Below are positions 1 to 64,000 of a DNA stretch of 64,000 nucleotides, one piece after another. Location of the stretch: assembly GCF_035593305.1 (NCBI RefSeq), contig NZ_CP141615.1, forward strand, positions 1,054,001-1,118,000. The letters are read 5' to 3'. The position numbers were made by a program, and so were the translations under genes. Within the stretch, counting starts at the first letter, position 1, and each line of letters starts with the position of its first letter. The notes beneath the pieces were generated by a model. The model did no database searches and had not been told where the DNA came from. It worked only from the letters and a program-made list of their open reading frames with translations. The DNA is from Limnochorda sp. L945t. Lineage in GTDB: Bacteria > Bacillota > Limnochordia > Limnochordales > Geochordaceae.

Positions 1-642
1 GCGCCGGGCCCGTCCTCGCCCTTCACCTTCCGTCCGCCTCCGGGCACGCGGATCTACGTCATCCAAAAAGGTGACACCCTGTTCAGCATCGCCCGCCGTT
101 TCGACACCACCGTCGACGTGATCCGTACCCTCAACGGCCTCGACGATCCCGATCGCATCGCCGTGGGCCAGCCGCTGGTCGTCCCGGACGCAGCCCCGTC
201 CGGGCGAGATCCCTCGGTCGCCGCCGCGGCCTCCCCCGCCCCGGCGGCGCGACCCGCCTTCGGGTTTGGCCGGCTGTACCGGTACTCCCAACAGGATCGG
301 CGCCTGCTCGCCGCGATCATCTGGCTCGAGGCCCGCGGCGAACCGTTCGAGGGCAAGGTGGCGGTGGGGGCGGTGGTGCTCAACCGGGTCGAGAGTCCCC
401 TGTTCCCCGACTCCGTCGAGGAGGTCCTCCTCCAACCGGGCCAGTTCCCGTTCAGCGCCGAGACCCTGTACTCCGTGCAGCCCGACTCCTCCGCCTGGCA
501 GGCCGCCGACCGGGCGCTGGCCGGCGAGGATCCGACGGGCGGGGCCCTCTACTTCTACAACCCGGAGCGGACGGTCACCCCGGAGTTCTGGGCCGGGCGC
601 CCCGTGGTCGCGCGCATCGGCCGGCACGTTTTCACCCGGTGA
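1..642 (+). CDS. Spore cortex-lytic enzyme SleB-type cell wall hydrolase with LysM, 5' partial
   Basis: The frame is open from the first base, so the N-terminus lies outside the window; 213 residues are visible. Residues about 18-61 form a LysM peptidoglycan-binding module (starting IYVIQKGDTLFSIA and ending near GQPLVVPD). A short Pro/Ala linker follows, then a Hydrolase_2/SleB domain from about residue 95 to the end, with the family's IIWLEARGEP segment holding the expected catalytic Glu, and the VAVGAVVLNRV and YFYNPE segments. Such enzymes cleave cortex peptidoglycan during germination or remodel the vegetative wall. A deacetylase gene follows on the same strand, which suits a wall role. 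The family call is firm; the specific role (SleB or CwlJ-like) is inferred. Confidence 0.88.
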   Translation, partial: APGPSSPFTFRPPPGTRIYVIQKGDTLFSIARRFDTTVDVIRTLNGLDDPDRIAVGQPLVVPDAAPSGRDPSVAAAASPAPAARPAFGFGRLYRYSQQDRRLLAAIIWLEARGEPFEGKVAVGAVVLNRVESPLFPDSVEEVLLQPGQFPFSAETLYSVQPDSSAWQAADRALAGEDPTGGALYFYNPERTVTPEFWAGRPVVARIGRHVFTR

Positions 643-694
643 GTTCTAGCGGGTCACCGGCGGCGACTAAGGTTTGCACCAGGGGTCGTCGACG

Positions 695-1543
695 GTGGTC
701 TTCCGCTGGCGGGGAGGAGCGCGCTTTTGGCTCATCGCGGTGCCGGTGGTCTGGTTGGCCTCGGTGGCCAGCTACCTGGTCGGGAGCGAGACCGTGGCCG
801 TCGTGTCCCGGGTGCTGTTGAGCCGCCTCGTGCCCATCTACAAAGTCGACACCGCCCACCCCCGGATCGCCATCTCGTTCGACGCCATGTGGGGCACCTC
901 GCGCACCGACCGGATCCTGGAAATCCTCCGCAACCACCGCGTGAAGACGACCTTCTTCCTGGGGGGCAACTGGGTCGACAAGTACCCGGAGTACGTCCGC
1001 AAGATCGTGGCCGAAGGCCACGAGGTCGGCAACCACACCTATACCCACCCCCACCTCAACAGCCTCTCCCCGGATCAGATCCGCTGGGAGCTGGAGGAAA
1101 ACCAGCGGCGTATCGACGCGCTGGTGGGCCGCCCACGGGTGCTGCTCTTCCGGCCGCCCTTCGGGGAGTATTCCGACAAGGTCATCGAGGTGGCCGACCA
1201 GCTGGGCTACTACACCATCCAGTGGTCCGTCGACTCGCTGGACTGGCAGAACCTCAGCGCCGGGGCCATCATCGACCGGGTCATGAGGGTCGTCGGGCCC
1301 GGCGATATCGTGCTCTTCCACAACGACGGGGCCAACACGCCCGACGCCGTGGAACGGCTCATCCCGATGCTGCGGGAGCGGGGCTTCGAGATCGTGCCGG
1401 TCTCGCAGCTCATCTACCACTCCGACTACATCATCGAACCCCACTCCGGCTTGCAGCGCCGCCGCCCGCGCCCGGTTCCGCCGGCGCCGCAACGCCCCGG
1501 CCCGCCGGCTCCTCCGCCCGGGCAACGCCCACCGAGCCGCTGA
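695..1543 (+). CDS. Membrane-anchored polysaccharide deacetylase, PdaB-like
   Basis: A CE4/NodB-fold protein of 282 residues with one N-terminal transmembrane anchor (about residues 9-28) and a Pro/Arg-rich C-terminal tail. The motif series is present: SFDAMWG (motif 1, with the single-Asp, Trp-Gly form known from PdaB-type spore deacetylases), HTYTHPH (His pair), RPPFGEYS, DSLDW and LFHN. In Bacillus this family acts on spore cortex peptidoglycan. GTG at 695 is chosen because an aggggt sequence lies 8-9 bases upstream; a TTG at 674 would add seven residues but has no well-spaced ribosome site. The gene lies between the SleB-type hydrolase and a second deacetylase on the same strand, suggesting a wall-processing group. 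Substrate and stage are inferred. Confidence 0.85.
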   Translation: MVFRWRGGARFWLIAVPVVWLASVASYLVGSETVAVVSRVLLSRLVPIYKVDTAHPRIAISFDAMWGTSRTDRILEILRNHRVKTTFFLGGNWVDKYPEYVRKIVAEGHEVGNHTYTHPHLNSLSPDQIRWELEENQRRIDALVGRPRVLLFRPPFGEYSDKVIEVADQLGYYTIQWSVDSLDWQNLSAGAIIDRVMRVVGPGDIVLFHNDGANTPDAVERLIPMLRERGFEIVPVSQLIYHSDYIIEPHSGLQRRRPRPVPPAPQRPGPPAPPPGQRPPSR

Positions 1544-1585
1544 GAGACCGGCGCCGTCCTGGAACGAAGGGAGAGGGGGCCGGGC

Positions 1586-2611
1586 GTGAGGCTTTTCTTC
1601 ACGGTCGACGCACGGGTGGTCAAACGGGCCCTCGGGGTGGTGGCCGGCGCGCTGGTGCTGGCCAGCCTGCCGTGGCTGTGGGACACGGCGGTCCGTCTGC
1701 GCTACGGCGTGAAGCCCGGCGTCACCCTGGCCGGGCAGGCTGTGGGGTGGCTGCTGCCGGAAGAGCTGGACCGCAGGCTTGACGACATGGGACGGGAGCT
1801 GGATCGCCCGGCTCGAGACGCGAAGGAGGACGCGACGACCGGCCGGGTGATCCCGGAAGCCGAGGGCCGGGAGCTGGACCGGGCCGCGACCGCCCGCAAG
1901 CTGCTGGCGGCGCCGCCGTTCGCCCGGGTCGAACCGGTCTTCACCCGGCTGCTGCCGGCCGTCACCCGGTTGCACTATCGGGCCATCTACCAGGGGCCAT
2001 CGGCGCGCCCCCTGGTCGCCTTCGCGATCAACGTGGACTGGGGGGAGGAGGTGCTGCCCGCCCTGCTCGACCGGCTCGAGCAGGAAAAGGTGCGGGCCAC
2101 CTTCTTCGTCACAGGGCGGTGGGCGCAGAAGTTTCCGGAGCTCGTGCGCCGCATGCACGAAAGGGGCCACGAGGTGGCCAACCACGGGTGGGATCACGCG
2201 CACGCCCGGCAGCTGGGCGACCCGGAGCTGCGGGCGCTCATCGCGAAAAACGCCGATCTCCTGGAGCAGCTGACCGGCAGGCGGCCGACGCTCTTCGCTC
2301 CTCCCTACGGAGAGGTCGATGCCCGGATCGTCCGGATCGCGGCCGAGGAGGGGCACTACACGACCATGTGGAGCGTGGACACCATCGACTGGCAGCGCCC
2401 CCCGGCGGAGATCATCGTCGACCGGGTCGAGCGCAAGCTGGGGCCCGGCGCCATCGTGCTCATGCACCCGACCCAACCGACGCTGGAGGCGCTCCCCCGG
2501 CTCGTCGCCCTCGTTCGCCAGCGCTCCCTCACCCCGGTGACGGTCGGCCAGATGGTGGCGGCCCTGGAGGAGGAGGGGCAAGCGTCCGCCCATACGAGCG
2601 CACGGCCCTGA
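1586..2611 (+). CDS. Polysaccharide deacetylase family protein, YlxY-like, with altered motif 1
   Basis: 341 residues. An N-terminal hydrophobic segment (about 12-32) is followed by a region (about 38-125) resembling the PG_binding_4 domain of VanW and YkuD proteins (starting VKPGVTLAG), then a NodB domain from about residue 145. NodB motifs are AINVDWG in place of the usual catalytic-Asp motif, NHGWDHAH, APPYGEV, DTIDW and LMHP. The Asp-to-Asn change at the usual first catalytic position means activity cannot be assumed. In B. subtilis the similar ylxY lies just upstream of mlpA, and here it is also close to mlpA, with one opposite-strand gene between. A strong GGGAGAGGGGG lies before GTG 1586. 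Confidence 0.82.
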   Translation: MRLFFTVDARVVKRALGVVAGALVLASLPWLWDTAVRLRYGVKPGVTLAGQAVGWLLPEELDRRLDDMGRELDRPARDAKEDATTGRVIPEAEGRELDRAATARKLLAAPPFARVEPVFTRLLPAVTRLHYRAIYQGPSARPLVAFAINVDWGEEVLPALLDRLEQEKVRATFFVTGRWAQKFPELVRRMHERGHEVANHGWDHAHARQLGDPELRALIAKNADLLEQLTGRRPTLFAPPYGEVDARIVRIAAEEGHYTTMWSVDTIDWQRPPAEIIVDRVERKLGPGAIVLMHPTQPTLEALPRLVALVRQRSLTPVTVGQMVAALEEEGQASAHTSARP

Positions 2612-2633
2612 GCCGCGCTTGCGAGGCCGGTCG

Positions 2634-3935
2634 TTACATGGCCAGGTGGAGCACGTCCCACAGGCCGGGGTCCTCCTGGCCCAGCCGCCAGATGGCCACG
2701 CCTCCCAGCCCGTACCGGGAGACCAGGGTCAGCTTGTAGCCCAGGCTGTAGCGGTTTTCGAACCACACCTCGGTTGCGCCCGCCGTGAAATAGGGGACCT
2801 TGTGCACCGGGTGCCAGCGCAGGGCGGCCCCCAGCTGCTCCAGCCGCGCCATCGCCTGGTCGTACGTGAGGGCCCGTGCCGCGCCGCTGCCCGACCACTC
2901 GTATCCGTATGCGGGCAGGCCCAGCAGCACCTTGGCGGGCGGGATCCGGGCGACGGCGAAGCGCACGACCTGCTCCACCCAGCCGATGGAGGCCACGGGC
3001 CCGGGCGGCCCGGTACGATAGTGCTCGTCGTAGGTCATCAGCCAGACCCCGTCGACCAGGCGCCCCAGCGCCGCGTAGTCGAAGGCTCCGGAAAAGGAGT
3101 TGGACGGATCGTCGGCCGTCTTGGCCGGCACTGCGATGGTGAGCTGGCGCCCGTCGGCGTGGAGCCGGGCGGCGAGCTCGGCGACGAAGGCGGTGAGGGC
3201 CTGGCGGTCCCGGGCCGGCACGTTTTCGAAGTCGAGGTTGATCCCCGATACGCCGTAACGCTGCGCCCACTGGACGAGGTTGTCCACGGCGCGCCGGCGG
3301 GCCGCCGGGTCGGAGAGCAGCTGGTGCACGGATCCCGAGTCGAAGGTACCGTTCTGGTAGTTGTGGACGAGCGCGAAGGTCGACAGGCCCCGGATCCCCG
3401 CGACCCTGAGCGCCCGGCCCAGGTCGGCCGCGTCGGAGGCCGGCAGCACCTGCCCGGAGCCGTCCACCTGCCAGGCCCAGGGCGCGACGCCCGTCAGCCG
3501 GTCCGTGTAGCGGACCAGCGAGTCGTACGAGGGGTGGTAGGGGTCCTGCACGTAGTACCCGATCACCTTGCGCCCTACCACCGACGCCCGGCTCTGGGCG
3601 GGATCGGCCGCCGGCCAGGTGGAGCGCTCGACCAGCTGCTCCCAGATCCATCCCTGGATGCCCGAGCCGGTCTCGACCCGGTACCACTGGCCCGACCGGC
3701 CCGTGACGGTCACGACGGCGCCGGCATGGAGCACGGTGATCCGGTCATAGGAAGTACCGGGCCCTGCCCGCAGGACGGCCTGGTCGACCCGGACGACCGC
3801 GGGGAACGGTACCTCGACCTGTTGGGTGCTGCCCGGGGGAGCGGTCGACTGCCCCGGAGGGCTGCCGGACTGCGAACCCATGGTCAACAGGTAGAGGATC
3901 AGGGCAACGACGACGGCTACGGCTTTCTGGGACAC
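2634..3935 (-). CDS. Secreted SH3b plus GH18 glycosidase (SleL/YaaH-like)
   Basis: 433 residues: a signal or anchor segment (1-20), a low-complexity Ser/Pro/Gln linker, a bacterial SH3 domain (about 45-105, containing LRAGPGTSYDRI) and a glycoside hydrolase 18 barrel from about 120 to the end. The catalytic segment is GINLDFENVP, the single-acid form typical of spore-associated GH18 proteins such as SleL and YaaH, which cut cortex fragments during germination. It lies on the strand opposite its neighbours, convergent with the YlxY-like gene (22-bp gap) and divergent from mlpA, so it is probably a single-gene unit. GTG 3935 is used as the start; a purine-rich site is 17 bases upstream, so the start is not certain. 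Confidence 0.83.
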   Translation of the reverse strand: MSQKAVAVVVALILYLLTMGSQSGSPPGQSTAPPGSTQQVEVPFPAVVRVDQAVLRAGPGTSYDRITVLHAGAVVTVTGRSGQWYRVETGSGIQGWIWEQLVERSTWPAADPAQSRASVVGRKVIGYYVQDPYHPSYDSLVRYTDRLTGVAPWAWQVDGSGQVLPASDAADLGRALRVAGIRGLSTFALVHNYQNGTFDSGSVHQLLSDPAARRRAVDNLVQWAQRYGVSGINLDFENVPARDRQALTAFVAELAARLHADGRQLTIAVPAKTADDPSNSFSGAFDYAALGRLVDGVWLMTYDEHYRTGPPGPVASIGWVEQVVRFAVARIPPAKVLLGLPAYGYEWSGSGAARALTYDQAMARLEQLGAALRWHPVHKVPYFTAGATEVWFENRYSLGYKLTLVSRYGLGGVAIWRLGQEDPGLWDVLHLAM

Positions 3936-4098
3936 GACGAAGTGGCTGACGCCCCTCCCGAGGGCCGGTGGCTGCGCGCCGGCCAGGGCTCGCTTACGCC
4001 GCGCCTTGCCCGCACGCCTTCAGGGAAGCGGTGGGGGCAGGGGCGCGTCCTGGCGGGACTGGTTGCGCCCTACCAGGCAAAGGGCAGGCCGGGGCGCC

Positions 4099-4104
4099 TA
4101 TAAT
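4099..4104 (+). promoter_or_regulatory. Possible -10 element upstream of mlpA
   Basis: A perfect TATAAT lies in the divergent gap between the GH18 gene and mlpA, about 70 bases before the mlpA start. No good -35 box is visible at 16-18 bp, so this is only a candidate. Confidence 0.3.
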
Positions 4105-4172
4105 GGGGGAGGTCGTCCTGGACCGGCCGGCGGTCCACTGCGCGGCGGCGGCCCTATCGAGGAGGCGAAGGC

Positions 4173-5438
4173 TTGTCGGGCAGCGTACAGCGCACCGTCC
4201 TGGACAACGGGGTTCGGATCGTCACCGAGACGCTGGAGGACCTGCGCTCGGCCAGCATCGGGTTTTGGGTGGACGTAGGCTCCCGGGACGAGGGGGCCGA
4301 GCAGCAGGGCATCTGTCATTTCATCGAACACATGATGTTCAAGGGAACCGACACCCTGTCGGCCCGCGACATCGCCGAACGTATCGACGCCGTAGGCGGC
4401 CAGCTCAACGCCTTTACCACCAAGGAGCAGACCTGCTTCTACGCCCGGGTGCTCGACCAGCACCTGGACCGGGCGGTAGCCCTGCTGGCGGACATGCTCT
4501 TGCACTCCCGGATGGATCCCGCGGACGTGGAGAAAGAGAAGGGGGTCATCCTCGAGGAGATCCGCATGTACGAGGACACCCCCGATGAGCTCATCCACGA
4601 CCTGGTGGCGGAGGCCGCCCTGGGCCGCCATCCGGCCGGCCGCAGCGTGCTCGGCACCGAGCAGTCGGTGCGGGCGTTCGTGCCGGAGCAGGTCCGGGAG
4701 TTCGTCCGGACCTACTACACCGGGCAGCGCCTGGTGGTGGCGGCTGCCGGGAGGCTCGACCACGAGCGGCTGGTCGAGCAGGTCGCGCGCCTGTTCGGCG
4801 GGCTTCCGCCCGGAGATCGGCCGCGCCGGTCGTCCCCCGTAGAGAGCGAGTTCCGGTGGCTGGTGCGGGGCAAGAAGACGGAGCAGGCCCACCTGTGCGT
4901 GAGTTCTCCGGGGCTGGAGGCCGGGAGCCCCCACAAGTGGCCCCTCATGGTGCTCGACACGGTGCTCGGGGGCGGCGTCAGCTCGCGCCTGTTCCAGCAG
5001 CTGCGGGAGGAGCGGGGCTGGGTCTACTCCACGTACTCTTACCACACGGCGCTGGCCGACACGGGGTACTTCACGGTCTACGCGGGGGCGAGCCCGGACA
5101 AGGCCACCTCGGTCCTGGAGCTCATCGAGCAGGAACTGGCCAGCGTGGCCGGTTCGGGCATCCGGGAGGACGAGTTGCGCCGGGCCAAGGAGCACCTCAA
5201 GGGCTCGCTCATGCTCAGCCTGGAGAGCACCAGCCAGCGGATGAGCCGGCTGGCCCGTTGTGAACTCACCGGCGAGACGTACCTGCCCGCGGACGAGGTG
5301 CTGGCCCGCATCGAGGCGGTGACGGTCGAGCAAGTGCACCGCCTGGCTGCGTCCATGTTCCTACCGGACCGGTACGCGTACGCGGCGGTGGGCCCCGTGC
5401 ACTGGAAGACCCAGCGGCGCCTGGCGGCGGCAGGCTGA
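4173..5438 (+). CDS. mlpA: M16 family zinc peptidase MlpA/YmxG
   Basis: 421 residues with the inverted zinc motif HFIEH (His49, Glu52, His53) and the downstream acidic segment EEIRMYED that supplies the third ligand. The C-terminal half contains the usual VLDTVLGGGVSSRLF segment of the non-catalytic repeat. This single-chain, processing-peptidase-like family is the B. subtilis YmxG/MlpA group, located between ylxY and ymxH there. TTG 4173 is preceded by AGGAGG with an 8-base gap. The gene begins the MlpA-YmxH-DpaAB-Asd-DapG-DapA-RNase J-TepA block seen in many spore formers, although here an unknown gene separates it from ymxH. Substrates of this family are poorly known. Confidence 0.92.
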   Translation: MSGSVQRTVLDNGVRIVTETLEDLRSASIGFWVDVGSRDEGAEQQGICHFIEHMMFKGTDTLSARDIAERIDAVGGQLNAFTTKEQTCFYARVLDQHLDRAVALLADMLLHSRMDPADVEKEKGVILEEIRMYEDTPDELIHDLVAEAALGRHPAGRSVLGTEQSVRAFVPEQVREFVRTYYTGQRLVVAAAGRLDHERLVEQVARLFGGLPPGDRPRRSSPVESEFRWLVRGKKTEQAHLCVSSPGLEAGSPHKWPLMVLDTVLGGGVSSRLFQQLREERGWVYSTYSYHTALADTGYFTVYAGASPDKATSVLELIEQELASVAGSGIREDELRRAKEHLKGSLMLSLESTSQRMSRLARCELTGETYLPADEVLARIEAVTVEQVHRLAASMFLPDRYAYAAVGPVHWKTQRRLAAAG

Positions 5439-5525
5439 GAGAGACGGGCTCGCGCGAGGGGCGGCTCCGAGAGGAAAGCCCTCCCAGCTCCGCAGAAAGA
5501 ACCCCCTTCAGAGGGGGTATGCGCC

Positions 5526-7085
5526 ATTCACCGCACCGTCTTCGCAGCAAGCAGCCGCTGGAGCCAACGTGTTGCAATCGCTCTCTTGTGGACGGCCACC
5601 GGGCTGCTCGCGCCCGGTGGCCGTTGCTGGGCGGATGGGGACGCTCTGGCTCTTCGGAGCTCTCCCGAGCCCGCTGACGGGCCGCCCGGGCTCTCCCTCA
5701 CCTGGGAAGGAGGGGTCCGCTGGGCTGACGCCCGGCACCCGGCCGTTCCTTCGGCCTCCTGGGCCTTCTCGGTGTGCGATGCGTCCTCGGGGCCCGTACG
5801 CCTGGAGGCGGCAGGGTGGCAACGAGGGGCCTCCCCGCCCGGCCTCTTCTCGGCGGCCGAGTGGCCGGGGTGGAAGGCCCGCCTCGCCTGGGCGACCGGT
5901 GCGGCGGCGGGGTGGATCGGGGCTTACGCGGCCTCGCCGTACGGCGGTTTCGCAGGTCCTCTGCCGCTCGTCGACGGCGATGTCTTCGGCCCCGGCACGC
6001 GCATCTGGGAGGCAGGCCTGCAGCCGGAGGCGGGCAGCGCCCGCGTGCTCCTGGGTTGGGGGTTGCCGCTCTGGTACGTCCACGGGCGCTGGGTGGAGGG
6101 GCGGGTGTGGGCCGGGGAGTGGGCCACCTCCCGCTTCGGCGTCCAGGGCGTGGTGAGCGACACGGGGTTGCACCGGCTCACCTTCGCGACGTTGCCGGAT
6201 ACCACGGTGCGCCGGCTCGGCGGAGCAGCCGGAGGCTGGGCGCGCTGGAGGGGGGACGGCGGTATCGAGGTACGGGGAGCTGCCGGGCTTTCGGAAGTGG
6301 CCTGGCGGGACGGCGCGCTCGTGGAGGGCCGGCAAGGCTGGGCCGTGCACGTGGCGGCCCTGTCGCGCCGCCCGCCCCGAGGGCGGATGACGTTGAGCGC
6401 AGCCAGCCCGGCGTTCGAGCCCCCGCTCCTGGCAGACCGGCAGCCGCCGCCGGGCCAGATCCGGGCCAGCGGGCGCCTCGGGCCCGGACCCGAGGCCGTG
6501 AGCCCGGGGGCGTGGGTCCAGCTCGAGGGCCGCTGGCCCTGGCCGCAGGAGGAAGGGGAGAGCCTGTACCGCGCGGGTGCGGGCCGGCGCTGGCAGGTCG
6601 ATCCGGGGCGCCTCGCGCTTCACGTGGAGTGGGAGCAGGGAGCGACGCAAGACGATGAGCAGCACGACCGTTCCGGGCGGGCGGCCGGAGTCGGTGGTAA
6701 GCTGCAGTGGGACGGGCACCGGGGCGGTGGCAGTGTCCGGTGGGATCCTCTGGGGGGTGGCGGGCCGGACTGGAGCGGCTGGCTCACCCCCGGCGCCGGG
6801 TGGCGGCTGAGGGCGACGTGGCTCAGCGCCGGCGGGGTGGTGCGCCTCGAGGCGTCCTGGGGACCGGGTGGGTTCGACCCGGGATGGCCGGCCCGGGGCG
6901 CCCGGCTCGTCTACAAGGTCCCGGGCAGCCGCTCCGCTGCGCCGTATCTCTATTTCGAGGCAGGCTGGAGCCTCGGCCGGGACCACGCCCTCGGCATCCG
7001 GGTGGGCCGCTGGGACCAGGGCATAGCCGGCCGCTTTCCCGAGGGGGCACCGCCGATCCTGGTGATGGTGAGGGGCCAGGTCTGA
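5526..7085 (+). CDS. Exported Trp/Gly-rich protein of unknown function
   Basis: I do not recognise a family. The reading frame runs to 7085 and is rich in Trp, Gly, Arg and Ala, with many short alternating segments that look beta-strand-like. There are no long hydrophobic helices after the N-terminus. The first ordinary start is TTG 5586, but in-frame codons upstream encode a good signal peptide (RWSQR, then VAIALLWTATGLLA). That peptide would need a start near ATT 5526, about 8 bases after GAGGGGG, or a GTA at 5517. The true start is therefore unresolved and the coordinate given is the best fit to the signal peptide. The gene interrupts the usual mlpA-ymxH adjacency. A secreted or outer-envelope beta protein is possible but unproven. 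Confidence 0.6.
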   Translation: MHRTVFAASSRWSQRVAIALLWTATGLLAPGGRCWADGDALALRSSPEPADGPPGLSLTWEGGVRWADARHPAVPSASWAFSVCDASSGPVRLEAAGWQRGASPPGLFSAAEWPGWKARLAWATGAAAGWIGAYAASPYGGFAGPLPLVDGDVFGPGTRIWEAGLQPEAGSARVLLGWGLPLWYVHGRWVEGRVWAGEWATSRFGVQGVVSDTGLHRLTFATLPDTTVRRLGGAAGGWARWRGDGGIEVRGAAGLSEVAWRDGALVEGRQGWAVHVAALSRRPPRGRMTLSAASPAFEPPLLADRQPPPGQIRASGRLGPGPEAVSPGAWVQLEGRWPWPQEEGESLYRAGAGRRWQVDPGRLALHVEWEQGATQDDEQHDRSGRAAGVGGKLQWDGHRGGGSVRWDPLGGGGPDWSGWLTPGAGWRLRATWLSAGGVVRLEASWGPGGFDPGWPARGARLVYKVPGSRSAAPYLYFEAGWSLGRDHALGIRVGRWDQGIAGRFPEGAPPILVMVRGQV

Positions 7086-7135
7086 AGCGAAGCGGCCGGT
7101 GCGTAGGATCGATGGGGGCCGGTGAGGACCGGAGC

Positions 7136-7516
7136 ATGTTGATGAGCCAGCTGATCGGCAAGGAGATCGTGGATCTCTCGCAGGGGATCCGGATCGGGCC
7201 GGTGCGGGAGGCCGACCTCGTCATCCAGGTGCGGGGCGGCCGCATCGATGCCCTGGTGCTGCCCGTGCGGCACGGCTTGTGGGGACGGCGCGAGGTGGTC
7301 GTACCCTGGAACCGGGTCCTCAAGGTAGGGCCCGACGTGATCATCGTGGAACTGGGGGAGCGCCCATCCACCGGCATGAACTCCACCGGGCCGGAGAGAC
7401 TACACCTCGTGACATCCAGGCAATCGGACCGGAAGGAGTCGGTGGATGGTGGCAACGGTCATTGGCGTCTTCGACACCCGGGAGCAGGCCGAGAAGGCCG
7501 TCCGGGAGATGCGTAA
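7136..7516 (+). CDS. PRC-barrel protein, YlmC/YmxH family
   Basis: The first 80 residues match the small PRC-barrel YlmC/YmxH family (SQLIGKEIVDLSQG, VLPVRHG, VVPWNRVLKVGPDVI). In B. subtilis ymxH lies between mlpA and spoVFA, as it roughly does here; its function is unclear, with a sporulation-linked role suspected from context. ATG 7136 is chosen because a gagg site precedes it; ATG 7112 is an alternative. The frame continues to 7516, giving 126 residues rather than the usual 80-90. It overlaps the next gene by 71 bases in another frame, so the last 40 residues are odd and Arg/Gly-rich. Confidence 0.8.
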   Translation: MLMSQLIGKEIVDLSQGIRIGPVREADLVIQVRGGRIDALVLPVRHGLWGRREVVVPWNRVLKVGPDVIIVELGERPSTGMNSTGPERLHLVTSRQSDRKESVDGGNGHWRLRHPGAGREGRPGDA

Positions 7517-7976
7517 CAAGGGCTTCGCCAACAACGAGATTTCGGTGCTGGCCAAGGGGCAGGCCCGCCAGGGCGCCGGTGGCGGGGGTGGCGGCGATCA
7601 GGAAGCCGGCGGCGATGTCAGCGAGGGGGTCTGGTGGGGCGGAGCCCTGGGGGGGATCGCCGGGCTCCTGGCCGGCATCGGCGCCCTGACCATTCCGGGG
7701 ATCGGGCCGGTCGTGGCCGCAGGCCCGCTGGCCGCCACCCTCGGCGGCGCGGTGACGGGCGGCGTGGCCGGCGGGTTGCTGGATCTGGGCATCCCGGAAG
7801 AGCGCGGGAGGTTCTACGAAGGCCAGCTCAAGTCCGGCAAAGTGCTGGCCGTCGTGCAGGCCGACAGTGCCCGCATCGACACCGCCACCCAGTTGCTGCG
7901 CGACAACGGCGCCAACAACGTCGAGTCCCATGTCGGTTCTCCCAAGGCGTCGCAGACCGGCAAGCGATCCCAGTAG
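7446..7976 (+). CDS. General stress protein 17M-like (YflT domain) protein
   Basis: 176 residues. The N-terminal 45 residues match the general-stress-protein 17M/YflT domain (GVFDTREQAEKAVREM and NEISVLAKG). A Gly-rich hydrophobic centre follows (about 60-115, including GGALGGIAGLLAG and VVAAGPLAATLGG) that could insert into or associate with a membrane. The C-terminal part (ERGRFYEGQLKSGKVLAVV) repeats the alpha/beta pattern common in this family. A good ggaaggagt site lies 7 bases before ATG 7446. A strong hairpin terminator follows at 8026-8064, so it probably ends a transcript. Its role is presumably stress-related; nothing specific is visible. Confidence 0.75.
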   Translation: MVATVIGVFDTREQAEKAVREMRNKGFANNEISVLAKGQARQGAGGGGGGDQEAGGDVSEGVWWGGALGGIAGLLAGIGALTIPGIGPVVAAGPLAATLGGAVTGGVAGGLLDLGIPEERGRFYEGQLKSGKVLAVVQADSARIDTATQLLRDNGANNVESHVGSPKASQTGKRSQ

Positions 7977-7983
7977 CGCGCCT

Positions 7984-8007
7984 CGCGCCCCGCGGGCGCG
8001 GGGCGCG
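7984..8007 (+). terminator. GC-rich hairpin downstream of stress-protein gene
   Basis: A perfect 10-bp inverted repeat (7984-7993 with 7998-8007) with a 4-base loop lies 8 bases after the stop codon. There is no T-run, so it may be an mRNA 3'-end stabiliser or the first of two tandem terminators. Confidence 0.4.
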
Positions 8008-8025
8008 CGACAGCCGCCCATCTCA

Positions 8026-8064
8026 GGCCGCCCGCCGGATCCCGGCAGGCGGCCCTTTCGTTGG
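8026..8064 (+). terminator. Intrinsic terminator before dapB
   Basis: A 13-bp stem with one mismatch (8026-8038 pairs with 8042-8054), a 3-base loop and then CTTTCGTT. This is a good rho-independent terminator for the upstream unit and separates it from the dap/dpa operon. Confidence 0.7.
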
Positions 8065-8167
8065 GGCCGGGCTGCGGCTCGTGGGCCGGCGGCTTGACGG
8101 GACGGGCCACGGGAAAAAGAATGGAGCTAAGTGGCGATCGGCCTCGAAGGAAAGGCCTGGGCAGGGC

Positions 8168-8947
8168 ATGCCGGTCAAAGTCGCGGTCGCAGGGGCTTCC
8201 GGGAAAGTGGGCCGGGAAGTGGTGGCGGCGGTCGTCCAGCACCCCGACATGCAGCTGGTAGGGGCGCTCGGGCGCCGCTCGGCCGGCCGCGACGCCGGTG
8301 AGCTGGCCGGCATCGGCCAGGTGGGCGTGCTCATCGAGCGAGACGTGCGCAGGCTGCTGGAGCGCGCCTCCGTCGACGTGCTGGTGGACTTCACCGAGGC
8401 CCAGGCCGCCCTCGAGCACGCCTTCACCTGCATCGACGCGGGGATCCACCTGGTGGTGGGGACGACCGGCATCAGCCGCTCCGAGCTCGAGGATCTGGAC
8501 GCCCGGTGTCGCCAGCGGGGCGTGGGGGCGGTGGTCTCGCCCAACTTCGCGATCGGGGCCCTGTTGATGATGCGGCTGGCCACCCTCGTGGCCCCGTACA
8601 TGCCGCGCTGCGAGATCGTGGAGATGCACCACGAAACCAAGCTCGATGCCCCGTCGGGTACGGCCCTGCGCACCGCCGCCCTGATCGCCGAGGCCAGGGG
8701 GCGCGCGGAGGGAGGAGCTCCGGATCCCGTGCCCATCCACAGCGTGCGCTTGCCCGGCCTCGTCGCCCACCAGGAAGTGATCTTCGGGCTGGAGGGGCAG
8801 ACCCTGACCATCCGGCACGACAGCACCAGCCGGCGCAGTTTCGTGCCCGGGGTGCTCCTCGCCGTGCAGCGCGTGGGGGCCTTGCGGGGCGTCCACTCCC
8901 TCGAGGAGATCCTCTTCGAACAGCCTCCCGGAGCCTTGCGCCACTGA
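8168..8947 (+). CDS. dapB: 4-hydroxy-tetrahydrodipicolinate reductase
   Basis: 259 residues. The N-terminal Rossmann motif is GASGKVGREV, then VDFTEAQAALEH and VVGTTG. The catalytic/substrate segment EMHHETKLDAPSGTAL contains the conserved His-His and Lys-x-Asp-x-Pro-Ser-Gly-Thr. DapB reduces the DapA product with NAD(P)H in the diaminopimelate/lysine pathway. Placing it ahead of the dipicolinate synthase genes makes sense because DpaAB uses the same substrate, so the two activities sit at a branch point between cell-wall precursor and spore dipicolinate. ATG 8168 is used. The gene follows a terminator, so a promoter should lie in 8065-8160, though none is obvious. Confidence 0.95.
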   Translation: MPVKVAVAGASGKVGREVVAAVVQHPDMQLVGALGRRSAGRDAGELAGIGQVGVLIERDVRRLLERASVDVLVDFTEAQAALEHAFTCIDAGIHLVVGTTGISRSELEDLDARCRQRGVGAVVSPNFAIGALLMMRLATLVAPYMPRCEIVEMHHETKLDAPSGTALRTAALIAEARGRAEGGAPDPVPIHSVRLPGLVAHQEVIFGLEGQTLTIRHDSTSRRSFVPGVLLAVQRVGALRGVHSLEEILFEQPPGALRH

Positions 8948-8970
8948 CCGAGCCTGCCACCCCCGGCCGA

Positions 8971-8998
8971 ACCCCGTCGTCCTAGGACTCATATACTG
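8971..8998 (+). promoter_or_regulatory. Candidate sigma-K-like promoter for dpaAB
   Basis: An AC at 8971-8972, a 17-base spacer and CATATACTG at 8990-8998 match the remembered sigma-K pattern (AC, then CATAnnnTA) at all but one of the defined positions. B. subtilis spoVF is transcribed by sigma-K in the mother cell, so position and pattern agree. The match is short and could be chance. Confidence 0.35.
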
Positions 8999-9045
8999 CC
9001 GGCGGGAAGAGGCGTAAGAAAGGCACGGGCGACCGCCGGCGACGG

Positions 9046-9969
9046 ATGTGTGGCGGCGGGGCGATGGCGAGATCCATGGCACTCTCTCTGGAAGGCCGTA
9101 CCCTGGTCGTGGCGGGGGGCGACGAGCGGGAGCTGGCTCTGGCCGAGCGCCTGCTGGAGCTGGGTGCCGGCGTCTGGATGGTGGGGTTCCCGGCCGCACT
9201 CCTTCCTCCGGGGGCACACTTCGCCCCTGACCTTGCGAGCGTGGCGGACCGGGCGGAGGCGGTGCTCTGCCCGCTGAGCGGCACCGACCCCCAGGGAGCC
9301 ATCCGTACCGTCATGGCGCAGGGGATGCGGATCCTCCTCGACGACGGCGTCCTGGAGCGCCTGCGCTCGGGGACGCTGCTGGTCATCGGGAGCGCCAGGC
9401 CGGCGTTGAAAGCTGCGGCGGCCCGCCACGGCATCCGGCTGATCGAACTGGAGAAAGACGAGGAGATCGCCGTGCTCAACGCGGTCCCCACCGCGGAGGG
9501 GGCCGTCCAGCTGGCGATGTCCAACCTGCGCGTCACCCTGCACGGGAGCCGCACGGTGGTGGTGGGGTACGGGCGCTGCGGCCAGCAGCTGTGCCGGGTG
9601 CTCGGCGCTCTGGGCGCTTCGGTGCAGGCCGTCGTCTTCCACCGCACGGAGTGGGCTCGGGCGTGGGCGGCCGGCGTGGCGGCCATCTGGCCGCACGAGC
9701 TGGCCTCGGCCGCCGGGCAGGCCGACGTGATCTTCAACACCGCGCCGGCCCTGGTGGTCACGGAGGAGGTGCTGCGGCGTATGAAGCCGCAGGCGCTGGT
9801 CGTTGACATTGCCTCGGACGCCGGCGGGACCGACTTCGAAGCCGCCTCCCGTCTGGGCGTGCAGGCGATCCATGCCCTCGGGCTGCCGGGGCGAGTGGCA
9901 CCTCGAACGGCCGGCGCCATCCTGGCCCAGGTGGTACCCGGCATCCTGGCCCGGTCGCTGGCTCCCTGA
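9046..9969 (+). CDS. dpaA: Dipicolinate synthase subunit A (SpoVFA)
   Basis: 307 residues with a NAD(P)-binding fold in the second half (VVVGYGRCGQQLCRVLGALG) and the conserved segments PTAEGAVQLAM and ALGLPGRVAPRTAG. DpaA and DpaB together make dipicolinic acid from dihydrodipicolinate in the mother cell; dipicolinate then loads the spore core. ATG 9046 is given; ATG 9064 (after gcggggcg) is an equally good start. An 8-bp inverted repeat (8998-9005 with 9033-9040) lies just upstream in the leader. The gene is followed by dpaB after a 44-base gap, then by asd, dapG and dapA. Confidence 0.95.
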   Translation: MCGGGAMARSMALSLEGRTLVVAGGDERELALAERLLELGAGVWMVGFPAALLPPGAHFAPDLASVADRAEAVLCPLSGTDPQGAIRTVMAQGMRILLDDGVLERLRSGTLLVIGSARPALKAAAARHGIRLIELEKDEEIAVLNAVPTAEGAVQLAMSNLRVTLHGSRTVVVGYGRCGQQLCRVLGALGASVQAVVFHRTEWARAWAAGVAAIWPHELASAAGQADVIFNTAPALVVTEEVLRRMKPQALVVDIASDAGGTDFEAASRLGVQAIHALGLPGRVAPRTAGAILAQVVPGILARSLAP

Positions 9970-10013
9970 TCGGGCCTGCCGGCACGGCGGCCGCCCGTCG
10001 CCGAGGAAAGGGC

Positions 10014-10616
10014 GTGGCTGCGTTGTTCGAAGGCAAGCGCATCGGTTGGGCGCTCGCTGCATCCCACTGCTCGTTCGAGGAGGTGCTTCCGTCCATCGAA
10101 CAGCTGGTGGCGCGAGGAGCCCAGGTGTTTCCCATCCTGTCGGAGCATGCGGTCGACACGCGCTTCGGCACCGTCGAGGAATGGGTGGCCCGGCTGCAGC
10201 AAGCCACCGGGCGCCGCGTGATGCGGTCCATCGTGGAGACGGAGCCGGTGGGACCCAAGAAGCTGCTGGATGCGCTCGTGATCGCCCCGTGCACCGGTAC
10301 CACGCTCGCCAAGCTGGCGCTGGCGATCAACGACTCGGCGGTCCTGATGGCGGCCAAGGCCACCTTGCGAAACGGCCGCCCGGTCGTGCTGGCCATCTCC
10401 ACCAACGACGCGCTGGGGGCCAACGCGAAGAACCTGGGCCTCCTCCTGTCCATGAAGAACGTCTACATGGTACCCTTCGGGCAGGACAATCCCGAAGAGA
10501 AGCCAACGTCCATGGTCGCGGACTTCTCCCTGATCCTGCCCGCGCTGGAAGCGGCCCTGGAGGGCCGGCAGATCCAGCCGATGATCATCGACAGGGCGCG
10601 GCGGCAAGTGCGCTGA
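10014..10616 (+). CDS. dpaB: Dipicolinate synthase subunit B (SpoVFB)
   Basis: 200 residues, a flavoprotein-like fold: KRIGWALAASHCSFEEV at the N-terminus, ALVIAPCTGTTLAKLALAI in the middle and VYMVPFGQDNPEEKP near the end, all typical of SpoVFB. It is the partner of DpaA in dipicolinate synthesis. GTG 10014 follows gaggaaag with good spacing. Presence of both subunits is strong evidence that the organism makes dipicolinate-containing endospores. Confidence 0.95.
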   Translation: MAALFEGKRIGWALAASHCSFEEVLPSIEQLVARGAQVFPILSEHAVDTRFGTVEEWVARLQQATGRRVMRSIVETEPVGPKKLLDALVIAPCTGTTLAKLALAINDSAVLMAAKATLRNGRPVVLAISTNDALGANAKNLGLLLSMKNVYMVPFGQDNPEEKPTSMVADFSLILPALEAALEGRQIQPMIIDRARRQVR

Positions 10617-10677
10617 AGGACGTAACGAGCACGCCCGGGCGGTCGACGGTCCGGTGCGGCGGGAGGCGAAAGGCGGC

Positions 10678-11709
10678 ATGGCGCAAGGCGTCAAAGTGGG
10701 CGTGGTGGGGGCCACCGGTGCGGTGGGACAGGAGTTCTTGAAGATCCTGGAGGAGCGCCGCTGGAAGCTCGGCGATCTCCGGCTGTTCGCCTCGGAGCGC
10801 TCGGCGGGCAAGACGGTGCGGGTGCTGGGAGAGACCTTTTCGATCGAGGCGGCCACCCCCTCCCGGATGGAGGGGCTCGACCTGCTCTTCTTCTCGGCCG
10901 GCGCCTCGGTGAGCCGAGAGCTGGCCCCCCAGCTCGCCCGCAAGGGAGCCGTGGTGATCGACAACTCCAGCGCCTTTCGCATGGATCCCGACGTGCCCCT
11001 GGTGGTGCCGGAGGTCAACGGCCAGGACGCCTTCCGGCACCGGGGCATCGTCGCCAACCCTAACTGCTCGACCATCATCATGGCGGTGCCCCTGTGGCCA
11101 CTGCACCGTGCCGCCGGGATCCGGAGGGTGGTCGTCTCCACGTACCAGGCGGTGTCGGGCGCGGGTGCCCGGGCGATGGCCGAGCTCGAGGAGGAGCTGC
11201 GGGCGCACGTCCGGGGCGAGACGTACGAGCCGGCGGTGTTGCCTTACGCCTCCGCGGAGCGGCACTACCCCATCGCGTTCAACGTGATCCCCCAGGTCGA
11301 CCGGTTCGAGGAGGCGGGCTACACCAAAGAGGAGTGGAAGATGGTGCGGGAGACGCGCAAGATCTTCCACGAACCGGAGCTTGCCGTCACCGCGACCACC
11401 GTCAGGGTCCCCGTCCTGCGCAGCCACTCCGAATCGATCAACGTGGAGCTCGCCCGGCCGCTGTCGGCCGAGGAGGCGCGGGCCCTCCTGCGGGAGGCCC
11501 CCGGCGTCGAGGTGGTCGACGACCCCGAGCGCCAGCGCTACCCGATGCCGCTCGAGTGGAGCGGCAAGGACGCCGTGGCGGTGGGCCGCATCCGGGAGGA
11601 CCTGTCCCGGCCCGGGGCGCTCAACCTCTGGGCCGTGGGCGACCAGATCCGCAAGGGCGCGGCGCTCAACGCGGTGCAGATCGCCCAGGTCCTGGGCTTG
11701 CTCGCTTAG
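10678..11709 (+). CDS. asd: Aspartate-semialdehyde dehydrogenase
   Basis: 343 residues. NADP-binding GATGAVGQEF is near the N-terminus, the catalytic Cys130 is in ANPNCSTI, and the C-terminal catalytic His region (VPVLRSHSESINVEL) is present. It makes aspartate semialdehyde, the common precursor of lysine/diaminopimelate, threonine and methionine. ATG 10678 follows gggagg; a GTG 24 bases upstream is less likely. Gene order dpaB-asd-dapG-dapA is the classical spore-former arrangement. Confidence 0.95.
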   Translation: MAQGVKVGVVGATGAVGQEFLKILEERRWKLGDLRLFASERSAGKTVRVLGETFSIEAATPSRMEGLDLLFFSAGASVSRELAPQLARKGAVVIDNSSAFRMDPDVPLVVPEVNGQDAFRHRGIVANPNCSTIIMAVPLWPLHRAAGIRRVVVSTYQAVSGAGARAMAELEEELRAHVRGETYEPAVLPYASAERHYPIAFNVIPQVDRFEEAGYTKEEWKMVRETRKIFHEPELAVTATTVRVPVLRSHSESINVELARPLSAEEARALLREAPGVEVVDDPERQRYPMPLEWSGKDAVAVGRIREDLSRPGALNLWAVGDQIRKGAALNAVQIAQVLGLLA

Positions 11710-11728
11710 AGCGGAGAGCGGTGAAACG

Positions 11729-12958
11729 ATGCGGGTACTCGTACAGAAGTTCGGCGGCACCTCCGTGGCGACGCCGGAGAAGCGCCGCCAGGTGGTGCAG
11801 CACGTCCGGAAGGCCCTGGAGGACGGCTACGCGGTGGTCGCCGTGGCTTCCGCCATGGGGCGGCGGGGAGAGCCGTACGCCACCGACTCGCTGCTCGAGC
11901 TCCTGGCCCGGGAGGCCGGCGGGGCGCCGGATCCCCGTGAGCAGGACCAGCTCGTCGCCTGCGGGGAGATCATCGCCTGCGCCGTGCTCTCCCAGGCGTT
12001 GATCCGCCAGGGCATCCCGGCCGTCTCCCTCACGGGGGCCCAGGCGGGCATCCTCACGGAAGGGCGCCACGCCGACGCCCGGATCCTGCAGATCCGCACG
12101 GAGCGCCTGCACCGGGAGCTGTCCGGCGGGCGGGTGCCGGTGGTGGCGGGCTTCCAGGGGGTCACCGAGGAGGGCGAGGTGACCACCCTGGGCCGTGGGG
12201 GCAGCGACACGACCGCCGCCGCACTGGGGGTGGCGCTGGGGGCCGAGCTGGTCGAGATCTTCACCGATGTGGACGGCATCAAGGCGGCCGACCCGCGGGT
12301 GGTGCCCGACGCCCCCACGCTCGCCAGCGTGGCGTACCGGGAGGCGGCCGAGCTGGCCCACCTCGGCGCCCGGGTCGTGCACCCGAGGGCCGTCGAAATC
12401 GCCATGGAAGGGCACGTGCCGTTACGCATCCGGCAGACAGGTTCCGATCATCCCGGTACGCTCGTATGGGATCGACCGGCGGGCGGGACCATGGAGATCC
12501 GTTCGGACCGGCCCGTGGTCGGCATCGCCCACGTGGGGGATCTGGCCCAGGTGGTGGTGGGAGGCCGGCAGGACTTCAACCAGGACGCGCTGCACTCTCG
12601 CCTGCTGCAAGCGGTGGCCCGCAAAGGCGTGAGCATCGACCTGATCCTGGTGAGCCCCCACCAGCTGATGTTCAGCGTGCCGGAGCCGGCCGCTTCGGCG
12701 GTCCACGAGGCGCTGGCCGAGTTCGACGTGGAAGTGGCGGTGACCCGCAAGCTGGCCAAGGTTTCGGTGGTAGGCGCGGGGATGCACGGGGTGCCGGGGA
12801 TCATGGCGAGGGTGGCCCGCGCGCTGACCGGCGCCGGCGTGGCCATCTTACAGACCAGCGACTCCCATGCCAGCATCTCCTGCCTGATCGACGGAGAGCG
12901 CCTGGGAGACGCCATCCGGGCGCTGTTCGAGGAGTTCGAGTTGGGGAGGGGAGCGTGA
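11729..12958 (+). CDS. dapG: Aspartokinase I-type with ACT domains
   Basis: 409 residues. The kinase signature KFGGTSVATPEKR is at the start, TLGRGGSDTTAAALG and EIFTDVDGIKAADPR follow, and two ACT domains fill about residues 265-409. It phosphorylates aspartate as the entry step to lysine, diaminopimelate and dipicolinate synthesis. Location between asd and dapA identifies it with B. subtilis dapG, the diaminopimelate-responsive isozyme; feedback specificity here is inferred. ATG 11729 is preceded by a GGAG site. The stop overlaps the dapA start by four bases (GTGA), indicating translational coupling. Confidence 0.94.
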   Translation: MRVLVQKFGGTSVATPEKRRQVVQHVRKALEDGYAVVAVASAMGRRGEPYATDSLLELLAREAGGAPDPREQDQLVACGEIIACAVLSQALIRQGIPAVSLTGAQAGILTEGRHADARILQIRTERLHRELSGGRVPVVAGFQGVTEEGEVTTLGRGGSDTTAAALGVALGAELVEIFTDVDGIKAADPRVVPDAPTLASVAYREAAELAHLGARVVHPRAVEIAMEGHVPLRIRQTGSDHPGTLVWDRPAGGTMEIRSDRPVVGIAHVGDLAQVVVGGRQDFNQDALHSRLLQAVARKGVSIDLILVSPHQLMFSVPEPAASAVHEALAEFDVEVAVTRKLAKVSVVGAGMHGVPGIMARVARALTGAGVAILQTSDSHASISCLIDGERLGDAIRALFEEFELGRGA

Positions 12959-13848
12959 GGCGGATGGCTGAGCTGGGACGGCTCCTGACTGCCATGGTGA
13001 CGCCCATGCGGCCGGACGGCAGCGTCGACTACGAAGCGGCGGCCGCGCTGGCCGTCCGGTTGGTGGAGACGGGTTCGGACGGGGTGGTGGTCTCGGGCAG
13101 CACGGGGGAGTCGCCGACGCTGACGGACGAGGAGAAGCTGGGCCTGTTCCGGGCGGTGGTCGAGGCGGTCGGGGGACGGGCCACGGTGGTGGCCGGCACG
13201 GGCACCTACGACACCGCGCACAGCGTGGAGCTGACCCGCAAGGCCGAGAAAGCCGGGGTCGACGCGATCCTGGCCGTGGTCCCGTACTACAACAGGCCGC
13301 CGCAAGAGGGCCTCTACCGCCACTTCGAGACCGTCGCCCGCTCGACGAGCCTTCCGGTCATCCTGTACAATATCCCGGGCCGAACGGGGCAGATGCTGGC
13401 CGCCGAGACCACGGCCAGGCTGGCGGCCATCGACAACGTGGTGGGGCTGAAGGACTCGTCGGGACAGATCGATCACGTCTCACTGGTGCGTACCATGACG
13501 CCGCCCGACTTCCTCATCTACAGCGGCGACGACAGCCTGACCTTGCCGATCCTCGCCGTGGGGGGGGCAGGTGTCGTCAGTGTTGCCTCGCACCTCGTGG
13601 GCCGGCGGATCCGGGAGATGATCGAGGCGTTCGTGGGCGGCAAGGTCGATCGGGCGAAGGCGATCCACCTGGAGCTTTTCGGGCTCTTCAAGGCTTTGTT
13701 CGTCACGACCAACCCCATTCCGATCAAGCGGGCCCTGCAGCTGGCCGGCGTGAAGGTCGGCCCGGTGCGGCCGCCGCTGGTGGAGGCCTCCGAGGCGGAG
13801 ACGGCCGTCATTCGCAAGGCGATGGAGCAGCTGGCGCTGGTCGGATGA
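12955..13848 (+). CDS. dapA: 4-hydroxy-tetrahydrodipicolinate synthase
   Basis: 297 residues, a TIM-barrel Schiff-base lyase: VSGSTGESPTLTDEEK, the catalytic Tyr region YNIPGRTG and the Schiff-base Lys166 in GLKDSSG. It condenses pyruvate and aspartate semialdehyde. The GTG at 12955 overlaps the dapG stop and has a GGAGG five bases upstream, so it is preferred to ATG 12964. It is the last biosynthetic gene of the block; RNase J follows after a 49-base gap. Confidence 0.94.
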   Translation: MRRMAELGRLLTAMVTPMRPDGSVDYEAAAALAVRLVETGSDGVVVSGSTGESPTLTDEEKLGLFRAVVEAVGGRATVVAGTGTYDTAHSVELTRKAEKAGVDAILAVVPYYNRPPQEGLYRHFETVARSTSLPVILYNIPGRTGQMLAAETTARLAAIDNVVGLKDSSGQIDHVSLVRTMTPPDFLIYSGDDSLTLPILAVGGAGVVSVASHLVGRRIREMIEAFVGGKVDRAKAIHLELFGLFKALFVTTNPIPIKRALQLAGVKVGPVRPPLVEASEAETAVIRKAMEQLALVG

Positions 13849-13897
13849 GCGAGGGGCGGTCGACGGCCCCGATGCTAAGGAGGTGCATGCACGCCGC

Positions 13898-15565
13898 ATG
13901 GGTTCGAGTGAGCCGGCGCTCTCGGTCATCCCGCTGGGCGGTCTGGGAGAAGTCGGCAAGAACATGATGGTGCTGGAGAGCGCGGACGACATCCTGGTCA
14001 TCGACGCCGGGGTGATGTTTCCCGAAGAGGAGATGCTGGGGATCGACCTGGTCATCCCCGATTTCTCCTATCTCGTGGAGCGCCGGCAGAAGATCCGGGC
14101 CATCGTCCTGACCCACGGTCACGAAGATCATATCGGCGCCCTGCCGTACGTCCTGCGTCAGATCCAGGCACCCGTCTACGGCACCCGGCTCACCCTGGGG
14201 CTCGTGCGGGCCCGGCTGCTCGAGCACAACCTGGAGTCGCTGCCCGAGTTCATCGAGGTGCAGGCCGGGCAGCGGCGGCGGCTGGGCGGCTTCGACGTGG
14301 AGTTCATCCACCTCAACCACAGCATCGCCGATGCGGTCGCCATCGCCGTTCACGGTGCCGTCGGCACGGTCCTGCACGTCACCGACTTCAAGTTCGATCA
14401 GACCCCCATCGACGGGCGCCCCACCGACTATCACCGGCTGGCCGAGCTGGGCAAGCAGGGCGTGCACCTCCTGCTCTCCGACAGCACCAACGCCGAGCAG
14501 CCCGGCTGGAGCCCGTCGGAGCGCCGCGTGGGGGAGGCGTTCCTCGAGGCGTTTCGCAGGGCGGCCGGCCGGGTGCTGGTGGCCACGTTCGCCACCAACG
14601 TCCACCGCATCCAGCAGGCCATCGACGCGGCGGTGGCCACCGGCCGGCGGGTGGCGGTGGTCGGACGCAGCATGGAGACGGTCGTGGGCATCGCCGCCGA
14701 GCTGGGGTACCTGCGGATCCCGGAGGGGGTCCTCATCGCGCAGGACCAGATCGGCCAGCAGGCTCACAACCGGCTGGTCATCCTGACCACCGGGAGCCAG
14801 GGAGAGCCGATGTCGGCCCTCTCCCGCATGGCCTCCCAGGATCACCGGCTCGTGGAGATCGTGCCGGGGGACACCGTCATCATCTCGGCGCACCCGATCC
14901 CCGGCAACGAGCGGCTGGTCGGCAGGACCGTCAACCGGCTGTTCAAGCTCGGCGCCAACGTGATCTACGAGCCCTTCGAGGGGATTCACGCCTCGGGCCA
15001 CGCCTGCCAGGAGGAGCTGAAGCTCCTGCTCAACCTGGTGCGCCCGCGCTTTTTCGTGCCGGTGCACGGCGAGTACCGGATGCTGGTCAAGCACGCCCGG
15101 CTCGCCCGGGACGTGGGAATCGCGCCCGACGGCATCTTCATCGTGGAAAACGGGGACGTGCTCGAGCTCACCGCCGATCGGCTCGCCCGCAAGGGCCGGG
15201 TGCAGGCGGGGCAGGTCTTCGTGGACGGGCTGTCGGTGGGCGACGTGGGCAACGTGGTGCTCCGGGATCGCCGCCACCTCGCCCAGGACGGCATCCTGGT
15301 CGTCGTCCTGACCGTCGACTCCCGATCGGGGGAGCTCCTGGCGGGGCCGGAGCTCGTCTCCCGGGGCTTCGTCTACGTGCGGGAGTCGGAGACCTTCATG
15401 GAGGAGGCCCGGCAGGAGGCCAAGACGGCGCTGCTCGACGTGCTGTCGAAAAACGGCGCCGAGTGGGGAGCGGTCAAGGGCCGGGTGCGGGAGGCGCTGG
15501 GCCAGTTCATCTTCGAGCGGCTCAAGCGCCGGCCCATGATCTTGCCGATCATCGTCGAGGTCTGA
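13898..15565 (+). CDS. Ribonuclease J
   Basis: 555 residues. Metallo-beta-lactamase/beta-CASP nuclease: THGHEDHIGALPYVL metal motif, SDSTNAEQPGWSPSE, VATFATNVHRIQQ, TGSQGEPMSALSRM and VPVHGEYRMLVKHA, with the C-terminal RNase J domain complete. It acts as a 5'-3' exonuclease and endonuclease in mRNA decay and rRNA maturation. The B. subtilis gene at this position (downstream of dapA) is rnjB, but sequence alone does not separate J1 from J2 here. A strong taaggagg lies 14 bases upstream of ATG 13898. Confidence 0.94.
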   Translation: MGSSEPALSVIPLGGLGEVGKNMMVLESADDILVIDAGVMFPEEEMLGIDLVIPDFSYLVERRQKIRAIVLTHGHEDHIGALPYVLRQIQAPVYGTRLTLGLVRARLLEHNLESLPEFIEVQAGQRRRLGGFDVEFIHLNHSIADAVAIAVHGAVGTVLHVTDFKFDQTPIDGRPTDYHRLAELGKQGVHLLLSDSTNAEQPGWSPSERRVGEAFLEAFRRAAGRVLVATFATNVHRIQQAIDAAVATGRRVAVVGRSMETVVGIAAELGYLRIPEGVLIAQDQIGQQAHNRLVILTTGSQGEPMSALSRMASQDHRLVEIVPGDTVIISAHPIPGNERLVGRTVNRLFKLGANVIYEPFEGIHASGHACQEELKLLLNLVRPRFFVPVHGEYRMLVKHARLARDVGIAPDGIFIVENGDVLELTADRLARKGRVQAGQVFVDGLSVGDVGNVVLRDRRHLAQDGILVVVLTVDSRSGELLAGPELVSRGFVYVRESETFMEEARQEAKTALLDVLSKNGAEWGAVKGRVREALGQFIFERLKRRPMILPIIVEV

Positions 15566-15596
15566 GGCCACAGACGGTGCATACTACCTCCCGGGC

Positions 15597-15623
15597 GCAG
15601 CCGGCCTTCGTGGGGGCGGCTGC
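15597..15623 (+). terminator. Weak hairpin between rnj and tepA
   Basis: A 7-bp inverted repeat (GCAGCCG with CGGCTGC) and 13-base loop in the 93-base gap. No clear T-run follows, so termination is doubtful. Confidence 0.25.
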
Positions 15624-15658
15624 CCGTTCACAACCGGCACGCTACGGGAGGACACCTG

Positions 15659-16483
15659 GTGTTTTGCTGGAGCCAACAGGGGGCGGACCCATCGGACGGC
15701 CCCGAGCAGGAGGACGGTCAGGCGCCGGACGGGGAGCGCGGGATCCCTGCGGTGGCGCCCCCGGCACCCTCCAACCCGCAGGCGGCGCCTCCCCTCGAGT
15801 ACCTGCGGCAGCTGGGGCAGCTCGCGGCGGTCCCGTCGGGGGATCTGGGCATCCACGTCCTGCCCATCATCGGGCAGGTGGAAGGGCACGTGAGCCTGCC
15901 CCCCAAGAACAAGACCACCCGCTACGAGCACATCATCCCCCAGCTCGTGGCCGTCGAACAGAGCCCCCGGGTCCGGGGCCTGCTCATCGTGCTCAACACC
16001 GTGGGGGGCGACATCGAGGCCGGGCTTGCCATCGCGGAGATGGTACGAACCCTCTCCAAGCCTTCGGTCTCGGTCGTGCTGGGCGGCGGGCACTCCATCG
16101 GCATCCCGATCGCGGTGGCGGCCGACCACAGCCTGATCGCCGAGACCGCCACCGTCACGGTGCACCCGGTGCGCCTGTCGGGCGTGCTGGTGGGCATGCC
16201 GCAGGCCTACGAGTACCTCGACAAGATGCAGGACCGGATCATCCGCTTCATCGTCGACAACTCGCGGATCAGCGAGGAGAAGCTGCGAGAGCTCATGTTC
16301 CGCACGGGTGACCTCGTGCGGGACGTCGGCACCGTGCTCGTCGGGCGCGAGGCAGTCCACGCCGGGATCATCGACGAGGTAGGAGGGCTTTCGCAAGCCC
16401 TGGCGCGCCTGAAGGAGCTGGTCCGGGCCCGGGAGCAGGCGGCCCGGGCGGCCGGCGACGGAGGGGCTGCAGCCTCCCCGTGA
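15659..16483 (+). CDS. tepA: ClpP-fold protease TepA/YmfB
   Basis: 274 residues. A Pro/Ala-rich, probably disordered N-terminus (about 1-50) precedes a ClpP-like crotonase-fold domain with [18 protein letters not shown], the nucleophile segment GGGHSIG and the VTVHPVR His segment. This is the TepA family, which has been linked in B. subtilis to degradation of small spore proteins and to protein export. The GTG start has GGGAGGA nine bases upstream. As in B. subtilis, it follows RNase J and is followed by a ylzJ-like gene. Confidence 0.9.
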
Positions 16484-16716
16484 TGGTCTCCGACGTCTAC
16501 TACACCGTGCTTCCCGTCAGTCTCGAGGCACCTGCGGGCGACGGCGGCCCGTTCGCCGCGCAGCGGCATGAAGTGCTGATCGGCCACTGGGGCGGCGTAC
16601 CGGTCTGGGTCGAGCTGCTGCACCACGCCGACGGGCGGTGGCGGGTCCAGCGCCTCATCACCACCGCCGCCGAGCTCTACCTCTGGCCTTCCCTCTTTCC
16701 CGGCACCCCTTGGTGA
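16480..16716 (+). CDS. YlzJ-like small protein
   Basis: 78 residues, starting [12 protein letters not shown] after a short lead and ending in YLWPSLFPG. The pattern matches the small YlzJ family, whose gene follows tepA and precedes spoIIIE in B. subtilis. Function is unknown. The GTG at 16480 overlaps the tepA stop (GTGA); ATG 16483 is an alternative. The expected ftsK/spoIIIE gene does not follow; a sensor kinase does, marking a break in conserved order. Confidence 0.7.
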
Positions 16717-16722
16717 AGCCCA

Positions 16723-16751
16723 TCACAATCCTGTTATCTGCGTGTTATAAT
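16723..16751 (+). promoter_or_regulatory. Candidate promoter of the sensor-kinase operon with 11-bp direct repeat
   Basis: TATAAT at 16746-16751 with TCACAA 17 bases upstream (16723-16728, three of six matches to TTGACA). TGTTAT occurs at 16732 and again at 16743, exactly 11 bp apart and overlapping the -10 box, which could be a response-regulator site. The kinase start is 37 bases downstream. Confidence 0.4.
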
Positions 16752-16787
16752 CGAGCCGCGGACGACCGGAGGCGGGTGCAACGGGCC

Positions 16788-18458
16788 ATGAGACCGTGGG
16801 ATCGGCTGGCGGTGCGCCTGCTGGGCAGCGTAGCGGCCGTGGCCCTGTTCATGAGCCTGGCGAGCTTCGGCTGGGACGCATACCGCCAGCGCGTCCAGGC
16901 GGAGCTGACGCTGACCGAGCGGGCGCGGGCCGTCACGAAGCAATTCCTGGCGGTGCGGTCCTTCGTCGCTCAGGCGGAGACGGAGAGGGTGGCCGTCAAC
17001 CCTGCGGGGTTCCATCACCTGGATCCGGTCGTCGTGGCCCGGGTGGTGGGAGAGATCTTCGGTTCCAGTTCGGCGGCCCGGGTCCGGGAGGTATGGATGG
17101 GCTCCGAGCGGGCATCCCACGTGCCCGACCCGGTCGAGGAGCAGGCGCTCAGGCGCTTCTCCGCCGACCCGGCCGCCACGGAGTTCGCCGCGGTGCTGCC
17201 CGACGGTGGGCACGGGCCCCGGGTCTTCCGGTACGTCGCGCCCATCCATCTCGAGCAAAGCTGCCTGACGTGCCACCAGCAAAGTGCCCTCAGCACCGGG
17301 CACGATCGGCCGCCGGCCGTGGGCGACCTCATGGGGGCGTTGAGCATCCAGGTGCCCATCGAGGAGTTCGAGGCGGGCGTCGCCTCCTCCATCCGCAGCC
17401 GGCTGCGCTTCACGCTCCTGCTCACGGCGCTGTCGCTTTCGGTGCTGGCGGTGTTGCTGCGCCGCCAGGTCACGTCTCCCCTGGGGCAGCTCACCGCAAT
17501 GGCGTCCCGCTTCGCTACGGGCGACCTCACGCCCGCTCCCCTGCCGAAGGGCGCGGTCGGAGAGACGGCCGTGCTCGCCTCGGTCATGAACTCCATGGCC
17601 GGAGCCTTGCGGGAGCTGTACGCCGACCTCGAGGCCAAGGTCGAGGAGCGGACCCGCAAGTTGACCGAGGCCAACGCGCGCCTGCAGGAAAAGCAGGTCG
17701 AGCTCGAACGGGCCCAAAAGCTGCAGTCGGAGTTCCTGGCCACCGTGTCGCACGAGCTGCGTACCCCGCTCACCTCCATCCTGGCCTTCACGGAGCTGTT
17801 GAGCGAGGAGGGGGCGACCGCGGACAGCGACCAGGTGCGCGAGTACCTGACCGACATCCGGGAGTGTGCGCAGCGGCTGTACGAGCAGATCAACGATCTG
17901 CTCGACCTGGCCCGCATCGAGGCCGGGAGGATGCAGCTCGACCGCACGGTCTTCGACGTACGCTTGGCCGTCGAGGCCACCTTGCGGCGCATCGAGCCCA
18001 TGGCTGCTCGCAAGGGCCTCGAAGTGCGCCGGCCGGCGCAGGCGCAGCCGGTTTGGGTGGAGGCCGACCGCGTCCGGGTGGAGCAGGTCCTCATGAACCT
18101 GCTCTCCAACGCCGTGAAATTCACCCCTCGCGGCCACGTGGCGGTGGAGCTCGAGGAACCTGGCCCTGAGGAGCCCATGGTGCGGGTGAAGGTCCGGGAT
18201 ACGGGCATCGGCATCCGGCCAGAGCACCACGGCATCATCTTCGAGAAGTTCCGGCAGGTGGACAGCTCGGCCAGCCGGGAATATCCGGGCTCGGGGCTGG
18301 GGCTGGCGCTGGCCCGGCACCTGGTGGAGATGCACGGCGGGCGCATCTGGGTCGATTCGGAGCTCGGCAAGGGCAGCACGTTCACCTTCACGCTGCCCGC
18401 CCCGCCACGCGCCCCGGTCGGCGCGAGGCCGCAAGCAACACCGGAAGGCCGGAGGTGA
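16788..18458 (+). CDS. Membrane sensor histidine kinase with c-type haem motif (DUF3365/Tll0287-like)
   Basis: 556 residues. TM1 is about 8-25 and an extracytoplasmic sensor domain about 26-205. TM2 is about 208-226, followed by HAMP, a coiled coil, HisKA with His322 in VSHELRTP and an ATPase domain ([25 protein letters not shown]). The sensor contains CLTCH (Cys159, Cys162, His163), a covalent haem c attachment motif in the context typical of Tll0287-like domains, so redox, oxygen or NO sensing is likely. Its response regulator follows after 10 bases. ATG 16788 is chosen; GTG 16776 is possible. It occupies the place of ftsK/spoIIIE in the conserved order. Haem binding is inferred from the motif. 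Confidence 0.88.
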
Positions 18459-18468
18459 TCCGTTCGAC

Positions 18469-19275
18469 GTGGACTCCGAACGCATACTCGTCGTCGACGA
18501 CGAACCGCACATCCTCAAGGCGGTGAGCCACCGCCTCGAGCGTTCGGGCTACCAGGTGGAGGTAGCGGCGGACGGGGAAGAGGCCCTGGAGAAGTTCGAC
18601 CGTTTCCGGCCCGACCTGGTCGTGCTCGACCTGATGCTGCCGCGCCTCGACGGCTACGAGGTGTGCCACGCCATCCGGGAACGGTCCAACACGCCCATCA
18701 TCATCCTCTCGGCCCGCAGCGAGGAGCCCGATCGCCTGACCGGCTTCTGGTTGGGAGCGGACGACTACCTTACCAAGCCCTTCAGCCTCGCGGAACTGGT
18801 GTTGAGGATCCAGGCGGTGCTGCGCCGGGCCCGCCCCGATCCCGGCGTCGAACGCGCAGGCGCCTCCGCTGCGGGCGAGCGGCCCGACACAGGAGCGACC
18901 GAGGGCGGCGCGCCGGCAGCGGGCACGGAGCAGGTGCTCCACTTCGAGGGGCTCACGATTGACCGGCAGTGCCGCATGGTGTGGCGGCGGGGGCAGCCGG
19001 TGGATCTCACCGCCAGGGAGTTCGACCTCTTGTGGCTGCTCGCGAGCCACCCCATGGTGGTCTTCACCCGGGACCAGATCCTCGATCGAGTGTGGCAAAG
19101 CGATTACGCGGGGGATCTCGCCAACGTGACGGTCTGCATCAGCCGGTTGCGGGAAAAGCTCGAGGAGGATCCCCTGGCCCCGCAGTTCATCCAGACGGTG
19201 CGCGGGGTGGGCTACCGGTTCAGGGCCCGGCCCATCCGCCCGGGGTCGCCCGCGCCTCAAGTGCCGGCCGTGTGA
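18469..19275 (+). CDS. OmpR/PhoB-family response regulator
   Basis: 268 residues. The receiver has the acidic pair Asp10-Asp11, phospho-acceptor Asp54 (VVLDLMLP) and the conserved Lys in DDYLTKPF. A Gly/Ala-rich linker (about 125-160) joins a winged-helix DNA-binding domain (TAREFDLLWLLASHP, ISRLREKL, VRGVGYRF). An excellent GGAGGTGAT lies nine bases before GTG 18469. It is the obvious partner of the upstream haem-type kinase. The array of 11-bp-spaced GCAA repeats just downstream, ahead of the iron-sulfur protein gene, is the natural candidate for its binding site. Confidence 0.92.
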   Translation: MDSERILVVDDEPHILKAVSHRLERSGYQVEVAADGEEALEKFDRFRPDLVVLDLMLPRLDGYEVCHAIRERSNTPIIILSARSEEPDRLTGFWLGADDYLTKPFSLAELVLRIQAVLRRARPDPGVERAGASAAGERPDTGATEGGAPAAGTEQVLHFEGLTIDRQCRMVWRRGQPVDLTAREFDLLWLLASHPMVVFTRDQILDRVWQSDYAGDLANVTVCISRLREKLEEDPLAPQFIQTVRGVGYRFRARPIRPGSPAPQVPAV

Positions 19276-19371
19276 GGGGCCACCCCACGGCGGCGGCACG
19301 GCCTCGGGGCCGCCCGGCGCACTTCTCCTTGCCCCTCGCCGCCGGTGGCTTTGCCGTGGCGTTAGCTTTCT

Positions 19372-19475
19372 GCAATGTTCCGGCAAACCACGTGCAAGTG
19401 CAGCGCAGGGTAACGGCAAGCCTCTATTCCTAGCATTGTAAGCGGACAGCAAGAGTCTTACAGGGCTCTTGCAGC
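19372..19475 (+). repeat. Array of 11-bp-phased GCAAN direct repeats (candidate regulator operator)
   Basis: GCA(A/G)N elements start at 19372, 19383, 19394, 19405 and 19416, all exactly 11 bp apart. In the same register are GTAAG at 19438, GCAAG at 19449, ACAGG at 19460 and GCAGC at 19471; only the 19427 slot is blank. OmpR/PhoB-family regulators typically bind tandem half-sites with 11-bp periodicity. The array fills the 224-base gap between the response-regulator gene and the HybA-like gene, ending 25 bases before its start. It is visible directly; the binding function is inferred. Confidence 0.6.
19449..19472. repeat. Inverted repeat within the operator-like array
   Basis: GCAAGAG (19449-19455) and CTCTTGC (19466-19472) form a perfect 7-bp inverted repeat with a 10-base loop. 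It places the GCAAG element on both strands close to the start of the HybA-like gene and could be an RNA hairpin or a dyad operator. Confidence 0.4.
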
Positions 19476-19499
19476 GCGGCCGACAGGGAGGGACGGGGC

Positions 19500-20438
19500 T
19501 TGCCCACCGAGGTGCGCGGCGCGAGGACGTGTCCCCTCTTGAGCCGGCGGGCCCTGCTGGCCGGCGGGGCCGGGGCCGTGGCGGCGGGCCTTTCGGGGAG
19601 CCTCGCCGTGCCGGCGCTCGCTTCAGATCCGGCGACGGGCGGCGACGGCAGCTTCGGGATGCTGGTCGACCTCACGGAGTGCGTCGGATGCCGCAGCTGC
19701 GTCTACGCCTGCCAGGAGGCCAACGGGTGGACCGGTGACCCGGAGCGCCCGGCGATCGACGGCGATCAGTGGACGGCGGTCCGGGAGGTGGAACTGCCGG
19801 GAGACCCGGGCCACGTCCGCTACGTACGGACCCAGTGTTTTCACTGCCTCGACCCGGCTTGCGCTTCGGCCTGCCCCGTGGGGGCCCTGCACAAGACCCC
19901 CGAGGGCCCCGTGGTCTATGACGCCGGGCGCTGTATCGGCTGCCGGTACTGCATGGTCGCCTGCCCGTTCCACATCCCCCGCTACCAGTGGGAAACCCCG
20001 CTGCCCCTCGTGGCCAAGTGCATCATGTGCGCCCCGCGTCTCGAGCGGGGCGAGTCGCCCGCCTGCGCCGAGGCGTGCCCGACGGGGGCGACCACCTTTG
20101 GACGGCGCTCCGAGCTCATCGCCGTCGCGAGGAAGCGCATCGCCGATCACCCTGACCGGTACGTGCCCCGCATCTACGGGTTGACCGAAGCGGGGGGCAC
20201 GTCGTGGCTGTACCTGTCCGACGTGCCGTTCGAAGAGCTGGGCTTCGCCTCGGTGGGCAGCACGCCCCCGCCTCAGAAGACCCAGGCGGTCATGGAGAAG
20301 GTGCCCGTGGTCGCCGTCGGCGTGGCCGCTCTCATGGCCGTCGTGCGGTGGTGGGAGGGCGCTCGAGAGAGCCGGGACGAGGCCCGGGACGCCCGGGAGC
20401 GGGCCGGCACACCATCCGGAAAGGAGCCCGGAGCATGA
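19500..20438 (+). CDS. Tat-exported four-cluster ferredoxin-like protein, HybA-like
   Basis: 312 residues. A twin-arginine signal (SRRALLAGG, cleavage after PALA) precedes an iron-sulfur domain with CVGCRSCVYAC, CFHCLDPACASACP, CIGCRYCMVACP and CIMC plus CAEACP groups, enough for four [4Fe-4S] clusters. A hydrophobic C-terminal helix (about 262-280) resembles the anchor of HybA. In Hyb, Dsr and Qrc complexes such subunits carry electrons between a periplasmic catalytic subunit and a NrfD/HybB membrane protein. Here no catalytic subunit is adjacent. TTG 19500 follows cagggaggga. The stop overlaps the next start (ATGA). Confidence 0.9.
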   Translation: MPTEVRGARTCPLLSRRALLAGGAGAVAAGLSGSLAVPALASDPATGGDGSFGMLVDLTECVGCRSCVYACQEANGWTGDPERPAIDGDQWTAVREVELPGDPGHVRYVRTQCFHCLDPACASACPVGALHKTPEGPVVYDAGRCIGCRYCMVACPFHIPRYQWETPLPLVAKCIMCAPRLERGESPACAEACPTGATTFGRRSELIAVARKRIADHPDRYVPRIYGLTEAGGTSWLYLSDVPFEELGFASVGSTPPPQKTQAVMEKVPVVAVGVAALMAVVRWWEGARESRDEARDARERAGTPSGKEPGA

Positions 20439-21661
20439 AAGCGGAGGCGCGGTGGATTCCCGGCAGGTCGCGGGAGCGCTCGACGACCGAGAAGCTCGTC
20501 GAGCTCGGCTGGGGGCGCCTGGCGCTTTGGGCGCTGGCCCTGACCGGAGGCCTGGCCATGGTCTACCGGCTCGTCCGGGGCCTGGGGGCCACGACCCATC
20601 TCAACGACGCCTGGCCCTGGGGATGGTGGATCGCCTTCGACGTCATGGGCGGCGTCGCCCTGGCGGCCGGGGCATTCGTCGTGGCGGCCTGGGTGCACCT
20701 GTTCGGCAAGCATCGTTATGCGCCGCTGGCCCGCCCGGCGGTCTTGACGGGGTTTCTCGGATACCTGATGGTGATCGCCGGCCTGTTGATGGACCTGGGG
20801 CGGCCGTACCGTATCTGGCACCCGATCGTGATGTGGCAGCCCCATTCGGTGATGTTCGAGGTGGCCTGGTGCGTGATGGTCTACACGACGGTGCTGGCCT
20901 TCGAATTCAGCCCCGTCGCGCTGGAGGGACTGGGGTGGCACCGAGCATGCCGGGCCGTACGCCGGGCGCTGGTTCCGATGGTCATCCTGGGGGTGGTGTG
21001 CTCGGTGCTGCACCAGTCGTCGCTGGGCAGCCTGCTGCTCATCGCCACGTACCGCATGGATCCCCTCTGGTACTCCCCGCTGTTGCCCGTGCTCTTCTTC
21101 GTCTCGGCCGTGGCGGCCGGGCTCGGCATGATCCAGCTCGAAGCCGCGGCGGCAAGCCGGGTCTACCGTCACCGGGTCGAGCCGGAGCTCGTCGAGGGGC
21201 TGGCCCGGGGCATGGCCTGGATGCTCGCGCTGTACCTGGCGCTGCGGCTGGGCGACTGGGTGAGCCGGGGCCAGGGGCCCTGGACGCGGCCGGTATCGCT
21301 GGAGAGCGTGGCGGCCGGACTGGAGGTCCTCGTGGGCGCAGCGTTGCCGGCCCTGGTCATGAGCCGTAAGAGCTGGAGGCAAAGCGCCCGGGCCCGCCTC
21401 GTGGCGGCCGGGTTGGCCGTGGTGGGCGTCATAGCCAACCGCATCGACTCGGTGCTGGTCTCCATGCGGGCGGGCGCCGGCGCCGCGTATGTGCCTTCCT
21501 TGCTGGAGCTGTGGGTTACCGGAGCCATCGTGGCTGCGGGCGTGCTGGGCTACGACTGGGTAGCCCGGCACTGGCCGCTGTTCGTCGAGGAGCCGGAAGC
21601 GCTGCCAGGGGAGGCGAGAGCTCAGGAAAGCCGCCGGCCGGTAGGGGTGACGGCGTCATGA
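20435..21661 (+). CDS. HybB/NrfD-like polytopic membrane protein
   Basis: 408 residues, very hydrophobic, with about ten predicted transmembrane helices. The segment WPWGWWIAFDVMGGVALAAG, the later VLHQSSLGSLLLIA and the C-terminal ELWVTGAIVAAG are typical of HybB-type quinone-reactive membrane subunits (NrfD superfamily). It likely exchanges electrons between the quinone pool and the HybA-like protein encoded upstream, with which it overlaps by four bases. ATG 20435 has aaggagcccggagc upstream. Direction of electron flow and partner enzyme are unknown. Confidence 0.9.
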   Translation: MKAEARWIPGRSRERSTTEKLVELGWGRLALWALALTGGLAMVYRLVRGLGATTHLNDAWPWGWWIAFDVMGGVALAAGAFVVAAWVHLFGKHRYAPLARPAVLTGFLGYLMVIAGLLMDLGRPYRIWHPIVMWQPHSVMFEVAWCVMVYTTVLAFEFSPVALEGLGWHRACRAVRRALVPMVILGVVCSVLHQSSLGSLLLIATYRMDPLWYSPLLPVLFFVSAVAAGLGMIQLEAAAASRVYRHRVEPELVEGLARGMAWMLALYLALRLGDWVSRGQGPWTRPVSLESVAAGLEVLVGAALPALVMSRKSWRQSARARLVAAGLAVVGVIANRIDSVLVSMRAGAGAAYVPSLLELWVTGAIVAAGVLGYDWVARHWPLFVEEPEALPGEARAQESRRPVGVTAS

Positions 21662-22569
21662 CGGGGGCGTCGGGGCCGGCGCCGGCCCAGGAGGTTTCCT
21701 GGGGGCCATCCCCACGGGTGCTGCTGCTGGGATTCCGGCTCGAAGAGGCGAGCGAGTTCGTGCCGCTGCTCTCCCGGTTGGGCTTCCGGATCGAGATCGG
21801 GGCCGAAGGGAGACTGGACGTCGCCCGAGGCGTACCCGGCGTGCGCGACATCCCGGGAGCCCGAGCCGAGCGGATGGGATTCGACGTCTGCCCCGCGGAA
21901 GCGGACCTGGCCCTGGTCTATCTCGAGCAGCCAGAGTCGCAGGCGCCGCCGTTGATCGACTGGCTGTCCCGGAGGTGGGGCATGCCGGTGGTCGTGCTCT
22001 CCGACGACGCCCGCTGCTCGGCCCGCATCGCGACCCTGCGGGCGGGGGCCGAGGATTACGTGTGCCGGCCCTTTTCGGCATCAGAGCTGGCGCTGCGGCT
22101 GCGGGCCATTTACCGGCGCACCGGGCCACGCCGGGCAGGATGCCCCCAGGGCGCGCCCGGCCGGCCCGGGACGGGCCCCGGCACGGCCCGGGTGGGCGAC
22201 CTGGTGCTCGACCGCACCAGCCGGCTCGCCTTCCTCGGCGGGAGGGAGATTCCCCTCACGGGACGGGAGTTCGACCTGTTATGGCTGCTCGCCTCGCACC
22301 CCGGGCGAGTCTTCAGCCGGGAGGAGCTGCTGCTGCGCCTGTGGGGCGACGAGGAGGCCGCCTCCGAAGAGAGCGTGACGGTGCTCATCAGCCGGCTGCG
22401 CGCGAAGCTGCGGATGGCGGGCTCGTGCTGCACCCTCCGGATCCGGGCGCTGTGGGGCGTGGGCTACCGGCTCGAGAGCGAGCGGGGCGCGCTCCGGAGG
22501 GCTGCCGTGCCGGATCACCGGGCCGCCGTGCCCGCGCCAAAGCGGCCGGCTCTGCTCCGGGCACAATAG
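21658..22569 (+). CDS. Winged-helix regulator with degenerate (pseudo) receiver domain
   Basis: 303 residues. The C-terminal domain is a clear OmpR/PhoB winged helix (TGREFDLLWLLASHP, LISRLRAKL, GVGYRLE) and closely resembles the regulator encoded at 18469-19275. The N-terminal domain has the receiver outline, but the acidic pair is replaced (VLLLGFRLEEA), the phospho-acceptor position is Tyr88 (LVYLEQP) and the switch Lys is Arg (EDYVCRPF). It is therefore unlikely to be controlled by aspartyl phosphorylation. The ATG overlaps the HybB-like stop (ATGA), so it is co-translated with the redox module. A signal other than phosphate, or dimerisation with the partner regulator, is inferred. Confidence 0.85.
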   Translation: MTGASGPAPAQEVSWGPSPRVLLLGFRLEEASEFVPLLSRLGFRIEIGAEGRLDVARGVPGVRDIPGARAERMGFDVCPAEADLALVYLEQPESQAPPLIDWLSRRWGMPVVVLSDDARCSARIATLRAGAEDYVCRPFSASELALRLRAIYRRTGPRRAGCPQGAPGRPGTGPGTARVGDLVLDRTSRLAFLGGREIPLTGREFDLLWLLASHPGRVFSREELLLRLWGDEEAASEESVTVLISRLRAKLRMAGSCCTLRIRALWGVGYRLESERGALRRAAVPDHRAAVPAPKRPALLRAQ

Positions 22570-22591
22570 GGCCGGATGGAGGGAACCGCCC

Positions 22592-22825
22592 GTGCCACGT
22601 GAAGGGGCCCGAGCGCGCCCGACGCGGCGCCGCCGGCGCTATCCCAGGGACGCCTACAGCACGTCGGGCCTGGACGACGCCCATTTCCACCAGGAGGCAG
22701 GCAAGGATCCGCTCGACCTCGATCCCCTGTCGCACTGGCAGGAGCTGGAGCGGGCAGCGGAGTCGCAGCTACGGCGCAAACCGGGCAGCCGGGACAACGT
22801 CCCGCCTCGCGACGAAAAAGACTGA
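22592..22825 (+). CDS. Small highly charged hypothetical protein
   Basis: 77 residues, Arg-rich at the N-terminus (RRRRRYPRD) and acidic later, with no recognisable domain or membrane segment. GTG 22592 has a ggaggg about eight bases upstream, and the gene follows the pseudo-receiver regulator after 22 bases, which supports expression. It converges on the glycosyltransferase gene with only five bases between stops. Reality is likely but not certain. Confidence 0.45.
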   Translation: MPREGARARPTRRRRRYPRDAYSTSGLDDAHFHQEAGKDPLDLDPLSHWQELERAAESQLRRKPGSRDNVPPRDEKD

Positions 22826-22830
22826 CCCCG

Positions 22831-23760
22831 TCAGCTCGGGGGCAGGGCTTCCGCAGAGCCAGCAGAGCTTGCGGTGGAGAGTGCCTCACGAGCTGCTTTG
22901 AAGTACGTACGATTGTACAGTTGCTTGAGCGCCAGCGTCCGCAGCCTGCTGGGTGATGCGTCGTCGGTCCTGGCGAGCACCCACCGGGCCAGCCTCAGGT
23001 CCCAGTCGCCGATGGAGGCAAGCCAATCGATGGCCATGCCCACAGGGTTGAGGCCAGTAGCAAGACGCGCCTCAGCTCCGGGATGTTTGTGGATCAGGTG
23101 TACGGCCATCCTTCCTTGCGAGGCCGCGTAAGCGGCAAGCTTTTCCGGGTCCGGGGGATCCGGTTTGAAGTGATAGGCAGCGGCCTTCACGTTGAACCGC
23201 GTGCGGAGCCCCATTGCCTTCAGCCGGAGCCCGAACTCGACGTCCTCCCATCCGAGCTCTACGAAGCTCTCGTCGAACAGCCCGGCGGCCAAGGCATCCT
23301 CTCGCCTCACCGAGGCGTTGCCGCCGGCGAAAGGGGCGGAGGACCAATCCCAAACGGTGAAGCGCCGTCGCGCGATCTCCTCCAGCGAGCGGATGAGCAT
23401 GGCTGGACCCGTCACGATCCCCCGCCCCCATCGCCGGTGGCTGGCCAGATGCTCCTCGAGGAACGAAGGGACGACGATGATGTCGCTGTCGATGAAGACC
23501 AGCAACTCGCCCGTGCTGGCCCGGATAGCCTCATTACGAGCTGCCGCCGCGCCGACGTGGTGATCCAACGGGAGCAAGCGAACAGGCAAGCCCTTGCGCC
23601 TGTGGAGCGCGACGACATCCGGGGTGTCATCAGTCGAGGCGTCGTCGGCGATCACGACCTCGAAGGCCGCCGGGTCCAGCGTCTGGCTGCCCAGCGCGCG
23701 CAGTGCATGGTCGAGTATCCGCGCCCGATTGTAAGTCGCGATGATGACGGTTGCCTGCAT
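22831..23760 (-). CDS. Family 2 glycosyltransferase
   Basis: 309 residues. A GT-A fold begins with ATVIIATYNRARILDHALRA, has the nucleotide-sugar segments EVVIADDASTDDTPDV and the DxD-like FIDSD, and a later GWEDVEFGLRLKAMG typical of polysaccharide-synthesis GT2 enzymes. ATG 23760 is selected because gaagggg lies just upstream; the frame is open for 39 more codons but those residues do not look like GT2. It is the last gene of a three-gene minus-strand group with an O-antigen-ligase-like protein and an LpxB-related protein, so a role in surface glycan synthesis is likely. The sugar is unknown. Confidence 0.87.
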   Translation of the reverse strand: MQATVIIATYNRARILDHALRALGSQTLDPAAFEVVIADDASTDDTPDVVALHRRKGLPVRLLPLDHHVGAAAARNEAIRASTGELLVFIDSDIIVVPSFLEEHLASHRRWGRGIVTGPAMLIRSLEEIARRRFTVWDWSSAPFAGGNASVRREDALAAGLFDESFVELGWEDVEFGLRLKAMGLRTRFNVKAAAYHFKPDPPDPEKLAAYAASQGRMAVHLIHKHPGAEARLATGLNPVGMAIDWLASIGDWDLRLARWVLARTDDASPSRLRTLALKQLYNRTYFKAAREALSTASSAGSAEALPPS

Positions 23761-23786
23761 GTCCGGGCCCCTTCGTCCACGGGTTC

Positions 23787-25052
23787 TCAGGGAGATGTTT
23801 CGTTGGACGAGCCTGTTCGCTTTCGGTATAGCATCGCGCCGAGGACCCAAAACCCCACGCCGATGTGTAGGGACCACATCGTGCCATCAAAGAGCTGGTG
23901 GGTCAGCAAGGCGCTCAGCGCGGCAAGGAGCACGGCCACCCACTCGTGCTCCTCTGGGGATGCCTGGAGCAGCCTCTTGCGGGCTTGCCCGACCCACGTC
24001 CCCAGAATGGCAATGAAAGCGGCCAATCCGGGCACCCCGGTCTCTGCGAGAAGGTTGAGGAACAGGTTGTGAGCAAAGGAGACGTTGGGTTCGTGCGCCG
24101 CACTGACGCGGTAATCAGGATACACCCGGCTGAACGCACCCAATCCCACGCCGAACCACGGGTGCTCCAGGAACATGTGCCATGAGCCTTCCCAGATGTA
24201 TATCCGCTCCGTCTTGGAAGACGAAGTGGGGTCGATCCGAGAAAGCAACATACCAAGGGCCGGTAGGCGCGCCATCCAGATGACGGAAGCGGCCAACGCC
24301 ACGACCAGTGCAACGACGAGGACGAGGGCAACGACATGGCGCCGCATGCGAGGCGTACCGGCGGCCAGCATCACTGCCTGGGCGGTCACGGCGCCGATCC
24401 AGCCTCCCTGAGAAAAGCTCAGAAACAGTGCCACGGCTCCTACCACTGCCGTGACCCACCCGAGCACCTGGTCGGGGCCCCCGATGGCCACAAGCTGGGC
24501 TACCGGCAGCGCCATGGCCAGAAGAGTCCCGATTCCGTTCTTGCCGAGGAAAGGAGTCCGCACGATCGTCGAGTCCTCCATGAAAAACCCCAATCCCATC
24601 GAGGCGAGGATAAGGGTACCCATCACCCAGTAGTGGGCTGCCTCGCTCGGAGAACCGTGCGGGGCGAGGGGCTGTTGCTGTACGGTCCAGAAGACGAGGA
24701 CGAACGTCGCGACCATCGCAGCAGCAGGCCAGGCCAGCTCAGGGGCGGGCGAATGCCATGCGGAGAGGGCGCTTGCTCCCAGGAACAGCAGGGGATGAAG
24801 CCGGTCCCAGAGGGACACTTCCCCGGCAGATGTCCGAGTCGCCGCAGGGGAAGTGAGACGTACCCAGCCGGCTCGGAGGGCCTGCCATGCCCCTTGAGCG
24901 AGGAACACCAGCGTCGCAGCAAGGCCTGCGCCCGCGCCAAAGAGCAGGAGAGCCAAACCAAATACGCTCTCGTTCCTATGCGAAGGCGCAGCAGCCGGCA
25001 CCAGGGCTGATGTCTCCCGGGTTCGGGTATCCACCGGACGCTCGGCCATCAC
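23787..25052 (-). CDS. O-antigen ligase/polymerase family membrane protein
   Basis: 421 residues with about ten to twelve hydrophobic helices. The large loop segment ERIYIWEGSWHMFLEHPWFG followed by GLGAFSRVYP and HNLFLNLLAETG is the signature of the Wzy/WaaL (Wzy_C) family, which polymerises or ligates lipid-linked glycans outside the membrane. The start (GTG 25052 or ATG 25049) overlaps the stop of the LpxB-related gene. Whether it acts as ligase or polymerase, and on which acceptor, cannot be told from sequence alone. Confidence 0.82.
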   Translation of the reverse strand: MMAERPVDTRTRETSALVPAAAPSHRNESVFGLALLLFGAGAGLAATLVFLAQGAWQALRAGWVRLTSPAATRTSAGEVSLWDRLHPLLFLGASALSAWHSPAPELAWPAAAMVATFVLVFWTVQQQPLAPHGSPSEAAHYWVMGTLILASMGLGFFMEDSTIVRTPFLGKNGIGTLLAMALPVAQLVAIGGPDQVLGWVTAVVGAVALFLSFSQGGWIGAVTAQAVMLAAGTPRMRRHVVALVLVVALVVALAASVIWMARLPALGMLLSRIDPTSSSKTERIYIWEGSWHMFLEHPWFGVGLGAFSRVYPDYRVSAAHEPNVSFAHNLFLNLLAETGVPGLAAFIAILGTWVGQARKRLLQASPEEHEWVAVLLAALSALLTHQLFDGTMWSLHIGVGFWVLGAMLYRKRTGSSNETSP

Positions 25053-26347
25053 AGGCGATGAGACCCCTTTCCCGGTGTGCTACGAGTCTTGGTGTCACCA
25101 GTCGCGCGCTGCAGCAAGCGCACCGCCCGTATGGCGTACCGCGCAATCCGGCGACTGCCGCCCGCCGGTCCCATACGGGCCTTTCCTATATCGCCCATAC
25201 GTTCCATGCGAGCAGGGTCGCTCAGGATGGCAGAGACGGCGTCGGCAAGGGCTTCACCCCGGGGGACCGTGACGGTGACGGCCTCCCCGAGGAGCCTCTC
25301 CTGCCGCCGGCAAAGTTCCTCCGTCACCTGCGGGCCCCTACCCGGGCACGTCACGACTGGCTTTCCAAGTCCCGCTGCTTGTTCGTTGGCGGTCCCCGCC
25401 ATCCCCATGACGACGGTGGCTTGCCGCAGAACGTCACCGAAGCGTGAAGCGACAACGGTCACCTTAGCCCCGCAAGATCCGTAGAGAAACCCCGCCTGCC
25501 CCGTGCCACCTCCGGCAGGCACCCATCGCCATCCGTCCGGCCAGTGTACCCCACCCTTGCTGGCGGGGAGGGGAAGGCTTTCGGCCCACGCCATGACGAA
25601 CGACAGGTAGGGATGACGGGCCGCGAGCAAGGGGACCGCGGAAAGAAGAATGGAGAGGTTGCGATAAGCCTCTGGGCGGCTCCCCGGCAGGATCGCTACG
25701 ACAGGCGACCCTGCCGAGTCGACGACAGGGCCCTCGTCCGTGAACGTCAAGGAGTCCATCATGGGATTGCCCACGAACCTGGCCCGCACTCCCAGGCCTG
25801 CGAGAGAGGCAGCGCTGAAGGCGTCCCGGGTGAAAACCCACAGCGCGGTACGTCGCAGGAGGGAAACGTCGAGGGGTGTCCACACATCGGACAGCCGATC
25901 CGACAGATAGGCGGAATCTGCAATGTCTACCATGATTAACGGGCGGCGCACGATCCATCGCGCCGTGTAGGGCATGAGCCGGTCGCCGACCCCTACCATC
26001 AGCGTGATGCCAACGCGCAGCCGGCACAATGTCCGTGCCTGGCGCAGGTGGAGCCGGAGGAGCCCGGCCCGGAGATCCTGCCATACGGCCCCCGGGCGCT
26101 GGATGCCAATGAACCCCCCGCTCGGCATCGAGGCCACAGGGGTCACGACGGGCAAACCTTTGCGACGATAGGCACCTCCCAGTCCCACAATGGATGCTGC
26201 CGGTACATCGATGTCCGGTGCGAGTTCGCGCAGTGCGGCGCCGATTTCGGCTCCCACCGCATCCTCTCCGTGGCCGTTGCTCACCACGAGGAGCTTGCCC
26301 GAACGGGCTCGCGAGATTGATCCCTGTGCCACGAGGCGATTGTACAC
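25049..26347 (-). CDS. Lipid-A-disaccharide-synthase-related protein
   Basis: 432 residues. The N-terminal VVSNGHGEDAVGAEI matches the NGHGED signature of the lipid-A-disaccharide-synthase-related family known from cyanobacteria and some other lineages. The C-terminal half has GT-B features (VAILPGSRPEAYRNL, VVMGMAGTANEQAAGLGKPV). It is related to but distinct from true LpxB, and its product is not established. It is the first gene of the minus-strand glycan operon and diverges from the Na/Pi-cotransporter-like gene. GTG 26347 is the start used. Base composition in this operon looks somewhat less GC-biased than in neighbours, which may indicate acquisition. Confidence 0.8.
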   Translation of the reverse strand: MYNRLVAQGSISRARSGKLLVVSNGHGEDAVGAEIGAALRELAPDIDVPAASIVGLGGAYRRKGLPVVTPVASMPSGGFIGIQRPGAVWQDLRAGLLRLHLRQARTLCRLRVGITLMVGVGDRLMPYTARWIVRRPLIMVDIADSAYLSDRLSDVWTPLDVSLLRRTALWVFTRDAFSAASLAGLGVRARFVGNPMMDSLTFTDEGPVVDSAGSPVVAILPGSRPEAYRNLSILLSAVPLLAARHPYLSFVMAWAESLPLPASKGGVHWPDGWRWVPAGGGTGQAGFLYGSCGAKVTVVASRFGDVLRQATVVMGMAGTANEQAAGLGKPVVTCPGRGPQVTEELCRRQERLLGEAVTVTVPRGEALADAVSAILSDPARMERMGDIGKARMGPAGGSRRIARYAIRAVRLLQRATGDTKTRSTPGKGSHRL

Positions 26348-26425
26348 CGGTGACCTGAAGCACGAAAAGGCGTGGAGGACGGCCTCTTCCTCATAGAGAC
26401 CCCACGCCGGCCGTAAGTTGGAGGT

Positions 26426-27322
26426 GTGCCCGCGGTCCTCGGAACAACGCTGGGATTGGTGCTGGCCGTCGCTGGTGTACGGCTGGCGTATCTCGCCATA
26501 CGCACGGCGGCCCGCTCATGGGTGCAGCGGTGGTTCGTCATCGCCGGCGATGGCCCGGTGGCTATGGCGCTGTCGGGCATGCTCGCGGCCGCTCTGGCTC
26601 ATAGCTCCAGCATGGTAGAGGTCCTTGCCCTCGGCCTCGTGCAGACGGAGGGCCTCCCCATGGCCCACGCTCTTTACGTCATCATCGGAGCCAACGTCGG
26701 GACGACGCTGACCGCACAACTCGTGGCGCTTCAGCTTCCGAGCGTGGGCATTGGGATGATGGCGGTAGGGGCAGGAGGCTACTTGCTGTCGAGACAGAGG
26801 GAGTTTTCCCTGGCCCTGTTCAGCATCGGTGCCTTCCTTCAAGGAATGGAGTGGATTGGCCGGTCGTTGGGCCCGCTGGCTACCGGAGTCTTGGGAGCCG
26901 TCGAAGGGTCTAACTCGGTCTTGAGGGCGTTTGGCCTGGGATGGCTGGTTACCTCCCTCATTCAGAGCAGCACCACGGTCACGACATCGGTGGTGAACAT
27001 GGTGGCGGCGGGTTTGATGGAGACTCGTCCCGGCGTTGCCGCCGTGCTGGGAAGCAATGTGGGCACGGTCACGACAGGATTGGTGGCGTCCCTGTTTATG
27101 GGAAGAGGGGCGACACGACTGGCGATGGCCGACTTCTTTCTCAACCTGGTAGGGGCGGCGGTGGCACTTGTCCTCTTCCGTCCTTTCCACGATCTCGTCA
27201 CGAGCCTGGCGGGCTCGGCTGCCCAGAGCGTGGCTCACGCCCATACCCTCTTCAACTTGCTGAGCGCACTGGTGAGTTTCCCCCTGGTACCGAAAATGGC
27301 CCGGTGGCTGGAAGGCCGGTAG
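26426..27322 (+). CDS. Na/Pi-cotransporter family protein lacking PhoU domain
   Basis: 298 residues, eight or so hydrophobic helices in an inverted duplication. The two QSS-type motifs AHSSSMVEVL and QSSTTVTTS and the paired GANVGTTLTA and GSNVGTVTTG are diagnostic for Na_Pi_cotrans (PF02690). It ends with AHTLFNLLSALV and lacks the C-terminal PhoU domain of longer NptA-type proteins. Proposed role: sodium-coupled phosphate transport. The start is uncertain: GTG 26426 sits directly on the GGAGG, so a later start such as GTG 26459 may be used. It is transcribed away from the glycan operon. Confidence 0.85.
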   Translation: MPAVLGTTLGLVLAVAGVRLAYLAIRTAARSWVQRWFVIAGDGPVAMALSGMLAAALAHSSSMVEVLALGLVQTEGLPMAHALYVIIGANVGTTLTAQLVALQLPSVGIGMMAVGAGGYLLSRQREFSLALFSIGAFLQGMEWIGRSLGPLATGVLGAVEGSNSVLRAFGLGWLVTSLIQSSTTVTTSVVNMVAAGLMETRPGVAAVLGSNVGTVTTGLVASLFMGRGATRLAMADFFLNLVGAAVALVLFRPFHDLVTSLAGSAAQSVAHAHTLFNLLSALVSFPLVPKMARWLEGR

Positions 27323-27377
27323 CCAGCAGGACACCGGCTGCCCGCAGGAGTCTTTGCCGGCGCGTGGAAAGGGCGGC

Positions 27378-27404
27378 GGCGGGAGCGGCACGCGGCCGCT
27401 CGCC
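27378..27404 (+). terminator. Weak hairpin after the Na/Pi-cotransporter-like gene
   Basis: A 7-bp plus 3-bp stem with a two-base bulge (27378-27389 with 27395-27404) followed by TCGTT. Plausible but weak terminator in the 177-base gap before the HlyD-like gene; nothing else is evident in that gap. Confidence 0.3.
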
Positions 27405-27499
27405 TCGTTACTGGAGTCTAACGGCAGTGGCCGGGCATGCAGGTAGGACCGGCCCGCCGCCGAAGGGTTTCTGAACCGCAGGTGGAGGAGAACGAACAC

Positions 27500-28420
27500 G
27501 TGGCGACGCCCGGGCGGGAGCAGCGGCGCCGGCACCGGGCCGGGCGGCTGCTGGTGGCGGCCGCGCTCCTGGGTTGGATGGGATGGGCCGGTTGGGGCGC
27601 CGGCGCCCGTTGGGTGGCGGCTGCGTGGGGCCCGGTGGACGTAGCGCGGTGGGGCCAGCTTTCCGAGGAGACGCCGGGCACGCTCTGGGTGGTTCGCCAG
27701 GAGCGGCTCTTGCGGGCACCTTCCGCCGGGAGGGTGCTCGCGCTCGTCGGCGAAGGAGAGGCCGTGCGCCGGGGTCAGGCCCTCCTGCGCGTGATCCCGG
27801 AGGGCGCCCAGGGCGGCGCGGCCACGCTATGGGCTCCGTCGGCCGGCATCGTGAGCTTCGTCTCCGACGGGCTGGAGGCCGCCGACGCCTTTTCTGCGCC
27901 GGCGCCTCCCCGGCCTCCCCGAGACGACTCGGCCCGGCCGGTTTCGCTCGTGGGCGGCGGCGTCGTCGCCCGAGGTCAACCCGTGGTGCGGCTCGTCGAC
28001 CACGCGGAGCTCCGCGGGATCTTTTGGCCCGATCGCCCCTCCCGGTGGCGACCGGCGGAAGGGCAACGGGTGGAGGTGTGGGTCGGGGCCGGCGGCACCG
28101 GGGTGCCCGGCAGCGTGACGAAGGCGCCAGCGGCGCCGGGAGGCTCCCTGGAGTTGCGGCTCGAACGCCAGCCTGTGGAGTGGCTGTACCGGCGGCTCGT
28201 GCCGGGGGTGCGGCTGGTCACCGGCCGCTACACCGGGGTGATCGTGCCATCCTCGGCGCTCGCCGCCCGTTCGGGGCACACGGGCGTCTGGGTGCAGACG
28301 GAGGGCGGGCCGGTCTTCGTGCCGGTTCAGGTGGTCGGACGCCTGGGCGGCCGGGCGGTCGTGCAGGGCGTTTCGGACAGGGTCAGGGTCTACCGGTGGC
28401 CGCGATGGCTGGGATCGTGA
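27500..28420 (+). CDS. HlyD/membrane-fusion-like protein with biotinyl-lipoyl-type fold
   Basis: 306 residues. One N-terminal transmembrane helix (about 16-38) is followed by beta-rich lipoyl-like halves (LRAPSAGRVLALVGEGEAVRRGQALLR in pieces, and VVARGQPVVRLVD). The arrangement resembles HlyD-family adaptors that are found next to sepF in several thermophilic Firmicutes. No transporter partner is adjacent. GTG 27500 is chosen because GGAGGAG lies nine bases upstream; an ATG at 27437 has no such site. A link to cell-envelope or division functions is inferred only from its position before sepF. Confidence 0.7.
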   Translation: MATPGREQRRRHRAGRLLVAAALLGWMGWAGWGAGARWVAAAWGPVDVARWGQLSEETPGTLWVVRQERLLRAPSAGRVLALVGEGEAVRRGQALLRVIPEGAQGGAATLWAPSAGIVSFVSDGLEAADAFSAPAPPRPPRDDSARPVSLVGGGVVARGQPVVRLVDHAELRGIFWPDRPSRWRPAEGQRVEVWVGAGGTGVPGSVTKAPAAPGGSLELRLERQPVEWLYRRLVPGVRLVTGRYTGVIVPSSALAARSGHTGVWVQTEGGPVFVPVQVVGRLGGRAVVQGVSDRVRVYRWPRWLGS

Positions 28421-28444
28421 GCGGCCTGGAGAGGTGAGGCGCAC

Positions 28445-28906
28445 ATGCCGGGCTTCATCGAGCGGGTCCTGGGATGGCTGGGCGTGGATGCGGAGGATGC
28501 GGCTACCGCCGAACGGACGCCGGCCCGCTCGCCGGCGCAGCTGCCCAGAGAGGCCGAGGCGGCTGCCCGGCGCTCCCGGGTGGTCCCCCTGGCGCCCTCC
28601 GCATCTCCTGGCGCAGGGGCCGCAGGCGCCGGCGGGGTGGCCCCGGCTCGCTCGCAGTCCAAGCTGATCGTGTCCGAACCGGCAGCGTTCGACGACGTAC
28701 AGGCCATTGCCGTTCACCTGCGAAGCCAGCGCCCTGTCGTGGTGAGCCTCCGGGCGGCCGACCGGGAGACCGCCCGGCGCATCGTGGACTTCCTCTCAGG
28801 GGTGGTCTTCGCCCTGGACGGCTCCATGCGGAGGATCTCCGAGGACATCGTGCTGTGCGCCCCAGGTGGCGTGGACGTCGAACTCGAAGGGACGACGACC
28901 CCGTGA
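28445..28906 (+). CDS. sepF: Cell division protein SepF
   Basis: 153 residues. An N-terminal membrane-binding amphipathic segment (MPGFIERVLGWLGV) and a Pro/Ala-rich linker precede the compact SepF core (about 72-145: FDDVQAIAVHLRSQRPVVV, ARRIVDFLSGVVFALDG). SepF tethers and bundles FtsZ at the division site. The position before proC and yggT agrees with Firmicutes gene order. The stop overlaps the proC start (GTGA). Confidence 0.92.
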   Translation: MPGFIERVLGWLGVDAEDAATAERTPARSPAQLPREAEAAARRSRVVPLAPSASPGAGAAGAGGVAPARSQSKLIVSEPAAFDDVQAIAVHLRSQRPVVVSLRAADRETARRIVDFLSGVVFALDGSMRRISEDIVLCAPGGVDVELEGTTTP

Positions 28907-29760
28907 AAGTAGCAGAGCGCGTCGCGGTCATCGGGGCCGGCGCCATGGGCGAGGCCTTCATCCGGGGCCTCCTGCGCGGCGGCTTCGTCAACCGTGAGCA
29001 ACTGGTGGCAACCGACAAGAGCAACGAACGGCGTGCGCACGTCGAGCAGAGCTATGGGATCCTCGTGACCCTGGACAACGCCGAGGCGCTCCGTACCGCC
29101 GATACCGCGGTCGTGGCGGTCAAGCCTCAAAACATCGTGGAGGCGCTGAGAGAGCTGGCTCCCGCCGTGGAGCCCCAGCGCCACCTCATCATCTCCATCG
29201 CCGCCGGGGTGCCCACGTCGACCATCGAACGGCGGCTGCCCCCTGGCACGCCGGTGGTGCGGGCCATGCCCAACATCGCGGCGCTGGTAGGGCAGGCGGC
29301 CACGGCCCTTTGCAAGGGTACCTTCGCCCAGGACGCCCACCTCCAGCGGGCGCTCGGCATCTTCGAGGCGATAGGGCGGGCCGTGGTCGTCGGGGAAGCT
29401 CTGATGGACGCGGTGACCGGTCTGTCGGGGAGCGGGCCGGCTTATGCGTACCTCATGATCGAGGCGCTGGCGGACGGGGGAGTGGCGGCGGGGCTCTCCC
29501 GGGAGGCGGCCATGTTCCTGGCTGCCCAGACCCTGGCGGGAGCCGCCCGCATGGTGCTGGACACGGGGCGCCACCCGGCGGAGCTGCGTAACTGGGTGAC
29601 GTCGCCGGCCGGCACCACGGCGGCAGGGTTGACCGTGCTGGAAAGCCGTGGGGTGCGAGGCGCGCTCATGGAGGCGGTGCTCGCCGGCACCCGCAGGTCC
29701 CGGGAGTTGGGGGAGGCGGGCCTGCAGCACCCGGCCGCCTCCGGGAGCGGAGGGGCTTGA
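28903..29760 (+). CDS. proC: Pyrroline-5-carboxylate reductase
   Basis: 285 residues. Rossmann motif VAVIGAGAMGEAFIRGL, VVAVKPQNI, VRAMPNIAALVGQAATAL and the C-terminal signature GLSGSGPAYAYLMIEAL with SPAGTTAAGL. It catalyses the last step of proline synthesis with NAD(P)H. GTG 28903 overlaps the sepF stop and YggT follows three bases after the stop, so sepF-proC-yggT form one operon. ProC in this site is common in non-Bacillus Firmicutes. Confidence 0.94.
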   Translation: MKVAERVAVIGAGAMGEAFIRGLLRGGFVNREQLVATDKSNERRAHVEQSYGILVTLDNAEALRTADTAVVAVKPQNIVEALRELAPAVEPQRHLIISIAAGVPTSTIERRLPPGTPVVRAMPNIAALVGQAATALCKGTFAQDAHLQRALGIFEAIGRAVVVGEALMDAVTGLSGSGPAYAYLMIEALADGGVAAGLSREAAMFLAAQTLAGAARMVLDTGRHPAELRNWVTSPAGTTAAGLTVLESRGVRGALMEAVLAGTRRSRELGEAGLQHPAASGSGGA

Positions 29761-29763
29761 CCC

Positions 29764-30027
29764 ATGGGCGCAGTGATGGGGTGGCTGGGCCTGCTCGTCT
29801 ACCGGTTGCTGGCGTTGTACAGCTGGATCCTGCTCGCGCGGGTGCTCGTCTCGTGGCTGCCCGTGGACCCATACCATCCTGCCGTCCGGTTCCTGCGGGA
29901 CGTCACGGAGCCGGTGCTGGCCCCCATCCGCAGGGTGCTGCCGCCCGTGCCGGGCATCGACTACTCGCCCATCGTGGCGTTCCTGCTCATCATGGTGGTG
30001 CAGCGGATCGTCCTGGCGGTCTTTTGA
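29764..30027 (+). CDS. YggT/YlmG family membrane protein
   Basis: 87 residues with two transmembrane helices (about 5-27 and 63-86) around a loop containing VDPYHPAVRFL and PVLAPIRRVLP, the YggT signature. The family is linked to division-site or photosystem assembly, but the biochemical role is unknown. It ends the sepF operon. Confidence 0.88.
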   Translation: MGAVMGWLGLLVYRLLALYSWILLARVLVSWLPVDPYHPAVRFLRDVTEPVLAPIRRVLPPVPGIDYSPIVAFLLIMVVQRIVLAVF

Positions 30028-30064
30028 AGCCGGGGCCCCGGCCCACTTTCACGGCCCGGAGCGC

Positions 30065-30093
30065 TTGATAGCGCACCCGGTGTGCGGTATACT
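30065..30093 (+). promoter_or_regulatory. Sigma-A-type promoter of ileS
   Basis: TTGATA (30065-30070) and TATACT (30088-30093) with an ideal 17-bp spacer, located about 37 bases after the yggT stop and immediately before the T-box leader. This is the best promoter in the window. Confidence 0.8.
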
Positions 30094-30099
30094 CGGAGC

Positions 30100-30416
30100 T
30101 AACATCGACATTTGCGTTTGCGTGCACAGGCGATGCGCGGGAGAGTAGCGACCGGCCTCTGTCCGGGAGCGAGCCGGGGTGGGTGCGAGCCCGGCGACAC
30201 GCGGTCGTGAAGATCACCCGCAAGCCGCCCGCCGAGCCGGGGCCTCGCGGTGCGCCCCGGGGTAGACCGGGCCGGAGAGGGCCGTTACCTCCTCCATCGA
30301 GTGGGAAGTTCCGTGCGCCGCGCCGGAGCCCGGTGCGGAGTGTGCGGTCTTTCAACGAGGGTGGTACCGCGTGAGCGATGGGGCTCTCGTCCCTTGGACG
30401 AGAGCCTTTCGTTTTT
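30100..30416 (+). promoter_or_regulatory. T-box leader (tRNA-Ile sensing) of ileS
   Basis: The 430-base gap before ileS holds a T-box riboswitch. The conserved T-box AGGGTGGTACCGCG is at 30358-30371, followed by an intrinsic terminator. A GGGAGAGTAG segment near 30139-30148 belongs to Stem I, and an ATC at 30213-30215 (in gaagATCacc) is the probable isoleucine specifier codon. Uncharged tRNA-Ile should stabilise the antiterminator and allow ileS transcription. The T-box motif and terminator are directly visible; the specifier is inferred from position and codon. Confidence 0.88.
30382..30416 (+). terminator. Regulated intrinsic terminator of the ileS T-box
   Basis: A perfect 11-bp stem (30382-30392 with 30396-30406), three-base loop and tttcgttttt tail, 11 bases after the T-box sequence. 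It is the conditional terminator of the riboswitch. Confidence 0.9.
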
Positions 30417-30459
30417 GAATGGGACCTGCGGGCCAACGAGACCGGGGAGAGTGGTACAG

Positions 30460-33273
30460 GTGCATCGTCCAACCCAGACCTCGACGACGAAGCAGACCGA
30501 GACGGCCGGGGGCAACGGCAAGGCGGACTGGTCGCGCACCGTGCTGACGCCCAGGACCGCCTTTCCCATGAAGGCCGACCTGCCCCGGCGCGAGCCCGAG
30601 ATCGAGCGCTTCTGGCAGGAGCACCGGCTGTACGACAAGCTCCAGCAAATGCGGCGCCAGGAAGGCGCTCCGCTTTTCGTGCTGCACGACGGGCCGCCTT
30701 ACGCCAACGGCAACATCCACCTCGGTACCGCTCTCAACAAGATCCTCAAGGACTTCATCGTCCGGGTCCGCTCCATGGAAGGGATGCGGGCGCCTTACGT
30801 GCCCGGCTGGGACACCCACGGCATGCCCATCGAGCACGAGGTGATCCGCCGGCACCGGATCGACCGGCACCAGATGTCGGTGCTGGAGTTCAGGCGGCGC
30901 TGCCGGGAGTACGCGCTCCACTTCGTCGACATCCAGCGGGAGGAGTTTAGGCGCCTGGGCGTCTGGGGCGAGTGGGAGCGCCCTTACCTCACCCTGGAGC
31001 CGGCGTACGAAGCGCGCCAGGTCGAGCTGTTCGGCGAGATGGTGGAGCGCGGGTACATCTACCGGGGGCTCAAGCCGGTCTACTGGTGCCCGCGCTGCGA
31101 GACGGCACTGGCCGAGGCAGAGGTGGAGTACCGGGATCACGAAAGCCCGAGCATCTATGTGGCCTTTCCGTTCAAGGACGGCTCCGGCGCAGGGCTGGAC
31201 CTGGCCGCCGCCGGGGCCTCGATGCTCATCTGGACGACGACGCCCTGGACGCTGCCGGCCAACCAGGCGGTGGCCGTGCACCCGGATCACCCTTACGTCT
31301 GGGCCCGCATCGCCGGGCGGGATCTGGTCGTGGCCGAAACCCGCCTCGCCTCCGTGGCGGCGCTGGCAGGCGAGGGGGCCCCCGCCGTGGTCCGGCGGCT
31401 CAAGGGGTTCGAGCTGTTGGGCGCCACGCTCATGCACCCGCTCGAGGCGCGGGAGGTGCCGGTGGTCGGCGACGACATGGTCAGCATGGAGCAGGGCAGC
31501 GGCGCCGTCCATATCGCACCGGGCCACGGCCAGGAGGACTACGAGGTGGGGCTGCGCTACCAGCTCCCGGTGGTGACGCCGGTGGACGACCACGGGCGGT
31601 TCACCGAGCTGGCCGGGCCGTACGCAGGGCTCGGGGTGGACGAGGCCACCCCCATCATCCTGCGCGACCTGGAGAGCCGGCACCGGCTGTTCCACTCGGG
31701 CCTGACCACCCACCAGTACCCGCACTGCTGGCGCTGCAAGGGGCCGGTGATCTTTCGCGCCACCGAGCAGTGGTTCGCCTCGGTGGACGGCTTCCGGCGC
31801 CAGGCCCTGGCCGCCATCGACCAGGTGCAGTGGGTACCGTCCTGGGGGAGGGATCGGATTCGCCGGATGGTGGCCGACCGGCATGACTGGTGTATCTCCC
31901 GCCAGAGGACGTGGGGGGTGCCCATTCCGGTCTTCTACTGCGAGGGGTGCGGTCGCCCGCTGATCGACCGGCGCACCATCCAGGCGGTGGCCGCCGTGTT
32001 CGCCCGGGAGGGGTCGGACGCCTGGTTCGCCCACGAGGCCGAAGAGCTGCTACCTCCGGGGACCCGGTGCCCGGAGTGCGGCAGCAGCCGCTTCGCGAAA
32101 GGGACCGACACGATGGACGTCTGGTTCGACTCGGGGTCGAGTCACGAGGCGGTGCTCACCCAGCGGGAAGAGCTGCGCTGGCCCGCCGACCTCTATCTCG
32201 AGGGCACGGACCAGCACCGGGGATGGTTCCAGTCGTCGCTGCTCACGGCGGTTGCCACCCGAGGTCAACCGCCGTACCGGGCCGTGGTGACCCACGGCTT
32301 CGTCGTGGACGCGCAGGGACGGGCCATGCACAAGTCCCTGGGCAACGCGGTCGCGCCCCAGGAGGTCATCGACCGGTACGGCGCCGACGTGTTGCGCCTT
32401 CTGGTCGCCTCGTCGGATTACCGGGAGGACGTGCGGGTCTCGACGGGCATCCTGGATCAGGTGGCGGACGCTTACCGGCGCATCCGCAACACGTTGCGCT
32501 TCTTGCTCGGGAGCCTGTTCGACTTCGATCCGGCGCAGCATCAGGTGCCGCTCGAGAGGATGCAGGAGCTGGACCGGTGGGCGCTGGCCCGCACCGCCGA
32601 CCTGGCGGAGCGGTGCGTCGGGGCTTACGGGCGCTACGAGTTCCACGTCCCGTACCACGAGATCTTGCGCTTTTGCACCGTCGACATGGGCGGGTTCTAC
32701 CTGGACGTCCTCAAGGATCGCCTTTACTGCGACGCCGCCGGCTCGCTCTCCCGGCGCTCGGCGCAGACCGCGCTCTACCACGTCCTCCAGGTGTTGGTAC
32801 GGCTCATCGCACCGATTCTCGTGCACACGGCCGAAGAGGTGTGGCAGCACGTGCCCGGCCCGAAAGAGGCGGAGAGCGTCCACCTCACCCGGTGGCCCGA
32901 GACAGCCCGGTGGCGTGACCCCGAGCGGCTCGCCCGGATGGAGCCGTTCTTCGAGCTGCGCCGCCAGGTGATGCGGGCCCTCGAGCAGGCCCGGGGGGAG
33001 GACCGGATTTCGACCTCGCTGCAGGCCGAGCTCATCGTCGAGGCTCCTGCCCGCTTGCTGGAGTCGTTGGGAGCCGGGCCCGAGACGCTGAGCGCCTGGC
33101 TGATGGTGGCTTCCGTGACCTTGCGGCCCGGGGCCGACTGGCACGTGGAGGTCGAGCCCACGCTCGCCGCGAAGTGCCAGCGCTGCTGGCGGTATGTCCC
33201 GTCGGTGGGCGAGATCCCCGGGCGCCCGGACCTGTGCGAGCGCTGCGCCGAGGTCGTCGCTTCGGGCGCCTGA
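30460..33273 (+). CDS. ileS: Isoleucyl-tRNA synthetase
   Basis: 937 residues. The HIGH region is PYANGNIHLGTALNK, the editing (CP1) domain contains LIWTTTPWTLPANQAVAV, the KMSKS loop is the variant MHKSLGN and the C-terminal zinc finger has CQRCW and CERC. The length is normal for bacterial IleS. GTG 30460 is selected because ggggag lies about ten bases upstream; an alternative GTG is at 30451. It is controlled by the T-box leader upstream. The gene order ileS, DksA-like, lspA, rluD-like, pyrR is as in B. subtilis, with an extra DUF5665 gene inserted. Confidence 0.96.
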   Translation: MHRPTQTSTTKQTETAGGNGKADWSRTVLTPRTAFPMKADLPRREPEIERFWQEHRLYDKLQQMRRQEGAPLFVLHDGPPYANGNIHLGTALNKILKDFIVRVRSMEGMRAPYVPGWDTHGMPIEHEVIRRHRIDRHQMSVLEFRRRCREYALHFVDIQREEFRRLGVWGEWERPYLTLEPAYEARQVELFGEMVERGYIYRGLKPVYWCPRCETALAEAEVEYRDHESPSIYVAFPFKDGSGAGLDLAAAGASMLIWTTTPWTLPANQAVAVHPDHPYVWARIAGRDLVVAETRLASVAALAGEGAPAVVRRLKGFELLGATLMHPLEAREVPVVGDDMVSMEQGSGAVHIAPGHGQEDYEVGLRYQLPVVTPVDDHGRFTELAGPYAGLGVDEATPIILRDLESRHRLFHSGLTTHQYPHCWRCKGPVIFRATEQWFASVDGFRRQALAAIDQVQWVPSWGRDRIRRMVADRHDWCISRQRTWGVPIPVFYCEGCGRPLIDRRTIQAVAAVFAREGSDAWFAHEAEELLPPGTRCPECGSSRFAKGTDTMDVWFDSGSSHEAVLTQREELRWPADLYLEGTDQHRGWFQSSLLTAVATRGQPPYRAVVTHGFVVDAQGRAMHKSLGNAVAPQEVIDRYGADVLRLLVASSDYREDVRVSTGILDQVADAYRRIRNTLRFLLGSLFDFDPAQHQVPLERMQELDRWALARTADLAERCVGAYGRYEFHVPYHEILRFCTVDMGGFYLDVLKDRLYCDAAGSLSRRSAQTALYHVLQVLVRLIAPILVHTAEEVWQHVPGPKEAESVHLTRWPETARWRDPERLARMEPFFELRRQVMRALEQARGEDRISTSLQAELIVEAPARLLESLGAGPETLSAWLMVASVTLRPGADWHVEVEPTLAAKCQRCWRYVPSVGEIPGRPDLCERCAEVVASGA

Positions 33274-33350
33274 GGTGGTGGGGCTGGGCCGCGGCAGGGC
33301 GGGGCACACTAGGCCGGGGCGGGGCGCGGGCGCTGTTGGGACTGCGTCGC

Positions 33351-33734
33351 ATGGCCTCCAAGCACGAAGGGGAAGGCGCCAGGTCCCACGATCGGGAGGC
33401 TCCTCCCGGTGCCGGCCGGCGCAGTACTGCACGGCGCCGGGCGCCGGCTTCGCCGGTCGGCAGGCTCATCCAGCGGCTGGACGACCTGGTGGCCGCGATG
33501 GAAAAGGCCAACCTGGCCGAGCTCGTGGAGCTCTACCGTAACCCGGCGCGCTTGATGTCGCTCAACTTCATGGCCGGAGTCTTCCGGGGGTTCGGCCTGG
33601 CAGTGGGCTTCACGGCCGTGGGCGCCATCTTCCTGTACCTGTTGGGGCGGCTGGCCGCCCTCAACATCCCGTACATCGGCGACTTCGTCGCGGAGATCGT
33701 CCGCATCGTGCAGACCGAGCTCGCGCGCCACTGA
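33351..33734 (+). CDS. DUF5665 small membrane protein
   Basis: 127 residues. A basic, disordered N-terminus is followed by ELVELYRNPARLMSLNFMAGVFRG, one hydrophobic helix (about 80-105) and IPYIGDFVAEIVRIVQ. This pattern is the DUF5665 family, short membrane proteins found in Firmicutes near ileS or division genes. Function is unknown. ATG 33351 lies 77 bases after the ileS stop. Confidence 0.75.
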   Translation: MASKHEGEGARSHDREAPPGAGRRSTARRRAPASPVGRLIQRLDDLVAAMEKANLAELVELYRNPARLMSLNFMAGVFRGFGLAVGFTAVGAIFLYLLGRLAALNIPYIGDFVAEIVRIVQTELARH

Positions 33735-33768
33735 TGAAACAGGCCCGCCCCGAGAGGAGTGGCGTTGG

Positions 33769-34527
33769 GTGCCCTCGCTACCGGAGGATTTGCGTACGCG
33801 GCTTCGCCGGCGCCTCCAGCGGCTGGAGCGAGATCTGGGGCAACGGGCCGAAGCGATGCAGCGCCAGGGGCTCGACCGGCCCGAGAGCGAGAGCGTCGGG
33901 GAACTATCGAGCTACGACCAGCATACCTCCGACCTCGCGGACGAGACGTACGAACGGAGCAAGGACCTGGGACTGCTCGAACGGCTCCGCATCACCCGAG
34001 ACGAGGTGCACCAGGCGCTGGTCCGGATGGACCGGGGCACCTACGGCTACTGCGAGGAGTGCGGCCGGTCGATCGGCGCGGCGCGCCTGCTCGCCATGCC
34101 GTACGCTCGCCGCTGCGTGCACTGCCAACGGATCCACGATAGGGACGAGCAACGCAGGGTCGAAGCGGGGCCCGGATGGCGACCCCTGGAGGAAGCCACG
34201 CTCGCGCCGCCCTTCGCCCGGGCCAACCTGGTCAACGAAGGGGAGGCGGCCCTCGGCCCCGAGGACGTTTGGGATGCGCTGGCCCAATACGGCAACGCCA
34301 ACTCGCCCCAGGACGTGCCGGGCGCCGTGGACTACGACGAGACCTTCGAAGGGGCCGACACCCAGTTGCGGGGCGGAACCGGCGAAGTGGAGTTCGTGGC
34401 CGACGTGACGGGGCAAGGGGTCGCCGACCTGCAGGCCATCTACCCCGACCCGAGCGGCCCCGGGCGACGGCGGCCCCGCTCCATGGAGGACGAGGAAGAG
34501 CAGCCGCCCGCGACTCCCCCTTCGTGA
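33769..34527 (+). CDS. DksA/TraR-type zinc finger protein, YlyA-like
   Basis: 252 residues. An N-terminal coiled coil (about 5-80) leads to a C4 zinc finger YCEECGRSIGAARLLAMPYA then CVHCQ (about 94-120). An acidic extension of about 120 residues follows that is longer than in E. coli DksA but common in the YteA/YlyA group. B. subtilis ylyA lies between ileS and lspA, as here, and modulates RNA polymerase in sporulating cells. The acidic tail ends in a DEEEEQ-like run. GTG 33769 follows a gaggag site. Confidence 0.85.
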   Translation: MPSLPEDLRTRLRRRLQRLERDLGQRAEAMQRQGLDRPESESVGELSSYDQHTSDLADETYERSKDLGLLERLRITRDEVHQALVRMDRGTYGYCEECGRSIGAARLLAMPYARRCVHCQRIHDRDEQRRVEAGPGWRPLEEATLAPPFARANLVNEGEAALGPEDVWDALAQYGNANSPQDVPGAVDYDETFEGADTQLRGGTGEVEFVADVTGQGVADLQAIYPDPSGPGRRRPRSMEDEEEQPPATPPS

Positions 34528-34587
34528 AGGGCGGCGACGCGAGGCCGGGCGCCGTACCCTTTCTCTCGGCCTGGCAGGGATGGTAGA

Positions 34588-35085
34588 ATGGGCCACGTGC
34601 GACGGGACTATGGGATGGTACTGGCATGGGCCGCAGGGACGCTTGCCGTCGATCAGGCGGCCAAGTGGGCCGTTTCGCGCTGGCTCGGGCCGGGGGAGTC
34701 GGTAGGCGTGGCGGGGCGCCTCATCCGATTGACCCACGTCACCAACCCCGGCGCCGCCTTCGGCCTGTTCCAGGGGCGCCAGGAGCTCTTCGTCGCGGCG
34801 ACGCTGCTCGTCTTCGTGCTGGCGGTGGTGATGGCGGGGAGGGTCGGCCCCAAGAGCGGCCTGGCGCTGGCGGGCCTGGGGCTGGCCGCCGGCGGCGCGG
34901 CGGGCAACCTGGTGGATCGGCTGCGCACGGGGTCGGTCATCGACTTCATCGACCTGAGCGTGTGGCCGGTCTTCAACCTGGCCGACACCGGGATCGTCGT
35001 CGGCGTCGCGTTGCTCTTCTGGTACCTCGTCCGGCACCACGCCCCGGCGGTCTCCGCCGAGGGCGACAGCCGCTCCCGATCGTGA
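34588..35085 (+). CDS. lspA: Lipoprotein signal peptidase
   Basis: 165 residues, four transmembrane helices. Catalytic-site blocks are VTNPGAAFGLF, GGAAGNLVDRL (first Asp) and VIDFIDL...FNLADTGIVVG (second Asp). It cleaves prolipoproteins at the membrane. The stop codon abuts the start of the pseudouridine synthase gene. ATG 34588 is used, with ATG 34615 as an alternative. Confidence 0.93.
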   Translation: MGHVRRDYGMVLAWAAGTLAVDQAAKWAVSRWLGPGESVGVAGRLIRLTHVTNPGAAFGLFQGRQELFVAATLLVFVLAVVMAGRVGPKSGLALAGLGLAAGGAAGNLVDRLRTGSVIDFIDLSVWPVFNLADTGIVVGVALLFWYLVRHHAPAVSAEGDSRSRS

Positions 35086-36069
35086 ATGGGGATGCACTCA
35101 GGCCCGGATCCGCAAGCAGGCCGTGAGATCACGCTGACGGTGCCACCCGAAGCCCACGGGCTCCGGGTCGACGCCTACTTGGCCCAGTTCACCGAGGTCG
35201 GCCCCTCGCGGGCGTTCGTACAGCGGTTGATCACCCGCGGCAACGTGCTGCTCAACGGCCGTCCCGCCAAGCCGGCCCACCGCGTGGCCGAGGGCGACGA
35301 GGTATGGGTGCTGGTACCCCCGCCCGAGCGCCCGGAGGACCTGCAGCCCGAGGCCATCCCCATCGACGTGGTCTACGAGGACGAGCACCTGCTGGTCATC
35401 AACAAGCCCCGGGGCATGGTGGTGCATCCGGGGGTCGGCAACTTTTCGGGCACCCTCGTCAACGCGCTGCTCGCTCACTCGCCCCGCCTGTCAGGGATCG
35501 CAGGCGTCATGCGCCCGGGGATCGTCCACCGGCTCGACAAGGACACCACCGGGCTATTGGTGGTGGCCAAGACCAACGACGCTCACCTCGGCCTGACCCG
35601 CCAGCTCAAGGAGCGCACCATCCACCGCATCTACTGGGCCATCGTGCGGGGCCAGCCGGGCGTGGAAGCGGGCCTCGTCGACGCCCCCATCGGGCGCCAT
35701 CCTCACGACCGGCTGCGCATGGCCGTCGTGCCCGAGGGCCGCCCGGCCGTCACCCGCTTCACGGTGCTGGAACGGTTCGGTGCGTACAGCCTGCTGGAGG
35801 TAAAACTCGAGACAGGCCGAACTCACCAGATCCGGGTGCACATGGCTTACATCGGTCATCCGATCGCCGGGGACCCCGTATACGGGGCCGGCCGCGGCCA
35901 CAAGGCCAGGGGCGAGCTGGGTTTGAAAGCCCAGGCTCTTCACGCCAGGGAGCTGGTGTTCGTGCATCCGGTGACCGGCCGGCCCATGCACTTCGTCGCG
36001 CCCCTGCCGGAGGACATGGAGCAGGCGCTCGAGCGGCTGCGGGCCGAGGCGAGCAGCCGGCGCCTGTAG
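35086..36069 (+). CDS. RluD-family pseudouridine synthase
   Basis: 327 residues. An S4 RNA-binding domain (about 25-85: VDAYLAQF, VQRLITRGNVLLNG) is followed by the pseudouridine synthase core with the catalytic Asp in HRLDKDTTGLLVVAK and GRTHQIRVHMAYIGHPIAGD. It is the YlyB equivalent in the lspA-ylyB-pyrR order. The likely target is 23S rRNA, but specificity is not determined. ATG 35086 directly follows the lspA stop; ATG 35092 is possible. Confidence 0.9.
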   Translation: MGMHSGPDPQAGREITLTVPPEAHGLRVDAYLAQFTEVGPSRAFVQRLITRGNVLLNGRPAKPAHRVAEGDEVWVLVPPPERPEDLQPEAIPIDVVYEDEHLLVINKPRGMVVHPGVGNFSGTLVNALLAHSPRLSGIAGVMRPGIVHRLDKDTTGLLVVAKTNDAHLGLTRQLKERTIHRIYWAIVRGQPGVEAGLVDAPIGRHPHDRLRMAVVPEGRPAVTRFTVLERFGAYSLLEVKLETGRTHQIRVHMAYIGHPIAGDPVYGAGRGHKARGELGLKAQALHARELVFVHPVTGRPMHFVAPLPEDMEQALERLRAEASSRRL

Positions 36070-36666
<597 letters not shown>

Positions 36667-36675
36667 GGTAGCGCC

Positions 36676-37674
36676 GTGTGGCCGAAAGATCTCCTGGGCC
36701 TGCGGGACCTGGGCGCGGAGCGGATCACCCAGGTGCTCGATACGGCGGACGTGATGCGTCAGGTCTTCGAGCGCCCCGTCAAGAAGTTCCCTACCCTTCG
36801 CGGGCGCGTGGTGGTCAACCTCTTCTACGAGCCCTCCACCCGTACCCGGACCAGCTTCGAGCTGGCGGCCAAGGCGCTGAGCGCCGACGTCACCAGCATC
36901 GCGGTGGCGCAGTCCAGCGTCGTCAAGGGCGAAAGCCTGGTGGACACGGCCAGGACGCTGCAGGCGCTCGGGGCCGACTTCGTCGTCATCCGCCACTCCT
37001 CGGCCGGCGCGCCCCACCTGGTCAGCCGCACCATCCCCGCCGCGGTGGTCAACGCCGGGGACGGTGCCAACGAGCACCCCACGCAGGGGCTGCTCGATCT
37101 CTACACCATCCGCCGGCACAAAGGCCGCATCGCCGGCTTGCGGGTGCTGATCGTCGGGGACATCCTCCACTCCCGGGTCGCCCGATCCGACTTCTGGGGG
37201 TTGCTGCACCTGGGCGCCGAGGTCGCAGTAGCAGGCCCTCGCACGCTGATGCCCGAGGGGCTCGAGCGGTCTTACGGCATCCGCCGGTTCGAGCGCCTCG
37301 ACGACGGCCTCGAGTGGGCGGACGTGGTCAACGTGCTCCGGATCCAGCGGGAGCGCATGCAGCGCGGGTACCTGCCCAGCCTTCGGGAGTACCGGGCTCG
37401 CTGGGGTCTGACCGCCGAGCGCCTGGGCAGGCTGAAGGAAGACGCGCTCATCATGCACCCCGGGCCCGCCAACGTGGGGGTGGAGATCGACGAAGCGGTG
37501 GTCCACGACCCTCGGACCGTCATCACGGAGCAGGTGACCAACGGCGTGGCCGTGCGCATGGCGGTGCTCTACTTGATGAGCGGCGCCCGGGAGAAGGACG
37601 GGCTCGTGGAGGGGGCGGCGCCGGAAGCGCCACGGGGCGCGGGCCATGCAGGGGGAGGCACGCTCTCGTCATGA
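36676..37674 (+). CDS. pyrB: Aspartate carbamoyltransferase catalytic subunit
   Basis: 332 residues. Carbamoyl-phosphate site [11 protein letters not shown], then [18 protein letters not shown] and the C-terminal [15 protein letters not shown]. It commits carbamoyl phosphate and aspartate to pyrimidine synthesis. GTG 36676 is preceded by a GGTGAGGT site. A Gly/Ala tail follows the core. The stop overlaps the pyrC start (ATGA). No pyrI regulatory subunit is nearby, as in other Firmicutes. Confidence 0.95.
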
Positions 37675-38963
37675 GTGTTCTCATCAAGGGAGGCCGGGTG
37701 ATCGACCCGGCCTCCCGAACGGATCAGGTCATGGACGTCCTGGTCGAGGGGGACCGCATCGTGCGGATAGCCCCCGGCATCGGGCAGCAGGCGAACCGGG
37801 TCATTGACGCCCGGGGGTGGTGGGTCGTCCCCGGGGTCATCGACATGCACACCCACCTCCGCCAGCCCGGCCAGGAGCACAAAGAGACCATCGCCACCGG
37901 CACCCGCGCGGCGGCGGCCGGCGGCGTCACCGCCGTCGCCTGCATGCCCAACACGCAGCCGCCCATCGACGATGCCTCCGTGGTGGAACACGTCCAGGCC
38001 GTGGCGCGCCGGGAAGGCGTGGTGGGCGTACGGGTCATCGGAGCGCTGACCAAGGGGCGCCAGGGCAAAGAGCTGGCCGAGATGGGTGAGATGGCGGAGG
38101 CGGGCGCGGTGGCCTTTTCCGACGACGGCGACACGGTGGCCGACGCGTCGCTCATGCGTAGCGCGCTGCAATACGCCGCCGACCTGGGACGCCCCGTGAT
38201 CGTGCACGCGCTCGACCCCTGCCTGGCCCGGGGCGGAGTGATGCGGGAGGGGCCGGTGTCCCTGCGATTGGGCCTGCCGGGTATCCCGGCCGAAGCCGAA
38301 AGCATCGTGGTCGCCCGCGACATCGCCCTGGCCGCCGCGACGGGCGCGCACTTGCACGTGGCCCACGTCTCCACGGCCCGCTCCGTCGAGCTCATCCGGC
38401 AGGCCAAGCAGGCGGGAGTGCGCGTGACGGCCGAGGTGACCCCGCACCATCTCTTCCTGACCGAAGAGGCCCTGGAAGGCTACGACGCCTCCGCCAAGGT
38501 CAGTCCCCCGCTCGGTACCGAGGAGGACAGGCAGGCCCTGCGGCAGGCTCTGGCCGATGGGATCATCGACGCGGTGGCTTCCGATCACGCGCCCCATGCC
38601 CCCGAGGAGAAGGAGGTCGAGCTCGACCAGGCGCCCTTCGGCGCCGTCGGGCTGGAGACGCTGGTGGCCCTGACGCTCGGCGCCCTGACCCACCAGGGGG
38701 TGCTGACCCCCATGCAGGCGGTGCGGGCCCTGTCGCTGGCGCCGGCCCGCATCCTGGGGCTCGAGGGAGGGGTGCTGGCCGAAGGGGCTCGAGCCGACAT
38801 CACCCTGTTCGACCCTGCCCAGGAGTGGACGGTGGAGCCGGCCCGCTTCCGCTCCCGGGGGCGCAACAGCCCGTTCGCCGGGTGGAAGGTGCAGGGGCGG
38901 CCGGTGGGCACCGTCGTGGGGGGCCGGATCGCGATGCTCGCCGGCACGATCGACGATGGCTGA
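37671..38963 (+). CDS. pyrC: Dihydroorotase
   Basis: 430 residues, type I amidohydrolase barrel: [16 protein letters not shown] (metal His pair), the [13 protein letters not shown] and [12 protein letters not shown] segments, [15 protein letters not shown]. The Asp residue that activates water is within SDHAPH. It closes carbamoyl-aspartate to dihydroorotate. ATG 37671 overlaps the pyrB stop by four bases and the 3' end overlaps pyrF by eight. Confidence 0.95.
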
Positions 38964-39894
38964 GCAACCTCACTTCGGGGAGCGGCTCGTACGAGCCGTC
39001 ACGGCCCGGGGCTCGTGCGTGGTGCTGGGGTTCGACCCGGATCCTATCTTCTTCCCGCCTTCGATCCTGTCGCGCCACGCCGAGCAGAGCCTGTTGGAGC
39101 GGGCGGCATCGGCCACGGAGGAGGTCGGAGCGGCTCTCGTTGAGGCATGTGCCCCGTTCGTGGTCGCGGTGAAATTCCAGCTGGCCTACTTCCTGGCGCT
39201 GGGGCCGGCGGGGCTTGCGACGCTTCAGCGCCTCATCCGGCTTGCAGGGGGGATGGGGCTTCTCACCATCGTGGACGGCAAGCCGGGGGACATCGACGCG
39301 ACCGCCGCCGCCTACGCGCGCGCCCTCATCGGCCGCTTCCAGTGGCCGGGCGACGGGAGCACCGAGGTGCTGGGCGCCGACGCCTGCACGGTCAACCCCT
39401 ATCTCGGGACCGACTCCGTCCGGCCGTTTCTCGAGTGGGTGGACACGTCGGGTAAGGGGCTCTTCGTCCTGGCCCACACCTCCAATCCGTCGGCCGGGGA
39501 GGTGCAGCACCTGCCGCTCGCGGGCGGGAAGACCGTGGCCGGTGCGGTGGCCGGGTTGATCGGCCGGTGGGCGGCCGGCCGCTTCGGACCGAGCGGGTTT
39601 GCCTCCGTGGGGGCCGTCGTGGGAGCGACCTATCCGGAGGTCGTCGGCGAGATGCGCCGCGAGTTGCCCGGGATCTGGCTGTTGTTGCCGGGCGTCGGCG
39701 CCCAGGGTGGCCAGGTCGAGGCGTTGGGCCCGGCCTTCGACCGTCGCGGCCTGGGGGGACTCGTCGCGGCCTCCCGATCTATACTGGGTGCCTGGCGGAC
39801 CCATCCCGGCGGCGAGCTGCGGTGGGAGGAGGCCGGCGCCGAGGCTGCGCGCCGGCTACGCGATCAGGTCAACGACGTTCGCGGCGGGGCGTGA
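38956..39894 (+). CDS. pyrF: Orotidine 5'-phosphate decarboxylase, type 2
   Basis: 312 residues, longer than the 230-residue B. subtilis type and matching the type 2 (mycobacterial/Myxococcus-like) subfamily: VVLGFDPDP at the N-terminus, VAVKFQLAYF, catalytic TIVDGKPGDIDATA and VGATYPEV. It decarboxylates OMP to UMP, the last step of the pathway. The order is unusual in that pyrF precedes carA rather than following pyrD as in B. subtilis. It overlaps pyrC by eight bases, indicating coupling. Confidence 0.92.
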   Translation: MAEQPHFGERLVRAVTARGSCVVLGFDPDPIFFPPSILSRHAEQSLLERAASATEEVGAALVEACAPFVVAVKFQLAYFLALGPAGLATLQRLIRLAGGMGLLTIVDGKPGDIDATAAAYARALIGRFQWPGDGSTEVLGADACTVNPYLGTDSVRPFLEWVDTSGKGLFVLAHTSNPSAGEVQHLPLAGGKTVAGAVAGLIGRWAAGRFGPSGFASVGAVVGATYPEVVGEMRRELPGIWLLLPGVGAQGGQVEALGPAFDRRGLGGLVAASRSILGAWRTHPGGELRWEEAGAEAARRLRDQVNDVRGGA

Positions 39895-39950
39895 GGCGCG
39901 CCTGGGTCACATGGCTGCGGGCGTCGGGGTAGAGAGGAAGGATCGGCAGC

Positions 39951-41092
<1,142 letters not shown>

Positions 41093-41096
<4 letters not shown>

Positions 41097-41914
41097 CGGG
41101 CAACGCCTCGGGCCTTCGGACCGCCCGCGTCGTCGCGCGCCGGGAACTCGCGCCCGGCGTCGTGCGGCTCGACCTGTCGCTGCCGGGGCTCGAAGAGGCC
41201 CGGCCCGGGCAGTTCCTCCACGTGCTCACCCGCGACCCGTACGGCGTGGACCCCTTGCTGCGGCGGCCGTTCAGCATCGCCGACCTGGGCCCGCAGCCCG
41301 ACCGGGCGGCGCTCGTGGTCAAGGTGGTGGGGAAGGGTTCGGCGTGGCTGGCGGCCCGCCCCGAGCAAAGCCAGCTCGACGTGCTCGGGCCGCTCGGACG
41401 GGGCTTCGGGTGGGATCTTTCGGGAGGACGTGCCCTCCTGGTCGGCGGCGGCGTGGGCGCCGCTCCTCTGTTGTGGCTGGCCCGGGCCCTGTGCAGGGAC
41501 GGGTGGAGCGTGCAAGCGGTGCTCGGCTTTCGAACGGCCTCCGAGGTGGTGCTGGCGCAGGAGATGGCGCACGTGGGCGCTTTGGTGACGGTGGCCACCG
41601 AGGACGGTAGCCGGGGCGAGCCCGGCACCGCCGTCGAGGTGGCGCGGCGGTACTGGGATCGGGCGGACGGGGTGTTCGCCTGCGGGCCGTGGGGGATGCT
41701 CCGGGCGCTGGCCGCTCTGGCCACCCAGCGTCCCCGGCCTCTCCAGCTCTCGGTCGAGACCGTGATGGGCTGTGGCGCCGGCGTCTGCCTGTCGTGCGTG
41801 GTCCCGTGGAGACGGCGGGAAGGGTACCGGGTCACCGGATGGGCCCGGGCCTGCGTCGAAGGTCCCGTCTTCGACGCCTCCGAACTGGATTGGGAAAGGT
41901 GTCCGGGACGATGA
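41093..41914 (+). CDS. pyrK: Dihydroorotate dehydrogenase electron transfer subunit
   Basis: 273 residues. A ferredoxin-reductase-like FAD domain (RRPFSIADLG, VVGKGSAWLA) and NAD domain (ALLVGGGVGAAPLLWLA) precede a C-terminal [2Fe-2S] loop with CGAGVCLSC and a fourth Cys in ARACVEGPVF. It passes electrons from the PyrD subunit to NAD. ATG 41093 overlaps the carA stop and the gene ends in the pyrD start (ATGA), so the pair is tightly coupled. Confidence 0.94.
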
Positions 41915-43431
41915 GGCCGCGCGCCGGGGCGTCGCTCGAAGTCCAGCTCGGGCCGCTGCGCCTGCGAAACCCTGTGGTCATGGCGTCGGGCACGTTCGGC
42001 TACGGCCTGGACCTGCGGGGGATCGTGGAGCCGCAGTGGGTAGGCGCGGTGGTCACCAAGGGGCTCAGCCTGGAGCCGTGGACCGGCCACGCCCCGCCCC
42101 GCCTGGTGGAGACGCCGGCCGGGCTCGTCAACGCCATCGGCCTGGAAAACCCGGGGGTCGAGGCGTTCGTGCAACACGTGTTGCCGCAGCTCTCGGCCAC
42201 CGGCGCCACCATCATCGCCAACATCGTGGGCAAGCAGGTGGAGGAGTACGCGCAGGTGGCCCGCCGGCTGGACGGGACCGGAGCGGTGGCGGCCTTCGAG
42301 ATCAACATCTCCTGCCCCAACGTGAAAGAAGGCGGCGCCACCTTCGCCACCTCGCCGGTGACCGCGGCGCGGGTGGTGGCGGCGGTCCGCGCGGTCACGC
42401 GGCGGCCGATCTTCGTCAAGCTGGCCCCGATGGGGGCCGACCCCGTGGAGGTCGCCCGCGCCTCGGCGGCCGTGGGGGCCGACGGGTTCACCGTGGCCAA
42501 CACGTACCCGGCGCTGGTGATCGACACCCGCTCGGGCCGGCCCGCCCTGACGGCCGGGGTGGGAGGGTTGTCCGGGCCGGCCGTCCGGCCTCTTTCGGTG
42601 CGGCTGGCGTCGGAGGTCTACCGGGCGACCGGCATGCCCATCATCGGCAGCGGCGGCGTGGAGACGATTCGCGACGCGCTCGAGTATTTCCTGGCCGGTG
42701 CTCGGGCCGTGGCCGTCGGGACGGCCACGTTCCACAGGCCGACGGCCGCCCTGGAGATCGTGGAAGGCCTCCGGGATCACCTGGAGACGGCGGGCGCCGC
42801 CAGCTTCGAGGCCTGGCTCGACTCGGTCGTCCCGCGCGTCGAGCGCCGGCCTGCGCCCGAAGAGCAGGCCTTCCGGTTCTTGCAGCAAACCGGGGCGGTG
42901 CTAGAAGGCCACTTCCAGTTGAGCTCGGGGCTCCACTCCGACCGGTACGTGGAGAAGTTCCGGCTGCTCGAGCGTCCCGGCGTGGCCGAAGCGATGGTGC
43001 GGCTGCTCGCCCTGAGGTTGCTCGACTTGCCGGCCGAGGTCGTGGTGGGGCCGGCCACGGGGGGCATCCTGCTCGCTTACGAGCTGGCGCGCCAGCTGGG
43101 CGTGAGCCGGGCCTTCTTCACGGAGCGGGTGGGCGGGCGCATGCAGGTGCGCCGGGGTTTTTCCCTGCCGCCCGGAGCCCGGGTGCTGCTCGTCGAAGAC
43201 GTGGTGACGACGGGCGGCTCCGTCATGGAGACCGCCGAGGCCGTCGAAGAGGCCGGGGGGCAGGTGGTGGGTATCGGCTGTCTCATCGACCGCAGCGGCG
43301 GCCGGTTCGCGCCGCCGGTGCCCTTCCGGCCCCTGGTCCGGTTGGAGCTTCGCACTCACCCGCCCGAGGCGTGCCCGCTGTGCGAGCAGGGCATCCCACT
43401 GAGCGACCCGGGGAGCCGGCGGATCCGGTAA
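41911..43431 (+). CDS. pyrD-pyrE: Fused dihydroorotate dehydrogenase B catalytic subunit and orotate phosphoribosyltransferase
   Basis: 506 residues in one uninterrupted frame. Residues about 10-305 are the class 1B PyrD barrel: LRNPVVMASGTFGYG, VTKGLSLEPWTGH, active Cys in NISCPNVKEGG and IGSGGVETIRDALE. After a linker (about 306-325), residues 326-506 are PyrE: FQLSSGLHSDRYVEKFRLL, VVVGPATGGILLAYELA and the PRPP motif LLVEDVVTTGGSVMET (around 428-440). The fusion would couple orotate formation to its phosphoribosylation. ATG 41911 overlaps the pyrK stop. Separate pyrD and pyrE genes are the rule in Firmicutes. Confidence 0.93.
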   Translation: MRPRAGASLEVQLGPLRLRNPVVMASGTFGYGLDLRGIVEPQWVGAVVTKGLSLEPWTGHAPPRLVETPAGLVNAIGLENPGVEAFVQHVLPQLSATGATIIANIVGKQVEEYAQVARRLDGTGAVAAFEINISCPNVKEGGATFATSPVTAARVVAAVRAVTRRPIFVKLAPMGADPVEVARASAAVGADGFTVANTYPALVIDTRSGRPALTAGVGGLSGPAVRPLSVRLASEVYRATGMPIIGSGGVETIRDALEYFLAGARAVAVGTATFHRPTAALEIVEGLRDHLETAGAASFEAWLDSVVPRVERRPAPEEQAFRFLQQTGAVLEGHFQLSSGLHSDRYVEKFRLLERPGVAEAMVRLLALRLLDLPAEVVVGPATGGILLAYELARQLGVSRAFFTERVGGRMQVRRGFSLPPGARVLLVEDVVTTGGSVMETAEAVEEAGGQVVGIGCLIDRSGGRFAPPVPFRPLVRLELRTHPPEACPLCEQGIPLSDPGSRRIR

Positions 43432-43468
43432 ACGCAAAGGGCCGGGGGCAAGAGGGGGCGGATCGACC

Positions 43469-45094
43469 GTGTCGGGTCCAGCAGCATCGAACGAGAGCGT
43501 CCCTCGCCGGGCGCTTTTCAGCGTCTCCCGCACCGAGGGGCTGGCCGCGCTGGCGTCGGAGCTCGTGCGCCTCGGTTGGGAGCTGTGGGCGACCGAGGGT
43601 ACCGGCCGGCACCTGCAGGAGGCAGGTGTGCCGGTCCGGCCGCTCAGCGAGCTGACGGGCCAGGTCTCCATGCTCGGCGGCCGGGTGAAGACTTTGCACC
43701 CGCGAGTCTTCGGTGGCGTGCTCGCCCGGCCGTCGCCGCAAGACCTGGCCGAACTCGAGCAGGCGGGCGGCGTGCCTTTCGACCTGGTCGTCGTCAACTT
43801 CTACCCGTTCGAGGAGCGGCTCGAGCGTTACCGTTCGGGTGAGCTCACCCTCGCCGAGCTCGTGGAGTCGATGGACATCGGAGGCCCGGCGCTGGCCCGG
43901 GCTGCGGCGAAGAACTTCGCTCGGGTAGCGGTGCTCACCGACCCTTCCCAGTACGCCGCGGTCCTCGACGAGATCCGGCACTCTCCGCACGGGCTGCCCG
44001 CAGACGCGACCCGGGTGCGCTTGGCCGCCGAAGCGGTCCGGCGCACGGCGCGCTACGACGCCGTCATCGCTCGGGCGCTGCAGCAGGAAGCCGGTCCCCC
44101 GGCCGCGGCGCCCCAAAGGGTGGAGGTGTCCTTCCCCGAGCGCCTTGCCCTGGAGGCGACCCGGTGGCTCGTGGCCCGCTACGGGGAGAACCCCCACCAG
44201 GCGGGAGCCGTCTACCGGGTGCCCGTGCAAGGCGCCTCGGTGCCGTGGGGCCAGGTCCTGCAGGGCAAGGAGCTTTCGTACAACAACGTGGCGGACGCCG
44301 CCGCCGCGCTCGACCTGGTGGCAGAGCTTTCGGACCGGCCGGCCGCGGTCGCCATCAAGCACGCGACTCCCTGCGGGGCCGCGGTGGCGGACAGCCTGCT
44401 CCAGGCCTACCAGCTGGCCCACGACGCCGACCCGGTCTCGGTCTTCGGCGGGGTGGTGGCGGTGAGCCGTCCCGTGGACGGGATGGTCGCCGAGGCCATG
44501 GCGCGCACGTTCCTCGAGGTGATCGTGGCGCCCTCCTTCGAACCGGAGGCCCTGGAGGTGCTGTCGAAGAAGCCTCGCCTTCGCCTCATCGAGGTGGGCC
44601 CCATCGAGCCTCCCTGGCGCCGCGATGGGGACGGCTCCTCCCTCGAAGTGCGGTCGATCTTCGGAGGTTTGCTCGTCCAGCAGGTCGATGCGGTCGACTG
44701 GGTGGACGGGGAGCTCCGGACGGTCACCCGCCAGAGCGTCCCCGAACGCTTGTGGCCCGACCTTCGCTTCGCCTGGCGCGTGGTCAAGCACGCCCGCTCC
44801 AACGCCATCGTGGTGGCGCGCGACGGGCAGACCCTGGGGATCGGGGCAGGCCAGACCAGCCGCATCGATGCCGCGCGCATCGCCATCGAAAAGGCCGGGG
44901 AAAAGGCGAGCGGTGCGGTGCTCGCCTCGGACGGCTTCTTCCCCTTCTCGGACGTGGTGGAGCTGGCGGCCGAGCACGGGATCGCCGCCATCGTCCAGCC
45001 GGGGGGCTCGATGCGGGATCAGGAGTCGATCGCCGCGGCGGACCGGGCGGGGCTGGCCATGGTCTTTACCGGGATCCGGCACTTCCGTCACTGA
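43469..45094 (+). CDS. purH: Bifunctional AICAR transformylase/IMP cyclohydrolase
   Basis: 541 residues. The N-terminal MGS-like cyclohydrolase domain contains ATEGTGRHLQEAG and MLGGRVKTLHPRVFGG. The transformylase domain has RYGENPHQAGAVY, IKHATPCGAAVADS, DPVSVFGGVVAVS and HARSNAIVVARDGQT. It performs the last two steps of IMP synthesis. It follows the pyr operon after 37 bases, a placement unlike B. subtilis where purH is in the pur operon. The 3' end overlaps the convergent rqcH gene by 29 bases. Confidence 0.95.
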   Translation: MSGPAASNESVPRRALFSVSRTEGLAALASELVRLGWELWATEGTGRHLQEAGVPVRPLSELTGQVSMLGGRVKTLHPRVFGGVLARPSPQDLAELEQAGGVPFDLVVVNFYPFEERLERYRSGELTLAELVESMDIGGPALARAAAKNFARVAVLTDPSQYAAVLDEIRHSPHGLPADATRVRLAAEAVRRTARYDAVIARALQQEAGPPAAAPQRVEVSFPERLALEATRWLVARYGENPHQAGAVYRVPVQGASVPWGQVLQGKELSYNNVADAAAALDLVAELSDRPAAVAIKHATPCGAAVADSLLQAYQLAHDADPVSVFGGVVAVSRPVDGMVAEAMARTFLEVIVAPSFEPEALEVLSKKPRLRLIEVGPIEPPWRRDGDGSSLEVRSIFGGLLVQQVDAVDWVDGELRTVTRQSVPERLWPDLRFAWRVVKHARSNAIVVARDGQTLGIGAGQTSRIDAARIAIEKAGEKASGAVLASDGFFPFSDVVELAAEHGIAAIVQPGGSMRDQESIAAADRAGLAMVFTGIRHFRH

Positions 45095-46709
45095 CGGGCG
45101 CCGGAAGCAGGTCGGGGGTGGGCGTCACCCGCACCGTCTTTTCGTGGTCGTAGACGACGAAGCCCGCGGGCGAGCCCGGCGGCTTGCGAACGTAACGGCG
45201 CCGGGTGTAGTCCACGGCCACCGGCACCCCGGATCGGCCCTGCGCGCTGAACCGCGCGGCCAGGGCCGCGGCTTGCAGCAGCGTCGCCTCCGCCGGAGAC
45301 CCGTCCGAACGCACCACGACGTGGGCTCCGGGGATCTGCCGCGCGTGCAGCCACCAGTCGCCGGGGAGGGCCAGGTGCAGGGTCAGATGATCGTTGGCCC
45401 GGGCGCTATGTCCCACCAGGATCTCGGTCCCGTCTGCCGCCCGGAAGCGGGCAATGGGGGCTCCTGCGGCTTGCCGGCCTTTGCGCGGCCGATCCTGTCC
45501 GGATGGCCGCATGGGCACCCCCTCGGCTTCCCGACCGTCCAGGGCCGCGGCCGCCGGGCGCCGGCGCGTCTGGTGAGCGAGGGCCAGCGCCTCCTCGCGC
45601 AGGGCCGTGAGCGTGGACGGCCGGTCGGCCTCTCGAGCGAGCACCTCCAGGGTCTCCACCGCCTCGAGCAGCCGGCGGCTTTCCAGGATGGCCGACTGGA
45701 GCACCGAGGCGGCCCGCACGGCCTTGCGGTAGCGCCGGAAGTAGGACTGGGCGTTGGCGGCAGCGGTCTGGGAACCGTCCAGCTCGACCTCCCGGGGCGG
45801 GTCGGGAAAACCGGCGTCCTCGGGCGGAAGCGTGACCTTCGTGGCACCCGGCGGGATGCGGGCGGCGAACGTCAGAAGGAGTTCGCCGGTCCGGCGCAAG
45901 GAGTCGGCGTCGCGAGCGCGCTCGAGATCCTGGCTTTGCTTGTCGATCCGGCGTTGCAGGCGCTGTCGTTGCTCGCCCAGGTCACGCAACAGCGAGGTAC
46001 GCGAGGCCTCGAGCGCTCCCTGCCGGACAGCCTGGGCCCAGATACGGCCTGCCTCTTCCAGCGACGGGACGCAGGCCGTTGCCGGTGCGGCGGCCGCGCC
46101 CTGCGGGGAGGCCGGCCGAGAGGGCGGCGCCACGTACGGTTGGTGGAGGGCAAGCCCCCGAGCGGGCCCCGGAGCCCGCAGCCACCCGAGGGTGCGGCCG
46201 CCGGCGATCAGCACGACGTTGCCGGTGCGGCCGGTGAGCTCGACCGCCAGCGTCAGGTCGGCCGGCATCCCTTCACCGCCCTCGGGCGAAGCCCCGGCCG
46301 TGACATCCGGGCGTTCACCGGGCGGGCGATCGACAGGCCCTGGCCCGCGGGCGAAGCGGAGCAACAAGACCCGTTCGCCGGGAAGGGAGCCGGCGGAGCG
46401 CAGGCGGCTTCCGCCGAGGTACTTGCGTACGAGCATGCAGAAGGCCGGGGGTTGCGCCGGGTTGGGTTGGGGAGGTTTGCCATCGAGCAGGCCCACCACG
46501 GGATGGGAGGGCGACACGTCGACGACGAGCAGCCGCTCGCCGGCTCGAGGGGCGTACAGCACCAGCAGCAAGTAGCCCGAGGTCGCCTGGTAGACGCGCT
46601 GCACCCACGCGCCGGCCAGCCGCTCGCCGATTTCGAGCGACCATGCCGCCACTGCCGCGGGTGTGACGCGAATCTTGCCGGAGGCCGGGTCTTGGGCGGG
46701 ATGAGCCAT
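45066..46709 (-). CDS. rqcH: RqcH/NFACT ribosome quality control protein (YloA-type)
   Basis: 547 residues: NFACT-N domain (about 15-190), helical coiled-coil middle (about 215-330) and NFACT-R domain containing LPGDWWLHARQIPGAHVVV. These proteins bind stalled 50S subunits and recruit tRNA-Ala for alanine tailing. The usual Asp-Arg pair of NFACT-N appears to read Glu-Arg here (PGERVLLL), which should be checked before assuming tailing activity. Orientation is opposite to its neighbours, convergent with purH (29-base overlap) and divergent from the TPR gene. B. subtilis yloA also precedes yloB, but on the same strand. Confidence 0.88.
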   Translation of the reverse strand: MAHPAQDPASGKIRVTPAAVAAWSLEIGERLAGAWVQRVYQATSGYLLLVLYAPRAGERLLVVDVSPSHPVVGLLDGKPPQPNPAQPPAFCMLVRKYLGGSRLRSAGSLPGERVLLLRFARGPGPVDRPPGERPDVTAGASPEGGEGMPADLTLAVELTGRTGNVVLIAGGRTLGWLRAPGPARGLALHQPYVAPPSRPASPQGAAAAPATACVPSLEEAGRIWAQAVRQGALEASRTSLLRDLGEQRQRLQRRIDKQSQDLERARDADSLRRTGELLLTFAARIPPGATKVTLPPEDAGFPDPPREVELDGSQTAAANAQSYFRRYRKAVRAASVLQSAILESRRLLEAVETLEVLAREADRPSTLTALREEALALAHQTRRRPAAAALDGREAEGVPMRPSGQDRPRKGRQAAGAPIARFRAADGTEILVGHSARANDHLTLHLALPGDWWLHARQIPGAHVVVRSDGSPAEATLLQAAALAARFSAQGRSGVPVAVDYTRRRYVRKPPGSPAGFVVYDHEKTVRVTPTPDLLPAPVSDGSAGSR

Positions 46710-46822
46710 GTCGAGCCCCTCGGCGATTGTACCACGGCCCGCGCCGTACCGGGCACGGCGTCGGGCCTGACGGCAGCCGCGAGCCCCGCCCTCGGGCGAG
46801 GGCCGGACCCGGCGGGGGAGGG

Positions 46823-47788
46823 ATGGCGCGGGCGGCGGCGAACGTCCTGCGCATGAGCACCCGACGCAAGGCCTGGACGTGCCTGCTTCTCGCCCTGCTC
46901 GCCGCGTCTTGTCTGGCGTGGGTCGAAGGCGGTTCTCGGGACACGGAGCCCGCGGCCGTGGCCTTGGCCAGCGCGCCGGCTCTTCCGGCTCCTCCCGAGG
47001 CGGCAGCGCCGGCAGAGCCGGTCACCCCGCCGGCCGTTCGCCGGTGGGTGGATTCGGCCCTGGAGGACCTGGCCCGGGGAAGGCTGGAGGCCGCGGCCAG
47101 CAAGCTGCGCCTGGCCCGCTGGTCCTTCCCACAAGATCTGGAATCCGGTTTGCTGCTGGCCTGGATCGAGGCGGCGCAGGGCCGGTGGGCAGAGGCGGCC
47201 AGGACCGTGCAGGCGCTGCCTTTGGACGGCCTCCCTGCGGCGTGGCGCCTGAGCGCCTGGGGGCTGGCGGGGATGGCCTACCGGCGCACGGGAGATCCGG
47301 CGGCTGCGGCCCGGGCGCTGCGCCAGGCGCTGGATGCCGACCCGCGGGCCGGGCTGGTCCACGAGGAGATGGGGCGCCTGGCCCTGGCGGCCGAACTGGA
47401 TCCGAAGACGGCGGAGCGCCTCGCTCCCGCGTGGCCCGGTTCTCGCCCGGGGTCGCCGGCCGACTGGCGCGCCGCAGCCGAGGGGCAACTGCGGGAGGCC
47501 GTTCGCCTGGCTCCGGAGCGGGTCGACGCCTACCTGGTGTTGGCCCAGAGCCTCATGGACGCCGGGCGCTGGGCCGATGCCGCGGAGCTGCTCAAGCAGG
47601 CCAATCGCGTCGATCACCTGCTGCCCGAGATCCACGACCTCCTGGGCCAGGCCTACGAACACCTCGACCAGCTTCCCGCCGCCATCGCCGAATACCGGCG
47701 GGCCCTGGAGCTCGATCCCCAGTACCTTCCGGCCCGCCGCCACCTCGAGCGGCTGCAGCCCGAAGCCCCGGCCGCAAGTCGGCCCTAG
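46823..47788 (+). CDS. Exported TPR-repeat protein, possible lipoprotein
   Basis: 321 residues. A basic N-terminus and hydrophobic segment end in LLALLAASC, a lipobox-like cleavage site, followed by an Ala/Pro linker. Several tetratricopeptide units occur in about residues 100-315 (for example EAARTVQALP, AARALRQALDADP, ELLKQANRVDH, AIAEYRRALELDP). The TPR fold suggests a protein-binding scaffold outside the membrane. The start is uncertain: ATG 46823 is only one base from its GGAGG, and ATG 46853 gives a tighter signal peptide. The 113-base divergent gap should hold promoters for both directions, but none is convincing. Confidence 0.75.
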   Translation: MARAAANVLRMSTRRKAWTCLLLALLAASCLAWVEGGSRDTEPAAVALASAPALPAPPEAAAPAEPVTPPAVRRWVDSALEDLARGRLEAAASKLRLARWSFPQDLESGLLLAWIEAAQGRWAEAARTVQALPLDGLPAAWRLSAWGLAGMAYRRTGDPAAAARALRQALDADPRAGLVHEEMGRLALAAELDPKTAERLAPAWPGSRPGSPADWRAAAEGQLREAVRLAPERVDAYLVLAQSLMDAGRWADAAELLKQANRVDHLLPEIHDLLGQAYEHLDQLPAAIAEYRRALELDPQYLPARRHLERLQPEAPAASRP

Positions 47789-47793
47789 CCCGC

Positions 47794-47841
47794 AAGCGCC
47801 CTGCAGGAGCGACGTTTTCCTGCGTAAAGACCGGGGCGCTT
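47794..47841 (+). promoter_or_regulatory. Nested inverted repeat between TPR gene and P-type ATPase
   Basis: An outer 8-bp stem (47794-47801 with 47834-47841) encloses an inner 6-bp stem (47803-47808 with 47818-47823), followed by tcccc and a more AT-rich stretch. It lies six bases after the TPR stop and about 70 bases before the ATPase start. It may be the TPR terminator or a structured leader. It does not match the yybP-ykoY manganese riboswitch consensus. Confidence 0.4.
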
Positions 47842-47908
47842 TCCCCATAAACCTTTAGCTGTCCAACGCTCGCGGACGAGCTGGAGGGTCAGGGGGAAGC
47901 CGCGCGTC

Positions 47909-50707
47909 ATGCCGCGTCGAGGCCGGTTCGCCAGTCCCCGCGCCGCTTCGGGCTCCCTGCTGGAGGGGGCCGAACGTCTGAGCATCGCCGAAGTGTTCCG
48001 CAGGCTCCAGTCCGATCCTCACCACGGGCTGTCCCAGGAGCGGGCGGCGGCCATCTTGATGCGCCACGGCGCCAACGAGATCCCGTCGGAGGGCGGCCCG
48101 GGCCTCGCGCGCCTGATTTGGGAGCAGATGGGTTCGTTCATGACGCTGGTGCTCCTGGGGGCGGCCGCCCTGTCGTGGCTGCTCGGGGAGGAAGTCGACG
48201 CGATGGCCATCGTGGCCATCGTCGTGCTCAACACGCTGCTCGGCGTGGCCCAGGAGTACCGGGCGGAGAAGGCCATCGCGGCACTCTCTCGCTGGCAGGC
48301 ACCGCGTGCGAGGGCCGTGCGGTCAGGCCGCGTCGAGGACCTCCCTGCCCGGGAGCTGGTGGTAGGCGATCTCCTGCTCCTGGAGGAGGGGGATCGGGTC
48401 CCGGCCGACGCACGGCTGGTCCAGGCCTTCGGGCTCATGGTCGAGGAGGCGGCCCTCACCGGGGAGTCGGTGCCCGTGAGCAAGGCTCCGGCGGACGGGC
48501 CCCTCCCCGGGGCCGGGGGTTGGACGGAGATGTCCCACATGGTCTTCACCGGTACCACGGTGGTCGCGGGGAGCGCCCGGGCCCTCGTGGTCCGGACGGG
48601 CACCTTCACCGAGCTCGGCACGATCGCCCGCATGGTAGCGGAGGCGCCGGTGGTGGCGACTCCGCTCCAGCATGCCCTGGATCACCTGGGCCGGTGGCTC
48701 GTGGGGATCTCGGCCGCGGCCGTTGCCGTGGTCTTTCTGGTCGGGATCCTCCAGGGGCAGCCATGGCTGTCCATGTTTCTCATCGCGATCAGCCTGGCAG
48801 TGGCCGCCATCCCCGAAGGGTTGCCCGCCGCGGTGACGGCGGCCCTGGCGCTGGGCGTGCAGCGGATGAGCAAGAGGCGGGCGATCGTGCGGCGGCTCAA
48901 CGCCGTGGAGAGCCTGGGGTGCGCCAGCATCATCTGTGCCGACAAGACCGGCACGCTCACCCGCAACGAGATGACCCTGGAGCAGGTCGTTGCGCCCTGG
49001 GGCCGGGTGGAGGTAACGGGACAGGGATTCGAGCCCCGGGGGACCTTCTCCATGGACGGGGCCGCGATCGATCCCCTGGGCATCGAGCCCCTGCACCGGC
49101 TGCTCCGGGCCTCCGTGCTGTGCAACCATGCCGACGTCACCTTCCACGGCGGCCGGTGGCAGGCGGCCGGCGACCCCACCGAGGCGGCCCTCGTGTGCGC
49201 CGCCCGCAAGGCGGGGCTCGACCCCGTCCAGACCCGCAAACGCTGGCCGATCCTGGTAGAGGCGCCCTTCCAGGCCGATCGCCGCATGATGAGCGTGGCG
49301 GTCCGGGGAACGCTGCCTTACCAGGCAGAGGTCTACGTGAAAGGATCGCCGGATGCGGTACTGGCGCGCTGTCGAAGGGCGCAAGGCGCTCGCGGCGAGG
49401 GGCCTCTCAGCGACGCCGAGCGCGCCCGGGTGCTGGGCCACGCCGAGGCGCTGGCGACGGACGGGCTGCGAGTGCTGGCCGTGGCGGCCCGCCGTGCCGA
49501 CGCCCGTGCTCTGCCGGCAGCCGGGAGCGACGTCTTCACCCTGGGGCAGGCGCTGGAACGGGACCTGACCTTCCTGGGGCTGGTCGCGCTGCGGGACCCG
49601 CCGCGCCCCGACGTGGCCCGTGCGCTGCAACGGGCACGCGAGGCCCACGTCACCACGGTCATGATCACGGGCGATCACCCGGCGACCGCCCGCGCCGTCG
49701 CCCTGCAGGTCGGATTGCTCCAGCAGGACGAGCAACCGCTGACGGGGGGCGAGATCGACCGCATGGACGACCACGATCTGAAGGAAGCCCTGCTCCGCCG
49801 CCGGGTCGTCGCCCGGGCCTCGCCTGCCCACAAGAAGCGGCTGGTCCGGGTGCTGCGGGAGGCCGGCCACGTGGTGGCCATGACCGGGGACGGGGTCAAC
49901 GACGCTCCGGCGTTGAAGGAGGCGGACATCGGGGTGGCCATGGGCCTCACGGGCACGGACGTGGCCCGGCAGGCAGCCGCCCTCGTGCTCTCCGACGACA
50001 ACTACGCCACCATCGTGGACGCCATCGAAGAGGGGCGGACCATCTACGACAACATCCGCCGGTTCATCCGCTACCTGCTCGGCTGCAACGCCGGCGAAGT
50101 GCTGGTCATGCTGGGGGCGGGCATCCTCGGGCTTCCCGTGCCCCTGACGGCGCTGCAGATCCTCTGGGTCAACCTGGTGACCGACGGGCTGCCGGCTCTG
50201 GCGCTGGGGCTGTTGCCCCCCACCCCCCAGCTCATGCGTCGCCCGCCGCGACCCCGCACCGAAAGCCTCTTCGCCGGCGGCGCGGCCGAGGAGATCGCGG
50301 AGGAGGGCCTGTTGATCGGGGCGACCACCCTGGTGGTCTTTGCCGTGGCCATGGCGTCGGGCGGCGGGCTTGCGGTCGCCCGTACCGCCGCCTTCATGAC
50401 CCTCGTCCTGTCCCAATTCCTGTACGCGTTGCGGCTGGGAGCCGGTACCGGGCGAGGCGGCTGGCCGGCGCCGGTGCTCGTGGGCGCCGTGGGGGTTTCG
50501 CTGGCCATGCAGCTGGCCGTGGTGAGCATCGGGAGGGTGCAGCCTCTTTTCCAGACCGTGGCGCTGGACGTGACGACCTGGGTCCTCGCCGTCGGGGCAT
50601 CGGTGGGGACGTTCGTGCTGCGGGTGCTGGCTGACCGGCTCGGCGCGACGCTGCACGCGTGGGCGCGGCGCATCAGCGCGTGGCTGTCGTGGGCGCGTGC
50701 CTCGTGA
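47909..50707 (+). CDS. P2A-type cation-transporting ATPase, probably calcium (YloB-like)
   Basis: 932 residues. All P-type signatures are present: LTGESVPV (actuator), phosphorylated Asp345 in DKTGTLT, the KGSPD nucleotide site and MTGDGVNDAPALKEADIGVAMG in pieces. The M4 motif AAIPEGLPA and M6 NLVTDGLPALAL hold the side chains expected for calcium site II in SERCA-like pumps. Ten transmembrane helices are likely. B. subtilis YloB, at the same position, is a calcium ATPase expressed in sporulation. Manganese or another divalent ion cannot be excluded. ATG 47909 follows gggggaag. Confidence 0.92.
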   Translation: MPRRGRFASPRAASGSLLEGAERLSIAEVFRRLQSDPHHGLSQERAAAILMRHGANEIPSEGGPGLARLIWEQMGSFMTLVLLGAAALSWLLGEEVDAMAIVAIVVLNTLLGVAQEYRAEKAIAALSRWQAPRARAVRSGRVEDLPARELVVGDLLLLEEGDRVPADARLVQAFGLMVEEAALTGESVPVSKAPADGPLPGAGGWTEMSHMVFTGTTVVAGSARALVVRTGTFTELGTIARMVAEAPVVATPLQHALDHLGRWLVGISAAAVAVVFLVGILQGQPWLSMFLIAISLAVAAIPEGLPAAVTAALALGVQRMSKRRAIVRRLNAVESLGCASIICADKTGTLTRNEMTLEQVVAPWGRVEVTGQGFEPRGTFSMDGAAIDPLGIEPLHRLLRASVLCNHADVTFHGGRWQAAGDPTEAALVCAARKAGLDPVQTRKRWPILVEAPFQADRRMMSVAVRGTLPYQAEVYVKGSPDAVLARCRRAQGARGEGPLSDAERARVLGHAEALATDGLRVLAVAARRADARALPAAGSDVFTLGQALERDLTFLGLVALRDPPRPDVARALQRAREAHVTTVMITGDHPATARAVALQVGLLQQDEQPLTGGEIDRMDDHDLKEALLRRRVVARASPAHKKRLVRVLREAGHVVAMTGDGVNDAPALKEADIGVAMGLTGTDVARQAAALVLSDDNYATIVDAIEEGRTIYDNIRRFIRYLLGCNAGEVLVMLGAGILGLPVPLTALQILWVNLVTDGLPALALGLLPPTPQLMRRPPRPRTESLFAGGAAEEIAEEGLLIGATTLVVFAVAMASGGGLAVARTAAFMTLVLSQFLYALRLGAGTGRGGWPAPVLVGAVGVSLAMQLAVVSIGRVQPLFQTVALDVTTWVLAVGASVGTFVLRVLADRLGATLHAWARRISAWLSWARAS

Positions 50708-50740
50708 TAAGATGAACCCCGACGGGGGTCGGACGAACTC

Positions 50741-51700
50741 TTGTCGGATGCATCCCAGACGGCTGCGGCTCGCTCGGAGCCACCGGCTCCTGCGAGCATG
50801 ACCGGGTTCGCCTCCATCGAAGAGGATGGCCTGTCCGGGCGTGTCCGGGTGGAGGTCCGGACCTTCAACCACCGCTACCTCGATGTGGTGACCCGGCTGC
50901 CGCGCGCATGGCAACCTCTGGAGCCCCGGATCCGGGATCTGGTATCCCAGCGATTGAACCGGGGGCGGGTGGAGGTCGTCGTGGACGCGCAGGAGCCGGA
51001 CAACCCCCAGCGAACCGTCCGGGTCAACGCCTCCGCCTTGCTCCAATACTGGGACCAGCTTACGCGGATCCGGCAGCAGATAGGGGTGGATGCGCCGTTG
51101 TCGTTGACCGACCTCCTCGTCCTTCCGGAGGTCGTCCAGGTGCAAGAGCAACCCGTGGACGAAGAAGGGGTCTGGGGATTGCTGCGGCCGGTGCTGCAGG
51201 AGGCTTTGGAGCAAGTGGCGAGGATGCGCCGTCGCGAGGGGGCCCGGCTGTGGGAGGACGTGGACCGGCGGCTGTCCACGATCGATGCCTCGTTGGGCGA
51301 GGTGGAGAGGAGCCTGCCTCGCTACATGGAAGGATACCATGAGCGTTTGGCGGGTCGGGTCCGGGAGCTCCTCAAAGCCGTGGTACCGGACTCCGCCGCC
51401 GGGCCCCCGGTTCTGGACGGTGGGGCTTTTCAGCAGCGTCTCGCGCAAGAGGTCGCCCTGGCGGCCGAGCGGGCCGACATCAGCGAGGAGATCCAGCGGT
51501 TGCGCAGCCACATCTGGCACATGCGCCAGCTGGCGGGCGAGCCGGCCCCCGGCCGGCGGATGGAGTTCCTGTTGCGGGAGATGGAGCGGGAGCTCTCGAC
51601 GGCGACCGCCAAGGCGCCTGACCCCGCGATGGTGCACCACCTGGTCGCGATGCGGGGACTGGTGGAGCAGATCCGGGAGCAAGTGCTCAACTTCGAATAG
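50741..51700 (+). CDS. YicC/YloC-family endoribonuclease-like protein
   Basis: 319 residues from TTG 50741, or 300 from ATG 50798. The family start block MTGFASIEEDG begins at ATG 50798, but no ribosome site precedes it, so the 19-residue extension may be real. Conserved features are EVRTFNHRYLDV, RGRVEVVV and the C-terminal ADISEEIQRLRSHI with GRRMEFLLREMERE, including the metal-binding Glu residues. YicC-type proteins cut or adapt RNA decay. It is followed after 12 bases by remA, as in B. subtilis. Confidence 0.88.
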   Translation: MSDASQTAAARSEPPAPASMTGFASIEEDGLSGRVRVEVRTFNHRYLDVVTRLPRAWQPLEPRIRDLVSQRLNRGRVEVVVDAQEPDNPQRTVRVNASALLQYWDQLTRIRQQIGVDAPLSLTDLLVLPEVVQVQEQPVDEEGVWGLLRPVLQEALEQVARMRRREGARLWEDVDRRLSTIDASLGEVERSLPRYMEGYHERLAGRVRELLKAVVPDSAAGPPVLDGGAFQQRLAQEVALAAERADISEEIQRLRSHIWHMRQLAGEPAPGRRMEFLLREMERELSTATAKAPDPAMVHHLVAMRGLVEQIREQVLNFE

Positions 51701-51712
51701 GGGGGCCGTCCT

Positions 51713-51988
51713 GTGGAAATTCGCCTCATCAATATCGGCTTCGGCAACATCGTTTCGGCCAACCGGATCGTGGCCATCGTCAGTCCGGAATCGGCGCCCA
51801 TCAAGCGCATCATCCAGGAGTCTCGGGATCGGGGACGGCTCATCGACGCCACGTACGGGCGCCGCACCCGCGCCGTCATCATCACCGACAGCGAACACGT
51901 CATCCTCTCCGCCGTCCAGCCGGAGACCGTGGCGCATCGCTTGAGCGGCCGGGACTCCACGCCGGAGGCCGCCGTCCAGCCGCAATGA
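51713..51988 (+). CDS. remA: RemA/YlzA-family DNA-binding regulator
   Basis: 91 residues. [19 protein letters not shown], then [18 protein letters not shown] and [16 protein letters not shown] are characteristic of RemA, which in B. subtilis forms ring-like oligomers that activate biofilm matrix and osmoprotection genes. Its order yicC-remA-gmk is strictly conserved. GTG 51713 is the start; the stop overlaps gmk by four bases (ATGA). The target genes here are unknown. Confidence 0.92.
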
Positions 51989-52650
51989 AGACGTCGGGCG
52001 AACTGGCGGTGCCCCATACGAGCCAACTGCCCTACGCCTTGAAACGTGGGTTTCTGGTGGTCGTCTCCGGCCCTGGCGGCGTCGGCAAGAACACGCTGGT
52101 CAACGAAGTGCGCCGGCGCATGCCCCAGCTGGTCTACTCGGTCTCCGCCACGACCCGCCCACCGCGCCCGAAGGAGATCGACGGATACCACTACTTCTTC
52201 GTGAGCGAGCAGCGGTTCTTCGAGCTGGTGCGTTCCGGCCAGTTACTGGAGTACGCCCGCTTCGGGGATCACTGGTACGGCACGCCGGCGGAGTTCGTGA
52301 AACAGGCCGTGGGGGCCGGCCAGGTGGTGCTGCTCGACATCGACATCCAGGGGGCCCGGCAGCTTCGCGCCAACCGGTTGGCGGACGCCGTCTTCGTCTT
52401 CTTGCTGCCCCCTTCCCTCGAGGCGCTGCGTGAGCGTCTCGTCCGCCGGGGGGCGGATTCGCCCGAGGCGATCGAGCGCCGCATGCAGATGGCCTTGACA
52501 GAGATGGCAGCGGCGCCCGATTATGACTACGTCGTGGTCAACGCCAGCCTGGAGAGGGCGAGCGAGCTTCTGCAGGCCATCATCCTCGCGGAGGCGTGCA
52601 GGCCTTCCCGGGTCGCGGCAGTCTGGGAGCAACCTGGGGGCAAAGAGTGA
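51985..52650 (+). CDS. gmk: Guanylate kinase
   Basis: 221 residues. An N-terminal extension of about 20 residues precedes the P-loop [10 protein letters not shown] (residues 28-37). GMP-binding blocks are [34 protein letters not shown] and [14 protein letters not shown]. It phosphorylates GMP to GDP. The P-loop has Gly and Asn where SGPSGVGKST is usual, which keeps the essential Gly-Lys-Thr frame. ATG 51985 overlaps the remA stop. Confidence 0.94.
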
Positions 52651-52654
52651 GACG

Positions 52655-52873
52655 ATGCTCAACCAGCCATCCTTGCAGACGATGCTGGAGCGTAACCCTG
52701 CCAGGAGCCGGTACATCCTGGTGACGGCGGCGGCCCGCCGGGCGCGGCAACTGCTCGAGGGTTCCCCCCCGCTGGTTGCGATCGACTCCACCAAGCCGGT
52801 CACCATTGCGCTGCGCGAGATTGCGGAAGGCCGCGTGATCTGTGAGTTCCCCGCCAAAGGCGGTGTCAAGTAA
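52655..52873 (+). CDS. rpoZ: RNA polymerase omega subunit
   Basis: 72 residues. MLERNPARSRYILVTAAARRARQL, then KPVTIALREIAEGRV, are the two conserved blocks of omega. The gene starts at ATG 52655, five bases after gmk, and its 3' end overlaps the priA reading frame by about 32 bases. The coaBC gene that follows rpoZ in B. subtilis is not present here. Confidence 0.9.
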   Translation: MLNQPSLQTMLERNPARSRYILVTAAARRARQLLEGSPPLVAIDSTKPVTIALREIAEGRVICEFPAKGGVK

Positions 52874-54920
52874 CCGCGCTGACGGCGCCGGGGAGGTGGC
52901 TGGCGGCGCAGCCCGCAGCGTCGTCGTCGCCATCGACCCGGACGAGGCAGTGATCGACCGTCCCCTCAGCTACGCGGCCCCACCCGGGCATGGCCTGCCC
53001 CCTCCCGGCACGCGGGTACGGGTGCCCTTGCAGCGCCGGCTGGTTTGGGGCTGGGTCGTCGCTCACGAGGCCGCTCCGCCCGGGATCCGTCTCAAGCCCG
53101 TGGCTGCCGTGGGCGAGGAGGCGGACCGGTGCGACGACGAGGCGCTGGACCTGGCCCGCTGGATGGCCCGGCGCTATCTGGCACCGCTCGGAGCCGCGCT
53201 CAAGGTGGTGGCGCCTCCCCCGTCGTTGCGGCGGCCCCGGCCGGGCCGGCCCTCTTCGGAGAGCGCTTCCCGGCGGGACGGCCGGGAAGCACCGCCCTTG
53301 ACCGGAGCCCAGGAGGCGGCGGTCGTCGCCATCGAGCGGGCGCTCGAGGCCGGCGAGCACCGCGTCTTCTTGCTCTGGGGCGTGACCGCCAGCGGGAAGA
53401 CCCGGGTGTACGAGCAGGCGGTGGCCTCTTGCCTGGCCGCCGGGCGGTCGGCGGTCGTGCTGGTGCCCGAGATTGCGCTCACCCCCCAGCTGGTGCGGGT
53501 CTTCCGCCAGCGCTTCGGGGACGTCGTGGTGCTCCACAGCCAGATGTCGGCGACGGAGCGCCGTATGCGGTGGGAGCGGGTCCGCTCGGGGGAGGCCCGG
53601 GTCGTCATCGGCGCCCGATCCGCCGTCTTCGCCCCGGTGGTGCGACCAGGCCTGTTCGTGCTGGACGAAGAGCACGAGTCCTCGTACAAGCAGGACGAAT
53701 CCCCGCGCTACCACGCCAGGGACGTGGCCATCGAGCGGGCCCGCCGCGCGGGGGCGGTGGTGTTGCTGGGTAGCGCCACTCCCTCGATGGAGTCCGTCTG
53801 GCAAGCCCGCCAGGGCCATTACGGCCTGCTCGAGATGCCCGGCCGGATCGACGGGCGTCCCATGCCCTCCGTGCTCGTGGTGGATCTGCGAGAGGAGCTG
53901 GCCGCCACGGGCCGGGTATCGCCTCTGAGCCGCCCGCTCCACGAGGCGCTCAAGCGGACGCTGGAGCAGCGGGAGCAGGCCATCTTGTTCGTCAACCGGC
54001 GAGGCTTCTCCGGTGCCATGGCGTGCCGGGAGTGCGGGCACAGCTGGCGGTGCCCGCACTGCGACGTGAGCCTGACCTACCACCATACCGCTGCCGGCGG
54101 CCGGTTGCGCTGCCATTACTGCGGCTACGAGACGGCGATGGCGTCGATCTGTCCCCGGTGCGGGAGCAGGCAGGTCGCCCCGGTGGGCTTCGGGACGCAA
54201 AAGGTGCAGGCGGCCCTGGCCGAGGCGTTCCCCGGCGTGCCCGTGCTGCGGCTCGACGCGGATACGACCACGAGGCGGCGTTCCCACGAGCGGATCCTGG
54301 AGGAGTTCGCCAACAGCCGGCCTGCCGTCCTGGTGGGCACCCAGATGGTGGCCAAAGGGCACGATTTCCCGGGAGTGACGCTGGCGGCGGCGGTCCTGGC
54401 GGACGTCACGCTGCACCTTCCGGACTTCCGGGCCGCCGAACGGACGCTCCAGCAGCTCGTCCAGGTCTCCGGCCGGGCAGGCAGGGGCGAGCGGGCCGGC
54501 ACGGTGGTCATCCAGACCTTTCAGCCGCATCACCACAGCATCCAGGCGGCCGCCCTCGGGGACCTGCGCGGCTTTTATGCCGAGGAACTGGCCTTCCGGC
54601 GGCGGCTCTCGTATCCGCCGTTCGGGCAGCTGATCCGGATGGTCGCCTCCGACCCCGACGAGGCGAGAGCCCGGGAGTGGGCCACGGAGCTGGCGCGCCG
54701 GATGGAGGAGGCGTCGCACGGCCGGGGCGTGAAGGTGTTCGGCCCGGCTCCGGCCCCCATCGCCCGCATCCGGGACCGCTACCGCTGGCAGGTCGTCGTG
54801 CGCGGGCCCGACGGCGAGGTCCGGCAGCTTGCCGGGGCGGTGACGCAGGCGCTCGGCGGGCGGGGACGTCGCCGGCCGGAAGCGTTCACGGTCGACGTCG
54901 ATCCCGTCAGCGTCCTGTGA
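52842..54920 (+). CDS. priA: Primosomal replication protein PriA (helicase)
   Basis: 692 residues. An N-terminal DNA-binding region precedes Walker A GVTASGKT (about 180-187), the DEEH box in VLDEEHESSYKQDE and a zinc-binding cluster with CRECGH, CPHCD, CHYCGY and CPRCGS. Helicase motifs VGTQMVAKGHDFPG and QVSGRAGRG follow. It restarts stalled replication forks. GTG 52842 is assigned but GTG 52863 is a close alternative that would reduce the overlap with rpoZ. Confidence 0.94.
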   Translation: MSSPPKAVSSNRADGAGEVAGGAARSVVVAIDPDEAVIDRPLSYAAPPGHGLPPPGTRVRVPLQRRLVWGWVVAHEAAPPGIRLKPVAAVGEEADRCDDEALDLARWMARRYLAPLGAALKVVAPPPSLRRPRPGRPSSESASRRDGREAPPLTGAQEAAVVAIERALEAGEHRVFLLWGVTASGKTRVYEQAVASCLAAGRSAVVLVPEIALTPQLVRVFRQRFGDVVVLHSQMSATERRMRWERVRSGEARVVIGARSAVFAPVVRPGLFVLDEEHESSYKQDESPRYHARDVAIERARRAGAVVLLGSATPSMESVWQARQGHYGLLEMPGRIDGRPMPSVLVVDLREELAATGRVSPLSRPLHEALKRTLEQREQAILFVNRRGFSGAMACRECGHSWRCPHCDVSLTYHHTAAGGRLRCHYCGYETAMASICPRCGSRQVAPVGFGTQKVQAALAEAFPGVPVLRLDADTTTRRRSHERILEEFANSRPAVLVGTQMVAKGHDFPGVTLAAAVLADVTLHLPDFRAAERTLQQLVQVSGRAGRGERAGTVVIQTFQPHHHSIQAAALGDLRGFYAEELAFRRRLSYPPFGQLIRMVASDPDEARAREWATELARRMEEASHGRGVKVFGPAPAPIARIRDRYRWQVVVRGPDGEVRQLAGAVTQALGGRGRRRPEAFTVDVDPVSVL

Positions 54921-54984
54921 GCGCAGGTCACGGCGAAAGGTCGTCTCCGTTCCGGGCGGTTCCGGGCCGTTTTTTCGGAGCATG

Positions 54985-54990
54985 TATAAT
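54985..54990 (+). promoter_or_regulatory. Possible -10 element upstream of def
   Basis: TATAAT about 65 bases before the def start, preceded by a tttttt run at 54970-54975 but with no TTGACA-like box at the proper distance. Confidence 0.35.
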
Positions 54991-55056
54991 AGGGCGGAGC
55001 GAGGCGGCGGGGGCGCTTTGCGCCCTGCGCGACGCCTGTGGAGGGACCAACGTAGC

Positions 55057-55620
55057 TTGGCCGTATTGCCGATCCTGCGGATCGGAGCGCCCGTGCTGCG
55101 CCAGAAGGCGAAGCCCGTCCAGCGGGTGACGCGGCGGCACCGGAAGCTCATCGAGGATATGCGGGAGACCATGGAGAAGGCGCCTGGCGTGGGCCTGGCG
55201 GCCAACCAGGTGGGGGTGCTGGAGCGGATCGTCGTGGTCGATCCCGGCGACCGCTTCATGGCGCTCATCAACCCGGAGATCCTCACCTCCGAAGGCTCCG
55301 ACGTGGACGTCGAGGGGTGCCTCAGCATCCCCGGGGTGACCGGGTACGTGGAACGGGCGGCCCGCATCCGGATCCGCGCGCTGGACGAGCGAGGGCGCCC
55401 CCTCGAGCTCGACGCCGAAGGCTATCTCGCCCGCATCATCCAGCACGAAGTCGACCACCTCGACGGCGTGCTCTTCATCGACAGGGCGAGCCGCATCGTC
55501 CAGGAAGAGGAAGGGGAGGCGTCGGGCCGGGAAGAGGGCGCGCCGCCCCGGCAGCTCGGGCAGGCGGCCGTGGTGGGCAGCCCCGGCCCGGATCGCCCGG
55601 AGCGGGGGAATCGGGCCTGA
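55057..55620 (+). CDS. def: Peptide deformylase
   Basis: 187 residues from TTG 55057 (GGAGGG 11 bases upstream). The three motifs are GVGLAANQVG, EGCLSIPG with the metal Cys, and the HEVDH zinc motif in IQHEVDHLDG. It removes formyl groups from nascent proteins. The C-terminus carries a Gly/Glu-rich extension. The stop overlaps the proposed fmt start (CTGA). Confidence 0.93.
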   Translation: MAVLPILRIGAPVLRQKAKPVQRVTRRHRKLIEDMRETMEKAPGVGLAANQVGVLERIVVVDPGDRFMALINPEILTSEGSDVDVEGCLSIPGVTGYVERAARIRIRALDERGRPLELDAEGYLARIIQHEVDHLDGVLFIDRASRIVQEEEGEASGREEGAPPRQLGQAAVVGSPGPDRPERGNRA

Positions 55621-56561
55621 GGCTGATCTTCGCGGGGACCCCGGAGTTTGCCGTCCCGAGCCTGCGGGCGCTGGCAAGGGCGGGACATGCCATCCCGCTG
55701 GTCATGACCCAACCGGATCGGCCCAAAGGCAGGGGCATGCGGCCGGCGCCCCCGCCCGTCAAGGTGGAGGCGCAGGCGCTCGGGCTGCAGATCTGGCAGC
55801 CCGAGCACCTCGAGCCCCATGAGCTCACGGGGGTCCTGCGGAGCACCGGCGCCGAGGCGCTGGTGGTGGTCGCTTACGCCCACAAGATCCCGGCGGAGGT
55901 ACTCGGGCTTCCTCGCTACGGGTGCATCAACGTACACGCCTCCTTGCTCCCCCGCTGGCGCGGCGCGGCTCCCATCGCCTGGGCCCTTCTGGAGGGTGAC
56001 CGGGTGACGGGCGTTACCATCATGCGGATGGACGAGGGCTGGGACACCGGCCCCATCTTGTTGCAGCGAGCAGCCGTGATCGGCCCCGAGGAGACGGCGG
56101 CGTCGCTCCACGACCGGCTGTCCGAGACCGGGGCCGAGCTCCTGGTGGAGGCGGTGGCGCGCCTCGAGGCGGGTACCCTGCAGCCGATCGAGCAGCCCGA
56201 AGAGGGCGTGCGGCTTGCTCCCAGGCTCCAAAAGGAGCAGGGGAGGGTGGACTGGACCCAGCCCGCCGAGCGGATCGCCCGGCGGTGCCGGGCGTTTTAC
56301 CCGTGGCCGGGGTGCTTCACGACGCACGAAGGCAGGTTGATCAAGGTCGTGGAGGCGAGGGTCGCCGGGCAAACGGTCACCGGAAGGCGCCCGGGGGAGG
56401 TGCTGGGCGTCGAGCCGGGGGCAGGGGTGCTTCGGGTCGCGTGCGGGGACGGTACCGTTCTCTCCCTGGCCCGGGTCCAGCCCGAAGGGAGCCGGTCGAT
56501 GACGGGCCTCGAGCTCTGGAACGGGCTCCACCTCGAGCCCGGGTCGATCCTGGGTGCGTGA
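55617..56561 (+). CDS. fmt: Methionyl-tRNA formyltransferase, likely CTG start
   Basis: 314 residues. LIFAGTPEFAVPSL at the N-terminus, INVHASLLPRWRGAAPI (catalytic Asn/His region), GVTIMRMDEGWDTGPIL and the C-terminal OB fold identify Fmt. The normal family N-terminus coincides with CTG AGG CTG at 55617. No ATG, GTG or TTG lies in frame within 290 bases upstream, so a CTG start, in a CTGA overlap with def and with GCGGGGG seven bases before it, is the simplest reading. It formylates initiator Met-tRNA and pairs functionally with Def. Confidence 0.9.
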   Translation: MRLIFAGTPEFAVPSLRALARAGHAIPLVMTQPDRPKGRGMRPAPPPVKVEAQALGLQIWQPEHLEPHELTGVLRSTGAEALVVVAYAHKIPAEVLGLPRYGCINVHASLLPRWRGAAPIAWALLEGDRVTGVTIMRMDEGWDTGPILLQRAAVIGPEETAASLHDRLSETGAELLVEAVARLEAGTLQPIEQPEEGVRLAPRLQKEQGRVDWTQPAERIARRCRAFYPWPGCFTTHEGRLIKVVEARVAGQTVTGRRPGEVLGVEPGAGVLRVACGDGTVLSLARVQPEGSRSMTGLELWNGLHLEPGSILGA

Positions 56562-57915
56562 GGGAGCGAGCCTGGAGGCTCGACGGCTGGCCAGCCTGGC
56601 CCTCGGGCGCGTAGAGGATGAGGGAGCGTATTTGCACCTCGCGCTCCGGGGCTTGCTGCGCCAGCACGCGACGACGGCTCGAGCGGCAGCCCGGGCGACG
56701 GCCCTGGCGGCCGGTGTGCTCAGGTGGAAGACCCGCCTGGACTGGGCGCTGCAACGGGTGAGCGCCTGGCCGCTCACGGCCGTGGATACGCCCGTTCGCC
56801 AGGTGCTGCGGGTGGCGGCCTATGAGATCGGCTTTACCTCCACGCCTCCGCCCATCGCGGTGGATCTGGCCGTACGCCTGACCCGGCGGCTCCACCCGGA
56901 GGCCTCGGGGTTCGTCAACGCGGTGCTGCGGGCTCTCGTGAGGGCCTCTCGCGACGGCATGCCGGCACCGGCCGGCGGACCGGTGGACGAGCGGTTGGCC
57001 ATCACCTACGGCCACCCGCGCTGGCTCGTACGGCGATGGCTCGACCGTTTCGGGCTCGCCACCACCGAGGCCATCTTACGGGCCAACAACGAGCCGTCGC
57101 CTCCCACCGTGCGGGTCAACCTGATGCGTACCACGCCGGCTTCCCTCCAACGGCGCTGGGCCGCGGAGGGGATCCCGTCGGCGGCGGGCGCGCTGGTCTC
57201 GTTCGCCGTCGAGATCCACCTCCCCGGACGGTCGCTCGAGCAACTTCCCGGCTACGACGAGGGGCTCTTCTCGCCGCAAAGCGAGGCGAGCATGCTGCCG
57301 GCCCTCGTGGTGGGGAGCGTGGCGGGCGAGACGGCGGCCGATCTTTGCTCGGCGCCGGGCGGCAAGGCGACCCAGATTGCGGAGATGGCGGAAGACCAGG
57401 CGCATGTCCTGGCCTTCGACCGCCACGCCGGGCGGTTGGGGCTGGTGAGACGAAACGCCCGCAGGCTCGGACTCCGCTCCCTTCGTTTCGCCGTGGCCGA
57501 TGCCCGGCGCCCCCCTTTGGGCGCAGGCAGCCTGGACGCGGTACTCCTCGATGCTCCCTGTACCGACCTCGGCACGGTGCGCCGCCGCCCCGACGTCCGG
57601 TGGCGCCGGCGACCCGAAGACGTGGAGGAGATGGCCCGCCTGCAGCGCCAGCTCCTGGACGCGGCGGCCGGGCTCATCCGGCCGGGCGGGCGACTCGTCT
57701 ACAGCGTCTGCTCCTTCGAGCGCGAGGAGACGACCGAGCACCTGGCCTACGTCGCCGAGCGGCACGGGATGCAGGCCGTGCCCGTCGAGGCGATGGCCGC
57801 GTGGCGTGGGCCGAGAGGTACCGGCGCCGATCGAGAGGGTATGACGCTCCTGCCCCACGAGGTCCGAACGGACGGGTTCTTTGTCGTCCGATTCGAGCCG
57901 CTCCGGCGCGTATGA
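56554..57915 (+). CDS. rsmB: 16S rRNA m5C967 methyltransferase RsmB
   Basis: 453 residues. An N-terminal NusB-like helical domain (about 1-145) precedes a SAM-dependent methyltransferase: ADLCSAPGGKATQIAEMA (SAM site), DAPCTDLGTVRRRPDVRW and catalytic Cys in VYSVCSFEREE. It methylates C967 of 16S rRNA. GTG 56554 overlaps fmt by eight bases. In B. subtilis rlmN follows directly; here spo0A and a tRNA gene intervene. Confidence 0.92.
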   Translation: MREGASLEARRLASLALGRVEDEGAYLHLALRGLLRQHATTARAAARATALAAGVLRWKTRLDWALQRVSAWPLTAVDTPVRQVLRVAAYEIGFTSTPPPIAVDLAVRLTRRLHPEASGFVNAVLRALVRASRDGMPAPAGGPVDERLAITYGHPRWLVRRWLDRFGLATTEAILRANNEPSPPTVRVNLMRTTPASLQRRWAAEGIPSAAGALVSFAVEIHLPGRSLEQLPGYDEGLFSPQSEASMLPALVVGSVAGETAADLCSAPGGKATQIAEMAEDQAHVLAFDRHAGRLGLVRRNARRLGLRSLRFAVADARRPPLGAGSLDAVLLDAPCTDLGTVRRRPDVRWRRRPEDVEEMARLQRQLLDAAAGLIRPGGRLVYSVCSFEREETTEHLAYVAERHGMQAVPVEAMAAWRGPRGTGADREGMTLLPHEVRTDGFFVVRFEPLRRV

Positions 57916-57976
57916 ACAGGAAGGAAGCTCGTCCCGGTCTTCGAAGAGATTATCGCGAACAGCGAACGTTGCGAAC

Positions 57977-58032
57977 GGCCGCACCGCGGGGACTCTCTGT
58001 AGGGGATTCGTGGGGGGCGGCCTTTTCTTTTG
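57977..58032 (+). promoter_or_regulatory. Hairpin plus T-rich stretch in the rsmB-spo0A gap
   Basis: A 9-bp stem with one mismatch (57977-57985 with 58014-58022), a 28-base loop and then TTTTCTTTT. It could terminate the rsmB transcript or act as an attenuator before spo0A. The same gap carries a TCTTCGAAGA palindrome (57938-57947) and three GCGAAC copies (57955, 57962, 57971), which may be control sites. Confidence 0.4.
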
Positions 58033-58084
58033 CTCGTCCCTGCTTCGCCTGGCAGAAGAGTTGGAGGAGAAGGAGGAGTGGTGC

Positions 58085-58930
58085 GTGGTTCGAGTCCTGA
58101 TCGCGGACAACAACATCGAACTCTGCGAGACGCTCGAGCAGTACCTCAACAGCCTTCCCGACATGGAGGTCGTGGGCACGGCTTACGACGGGGAGGAGAC
58201 CCTGGCCAAGATCGAGGCGCTGAGCCCGGACGTGGTGTTGCTGGACATCACCATGCCCCATCTGGACGGGCTGGCGGTCATGGAAAGACTCCGTGCCGCC
58301 GAGCCGGTCAACTCCGACGGCACCTTGCGGCCGCTTCGTCCCGCCGTGATCGTCGTGACCGCCTTCGGGCGAGAGGACGTCATCCAGCGTTTCACCGAGC
58401 TGGGTGCTCAATACTTCATCGTCAAGCCGTTCGACCTCGACTTGCTGGCCCAGCGCATCCGCCAGTTTGGCACGGCGCAGGAGTCCGCCGCCCACGAAGA
58501 GCCCGCCGCCGCGGCCACTTCGCAGGGAGCGCGCTCCGTTTCGCGCGCCGGCGCCGACGCCGAAGCCCAGGTGACCGTGCTGCTGCACCAGATCGGCGTA
58601 CCCGCCCATTTCAAGGGGTACATCTACCTGCGGGACGCCGTCCTCATGGTCGTGCGGGAAAACCGCATGCTGGGTGGTTCGCTCACCAAGGAGATCTACC
58701 CGAGGCTCGCGGACCGCTATGGAACGACGCCGGGCGGTGTCGAAGCGGCCATCCGCAACGCCATCATGGCCGCGTGGGAGCACGGCAATCGTGATTTCCT
58801 GGCCACGCTCGCAGGCCTCGGCGGACGGCGGGACCGGTTGCCGACCAACTCGCTGCTCATCGCCAAACTGGTCGACCGGGTGCGCTTCGGCAACTCCCTC
58901 GCGGGGCAGGTACTCGACAAGTCAGCCTGA
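58085..58930 (+). CDS. spo0A: Sporulation master regulator Spo0A
   Basis: 281 residues. The receiver has Asp8 in the acidic pocket, phospho-acceptor Asp54 (LLDITMPHLDG) and Lys in FIVKPFDLD. After an Ala/Glu-rich linker, the Spo0A-specific DNA-binding domain begins HQIGVPAHFKGYIYLRDAV and includes LTKEIYPRLADRYGTTPGG and VEAAIRNAIMAAWEHGN. It decides entry into sporulation. GTG 58085 is favoured by AGGAGG eight bases upstream; the frame is open farther but has no domain there. It is unusually placed between rsmB and rlmN instead of after spoIVB. Confidence 0.95.
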   Translation: MVRVLIADNNIELCETLEQYLNSLPDMEVVGTAYDGEETLAKIEALSPDVVLLDITMPHLDGLAVMERLRAAEPVNSDGTLRPLRPAVIVVTAFGREDVIQRFTELGAQYFIVKPFDLDLLAQRIRQFGTAQESAAHEEPAAAATSQGARSVSRAGADAEAQVTVLLHQIGVPAHFKGYIYLRDAVLMVVRENRMLGGSLTKEIYPRLADRYGTTPGGVEAAIRNAIMAAWEHGNRDFLATLAGLGGRRDRLPTNSLLIAKLVDRVRFGNSLAGQVLDKSA

Positions 58931-58953
58931 ACACGAGAAGGCGAGGCGGGGGA

Positions 58954-59031
58954 TGGTCGGGGCGAGAGGACTTGAACCTCCGACCTTGCGGTCCCGAACC
59001 GCACGCTCTAACCAAACTGAGCTACGCCCCG
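58954..59031 (-). tRNA. tRNA-Pro (anticodon CGG)
   Basis: The minus strand folds as a canonical cloverleaf: 7-bp acceptor CGGGGCG/CGCCCCG, D-stem GCTC/GAGC, anticodon stem TGCGG/CCGCA with loop TTCGGGA (anticodon CGG), T-loop TTCAAGT, discriminator A and encoded CCA (58954-58956). It lies head-on to spo0A, 23 bases from its stop. Confidence 0.93.
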
Positions 59032-59130
59032 GCTGTTTGCCAGCCCGTCGGCCTCGTGCCGCCACCCTCGACCGGCGGGCCTCGCCCGGCGTGGTATAAT
59101 CACGCCTGGACTGCCGCCCAGTGGCGTCCT

Positions 59131-59166
59131 GCCGGCCGGGCAGGGCCAGTATACTGCCCGGCCGGC
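59131..59166. repeat. 14-bp perfect inverted repeat around a TATACT box upstream of rlmN
   Basis: GCCGGCCGGGCAG (59131-59143) and its exact complement (59154-59166) flank a ten-base loop that contains the start of TATACT (59150-59155); one more A-T pair extends the stem to 14 bp. A TATAAT at 59095-59100 lies upstream. It may be a hairpin in the rlmN leader, an operator, or a terminator for readthrough from spo0A. Confidence 0.5.
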
Positions 59167-59197
59167 ACAGGTGTCAATTGCGGATAGGGGGCCGCGC

Positions 59198-60293
59198 GTG
59201 GGCGTCTGGCAGGGTGATGGGACGGCGGGGCCGGTGCTCCCGATCGGCTTGGTGAGGCCGAAAGCGGAGATCGCGGCGCTCGCGGTCGCATGGGGGCAGT
59301 CGCGCTATCGGGCCGACCAGGTCGCCCGGTGGGTCTTCCGCCACGGGGTCACCGACCCGCGGGCCATGACCGATCTCCCGGCAGGGCTACGGGACGCCCT
59401 GGCCGAGGTCGCCTGGCAGCAGGTGATGGAGACCCGGGCCCTCCAGCACGACCCGGACGGCACGGTCAAGGGGCTGCTCGAGCTGCGCGGGAGCGCGGCG
59501 GCTCCGGCCCAGATCGAGGCGGTGCTCATCCCGGCGGGCAACCGGCTGACGTTGTGCCTCTCCTCGCAGGCGGGCTGCGCCATCGGCTGCCCGTTTTGCG
59601 CCACGGGGCGCATGGGCCTGCGGCGTAACTTGCAGCCGGGGGAGATCGCCGCCCAGGTCGCCTGGGCACGGTCGGTAGCGGGCCGGTGGCCGAACCACGT
59701 GGTCTTCATGGGCATGGGGGAGCCGCTTGCGCGCTACGCGGTGGTCCGGCAGGCGATCGAGCTTCTGCGCGGGCCCGGCGGGTTCGGGATCGGCACGCGG
59801 CGCATCACCATCTCCACGGCCGGCGTCGTGCCGGGCATCCAGGCTCTGGCCGCCGAGCCCGCCTTGCAGGTGGGGCTGGCGGTGTCGCTGCACGCGCCCG
59901 ACGACGCCTTTGCGGGATCGGCTCGTGCCGCTCAACCGCCGGTGGCCGCTGGAGGCGTTGCTGTCCGCCGTGAGGGAGTACACCCGAGCCACCCGCCGCA
60001 GAGTCTCCTTCGAATACGTCTTGCTGGCGGGCATCAACGACTCGCCGGCGCAGGCGCGGTTGCTCGCCCGGCGGATCGAGGGTATGCTGGCGCACGTCAA
60101 CCTCATCCCGTACAATCCGGTGCCGGGAGTCCCCTTCGAGCCCAGCGACGAGCGGGCGGCGCAGGCATTTGGGGCCACCTTGAAAGCGCGAGGGATCGCG
60201 GTGACGCTGCGGCGCCCTCGGGGCCGCCGGATCGACGCCGCCTGCGGCCAGCTGGGAGCCCGCCACGTGACGGCCAACGTGTCCAGGGGGTGA
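59198..60293 (+). pseudogene. rlmN: 23S rRNA/tRNA m2A methyltransferase RlmN, single-base frameshift
   Basis: All parts of RlmN are present but in two frames. The upstream frame contains the radical-SAM Cys127-x3-Cys131-x2-Cys134 (CAIGCPFCATG) and ends in SLHAPDDA. The family continuation LRDRLVPLNRRWPLEALLS occurs in another frame and runs to 60293, with the second catalytic Cys in RIDAACGQL. Removing one T from the run at 59909-59911 restores a continuous protein of about 364 residues. GTG 59198 has ggataggggg six bases upstream. Either a sequencing error, a recent inactivation, or less likely programmed frameshifting. Confidence 0.85.
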
Positions 60294-60299
60294 GCCGGC

Positions 60300-61043
60300 G
60301 TACAGATCGCGGCCATCAGCGAGCAGGGAACGGTACGTCCCCGCAACGAAGACGCTTGGGTAGCCCGGGGCGACATCCTGGCCGTCGCCGACGGGATGGG
60401 CGGCTACGCGGGCGGTGACGTCGCGGCCCGGCTGGCCCTGGCCGCCCTCACGGACGGCTCGGCACCCTCGCCGGCCGGTGAGGCGGAGGTCCGGTCAGCG
60501 TTCGAACGGGCGCACCGCCGCATCCGGGAGGCGTCGGCTTCTCATCCCGAGTGGAGCGAGATGGGGACCACCCTGACCGCGGTCTGGATCCGGCGGGGGC
60601 GAGCCTTCATCGGGCACGTCGGCGATAGCCGGGCCTACCTGGTCCGGGGGGAGCGTATCGAGCAGATCACCCAGGACCACTCCGTCACCGCCGAACTGGT
60701 GCGAAACGGCACCCTGACCGAGGAGGAGGCCCGCACTCACCCCCACCGCCACGTCTTGACGCGAGCGCTCGGGGGCGACGGCCCGGTCGAGGTCGACGTG
60801 ATGAGCCTGGCGCTCCGGCCCGGGGACCGGTTGGTGCTGTGCACCGACGGCCTCACCGGCAGTCTCGAGTCTGACGAGATCGGCCGGGTCGTGCGGGCCT
60901 CCGCCACGCCCCGCGCGGCGGCCGAGGCGCTCGTGCAGCGTGCCTGCGAGCACCGCTCCACGGACAACGTAACCGTCGTGATCGCGTTCATCGAGGAGAA
61001 CGACCTCGATCAGGAGGATCCCCCGGGAGTGGATCCGACGTGA
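60300..61043 (+). CDS. prpC: PP2C-type serine/threonine phosphatase (PrpC-like), start codon unclear
   Basis: About 247 residues. PP2C motifs are NEDAW, VADGMGGYAGGDVA, GTTLTAVWI, GHVGDSRAYLVRG, LCTDGLTGSLESDE and STDNVTVVIAF. The family N-terminus (IAAISEQGTVRPRNED) is encoded in frame upstream of the first ATG (60396) but no ATG, GTG or TTG precedes it. The best position is GTA at 60300, nine bases after caggggg; a single A-to-G change would make GTG. It overlaps the kinase gene by four bases. It probably reverses PrkC phosphorylation. Confidence 0.88.
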   Translation, partial: VQIAAISEQGTVRPRNEDAWVARGDILAVADGMGGYAGGDVAARLALAALTDGSAPSPAGEAEVRSAFERAHRRIREASASHPEWSEMGTTLTAVWIRRGRAFIGHVGDSRAYLVRGERIEQITQDHSVTAELVRNGTLTEEEARTHPHRHVLTRALGGDGPVEVDVMSLALRPGDRLVLCTDGLTGSLESDEIGRVVRASATPRAAAEALVQRACEHRSTDNVTVVIAFIEENDLDQEDPPGVDPT

Positions 61044-63274
61044 CATCCAGGATGCACCTGGCTTCGGGACGCTACCGCCTCATCCGCCCGGTAGGAGAGG
61101 GCGGCATGGCAGTGGTCTACCGGGCCGTCGACGAACTCCTGGGCCGCCCCGTGGCCGTCAAGATCCTGCGGCCGCAATTCGCAGGCGACCGGGAGTTCGT
61201 CGAACGCTTCCGCCGCGAGGCGCAGGCGGCTGCGAGCCTCTCCCATCCCAACGTCGTCCAGATCTTCGACGTCGGGCGGGACAACGGTTCGCACTACATC
61301 GTCATGGAGCTGGTGGACGGGAAGAGCCTCAAGCAAATCCTGCAAGAGCACACCCGCCTCGATCCGGTGGCGGCGGTAGCCGTCACCCTGGCGGTCGCCA
61401 AGGCCCTGTCGCATGCCCACCGGCACGGGCTCATCCACCGGGACATCAAACCGCACAACATCCTGGTCACGACCGAGGGCCTGGTGAAGGTGGCGGACTT
61501 CGGCATTGCCCGGGCGGCGAGCGCCACGTCGCTGACCGATTCGGGCACGGTGCTGGGCTCCGTCCACTACTTCTCGCCCGAGCAGGCCCGGGGTCAATCC
61601 ATCGGCGTGGCGAGCGACCTGTACTCCCTCGGCATCGTGCTCTACGAGATGCTGACGGGGCACGTACCGTTCACCGCCGACTCGCCCATCGCCGTCGCCA
61701 TCCGGCAGATCCACGACCCGGTGCCGCCGATCCGGGACCAGGTCCCGGGCGTGCCGCCCCAGCTCGAGCGCACGGTCATGCATCTGCTGGCCAAAGACCC
61801 GGCCAGGCGTCCCGCATCGGCCGATGCCCTGTACGAGGAGCTGAGGCGGGCGATTCCCGAGGCCGAGGAGTTCCCGCTGTTGAGCTTGCTGCAGCGGCCT
61901 CGGGGACACGAGGGAGCGGGGGCCGGGCGCGGCGAGAAGGGCAGGCGTCGCGAGCGGTCCACCCAACCCGAGCGGCCGGCCGCAGCGGCTGCGGACGGCG
62001 CTCCCACCCAGGTCGTCACCTGGCCGAGGGCCGCAGCAGAGGCGCGGCCGGGCGCCGGGGGCAGGGAAGGGGCGTATGCACCTACGGCCGGTCGCACGCA
62101 CAGGGGACGGTCTCGTCTTTATACGGTGGCCTTCGTCGTGGCGTTCATGGCCGGGCTGGTGTGGGCGGCGTCGCATTTCTCCGACTTGTTGTTCCCGAGG
62201 GAAGTGGTCGTGCCCAACATTGTCGGCCGTACCGAGGCCGAAGCCCGGATGCTGCTGGAGCGGCAGCACCTGAGTTACGGGGTCGACCAGCGGATCTACT
62301 CCGACTCGGTGCCGAGCGGCCAGATCATCCGCCAGGATCCCGAGTCGGGGCGCCGGGTGCGGGAGGGCCGGAAGATCTGGGCCACCGTCAGCCTGGGCCC
62401 GGAGGTCGGCGTGGTGCCGGACCTGGTGGGCAAGTCGCTGAGGGATGCACAGCTGCTCCTGGTGCAGCAGGGATTCGCCCGTGGCGAGGTAACGTATGGA
62501 TATGCGCCCGACCGGCCGCCCAACACCGTCATCACCCAGGACCCCGAGCCCAACACGCAGCTCGAGAAGGGGCGTCCGGTCAACCTGGTGGTGAGCCGGG
62601 GCGAGCAGCCGCCGGCCACCGTGACCATCCCCGACCTGACGGGATTGCCCCTCGACGACGCCCGCCGGCGCCTGGAAGCGCTGGGCTTGCAGATCGGCAA
62701 CACGTGGGCCGAGTACAACCAGCAGTACCCGTCGGGGGCGGTGGTCGATCAAGACCCCGCGCCGGGCAGCCAGGTCGAGCAAGGGTGGAGCGTGGACGTC
62801 ATCTACAGCCAGGGACCGCCTCCGACCGCCCAGGAGGGCGGCGGGGCCGCACCGGTACTGCCCTCTGCCCCGGGCGCTTCCGGGGGAGCGGCGCCGCAGG
62901 CGACGCCCTCGCCCGGCTCGGCCTCGGCCCCGCCTCCGGGTGACGGTGCCTCCGGCCCGGCGGGCCCGAGCAGCCCGGCGCAGGGACAGGCTCCGGGGGC
63001 TGCGGGCGGGACGGGCCCGGCTGCTGCGACGAGCGCTCCGTCGGGCAAGTGGCGGACGGCCGAGGTGGGGATCCAGGTGCCCCCCGGCAAGGACCAGGAG
63101 GTGGTCATCCTCGTCATCGACGACTTCGGGGCCAAGGAGGTCTTCCGGCGGACGGTGGCGGGGGGCAGCTACCTGGCCGAACGGGTGCGCGGGCGAGGGC
63201 CTTCCGCCCGGTTCCAGGTGTACATCGGCGGCGCGATGGTGGAGGAGGCGCCCTTCCCCCAGGACGGGCCGTGA
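61040..63274 (+). CDS. prkC: PASTA-domain Ser/Thr protein kinase (PrkC-like)
   Basis: 744 residues. The cytoplasmic kinase domain (about 9-270) has GEGGMAVVY, VAVKIL, HRDIKPHN and DFGIAR. A Gln/Arg/Ala-rich linker and one transmembrane helix (about 360-380) lead to three extracellular PASTA repeats (VVPNIVGRTEAEARMLL, VVPDLVGKSLRDAQLLL, TIPDLTGLPLDDARRRL). A Pro/Ala/Gly-rich stretch and a C-terminal beta-rich domain follow. PASTA kinases sense peptidoglycan fragments and control growth and germination. GTG 61040 overlaps the phosphatase stop (GTGA). Confidence 0.95.
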   Translation: MTSRMHLASGRYRLIRPVGEGGMAVVYRAVDELLGRPVAVKILRPQFAGDREFVERFRREAQAAASLSHPNVVQIFDVGRDNGSHYIVMELVDGKSLKQILQEHTRLDPVAAVAVTLAVAKALSHAHRHGLIHRDIKPHNILVTTEGLVKVADFGIARAASATSLTDSGTVLGSVHYFSPEQARGQSIGVASDLYSLGIVLYEMLTGHVPFTADSPIAVAIRQIHDPVPPIRDQVPGVPPQLERTVMHLLAKDPARRPASADALYEELRRAIPEAEEFPLLSLLQRPRGHEGAGAGRGEKGRRRERSTQPERPAAAAADGAPTQVVTWPRAAAEARPGAGGREGAYAPTAGRTHRGRSRLYTVAFVVAFMAGLVWAASHFSDLLFPREVVVPNIVGRTEAEARMLLERQHLSYGVDQRIYSDSVPSGQIIRQDPESGRRVREGRKIWATVSLGPEVGVVPDLVGKSLRDAQLLLVQQGFARGEVTYGYAPDRPPNTVITQDPEPNTQLEKGRPVNLVVSRGEQPPATVTIPDLTGLPLDDARRRLEALGLQIGNTWAEYNQQYPSGAVVDQDPAPGSQVEQGWSVDVIYSQGPPPTAQEGGGAAPVLPSAPGASGGAAPQATPSPGSASAPPPGDGASGPAGPSSPAQGQAPGAAGGTGPAAATSAPSGKWRTAEVGIQVPPGKDQEVVILVIDDFGAKEVFRRTVAGGSYLAERVRGRGPSARFQVYIGGAMVEEAPFPQDGP

Positions 63275-63290
63275 GGAGCCGGTAGGCCGT

Positions 63291-64000
63291 ATGGCGCGAG
63301 CACGCAAGCCGTCCGAGGAGGAGGGCGGAGCGACGGTGCGCCCGCTGGCGAAGCGTGAGGGCACCGTCGACGGCATGGTGGTCTCCCGCCGCTCGGGCTT
63401 CTACGACGTGCAGCTTCCGTCCGGAGACGTGGTGCTGGCCACGCTGCGGGGCAACGTGCGCAAGCGGGGCCCCGTGCTCACCGGAGATCGGGTCAAGGTG
63501 CGGCTGCTGGCCGACGGGCGGGGTGTGGTCGAAGAGGTGGGGCCCCGCGTCACGTGCCTGGCGCGGCCGCCCCTTGCCAACGTGACCCGTCTCGTGGCCG
63601 TCGTGCCGGTCGACCACCCGGACTTTTTCTTGCTGGACAGGGTGCTCGTGCTGGGGGAGGCGGCCGGTCTTTGCTCGGTGGTCTGCATCAACAAAGTCGA
63701 CCTGGACGACGAGGGGCAGGCCGGGGCGTGGGCCGAGCGGTACCGGCAGGTGGGCTATCCGGTGGTGCTGGTGAGCGCCCGCACGGGCCAGGGGATGGAG
63801 GAGCTGGCCGGGCTGCTGACCGGTCACGTGAGCACGCTCAGCGGGCCGTCGGGCGCCGGCAAGTCCTCCATCCTCAACGCGCTGGTGCCGGCGGCCGGGG
63901 CGGAGGTGGGCGAGATGGCCGCCCGCATCGGCGGGGGCCGCCACACGACCCGGGTGGTCCGGCTCCTCCCCCTGCCGGGAGGGGGGCTCCTGGCCGACAC
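63291..64000 (+). CDS. rsgA: Ribosome small subunit GTPase RsgA, 3' partial
   Basis: Starts at ATG 63291 and remains open to the end of the window, giving 236 residues. An OB-fold domain (about 22-90: EGTVDGMVVSRRSGFYDVQ) precedes a circularly permuted GTPase with the G4 motif INKVDL, G5 VSARTGQG, G1 SGPSGAGKSS (about 184-193) and GGGRHTTR (switch region). The C-terminal zinc domain is outside. It assists 30S maturation. It follows prkC as in B. subtilis (prpC-prkC-cpgA). Confidence 0.92.
   Translation, partial: MARARKPSEEEGGATVRPLAKREGTVDGMVVSRRSGFYDVQLPSGDVVLATLRGNVRKRGPVLTGDRVKVRLLADGRGVVEEVGPRVTCLARPPLANVTRLVAVVPVDHPDFFLLDRVLVLGEAAGLCSVVCINKVDLDDEGQAGAWAERYRQVGYPVVLVSARTGQGMEELAGLLTGHVSTLSGPSGAGKSSILNALVPAAGAEVGEMAARIGGGRHTTRVVRLLPLPGGGLLAD

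Follow-up and report, generated by a model that had tools for sequence, protein, structure and literature searches.

Organization of the island and its genomic setting

The window analysed here, a stretch of 64,000 nucleotides from the genome labelled G000, contains a five-gene island that begins with a histidine kinase and ends with a DNA-binding protein of the OmpR/PhoB type. The host is a subsurface bacterium of the Limnochordaceae, probably Carboxydochorda subterranea. The genes and the DNA features associated with them are as follows (methods in brackets).

16746..16751, + strand, TATAAT -10 box of the kinase promoter (sequence comparison)
16788..18458, + strand, histidine kinase, HK (Pfam profile search, alignment)
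18469..19275, + strand, RR1, response regulator of the OmpR/PhoB type (Pfam, alignment)
19372..19419, + strand, five GCAA repeats phased at 11 bp, probable RR1 site (pattern and shuffle analysis)
19437..19462, unstranded, inverted repeat TGTAAG-N14-CTTACA, probable second operator (intergenic sequences compared)
19500..20438, + strand, HybA/HmcB-like Tat-exported protein with four [4Fe-4S] clusters, TTG start (profiles, sequence reading)
20435..21661, + strand, HybB/HmcC-like quinone membrane protein of the NrfD family (Pfam, NCBIfam, residue comparison)
21658..22569, + strand, RR2, DNA-binding protein of the OmpR/PhoB type with a pseudo-receiver (Pfam, alignment)

A sequence-only reading of this DNA had proposed a kinase, a PhoB-type RR1, HybA, HybB and RR2, and all five reading frames lie where it had placed them, as do the ATGA overlaps that join hybA to hybB (20435-20438) and hybB to RR2 (21658-21661). 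Sequence comparison places a -10 box, TATAAT or TACAAT, at the position equivalent to that of the kinase promoter in the related genomes G001, G002 and G004. The same reading had the island standing in place of ftsK/spoIIIE. This displacement was rejected when the tepA-ylzJ site was read from the gene calls of five order relatives; nothing is visibly displaced at the island site, because the relatives also have no ftsK/spoIIIE after the clpP-like and ylzJ-like genes.

Conservation in Limnochordia relatives

All five genes are kept at the same site in Bu05 and G002, with another genus represented, and in G004, a Limnochorda-like genome, they are kept at a different site, so that the five-gene set occupies two different sites in different families. 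The regulators, which had been read as one unit with the HybA-HybB pair (HybAB), are conserved together with it in three genera. In G001, HK-RR1 lies at the island site without HybA-HybB-RR2; the kinase-RR1 pair can exist apart from HybAB (L121).

Across 61 genomes of the class, the kinase sensor profile PF11845 was found in five and HybB in five, four being common to both. Histidine kinases of the Tll0287 type occur, among the 61, solely in these four genomes; two other PF11845 matches resemble GGDEF and chemotaxis proteins in sequence.

The haem-Cache histidine kinase

Pfam profiles resolved the kinase into a Tll0287/sCache_heme sensor (PF11845, E 1.3e-18, 68.3 bits against a gathering score of 24.1) followed by HAMP, HisKA and HATPase_c domains. 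The sensor is extracytoplasmic, between two membrane helices, and carries a CLTCH motif at residues 159-163, which suggests that haem c would be covalently attached. In an alignment of the window kinase with four Limnochordales relatives, the cysteines of this CXXCH motif are the only ones of the sensor. Searched by itself against solved structures with phmmer, the kinase sensor had no match.

Signalling haem-Cache proteins without an axial cysteine have been tied to tight NO binding, while the stand-alone, cysteine-ligated protein looks to be of a redox type (PMC12889525). The window kinase has the features described there for NO sensing, namely fusion to HAMP and kinase domains and absence of the axial cysteine of Tll0287. 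The haem motif of the kinase that had been read as redox-sensing stands; its sensor is of the type that PMC12889525 ties to NO binding and not to redox. The protein shares with the known sCache_heme (Tll0287/DUF3365) histidine kinases PF11845 with CXXCH, the two membrane helices, HAMP, the kinase and the lack of an axial cysteine. It differs from those of PMC12889525, where the domain is called rare or absent in Bacillota-type lineages, in coming from such a lineage and in its linkage to an orphan HybAB.

An orphan HybA-HybB module

The hybA gene starts at a TTG preceded by a Shine-Dalgarno-like run (GGGAGGGA), and its product has an SRRALL Tat motif, a C-terminal hydrophobic helix and 16 conserved cysteines, enough for four 4Fe-4S clusters. 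HybB matched the NrfD family (PF03916, Pfam) and the NCBIfam models HmcC (8e-83) and HybB (3e-82), both under the curated cut-offs; the HmcB score in the island is likewise below its cut-off. HybB retains D69, R100, Y110, D120, S138, E142, Y150, E157, H193, E297 and R336, which correspond to residues that are functional or conserved in E. coli HybB (PMC8076601, PMC13059093), and the residues of the E. coli quinone and proton paths are thus conserved. A phmmer search of solved structures with HybB found no match.

The surroundings of the island showed neither a multihaem cytochrome nor a hydrogenase or molybdopterin gene, and the pair is an orphan, as had been proposed; a hydrogenase partner beside it was rejected for the window and for near relatives. 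No other gene bearing CXXCH was called between 10 and 30 kb of the window, where an HmcA of an Hmc complex was sought. Nor is there a Hydrogenase-2 arrangement (HybOABC), the NiFe large subunit of G000 being about 1.2 Mb away with its own cytochrome b. The island pair has in common with the HmcBC, HybAB and CbcTU-type modules of the NrfD family a four-cluster Fe-S protein and an NrfD-like subunit with conserved quinone and proton residues, but lacks their adjacent multihaem cytochrome, hydrogenase or molybdoenzyme, the operon having regulators instead.

Two regulators and operator-like DNA

RR1 has Response_reg and Trans_reg_C domains (Pfam) and, by alignment, an intact phosphorylation pocket. 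RR2 matched Trans_reg_C (2e-23, 82.7 bits against a cut-off of 26.2), while its Response_reg score of 20.9 bits falls below the cut-off of 30.2; compared with the canonical pocket, DD is replaced by GF, the phospho-Asp by Tyr and the switch Lys by Arg. The second regulator had been called degenerate, and its receiver is indeed ruined; it is not degenerate by origin, because the counterpart in the Limnochorda-like genome has a canonical receiver. The dN/dS of RR2 between the window and Bu05 is 0.63, a value from too few changes to speak for or against strong selection. RR2 travels with HybAB and not with the kinase.

Upstream of hybA, GCAA repeats number five in the window, five in Bu05, six in G002 and four in G004, so that the arrays are conserved across three genera. 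None of 1000 shuffles reached any of the four counts, only the period of 11 scores, and arrays of four or more repeats were absent from about 8.7 Mb of shuffled DNA. The half-sites and spacing of TGTAAG-N14-CTTACA are kept in Bu05 and G002, with a diverged spacer in G002.

The array regulon comes from a single pattern scan, of which only arrays with four or more repeats are considered; most single three-repeat matches are scarcely more frequent than those of a reversed-pattern control (12 against 8 in G000) and were set aside. G000 has three arrays of at least four repeats. Two lie upstream of its two HybA-HybB operons, directly so for the second operon, and the remaining one adjoins an S41 peptidase gene, where the conserved array is oriented opposite to the gene. 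The G004 array at 3219266 adjoins another gene (B12-binding) and contains one mismatch; it is not taken for the conserved target. G001 lacks RR2 at the island site yet has the array at the conserved S41-peptidase gene, and the array therefore fits RR1. RR1 would probably bind the array at 19372-19419. Tandem 11-bp repeats serve as operators of two-component regulators of the OmpR/PhoB type. The island shares with these systems the RR1 architecture and the 11-bp-phased operator-like array; it adds a dead-receiver regulator co-translated with the membrane protein that it would regulate.

Recurrence in other phyla

HybB relatives were retrieved regardless of kinases, giving 66 usable loci from several phyla. 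In 55 of these a downstream kinase with haem motifs lies within 1.6 kb, in 28 of the 55 within 20 bp, and a third type of haem kinase adjoins HybAB in two further loci; orphan HybAB is thus accompanied, in different lineages, by haem-Cache kinases of three architectures. In all seven genomes (7/7) the CXXCH+CX4CH sensor found its best match in the HybAB-linked kinase, and a structure search with the cross-phylum sensor returned Cache folds, among them the haem-c domains GSU0935 and GSU0582. A catalytic subunit beside HybAB was found in only two, distant relatives, L065 with a NiFe hydrogenase and L079 with a molybdopterin oxidoreductase. Of the two findings named beforehand as refuting the sequence-only reading, a neighbouring catalytic subunit is thus confined to these distant relatives, and the regulators prove to be conserved. 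In the Bacteroidota/Acidobacteriota clade most HybA have no Tat signal, the regulator there being either NtrC-like or a receiver fused to GCV_H; recurrent linkage therefore need not mean the same mechanism.

Annotation usually makes orphan HybAB or HmcBC modules hydrogenase or respiratory subunits, without a known role. Their repeated association, across unrelated phyla, with haem-c Cache kinases offers them a testable one, in signalling or haem-gated respiration, and gives these kinases a candidate physiological partner. A literature search, thin in subscription journals, turned up no account of orphan HybAB together with haem kinases, and the recurring partnership suggests an undescribed coupling of respiration to gene control. 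The window adds a cultivated lineage in which the operator-like arrays are defined, a sister genus naturally without the HybAB-RR2 block and, for its own decayed RR2, an intact counterpart in the Limnochorda-like genome.

Proposed mechanism and alternatives

The island is probably, if by no means assuredly, a haem-sensing two-component system together with an electron-transfer module under its control. The kinase, with covalent haem c in its extracytoplasmic Cache domain, would signal to RR1 whether it is NO-bound, or its redox state; once phosphorylated, RR1 would bind the 11-bp-phased GCAA array upstream of hybA, setting the level of HybA-HybB, and likewise the array of similar form that precedes the second HybAB operon. 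HybAB, with no catalytic subunit in residence, would function as a menaquinone-linked module of the HmcBC/HybAB type. It would let the quinone pool and an extracytoplasmic partner, perhaps the kinase haem, exchange electrons. RR2, a phosphorylation-independent paralogue co-translated with HybB, would probably act as a fixed modulator at the same or a similar site. The suggestion of a sensor or signalling branch is thus supported as far as genetic linkage and probable regulation go.

In redox systems of the RegB/ArcB type the kinase senses the quinone or thiol state directly. As there, the island kinase would report respiratory state to a response regulator; the island differs in having extracytoplasmic haem c as sensor next to a separate quinone module. 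Some observations run against the proposed mechanism. HK-RR1 of G001 has no adjacent HybAB, and no array was found at the HybAB of that genome; HK-RR1 therefore has other targets. The orientation of the S41-peptidase array, opposite to its gene, also counts against it.

That the neighbourhood is an accidental collection without joint function is highly improbable. The blocks are separable in G001, but the five-gene set occurs at two sites in different families with common arrays and has many parallels in other phyla. A possible, though on balance doubtful, reading makes the kinase an NO sensor and HybAB a response gene, an electron-transfer helper under nitrosative or denitrification conditions, with no electrons exchanged by HybA and the kinase. 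The lack of sensor cysteines besides CLTCH fits this, as do the tight NO binding of a haem-Cache signalling protein without an axial cysteine (PMC12889525) and the nitric-oxide and nitrous-oxide reductases reported in Carboxydochorda (PMC11456536). However, the published NO data come from one Pseudomonas protein, none of the three arrays of at least four repeats in the genome is at a recognised NO gene, and the reading offers no explanation for an NO response by an orphan quinone module.

A rather unlikely reading has HybAB giving a remote enzyme, with the NiFe hydrogenase as the likeliest candidate, an additional route to the quinone pool, and the two-component system co-regulating both. Exactly three of 21 genomes (G000, G002 and G004) combine the five-gene set with a full NiFe hydrogenase and RuBisCO, and in G002 a CbiM nickel-uptake gene adjoining the hydrogenase is preceded by a GCAA array of five repeats. 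Yet these three genomes are related, the G000 hydrogenase is of group 1d (PMC11456536) with a cytochrome b of its own (PF01292), and no array was found at the examined hydrogenase loci of G000 or G004.

Direct wiring, in which menaquinol electrons would reach the kinase haem by way of HybB and HybA, so that the kinase would read the quinone pool, appears unlikely. It draws on the Tat-exported HybA of the island being on the same membrane side as the kinase haem, on the three kinase architectures beside orphan HybAB and on the consistent best matches of the CXXCH+CX4CH sensor; against it, G001 retains the kinase without an adjacent HybAB, and most HybA of the large cross-phylum clade, having no Tat signal, would lie on the opposite side of the membrane from the haem. 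We offer only as speculation, and with similarly low expectation, that orphan HybAB might be electron feeders of haem-c Cache kinases in general, the quinone pool setting the redox state of the sensor haem. If true, this previously undescribed class of quinone-pool sensor would be widespread and would have arisen with at least three kinase architectures.

The five genes of the island

The five genes described in the sequence-only reading, with both ATGA junctions, are all present in the window, which corresponds to C1:1054001-1118000 of G000, a single-contig genome of 3.31 Mb. In the kinase, a Tll0287-like sensor (PF11845) bearing the claimed haem motif, CLTCH, is followed by HAMP, HisKA and HATPase_c domains, and HybA carries a Tat motif and 16 conserved cysteines, in line with the proposed exported, four-cluster protein. 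The ClpP-like gene is separated from the kinase by a small, presumably YlzJ-like reading frame (window 16480-16716).

Since HybA and HybB score comparably as HmcB/HmcC and as HybA/HybB, under the curated cut-offs of both, the pair forms an orphan branch of the HmcBC/HybAB family rather than a typed member. HybB, displaying 98% identity to that of Bu05 (a Limnochordaceae MAG) and 29% to E. coli HybB, retains residues whose mutation matters in E. coli HybB or QrcD (PMC8076601, PMC13059093), and is therefore not decayed.

The receiver of RR2 had been called a pseudo-receiver, and its phosphorylation residues are indeed replaced in the window, Bu05 and the related genome G002: the acidic pair is gone, the phospho-Asp is Tyr or Trp and the Lys is Arg. 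The positional counterpart in the Limnochorda-like genome G004 has a canonical receiver, most simply suggesting that decay occurred within Limnochordaceae, later than the origin of the five-gene unit. RR1 and RR2 have in common a recognition-helix core, VTVx(I/V)SRLRxK(L/V), absent from the three other readable OmpR-type regulators of G000, and may reasonably be expected to recognise a shared or related operator.

GCAA arrays

19372-19419: GCAA array, five repeats with 11-bp period, between RR1 and hybA
19437-19462: TGTAAG-N14-CTTACA, kept with identical spacing in Bu05 and G002
L101 11211-11269: GCAA array, six repeats, just upstream of a second HybA (L101 10280-11194, minus strand)

GCAA repeats occur at the equivalent place in Bu05 (5), G002 (6) and G004 (4). 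The observed score was reached in 0/1000 dinucleotide shuffles of each of the four sequences, and periods of 8-10 and 12-14 bp gave only background scores, in contrast to 11 bp. Thirty shuffles of 291 kb of Limnochordales DNA yielded zero arrays of four repeats. Four genomes were scanned; in G000 the scan picked up just three arrays with four or more repeats, at the island, the second HybA and an S41 peptidase gene, the last also in G001 and G002. Most simply, the array is a predicted RR1 site, because G001 has RR1 and no RR2 at the tepA site.

The second orphan HybA-HybB operon (G000 C1:161029-163193; L101 9054-11194) is flanked by CoA-transferase/acyl-CoA genes and transporters, without two-component genes. 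The S41/PDZ peptidase arrays of three Limnochordaceae genomes (L163 9553-9589, L164 2335-2371, L165 5873-5909) are orientated opposite to the peptidase gene.

Conservation within the class

The regulators are conserved with HybAB: all five genes are kept in G002 at the same site and in G004 at a different one. In G001 the tepA site holds the kinase together with RR1, but HybA-HybB-RR2 were not found there; given the full unit in G004, loss is the simplest reading, and RR2 therefore travels with HybAB rather than the kinase. Elsewhere in G001, a HybA without the iron-sulfur part adjoins HybB, and a full-length HybA with a near-identical N-terminus lies ~7 kb upstream (L098 1591-2505 and 8317-8703).

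Among 61 class genomes PF11845 occurs in five, HybB in five and both in four (random-assignment probability ~5e-5, by our own count and ignoring kinship). Two more PF11845 proteins are, by sequence appearance, GGDEF and chemotaxis proteins.

Putative haem kinases beside HybAB in other phyla

Eighty loci were gathered solely by similarity to the window HybB, of which 66 lie outside Limnochordia with at least 1.5 kb of downstream sequence. A same-strand histidine kinase lies within 1.6 kb downstream of HybB in 55/66, a count that contains near copies, so that independent events are fewer; 54 of the 55 kinases have one CXXCH and one CX4CH. The kinase-bearing loci derive from Bacteroidota, Ignavibacteriota, Acidobacteriota (Geothrix among them) and further groups. 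Mapped on the HybB tree, the kinase label requires 5 changes, versus 16.2 expected after shuffling, and in 7/7 genomes the best match to the CXXCH+CX4CH sensor was the HybAB-adjoining kinase. Met61, CXXCH, CX4CH and His166 are invariant in a 34-row alignment of this sensor, whose predicted structure (mean pLDDT 79) matches Cache domains, including the haem-c sensors GSU0935 and GSU0582. Further downstream lies an NtrC-type regulator with archaemetzincin, or a receiver-GCV_H fusion. A third kinase type, with a CXXCH-containing PF21563 sensor, GAF and HisKA_3, adjoins HybAB at loci L009 and L052, the former also having a LuxR-type regulator.

Three architectures of putative haem-c kinase have thus become associated with orphan HybAB. 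The island is one member of this recurrent association, known parts in a new combination, and so of more than local interest; our literature search found no earlier description of the association.

Membrane-anchored GCV_H-like proteins flank HybAB at many loci (L020, L024, L028, L045 and others), with the archaemetzincin gene after the NtrC-type regulator; in Geothrix the protein is fused to a receiver domain. On visual inspection, the lipoyl lysine is missing from most of the GCV_H copies inspected. The HybB frames of L040, L042, L045, L051 and L011 contain three CXXCH motifs, that of L045 as a C-terminal triheme cytochrome c7-like tail. A molybdopterin (formate-dehydrogenase-like) subunit beside HybAB (L079 6248-9238) is split near its N-terminus, possibly by a selenocysteine codon.

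Function and signal

The best-supported account is regulatory: the haem-Cache kinase and RR1 would control HybAB operons via the GCAA arrays, and RR2 would act as a fixed modulator. The predicted haem may sense NO, since the sensor lacks the axial Cys and so groups with the NO-binding signalling type of haem-Cache sensor (PMC12889525). Alternatively it may sense redox state, consistent with the recurrent partnering of haem kinase and quinone module. Direct electron transfer from HybA to the kinase haem appears possible in the window and is not generalisable beyond it, because the Tat signal of HybA varies between lineages: it is present in the Limnochordales island copies, L007, L009, L052 and L065, and missing from most of the cross-phylum clade, where HybA may consequently face the cytoplasm, away from the haem.

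HybAB could instead serve a remote enzyme, a hydrogenase. Island and NiFe hydrogenase co-occur in 3/21 genomes, the same three carrying RuBisCO, and G002 has an extra array upstream of the CbiM nickel-uptake gene that precedes its NiFe hydrogenase; the G000 hydrogenase, however, has its own cytochrome b. In its NiFe hydrogenase, its RuBisCO and its closeness to Bu05, G000 fits the published account of Carboxydochorda subterranea L945 (PMC11456536) and is probably that species; the keywords of that paper include a didermic cell wall.

Follow-up and report, generated by a model that had tools for sequence, protein, structure and literature searches.

Several described systems share features with the locus analyzed here. 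At phoA, the sites for PhoB extend over the -35 region (PMC3348028). ArcA sites, which have been footprinted, consist of two to five direct repeats with an 11-bp center-to-center spacing and are bound cooperatively (PMC3798270). On the sensory side, c-heme sCache domains fused with signaling modules behave as nitric oxide sensors, and the stand-alone domains look redox-related (PMC12889525). Limnochordia isolates encode nitric-oxide reductase, one of them has nitrous-oxide reductase, and a [NiFe] hydrogenase is present in one isolate and absent in another (PMC11456536).

We analyzed a stretch of 64,000 nucleotides (the window) of the Limnochorda sp. L945t genome (G000). Five GCA(A/G)N boxes were found at 11-bp spacing in the 224-bp gap between an OmpR/PhoB-type response regulator, RR1, and a HybA/HybB-like operon which ends with a second regulator of this type, RR2 (Table 1). 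This array is very probably a multi-box operator for RR1, possibly shared with RR2, which would serve in class-II activation of hybA-hybB-RR2 and of other genes preceded by matching arrays.

Table 1. Features of the array locus, with positions in the window
Feature	Position	Strand	Basis
Kinase promoter: Crp/Fnr-like dyad GTGA-N6-TCAC, then TATAAT	16713..16751	+	Layout shared with kinase genes of G001, G002 and G004
Membrane histidine kinase: Tll0287-like (sCache_heme), HAMP, HisKA, HATPase_c; CLTCH at 17262-17276; likely start ATG 16788	16788..18458	+	Pfam; CxxCH conserved
RR1, response regulator of the OmpR/PhoB type, receiver intact; binder proposed here	18469..19275	+	Domain search, sequence comparison
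Proposed operator, an array of five GCA(A/G)N boxes spaced 11 bp apart: GCAAT 19372, GCAAA 19383, GCAAG 19394, GCAGG 19405, GCAAG 19416	19372..19420	+	Sequence; in-register conservation in three related genomes
-10-like element TAGCAT, separated from the last GCAA by 11 bp	19431..19436	+	GCAA-N11-(T/C)ANNNT shared by the nine arrays
5'UTR inverted repeats: TGTAAG (19437-19442)/CTTACA (19457-19462); GCAAGAGTC (19449-19457)/GGCTCTTGC (19464-19472)	19437..19472	+	Sequence; supposed downstream slots fall inside
GGGAGGG, resembling a ribosome-binding site, ahead of the TTG start codon of hybA	19486..19492	+	Sequence; stretch also conserved in G002
hybA1, HybA/HmcB-like ferredoxin-type electron-transfer protein	19500..20438	+	Domain/family profiles
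hybB1, HybB/HmcC-like NrfD-family membrane subunit	20435..21661	+	Domain/family profiles
RR2, OmpR/PhoB-type regulator, receiver without phospho-acceptor Asp; recognition helix as in RR1	21658..22569	+	Domain search, sequence comparison

Reading of the sequence confirmed the five boxes listed in the initial annotation, which had described them as 11-bp direct repeats of the OmpR/PhoB kind, flanked by two such regulators and upstream of a HybA/HybB-like operon; all of this is supported by our data. With at least two direct repeats at ~11 bp, the array has the layout of the OmpR/PhoB-type direct-repeat operators, and no second match of this kind was present in the window. The 224-bp gap was shuffled 20,000 times with dinucleotides preserved. 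A run of five GCA(A/G) elements at period 11 never appeared; the maximum run at this period was three (in 27 shuffles) compared to five in the real gap, and when eight alternative periods were considered, the maximum was four, in 4 of the 20,000 shuffles, with none at five.

We further compared the hybA gaps of a genome of the same species (G072), of another genus of the family (G002, whose HybA is 70% identical to that of the window) and of another family of the order (G004, whose RR1 is 65-71% identical to RR1 in two alignments), and found the motif retained in all of them. Five boxes were present in G072, six in G002 (GCAAG, GCAAG, GCAAG, GCAAC, GCAGG, GCAAG) and six slots, four of them exact, in G004 (GCAAT, GCAAG, GCCAG, GCAAT, ACCAC, GCAAG). 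Across these orthologous gaps the register of the boxes was constant and the six-base spacers had changed freely, as is characteristic of DNA that a protein contacts once in each helical turn. The relatives with arrays are few, related genomes. A scan of public genomes with the Fe-S protein gave distant relatives alone, from other phyla and with best segments of no more than 52% identity, which were not used for footprinting.

It is scarcely credible that the array reflects chance, a decayed tandem duplication or protein-free phased DNA bending. Intrinsic bends also need a helical-turn period, but the shuffles and orthologs exclude chance, a decayed tandem repeat would leave similar spacers whereas those here are mutually unlike, and these explanations are at odds with in-register conservation next to diverged spacers, recurrence at other promoters and dependence on the presence of RR1.

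The gene order kinase - RR1 - array - hybA - hybB - RR2 was common to G002 and G004. In a further relative, G001, RR1 is unlinked from hybAB, and the array at both hybA promoters is degenerate (GCAAG, GCAAG or GCAAT, GAACG or GAAGG, GTAAG, GTCAG) and lacks a clear -10 at the usual spacing, which counts against the operator model. The two hybA promoters of this genome, together with the N-terminal regions of the genes, are near-identical and located ~7 kb apart (L096, G001:1311000-1327000); in its middle part, the second hybA seems to be incomplete or divergent.

The arrays also had a fixed position relative to a -10-like element. We tabulated nine arrays with 43 boxes, and all nine ended in GCAA-N11-(T/C)ANNNT. 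In the hybA gaps, the hexamers found 11 bp after the last GCAA were TAGCAT (G000 and G002), TAGGAT (G072) and TAGAAT (G004). Eight of the nine arrays were found by searches which did not include a -10 in the pattern; the remaining one, that of a second hybA gene (hybA2), was found with a pattern already containing it. We estimate that A and T would occupy the two fixed positions by chance in ~2% of cases per array in DNA of ~71% G+C, some arrays being orthologous and thus not all independent. The same spacing is seen just upstream of E. coli phoA (GTCA-N11-TATAGT) and pstS (GTCA-N11-TATTTT), in which TATAGT and TATTTT are presumably the -10 elements. Because of this match, the array appears to sit where the -35 would be in a promoter activated in the manner of PhoB. 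No good -35 hexamer was present at array-bearing promoters, and boxes in place of the -35 combined with a fixed distance from the last box to the -10 are the features of PhoB-style class-II promoters. The last box would lie in the -35 region, 11 bp from TAGCAT, so that the bound regulator could substitute for the poor -35 and recruit RNA polymerase, as PhoB does. Activation is what we infer from this geometry. An array filled cooperatively over the -35 might instead block RNA polymerase, a mode of action that ArcA shows at many promoters; the boxes do cover the -35 region, and multi-repeat 11-bp ArcA sites serve repressed as well as activated operons (PMC3798270). Yet a repressor would tolerate varied positions, whereas 9/9 arrays keep a constant 11 bp to the -10, equal to the distance at PhoB-activated phoA and pstS, and a good -35 hexamer is missing, making repression improbable.

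According to the initial annotation, the array continued in register at 19438, 19449, 19460 and 19471, so that nine of ten slots were occupied, with only 19427 empty, and a cooperative operator wrapped the whole promoter. This extent was overstated. The occupancy holds as 5/5 for the upstream slots, whereas the downstream ones read GTAAG, GCAAG, ACAGG and GCAGC, with one exact GCAA among four and no two adjacent slots matching GCA(A/G), and 19427 falls in the spacer in front of TAGCAT. A ten-slot operator thus appears very unlikely, even if GTAAG at 19438 and GCAAG at 19449 keep the register and G002 also has GTAAG and ACAGG. The equivalent slots are GTAAG, GCACG, ACAGG and ACAAC in G002 and AAGCC, CATGG, AAGGT and CGTCT in G004; none is conserved in G004, at the hybA2 promoter or at a G002 hydrogenase promoter, and the other arrays also stop before the -10. 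The array itself leaves 11 bp to the -10-like element, like the sites at promoters activated by PhoB, and therefore resembles an upstream activator site.

The degenerate downstream slots are part of an inverted repeat. Its dyad TGTAAG-N14-CTTACA, which spans 19437-19462, was also present in G002, where it is extended to a perfect hairpin with 9-bp arms (TGTAAGCGG-N8-CCGCTTACA); G004 had another stem, TGCAAGGTG/CACCTTGCA, in a position of its own. We interpret this element as a stem-loop in the 5' part of the messenger or as a site for another factor. An RNA switch was considered and set aside, since folding of the 5'UTR was at best weakly better than that of shuffles (z-scores of -0.48, -1.94 and -0.85) and the sequence differs in each lineage. 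An Rfam search of four array-bearing loci revealed no RNA family.

The same arrangement was found at other promoters. A search of G000 for boxes, spacing and -10 with at most two mismatches gave exactly three matches, compared to none for a reversed control pattern: the promoters of hybA1, of a second hybA-hybB pair and of a 46-aa microprotein. The product of hybA2 (G000:162297-163109) is 64% identical to that of hybA1, and its promoter contains six in-phase slots (GCAAG, GCAAG, GCACG, GCAAG, GCCAG, GCCAG) followed by N11 and TAGGCT. The microprotein promoter has four boxes, then TATACT, and orthologs of the microprotein in G001 and G002 are preceded by a four-box promoter of the same kind. 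A search for three exact boxes, with no -10 required, covered G000 and five relatives and yielded additional arrays, which likewise terminate in GCAA-N11-(T/C)ANNNT; three exact boxes at 12-bp spacing, used as a comparison pattern, occurred at control level. In G002, a five-box array was located before a cbiM-like gene, genes for the small and large subunits of a [NiFe] hydrogenase and a maturation-protease gene, and in G004 a three-box array precedes an ORF of at most 63 codons with a hydrophobic C-terminal half and no cysteines. We also looked for arrays before the hydrogenase operons of G000 and G004 and found none there; both operons have their own cytochrome-b-like gene. Among 73 genomes of the class, searched with at most one mismatch, the five carrying RR1 had 10 matches vs. 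0 for the control pattern, and the 68 without RR1 had 13 vs. 9, i.e., background.

Several matches were excluded from the array table as possibly due to chance: a three-box site with one mismatch before a rhodanese-like secreted protein (G004:C1:380780), single matches in G072:C4 and G002:C182, and those in RR1-lacking genomes. Between the array and the cbiM-like gene of G002 (L139, G002:C184) there is a GC-rich leader of ~285 bases, in which a structured RNA is conceivable; no Rfam family scored above threshold in it. The microprotein (L004, G000:2699372-2699509, minus strand) is hydrophobic, membrane-located, conserved and probably unannotated, contains a CGxxC and a CxxC pair, and was detected with good scores in the four genomes of the family only.

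RR1 adjoins the array and was present in every array-bearing genome, and the excess of matches over controls was restricted to RR1-carrying genomes. Because array occurrence follows RR1, we favor it as the main, signal-dependent binder. Its score is below the PhoB equivalog cut-off. Eight OmpR-type DNA-binding domains are encoded in the genome, and the recognition helix VTV(C/L)ISRLR was found in RR1 and RR2 but in none of the other six; VicR, a homolog with a solved structure, has VDVTVRRLR at this position. By inspection, the phospho-acceptor position of RR2 is occupied by Tyr here and by Trp in G002, and the G004 counterpart is intact; the pseudo-receiver thus seems to have arisen within the family. 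As RR2 shares the unusual helix and its gene belongs to the operon that follows the array, it could itself be the main binder, with the array acting as a phosphorylation-independent feedback site. This is unlikely, since RR1, not RR2, is next to the array and accompanies it in all genomes, and G001 combines an unlinked RR1 with an intact four-box microprotein array, with RR2 undetected in the hybAB and RR1 regions that were read. With RR1 as the preferred binder, RR2 is a plausible second reader of the boxes.

The kinase encoded upstream of RR1 matched PF11845 (Tll0287) with an E-value of 1.5e-18, alongside HAMP, HisKA and HATPase_c. The CLTCH-bearing domain lies between two membrane segments (assigned by eye), and the CxxCH motif was conserved in G001, G002 and G004. 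Fusion of a CxxCH domain with HAMP and kinase modules places the protein among the sCache_heme (Tll0287) kinases. Because the partner kinase carries this c-heme sensor, its input is, by analogy, probably nitric oxide or redox state. The dyad in the kinase promoter suggests that the two-component system may itself be under Crp/Fnr-type control. Ahead of ATG 16788, the reading frame of the kinase contains 50 further open codons (window 16638-16788); because the promoter sits inside this open stretch, a start placed automatically at 16638 would be incorrect. A Crp/Fnr-like dyad of the same kind was also observed directly upstream of hybA in G007, which does not have RR1.

The products of hybA1 and hybB1 scored below the equivalog cut-offs for HybA, HybB, HmcB and HmcC, and neither these scores nor linkage to hybO/hybC would place them with HybA/HybB of hydrogenase 2. 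The hybA-hybB-RR2 operon contains no catalytic subunit. The sole related large subunit found in G000 (2262019-2263671) is encoded beside a cytochrome-b-like gene and has no array.

Taken together, we propose that each GCAAG-like box would be read by one DNA-binding domain. Boxes one helical turn apart would align tandem monomers on one face of the DNA, and two or three dimers could therefore bind cooperatively. The input would come from the membrane kinase, with its extracytoplasmic c-heme sCache domain sensing nitric oxide or redox state, and the output would comprise the hybA-hybB-RR2 operon and, via matching arrays, the second hybAB pair and the 46-aa membrane protein. It is tempting to extend this scheme, with little confidence, to a small regulon controlled by the nitric oxide- or redox-responsive c-heme kinase via arrays of 3-6 boxes, in which HybAB modules (and, in one relative, also a [NiFe] hydrogenase encoded apart from them, along with a CbiM-like metal transporter) would be coupled to a Cys-pair microprotein that feeds back on the kinase, and phospho-blind RR2 would read the same boxes and latch the response.

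Such a two-component regulon has apparently not been reported, and it would be situated in a little-studied lineage, Limnochordia. Its operator follows a precise rule that can be searched for: GCAA boxes recur every 11 bp, and 11 bp separate the last one from TANNNT. A transcription start (at ~19443, ~7 bp after TAGCAT) is predicted, as are specific targets for a kinase of the newly recognized c-heme sCache class. The occurrence of HybAB modules and, in one relative, of a hydrogenase operon in one putative regulon may also hint at the partners of electron-transfer subunits that lack a catalytic subunit.

Compared to known systems, the locus most resembles the Pho box of E. coli phoA and pstS, with 11-bp direct repeats replacing the -35, the last GTCA (E. 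coli) or GCAA (here) exactly 11 bp before a -10-like hexamer, and an OmpR/PhoB-type DNA-binding domain. It differs in the box, which is GCAAG-like and not CTGTCAT, in the number of boxes (3-6 vs. the usual 2-4), in the recognition helix VTV(C/L)ISRLR and in the signal, which, judging by the kinase domain, is not phosphate. With targets such as hybAB, the microprotein and the G002 hydrogenase operon instead of phosphate genes, the set falls outside the PhoB regulon proper. ArcA shares multi-repeat 11-bp direct-repeat sites and a role in control of respiration, but has another box sequence, and up to six boxes, a fixed -10 distance and a c-heme sCache kinase in place of ArcB are specific to the system described here. 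The kinase has the Tll0287-like domain with CxxCH, membrane segments, HAMP and kinase modules of sCache_heme (DUF3365/Tll0287) sensor kinases (PMC12889525); nitric oxide binding was reported for a signaling-associated member of that family and would apply here by analogy, and the operator and regulon are additions proposed here. HybA/HybB of hydrogenase 2 and HmcB/HmcC likewise pair a ferredoxin-type subunit with an NrfD-family membrane subunit, but here the scores are sub-equivalog and the operon is without a catalytic subunit. MgrB-type microproteins (PMC8404706) are similar in size (47 aa for MgrB, 46 aa here) and in apparent two-component control, and no sequence similarity is apparent; feedback on the kinase is speculative here, and the G004 ORF is devoid of cysteines. 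Multi-box 11-bp sites are thus already known, and what is new is the box itself, the presence of up to six repeats, the PhoB-like fixed position and the inferred set of targets. The agreement in spacing with the E. coli promoters activated by PhoB suggests that this activation geometry is a widespread one.
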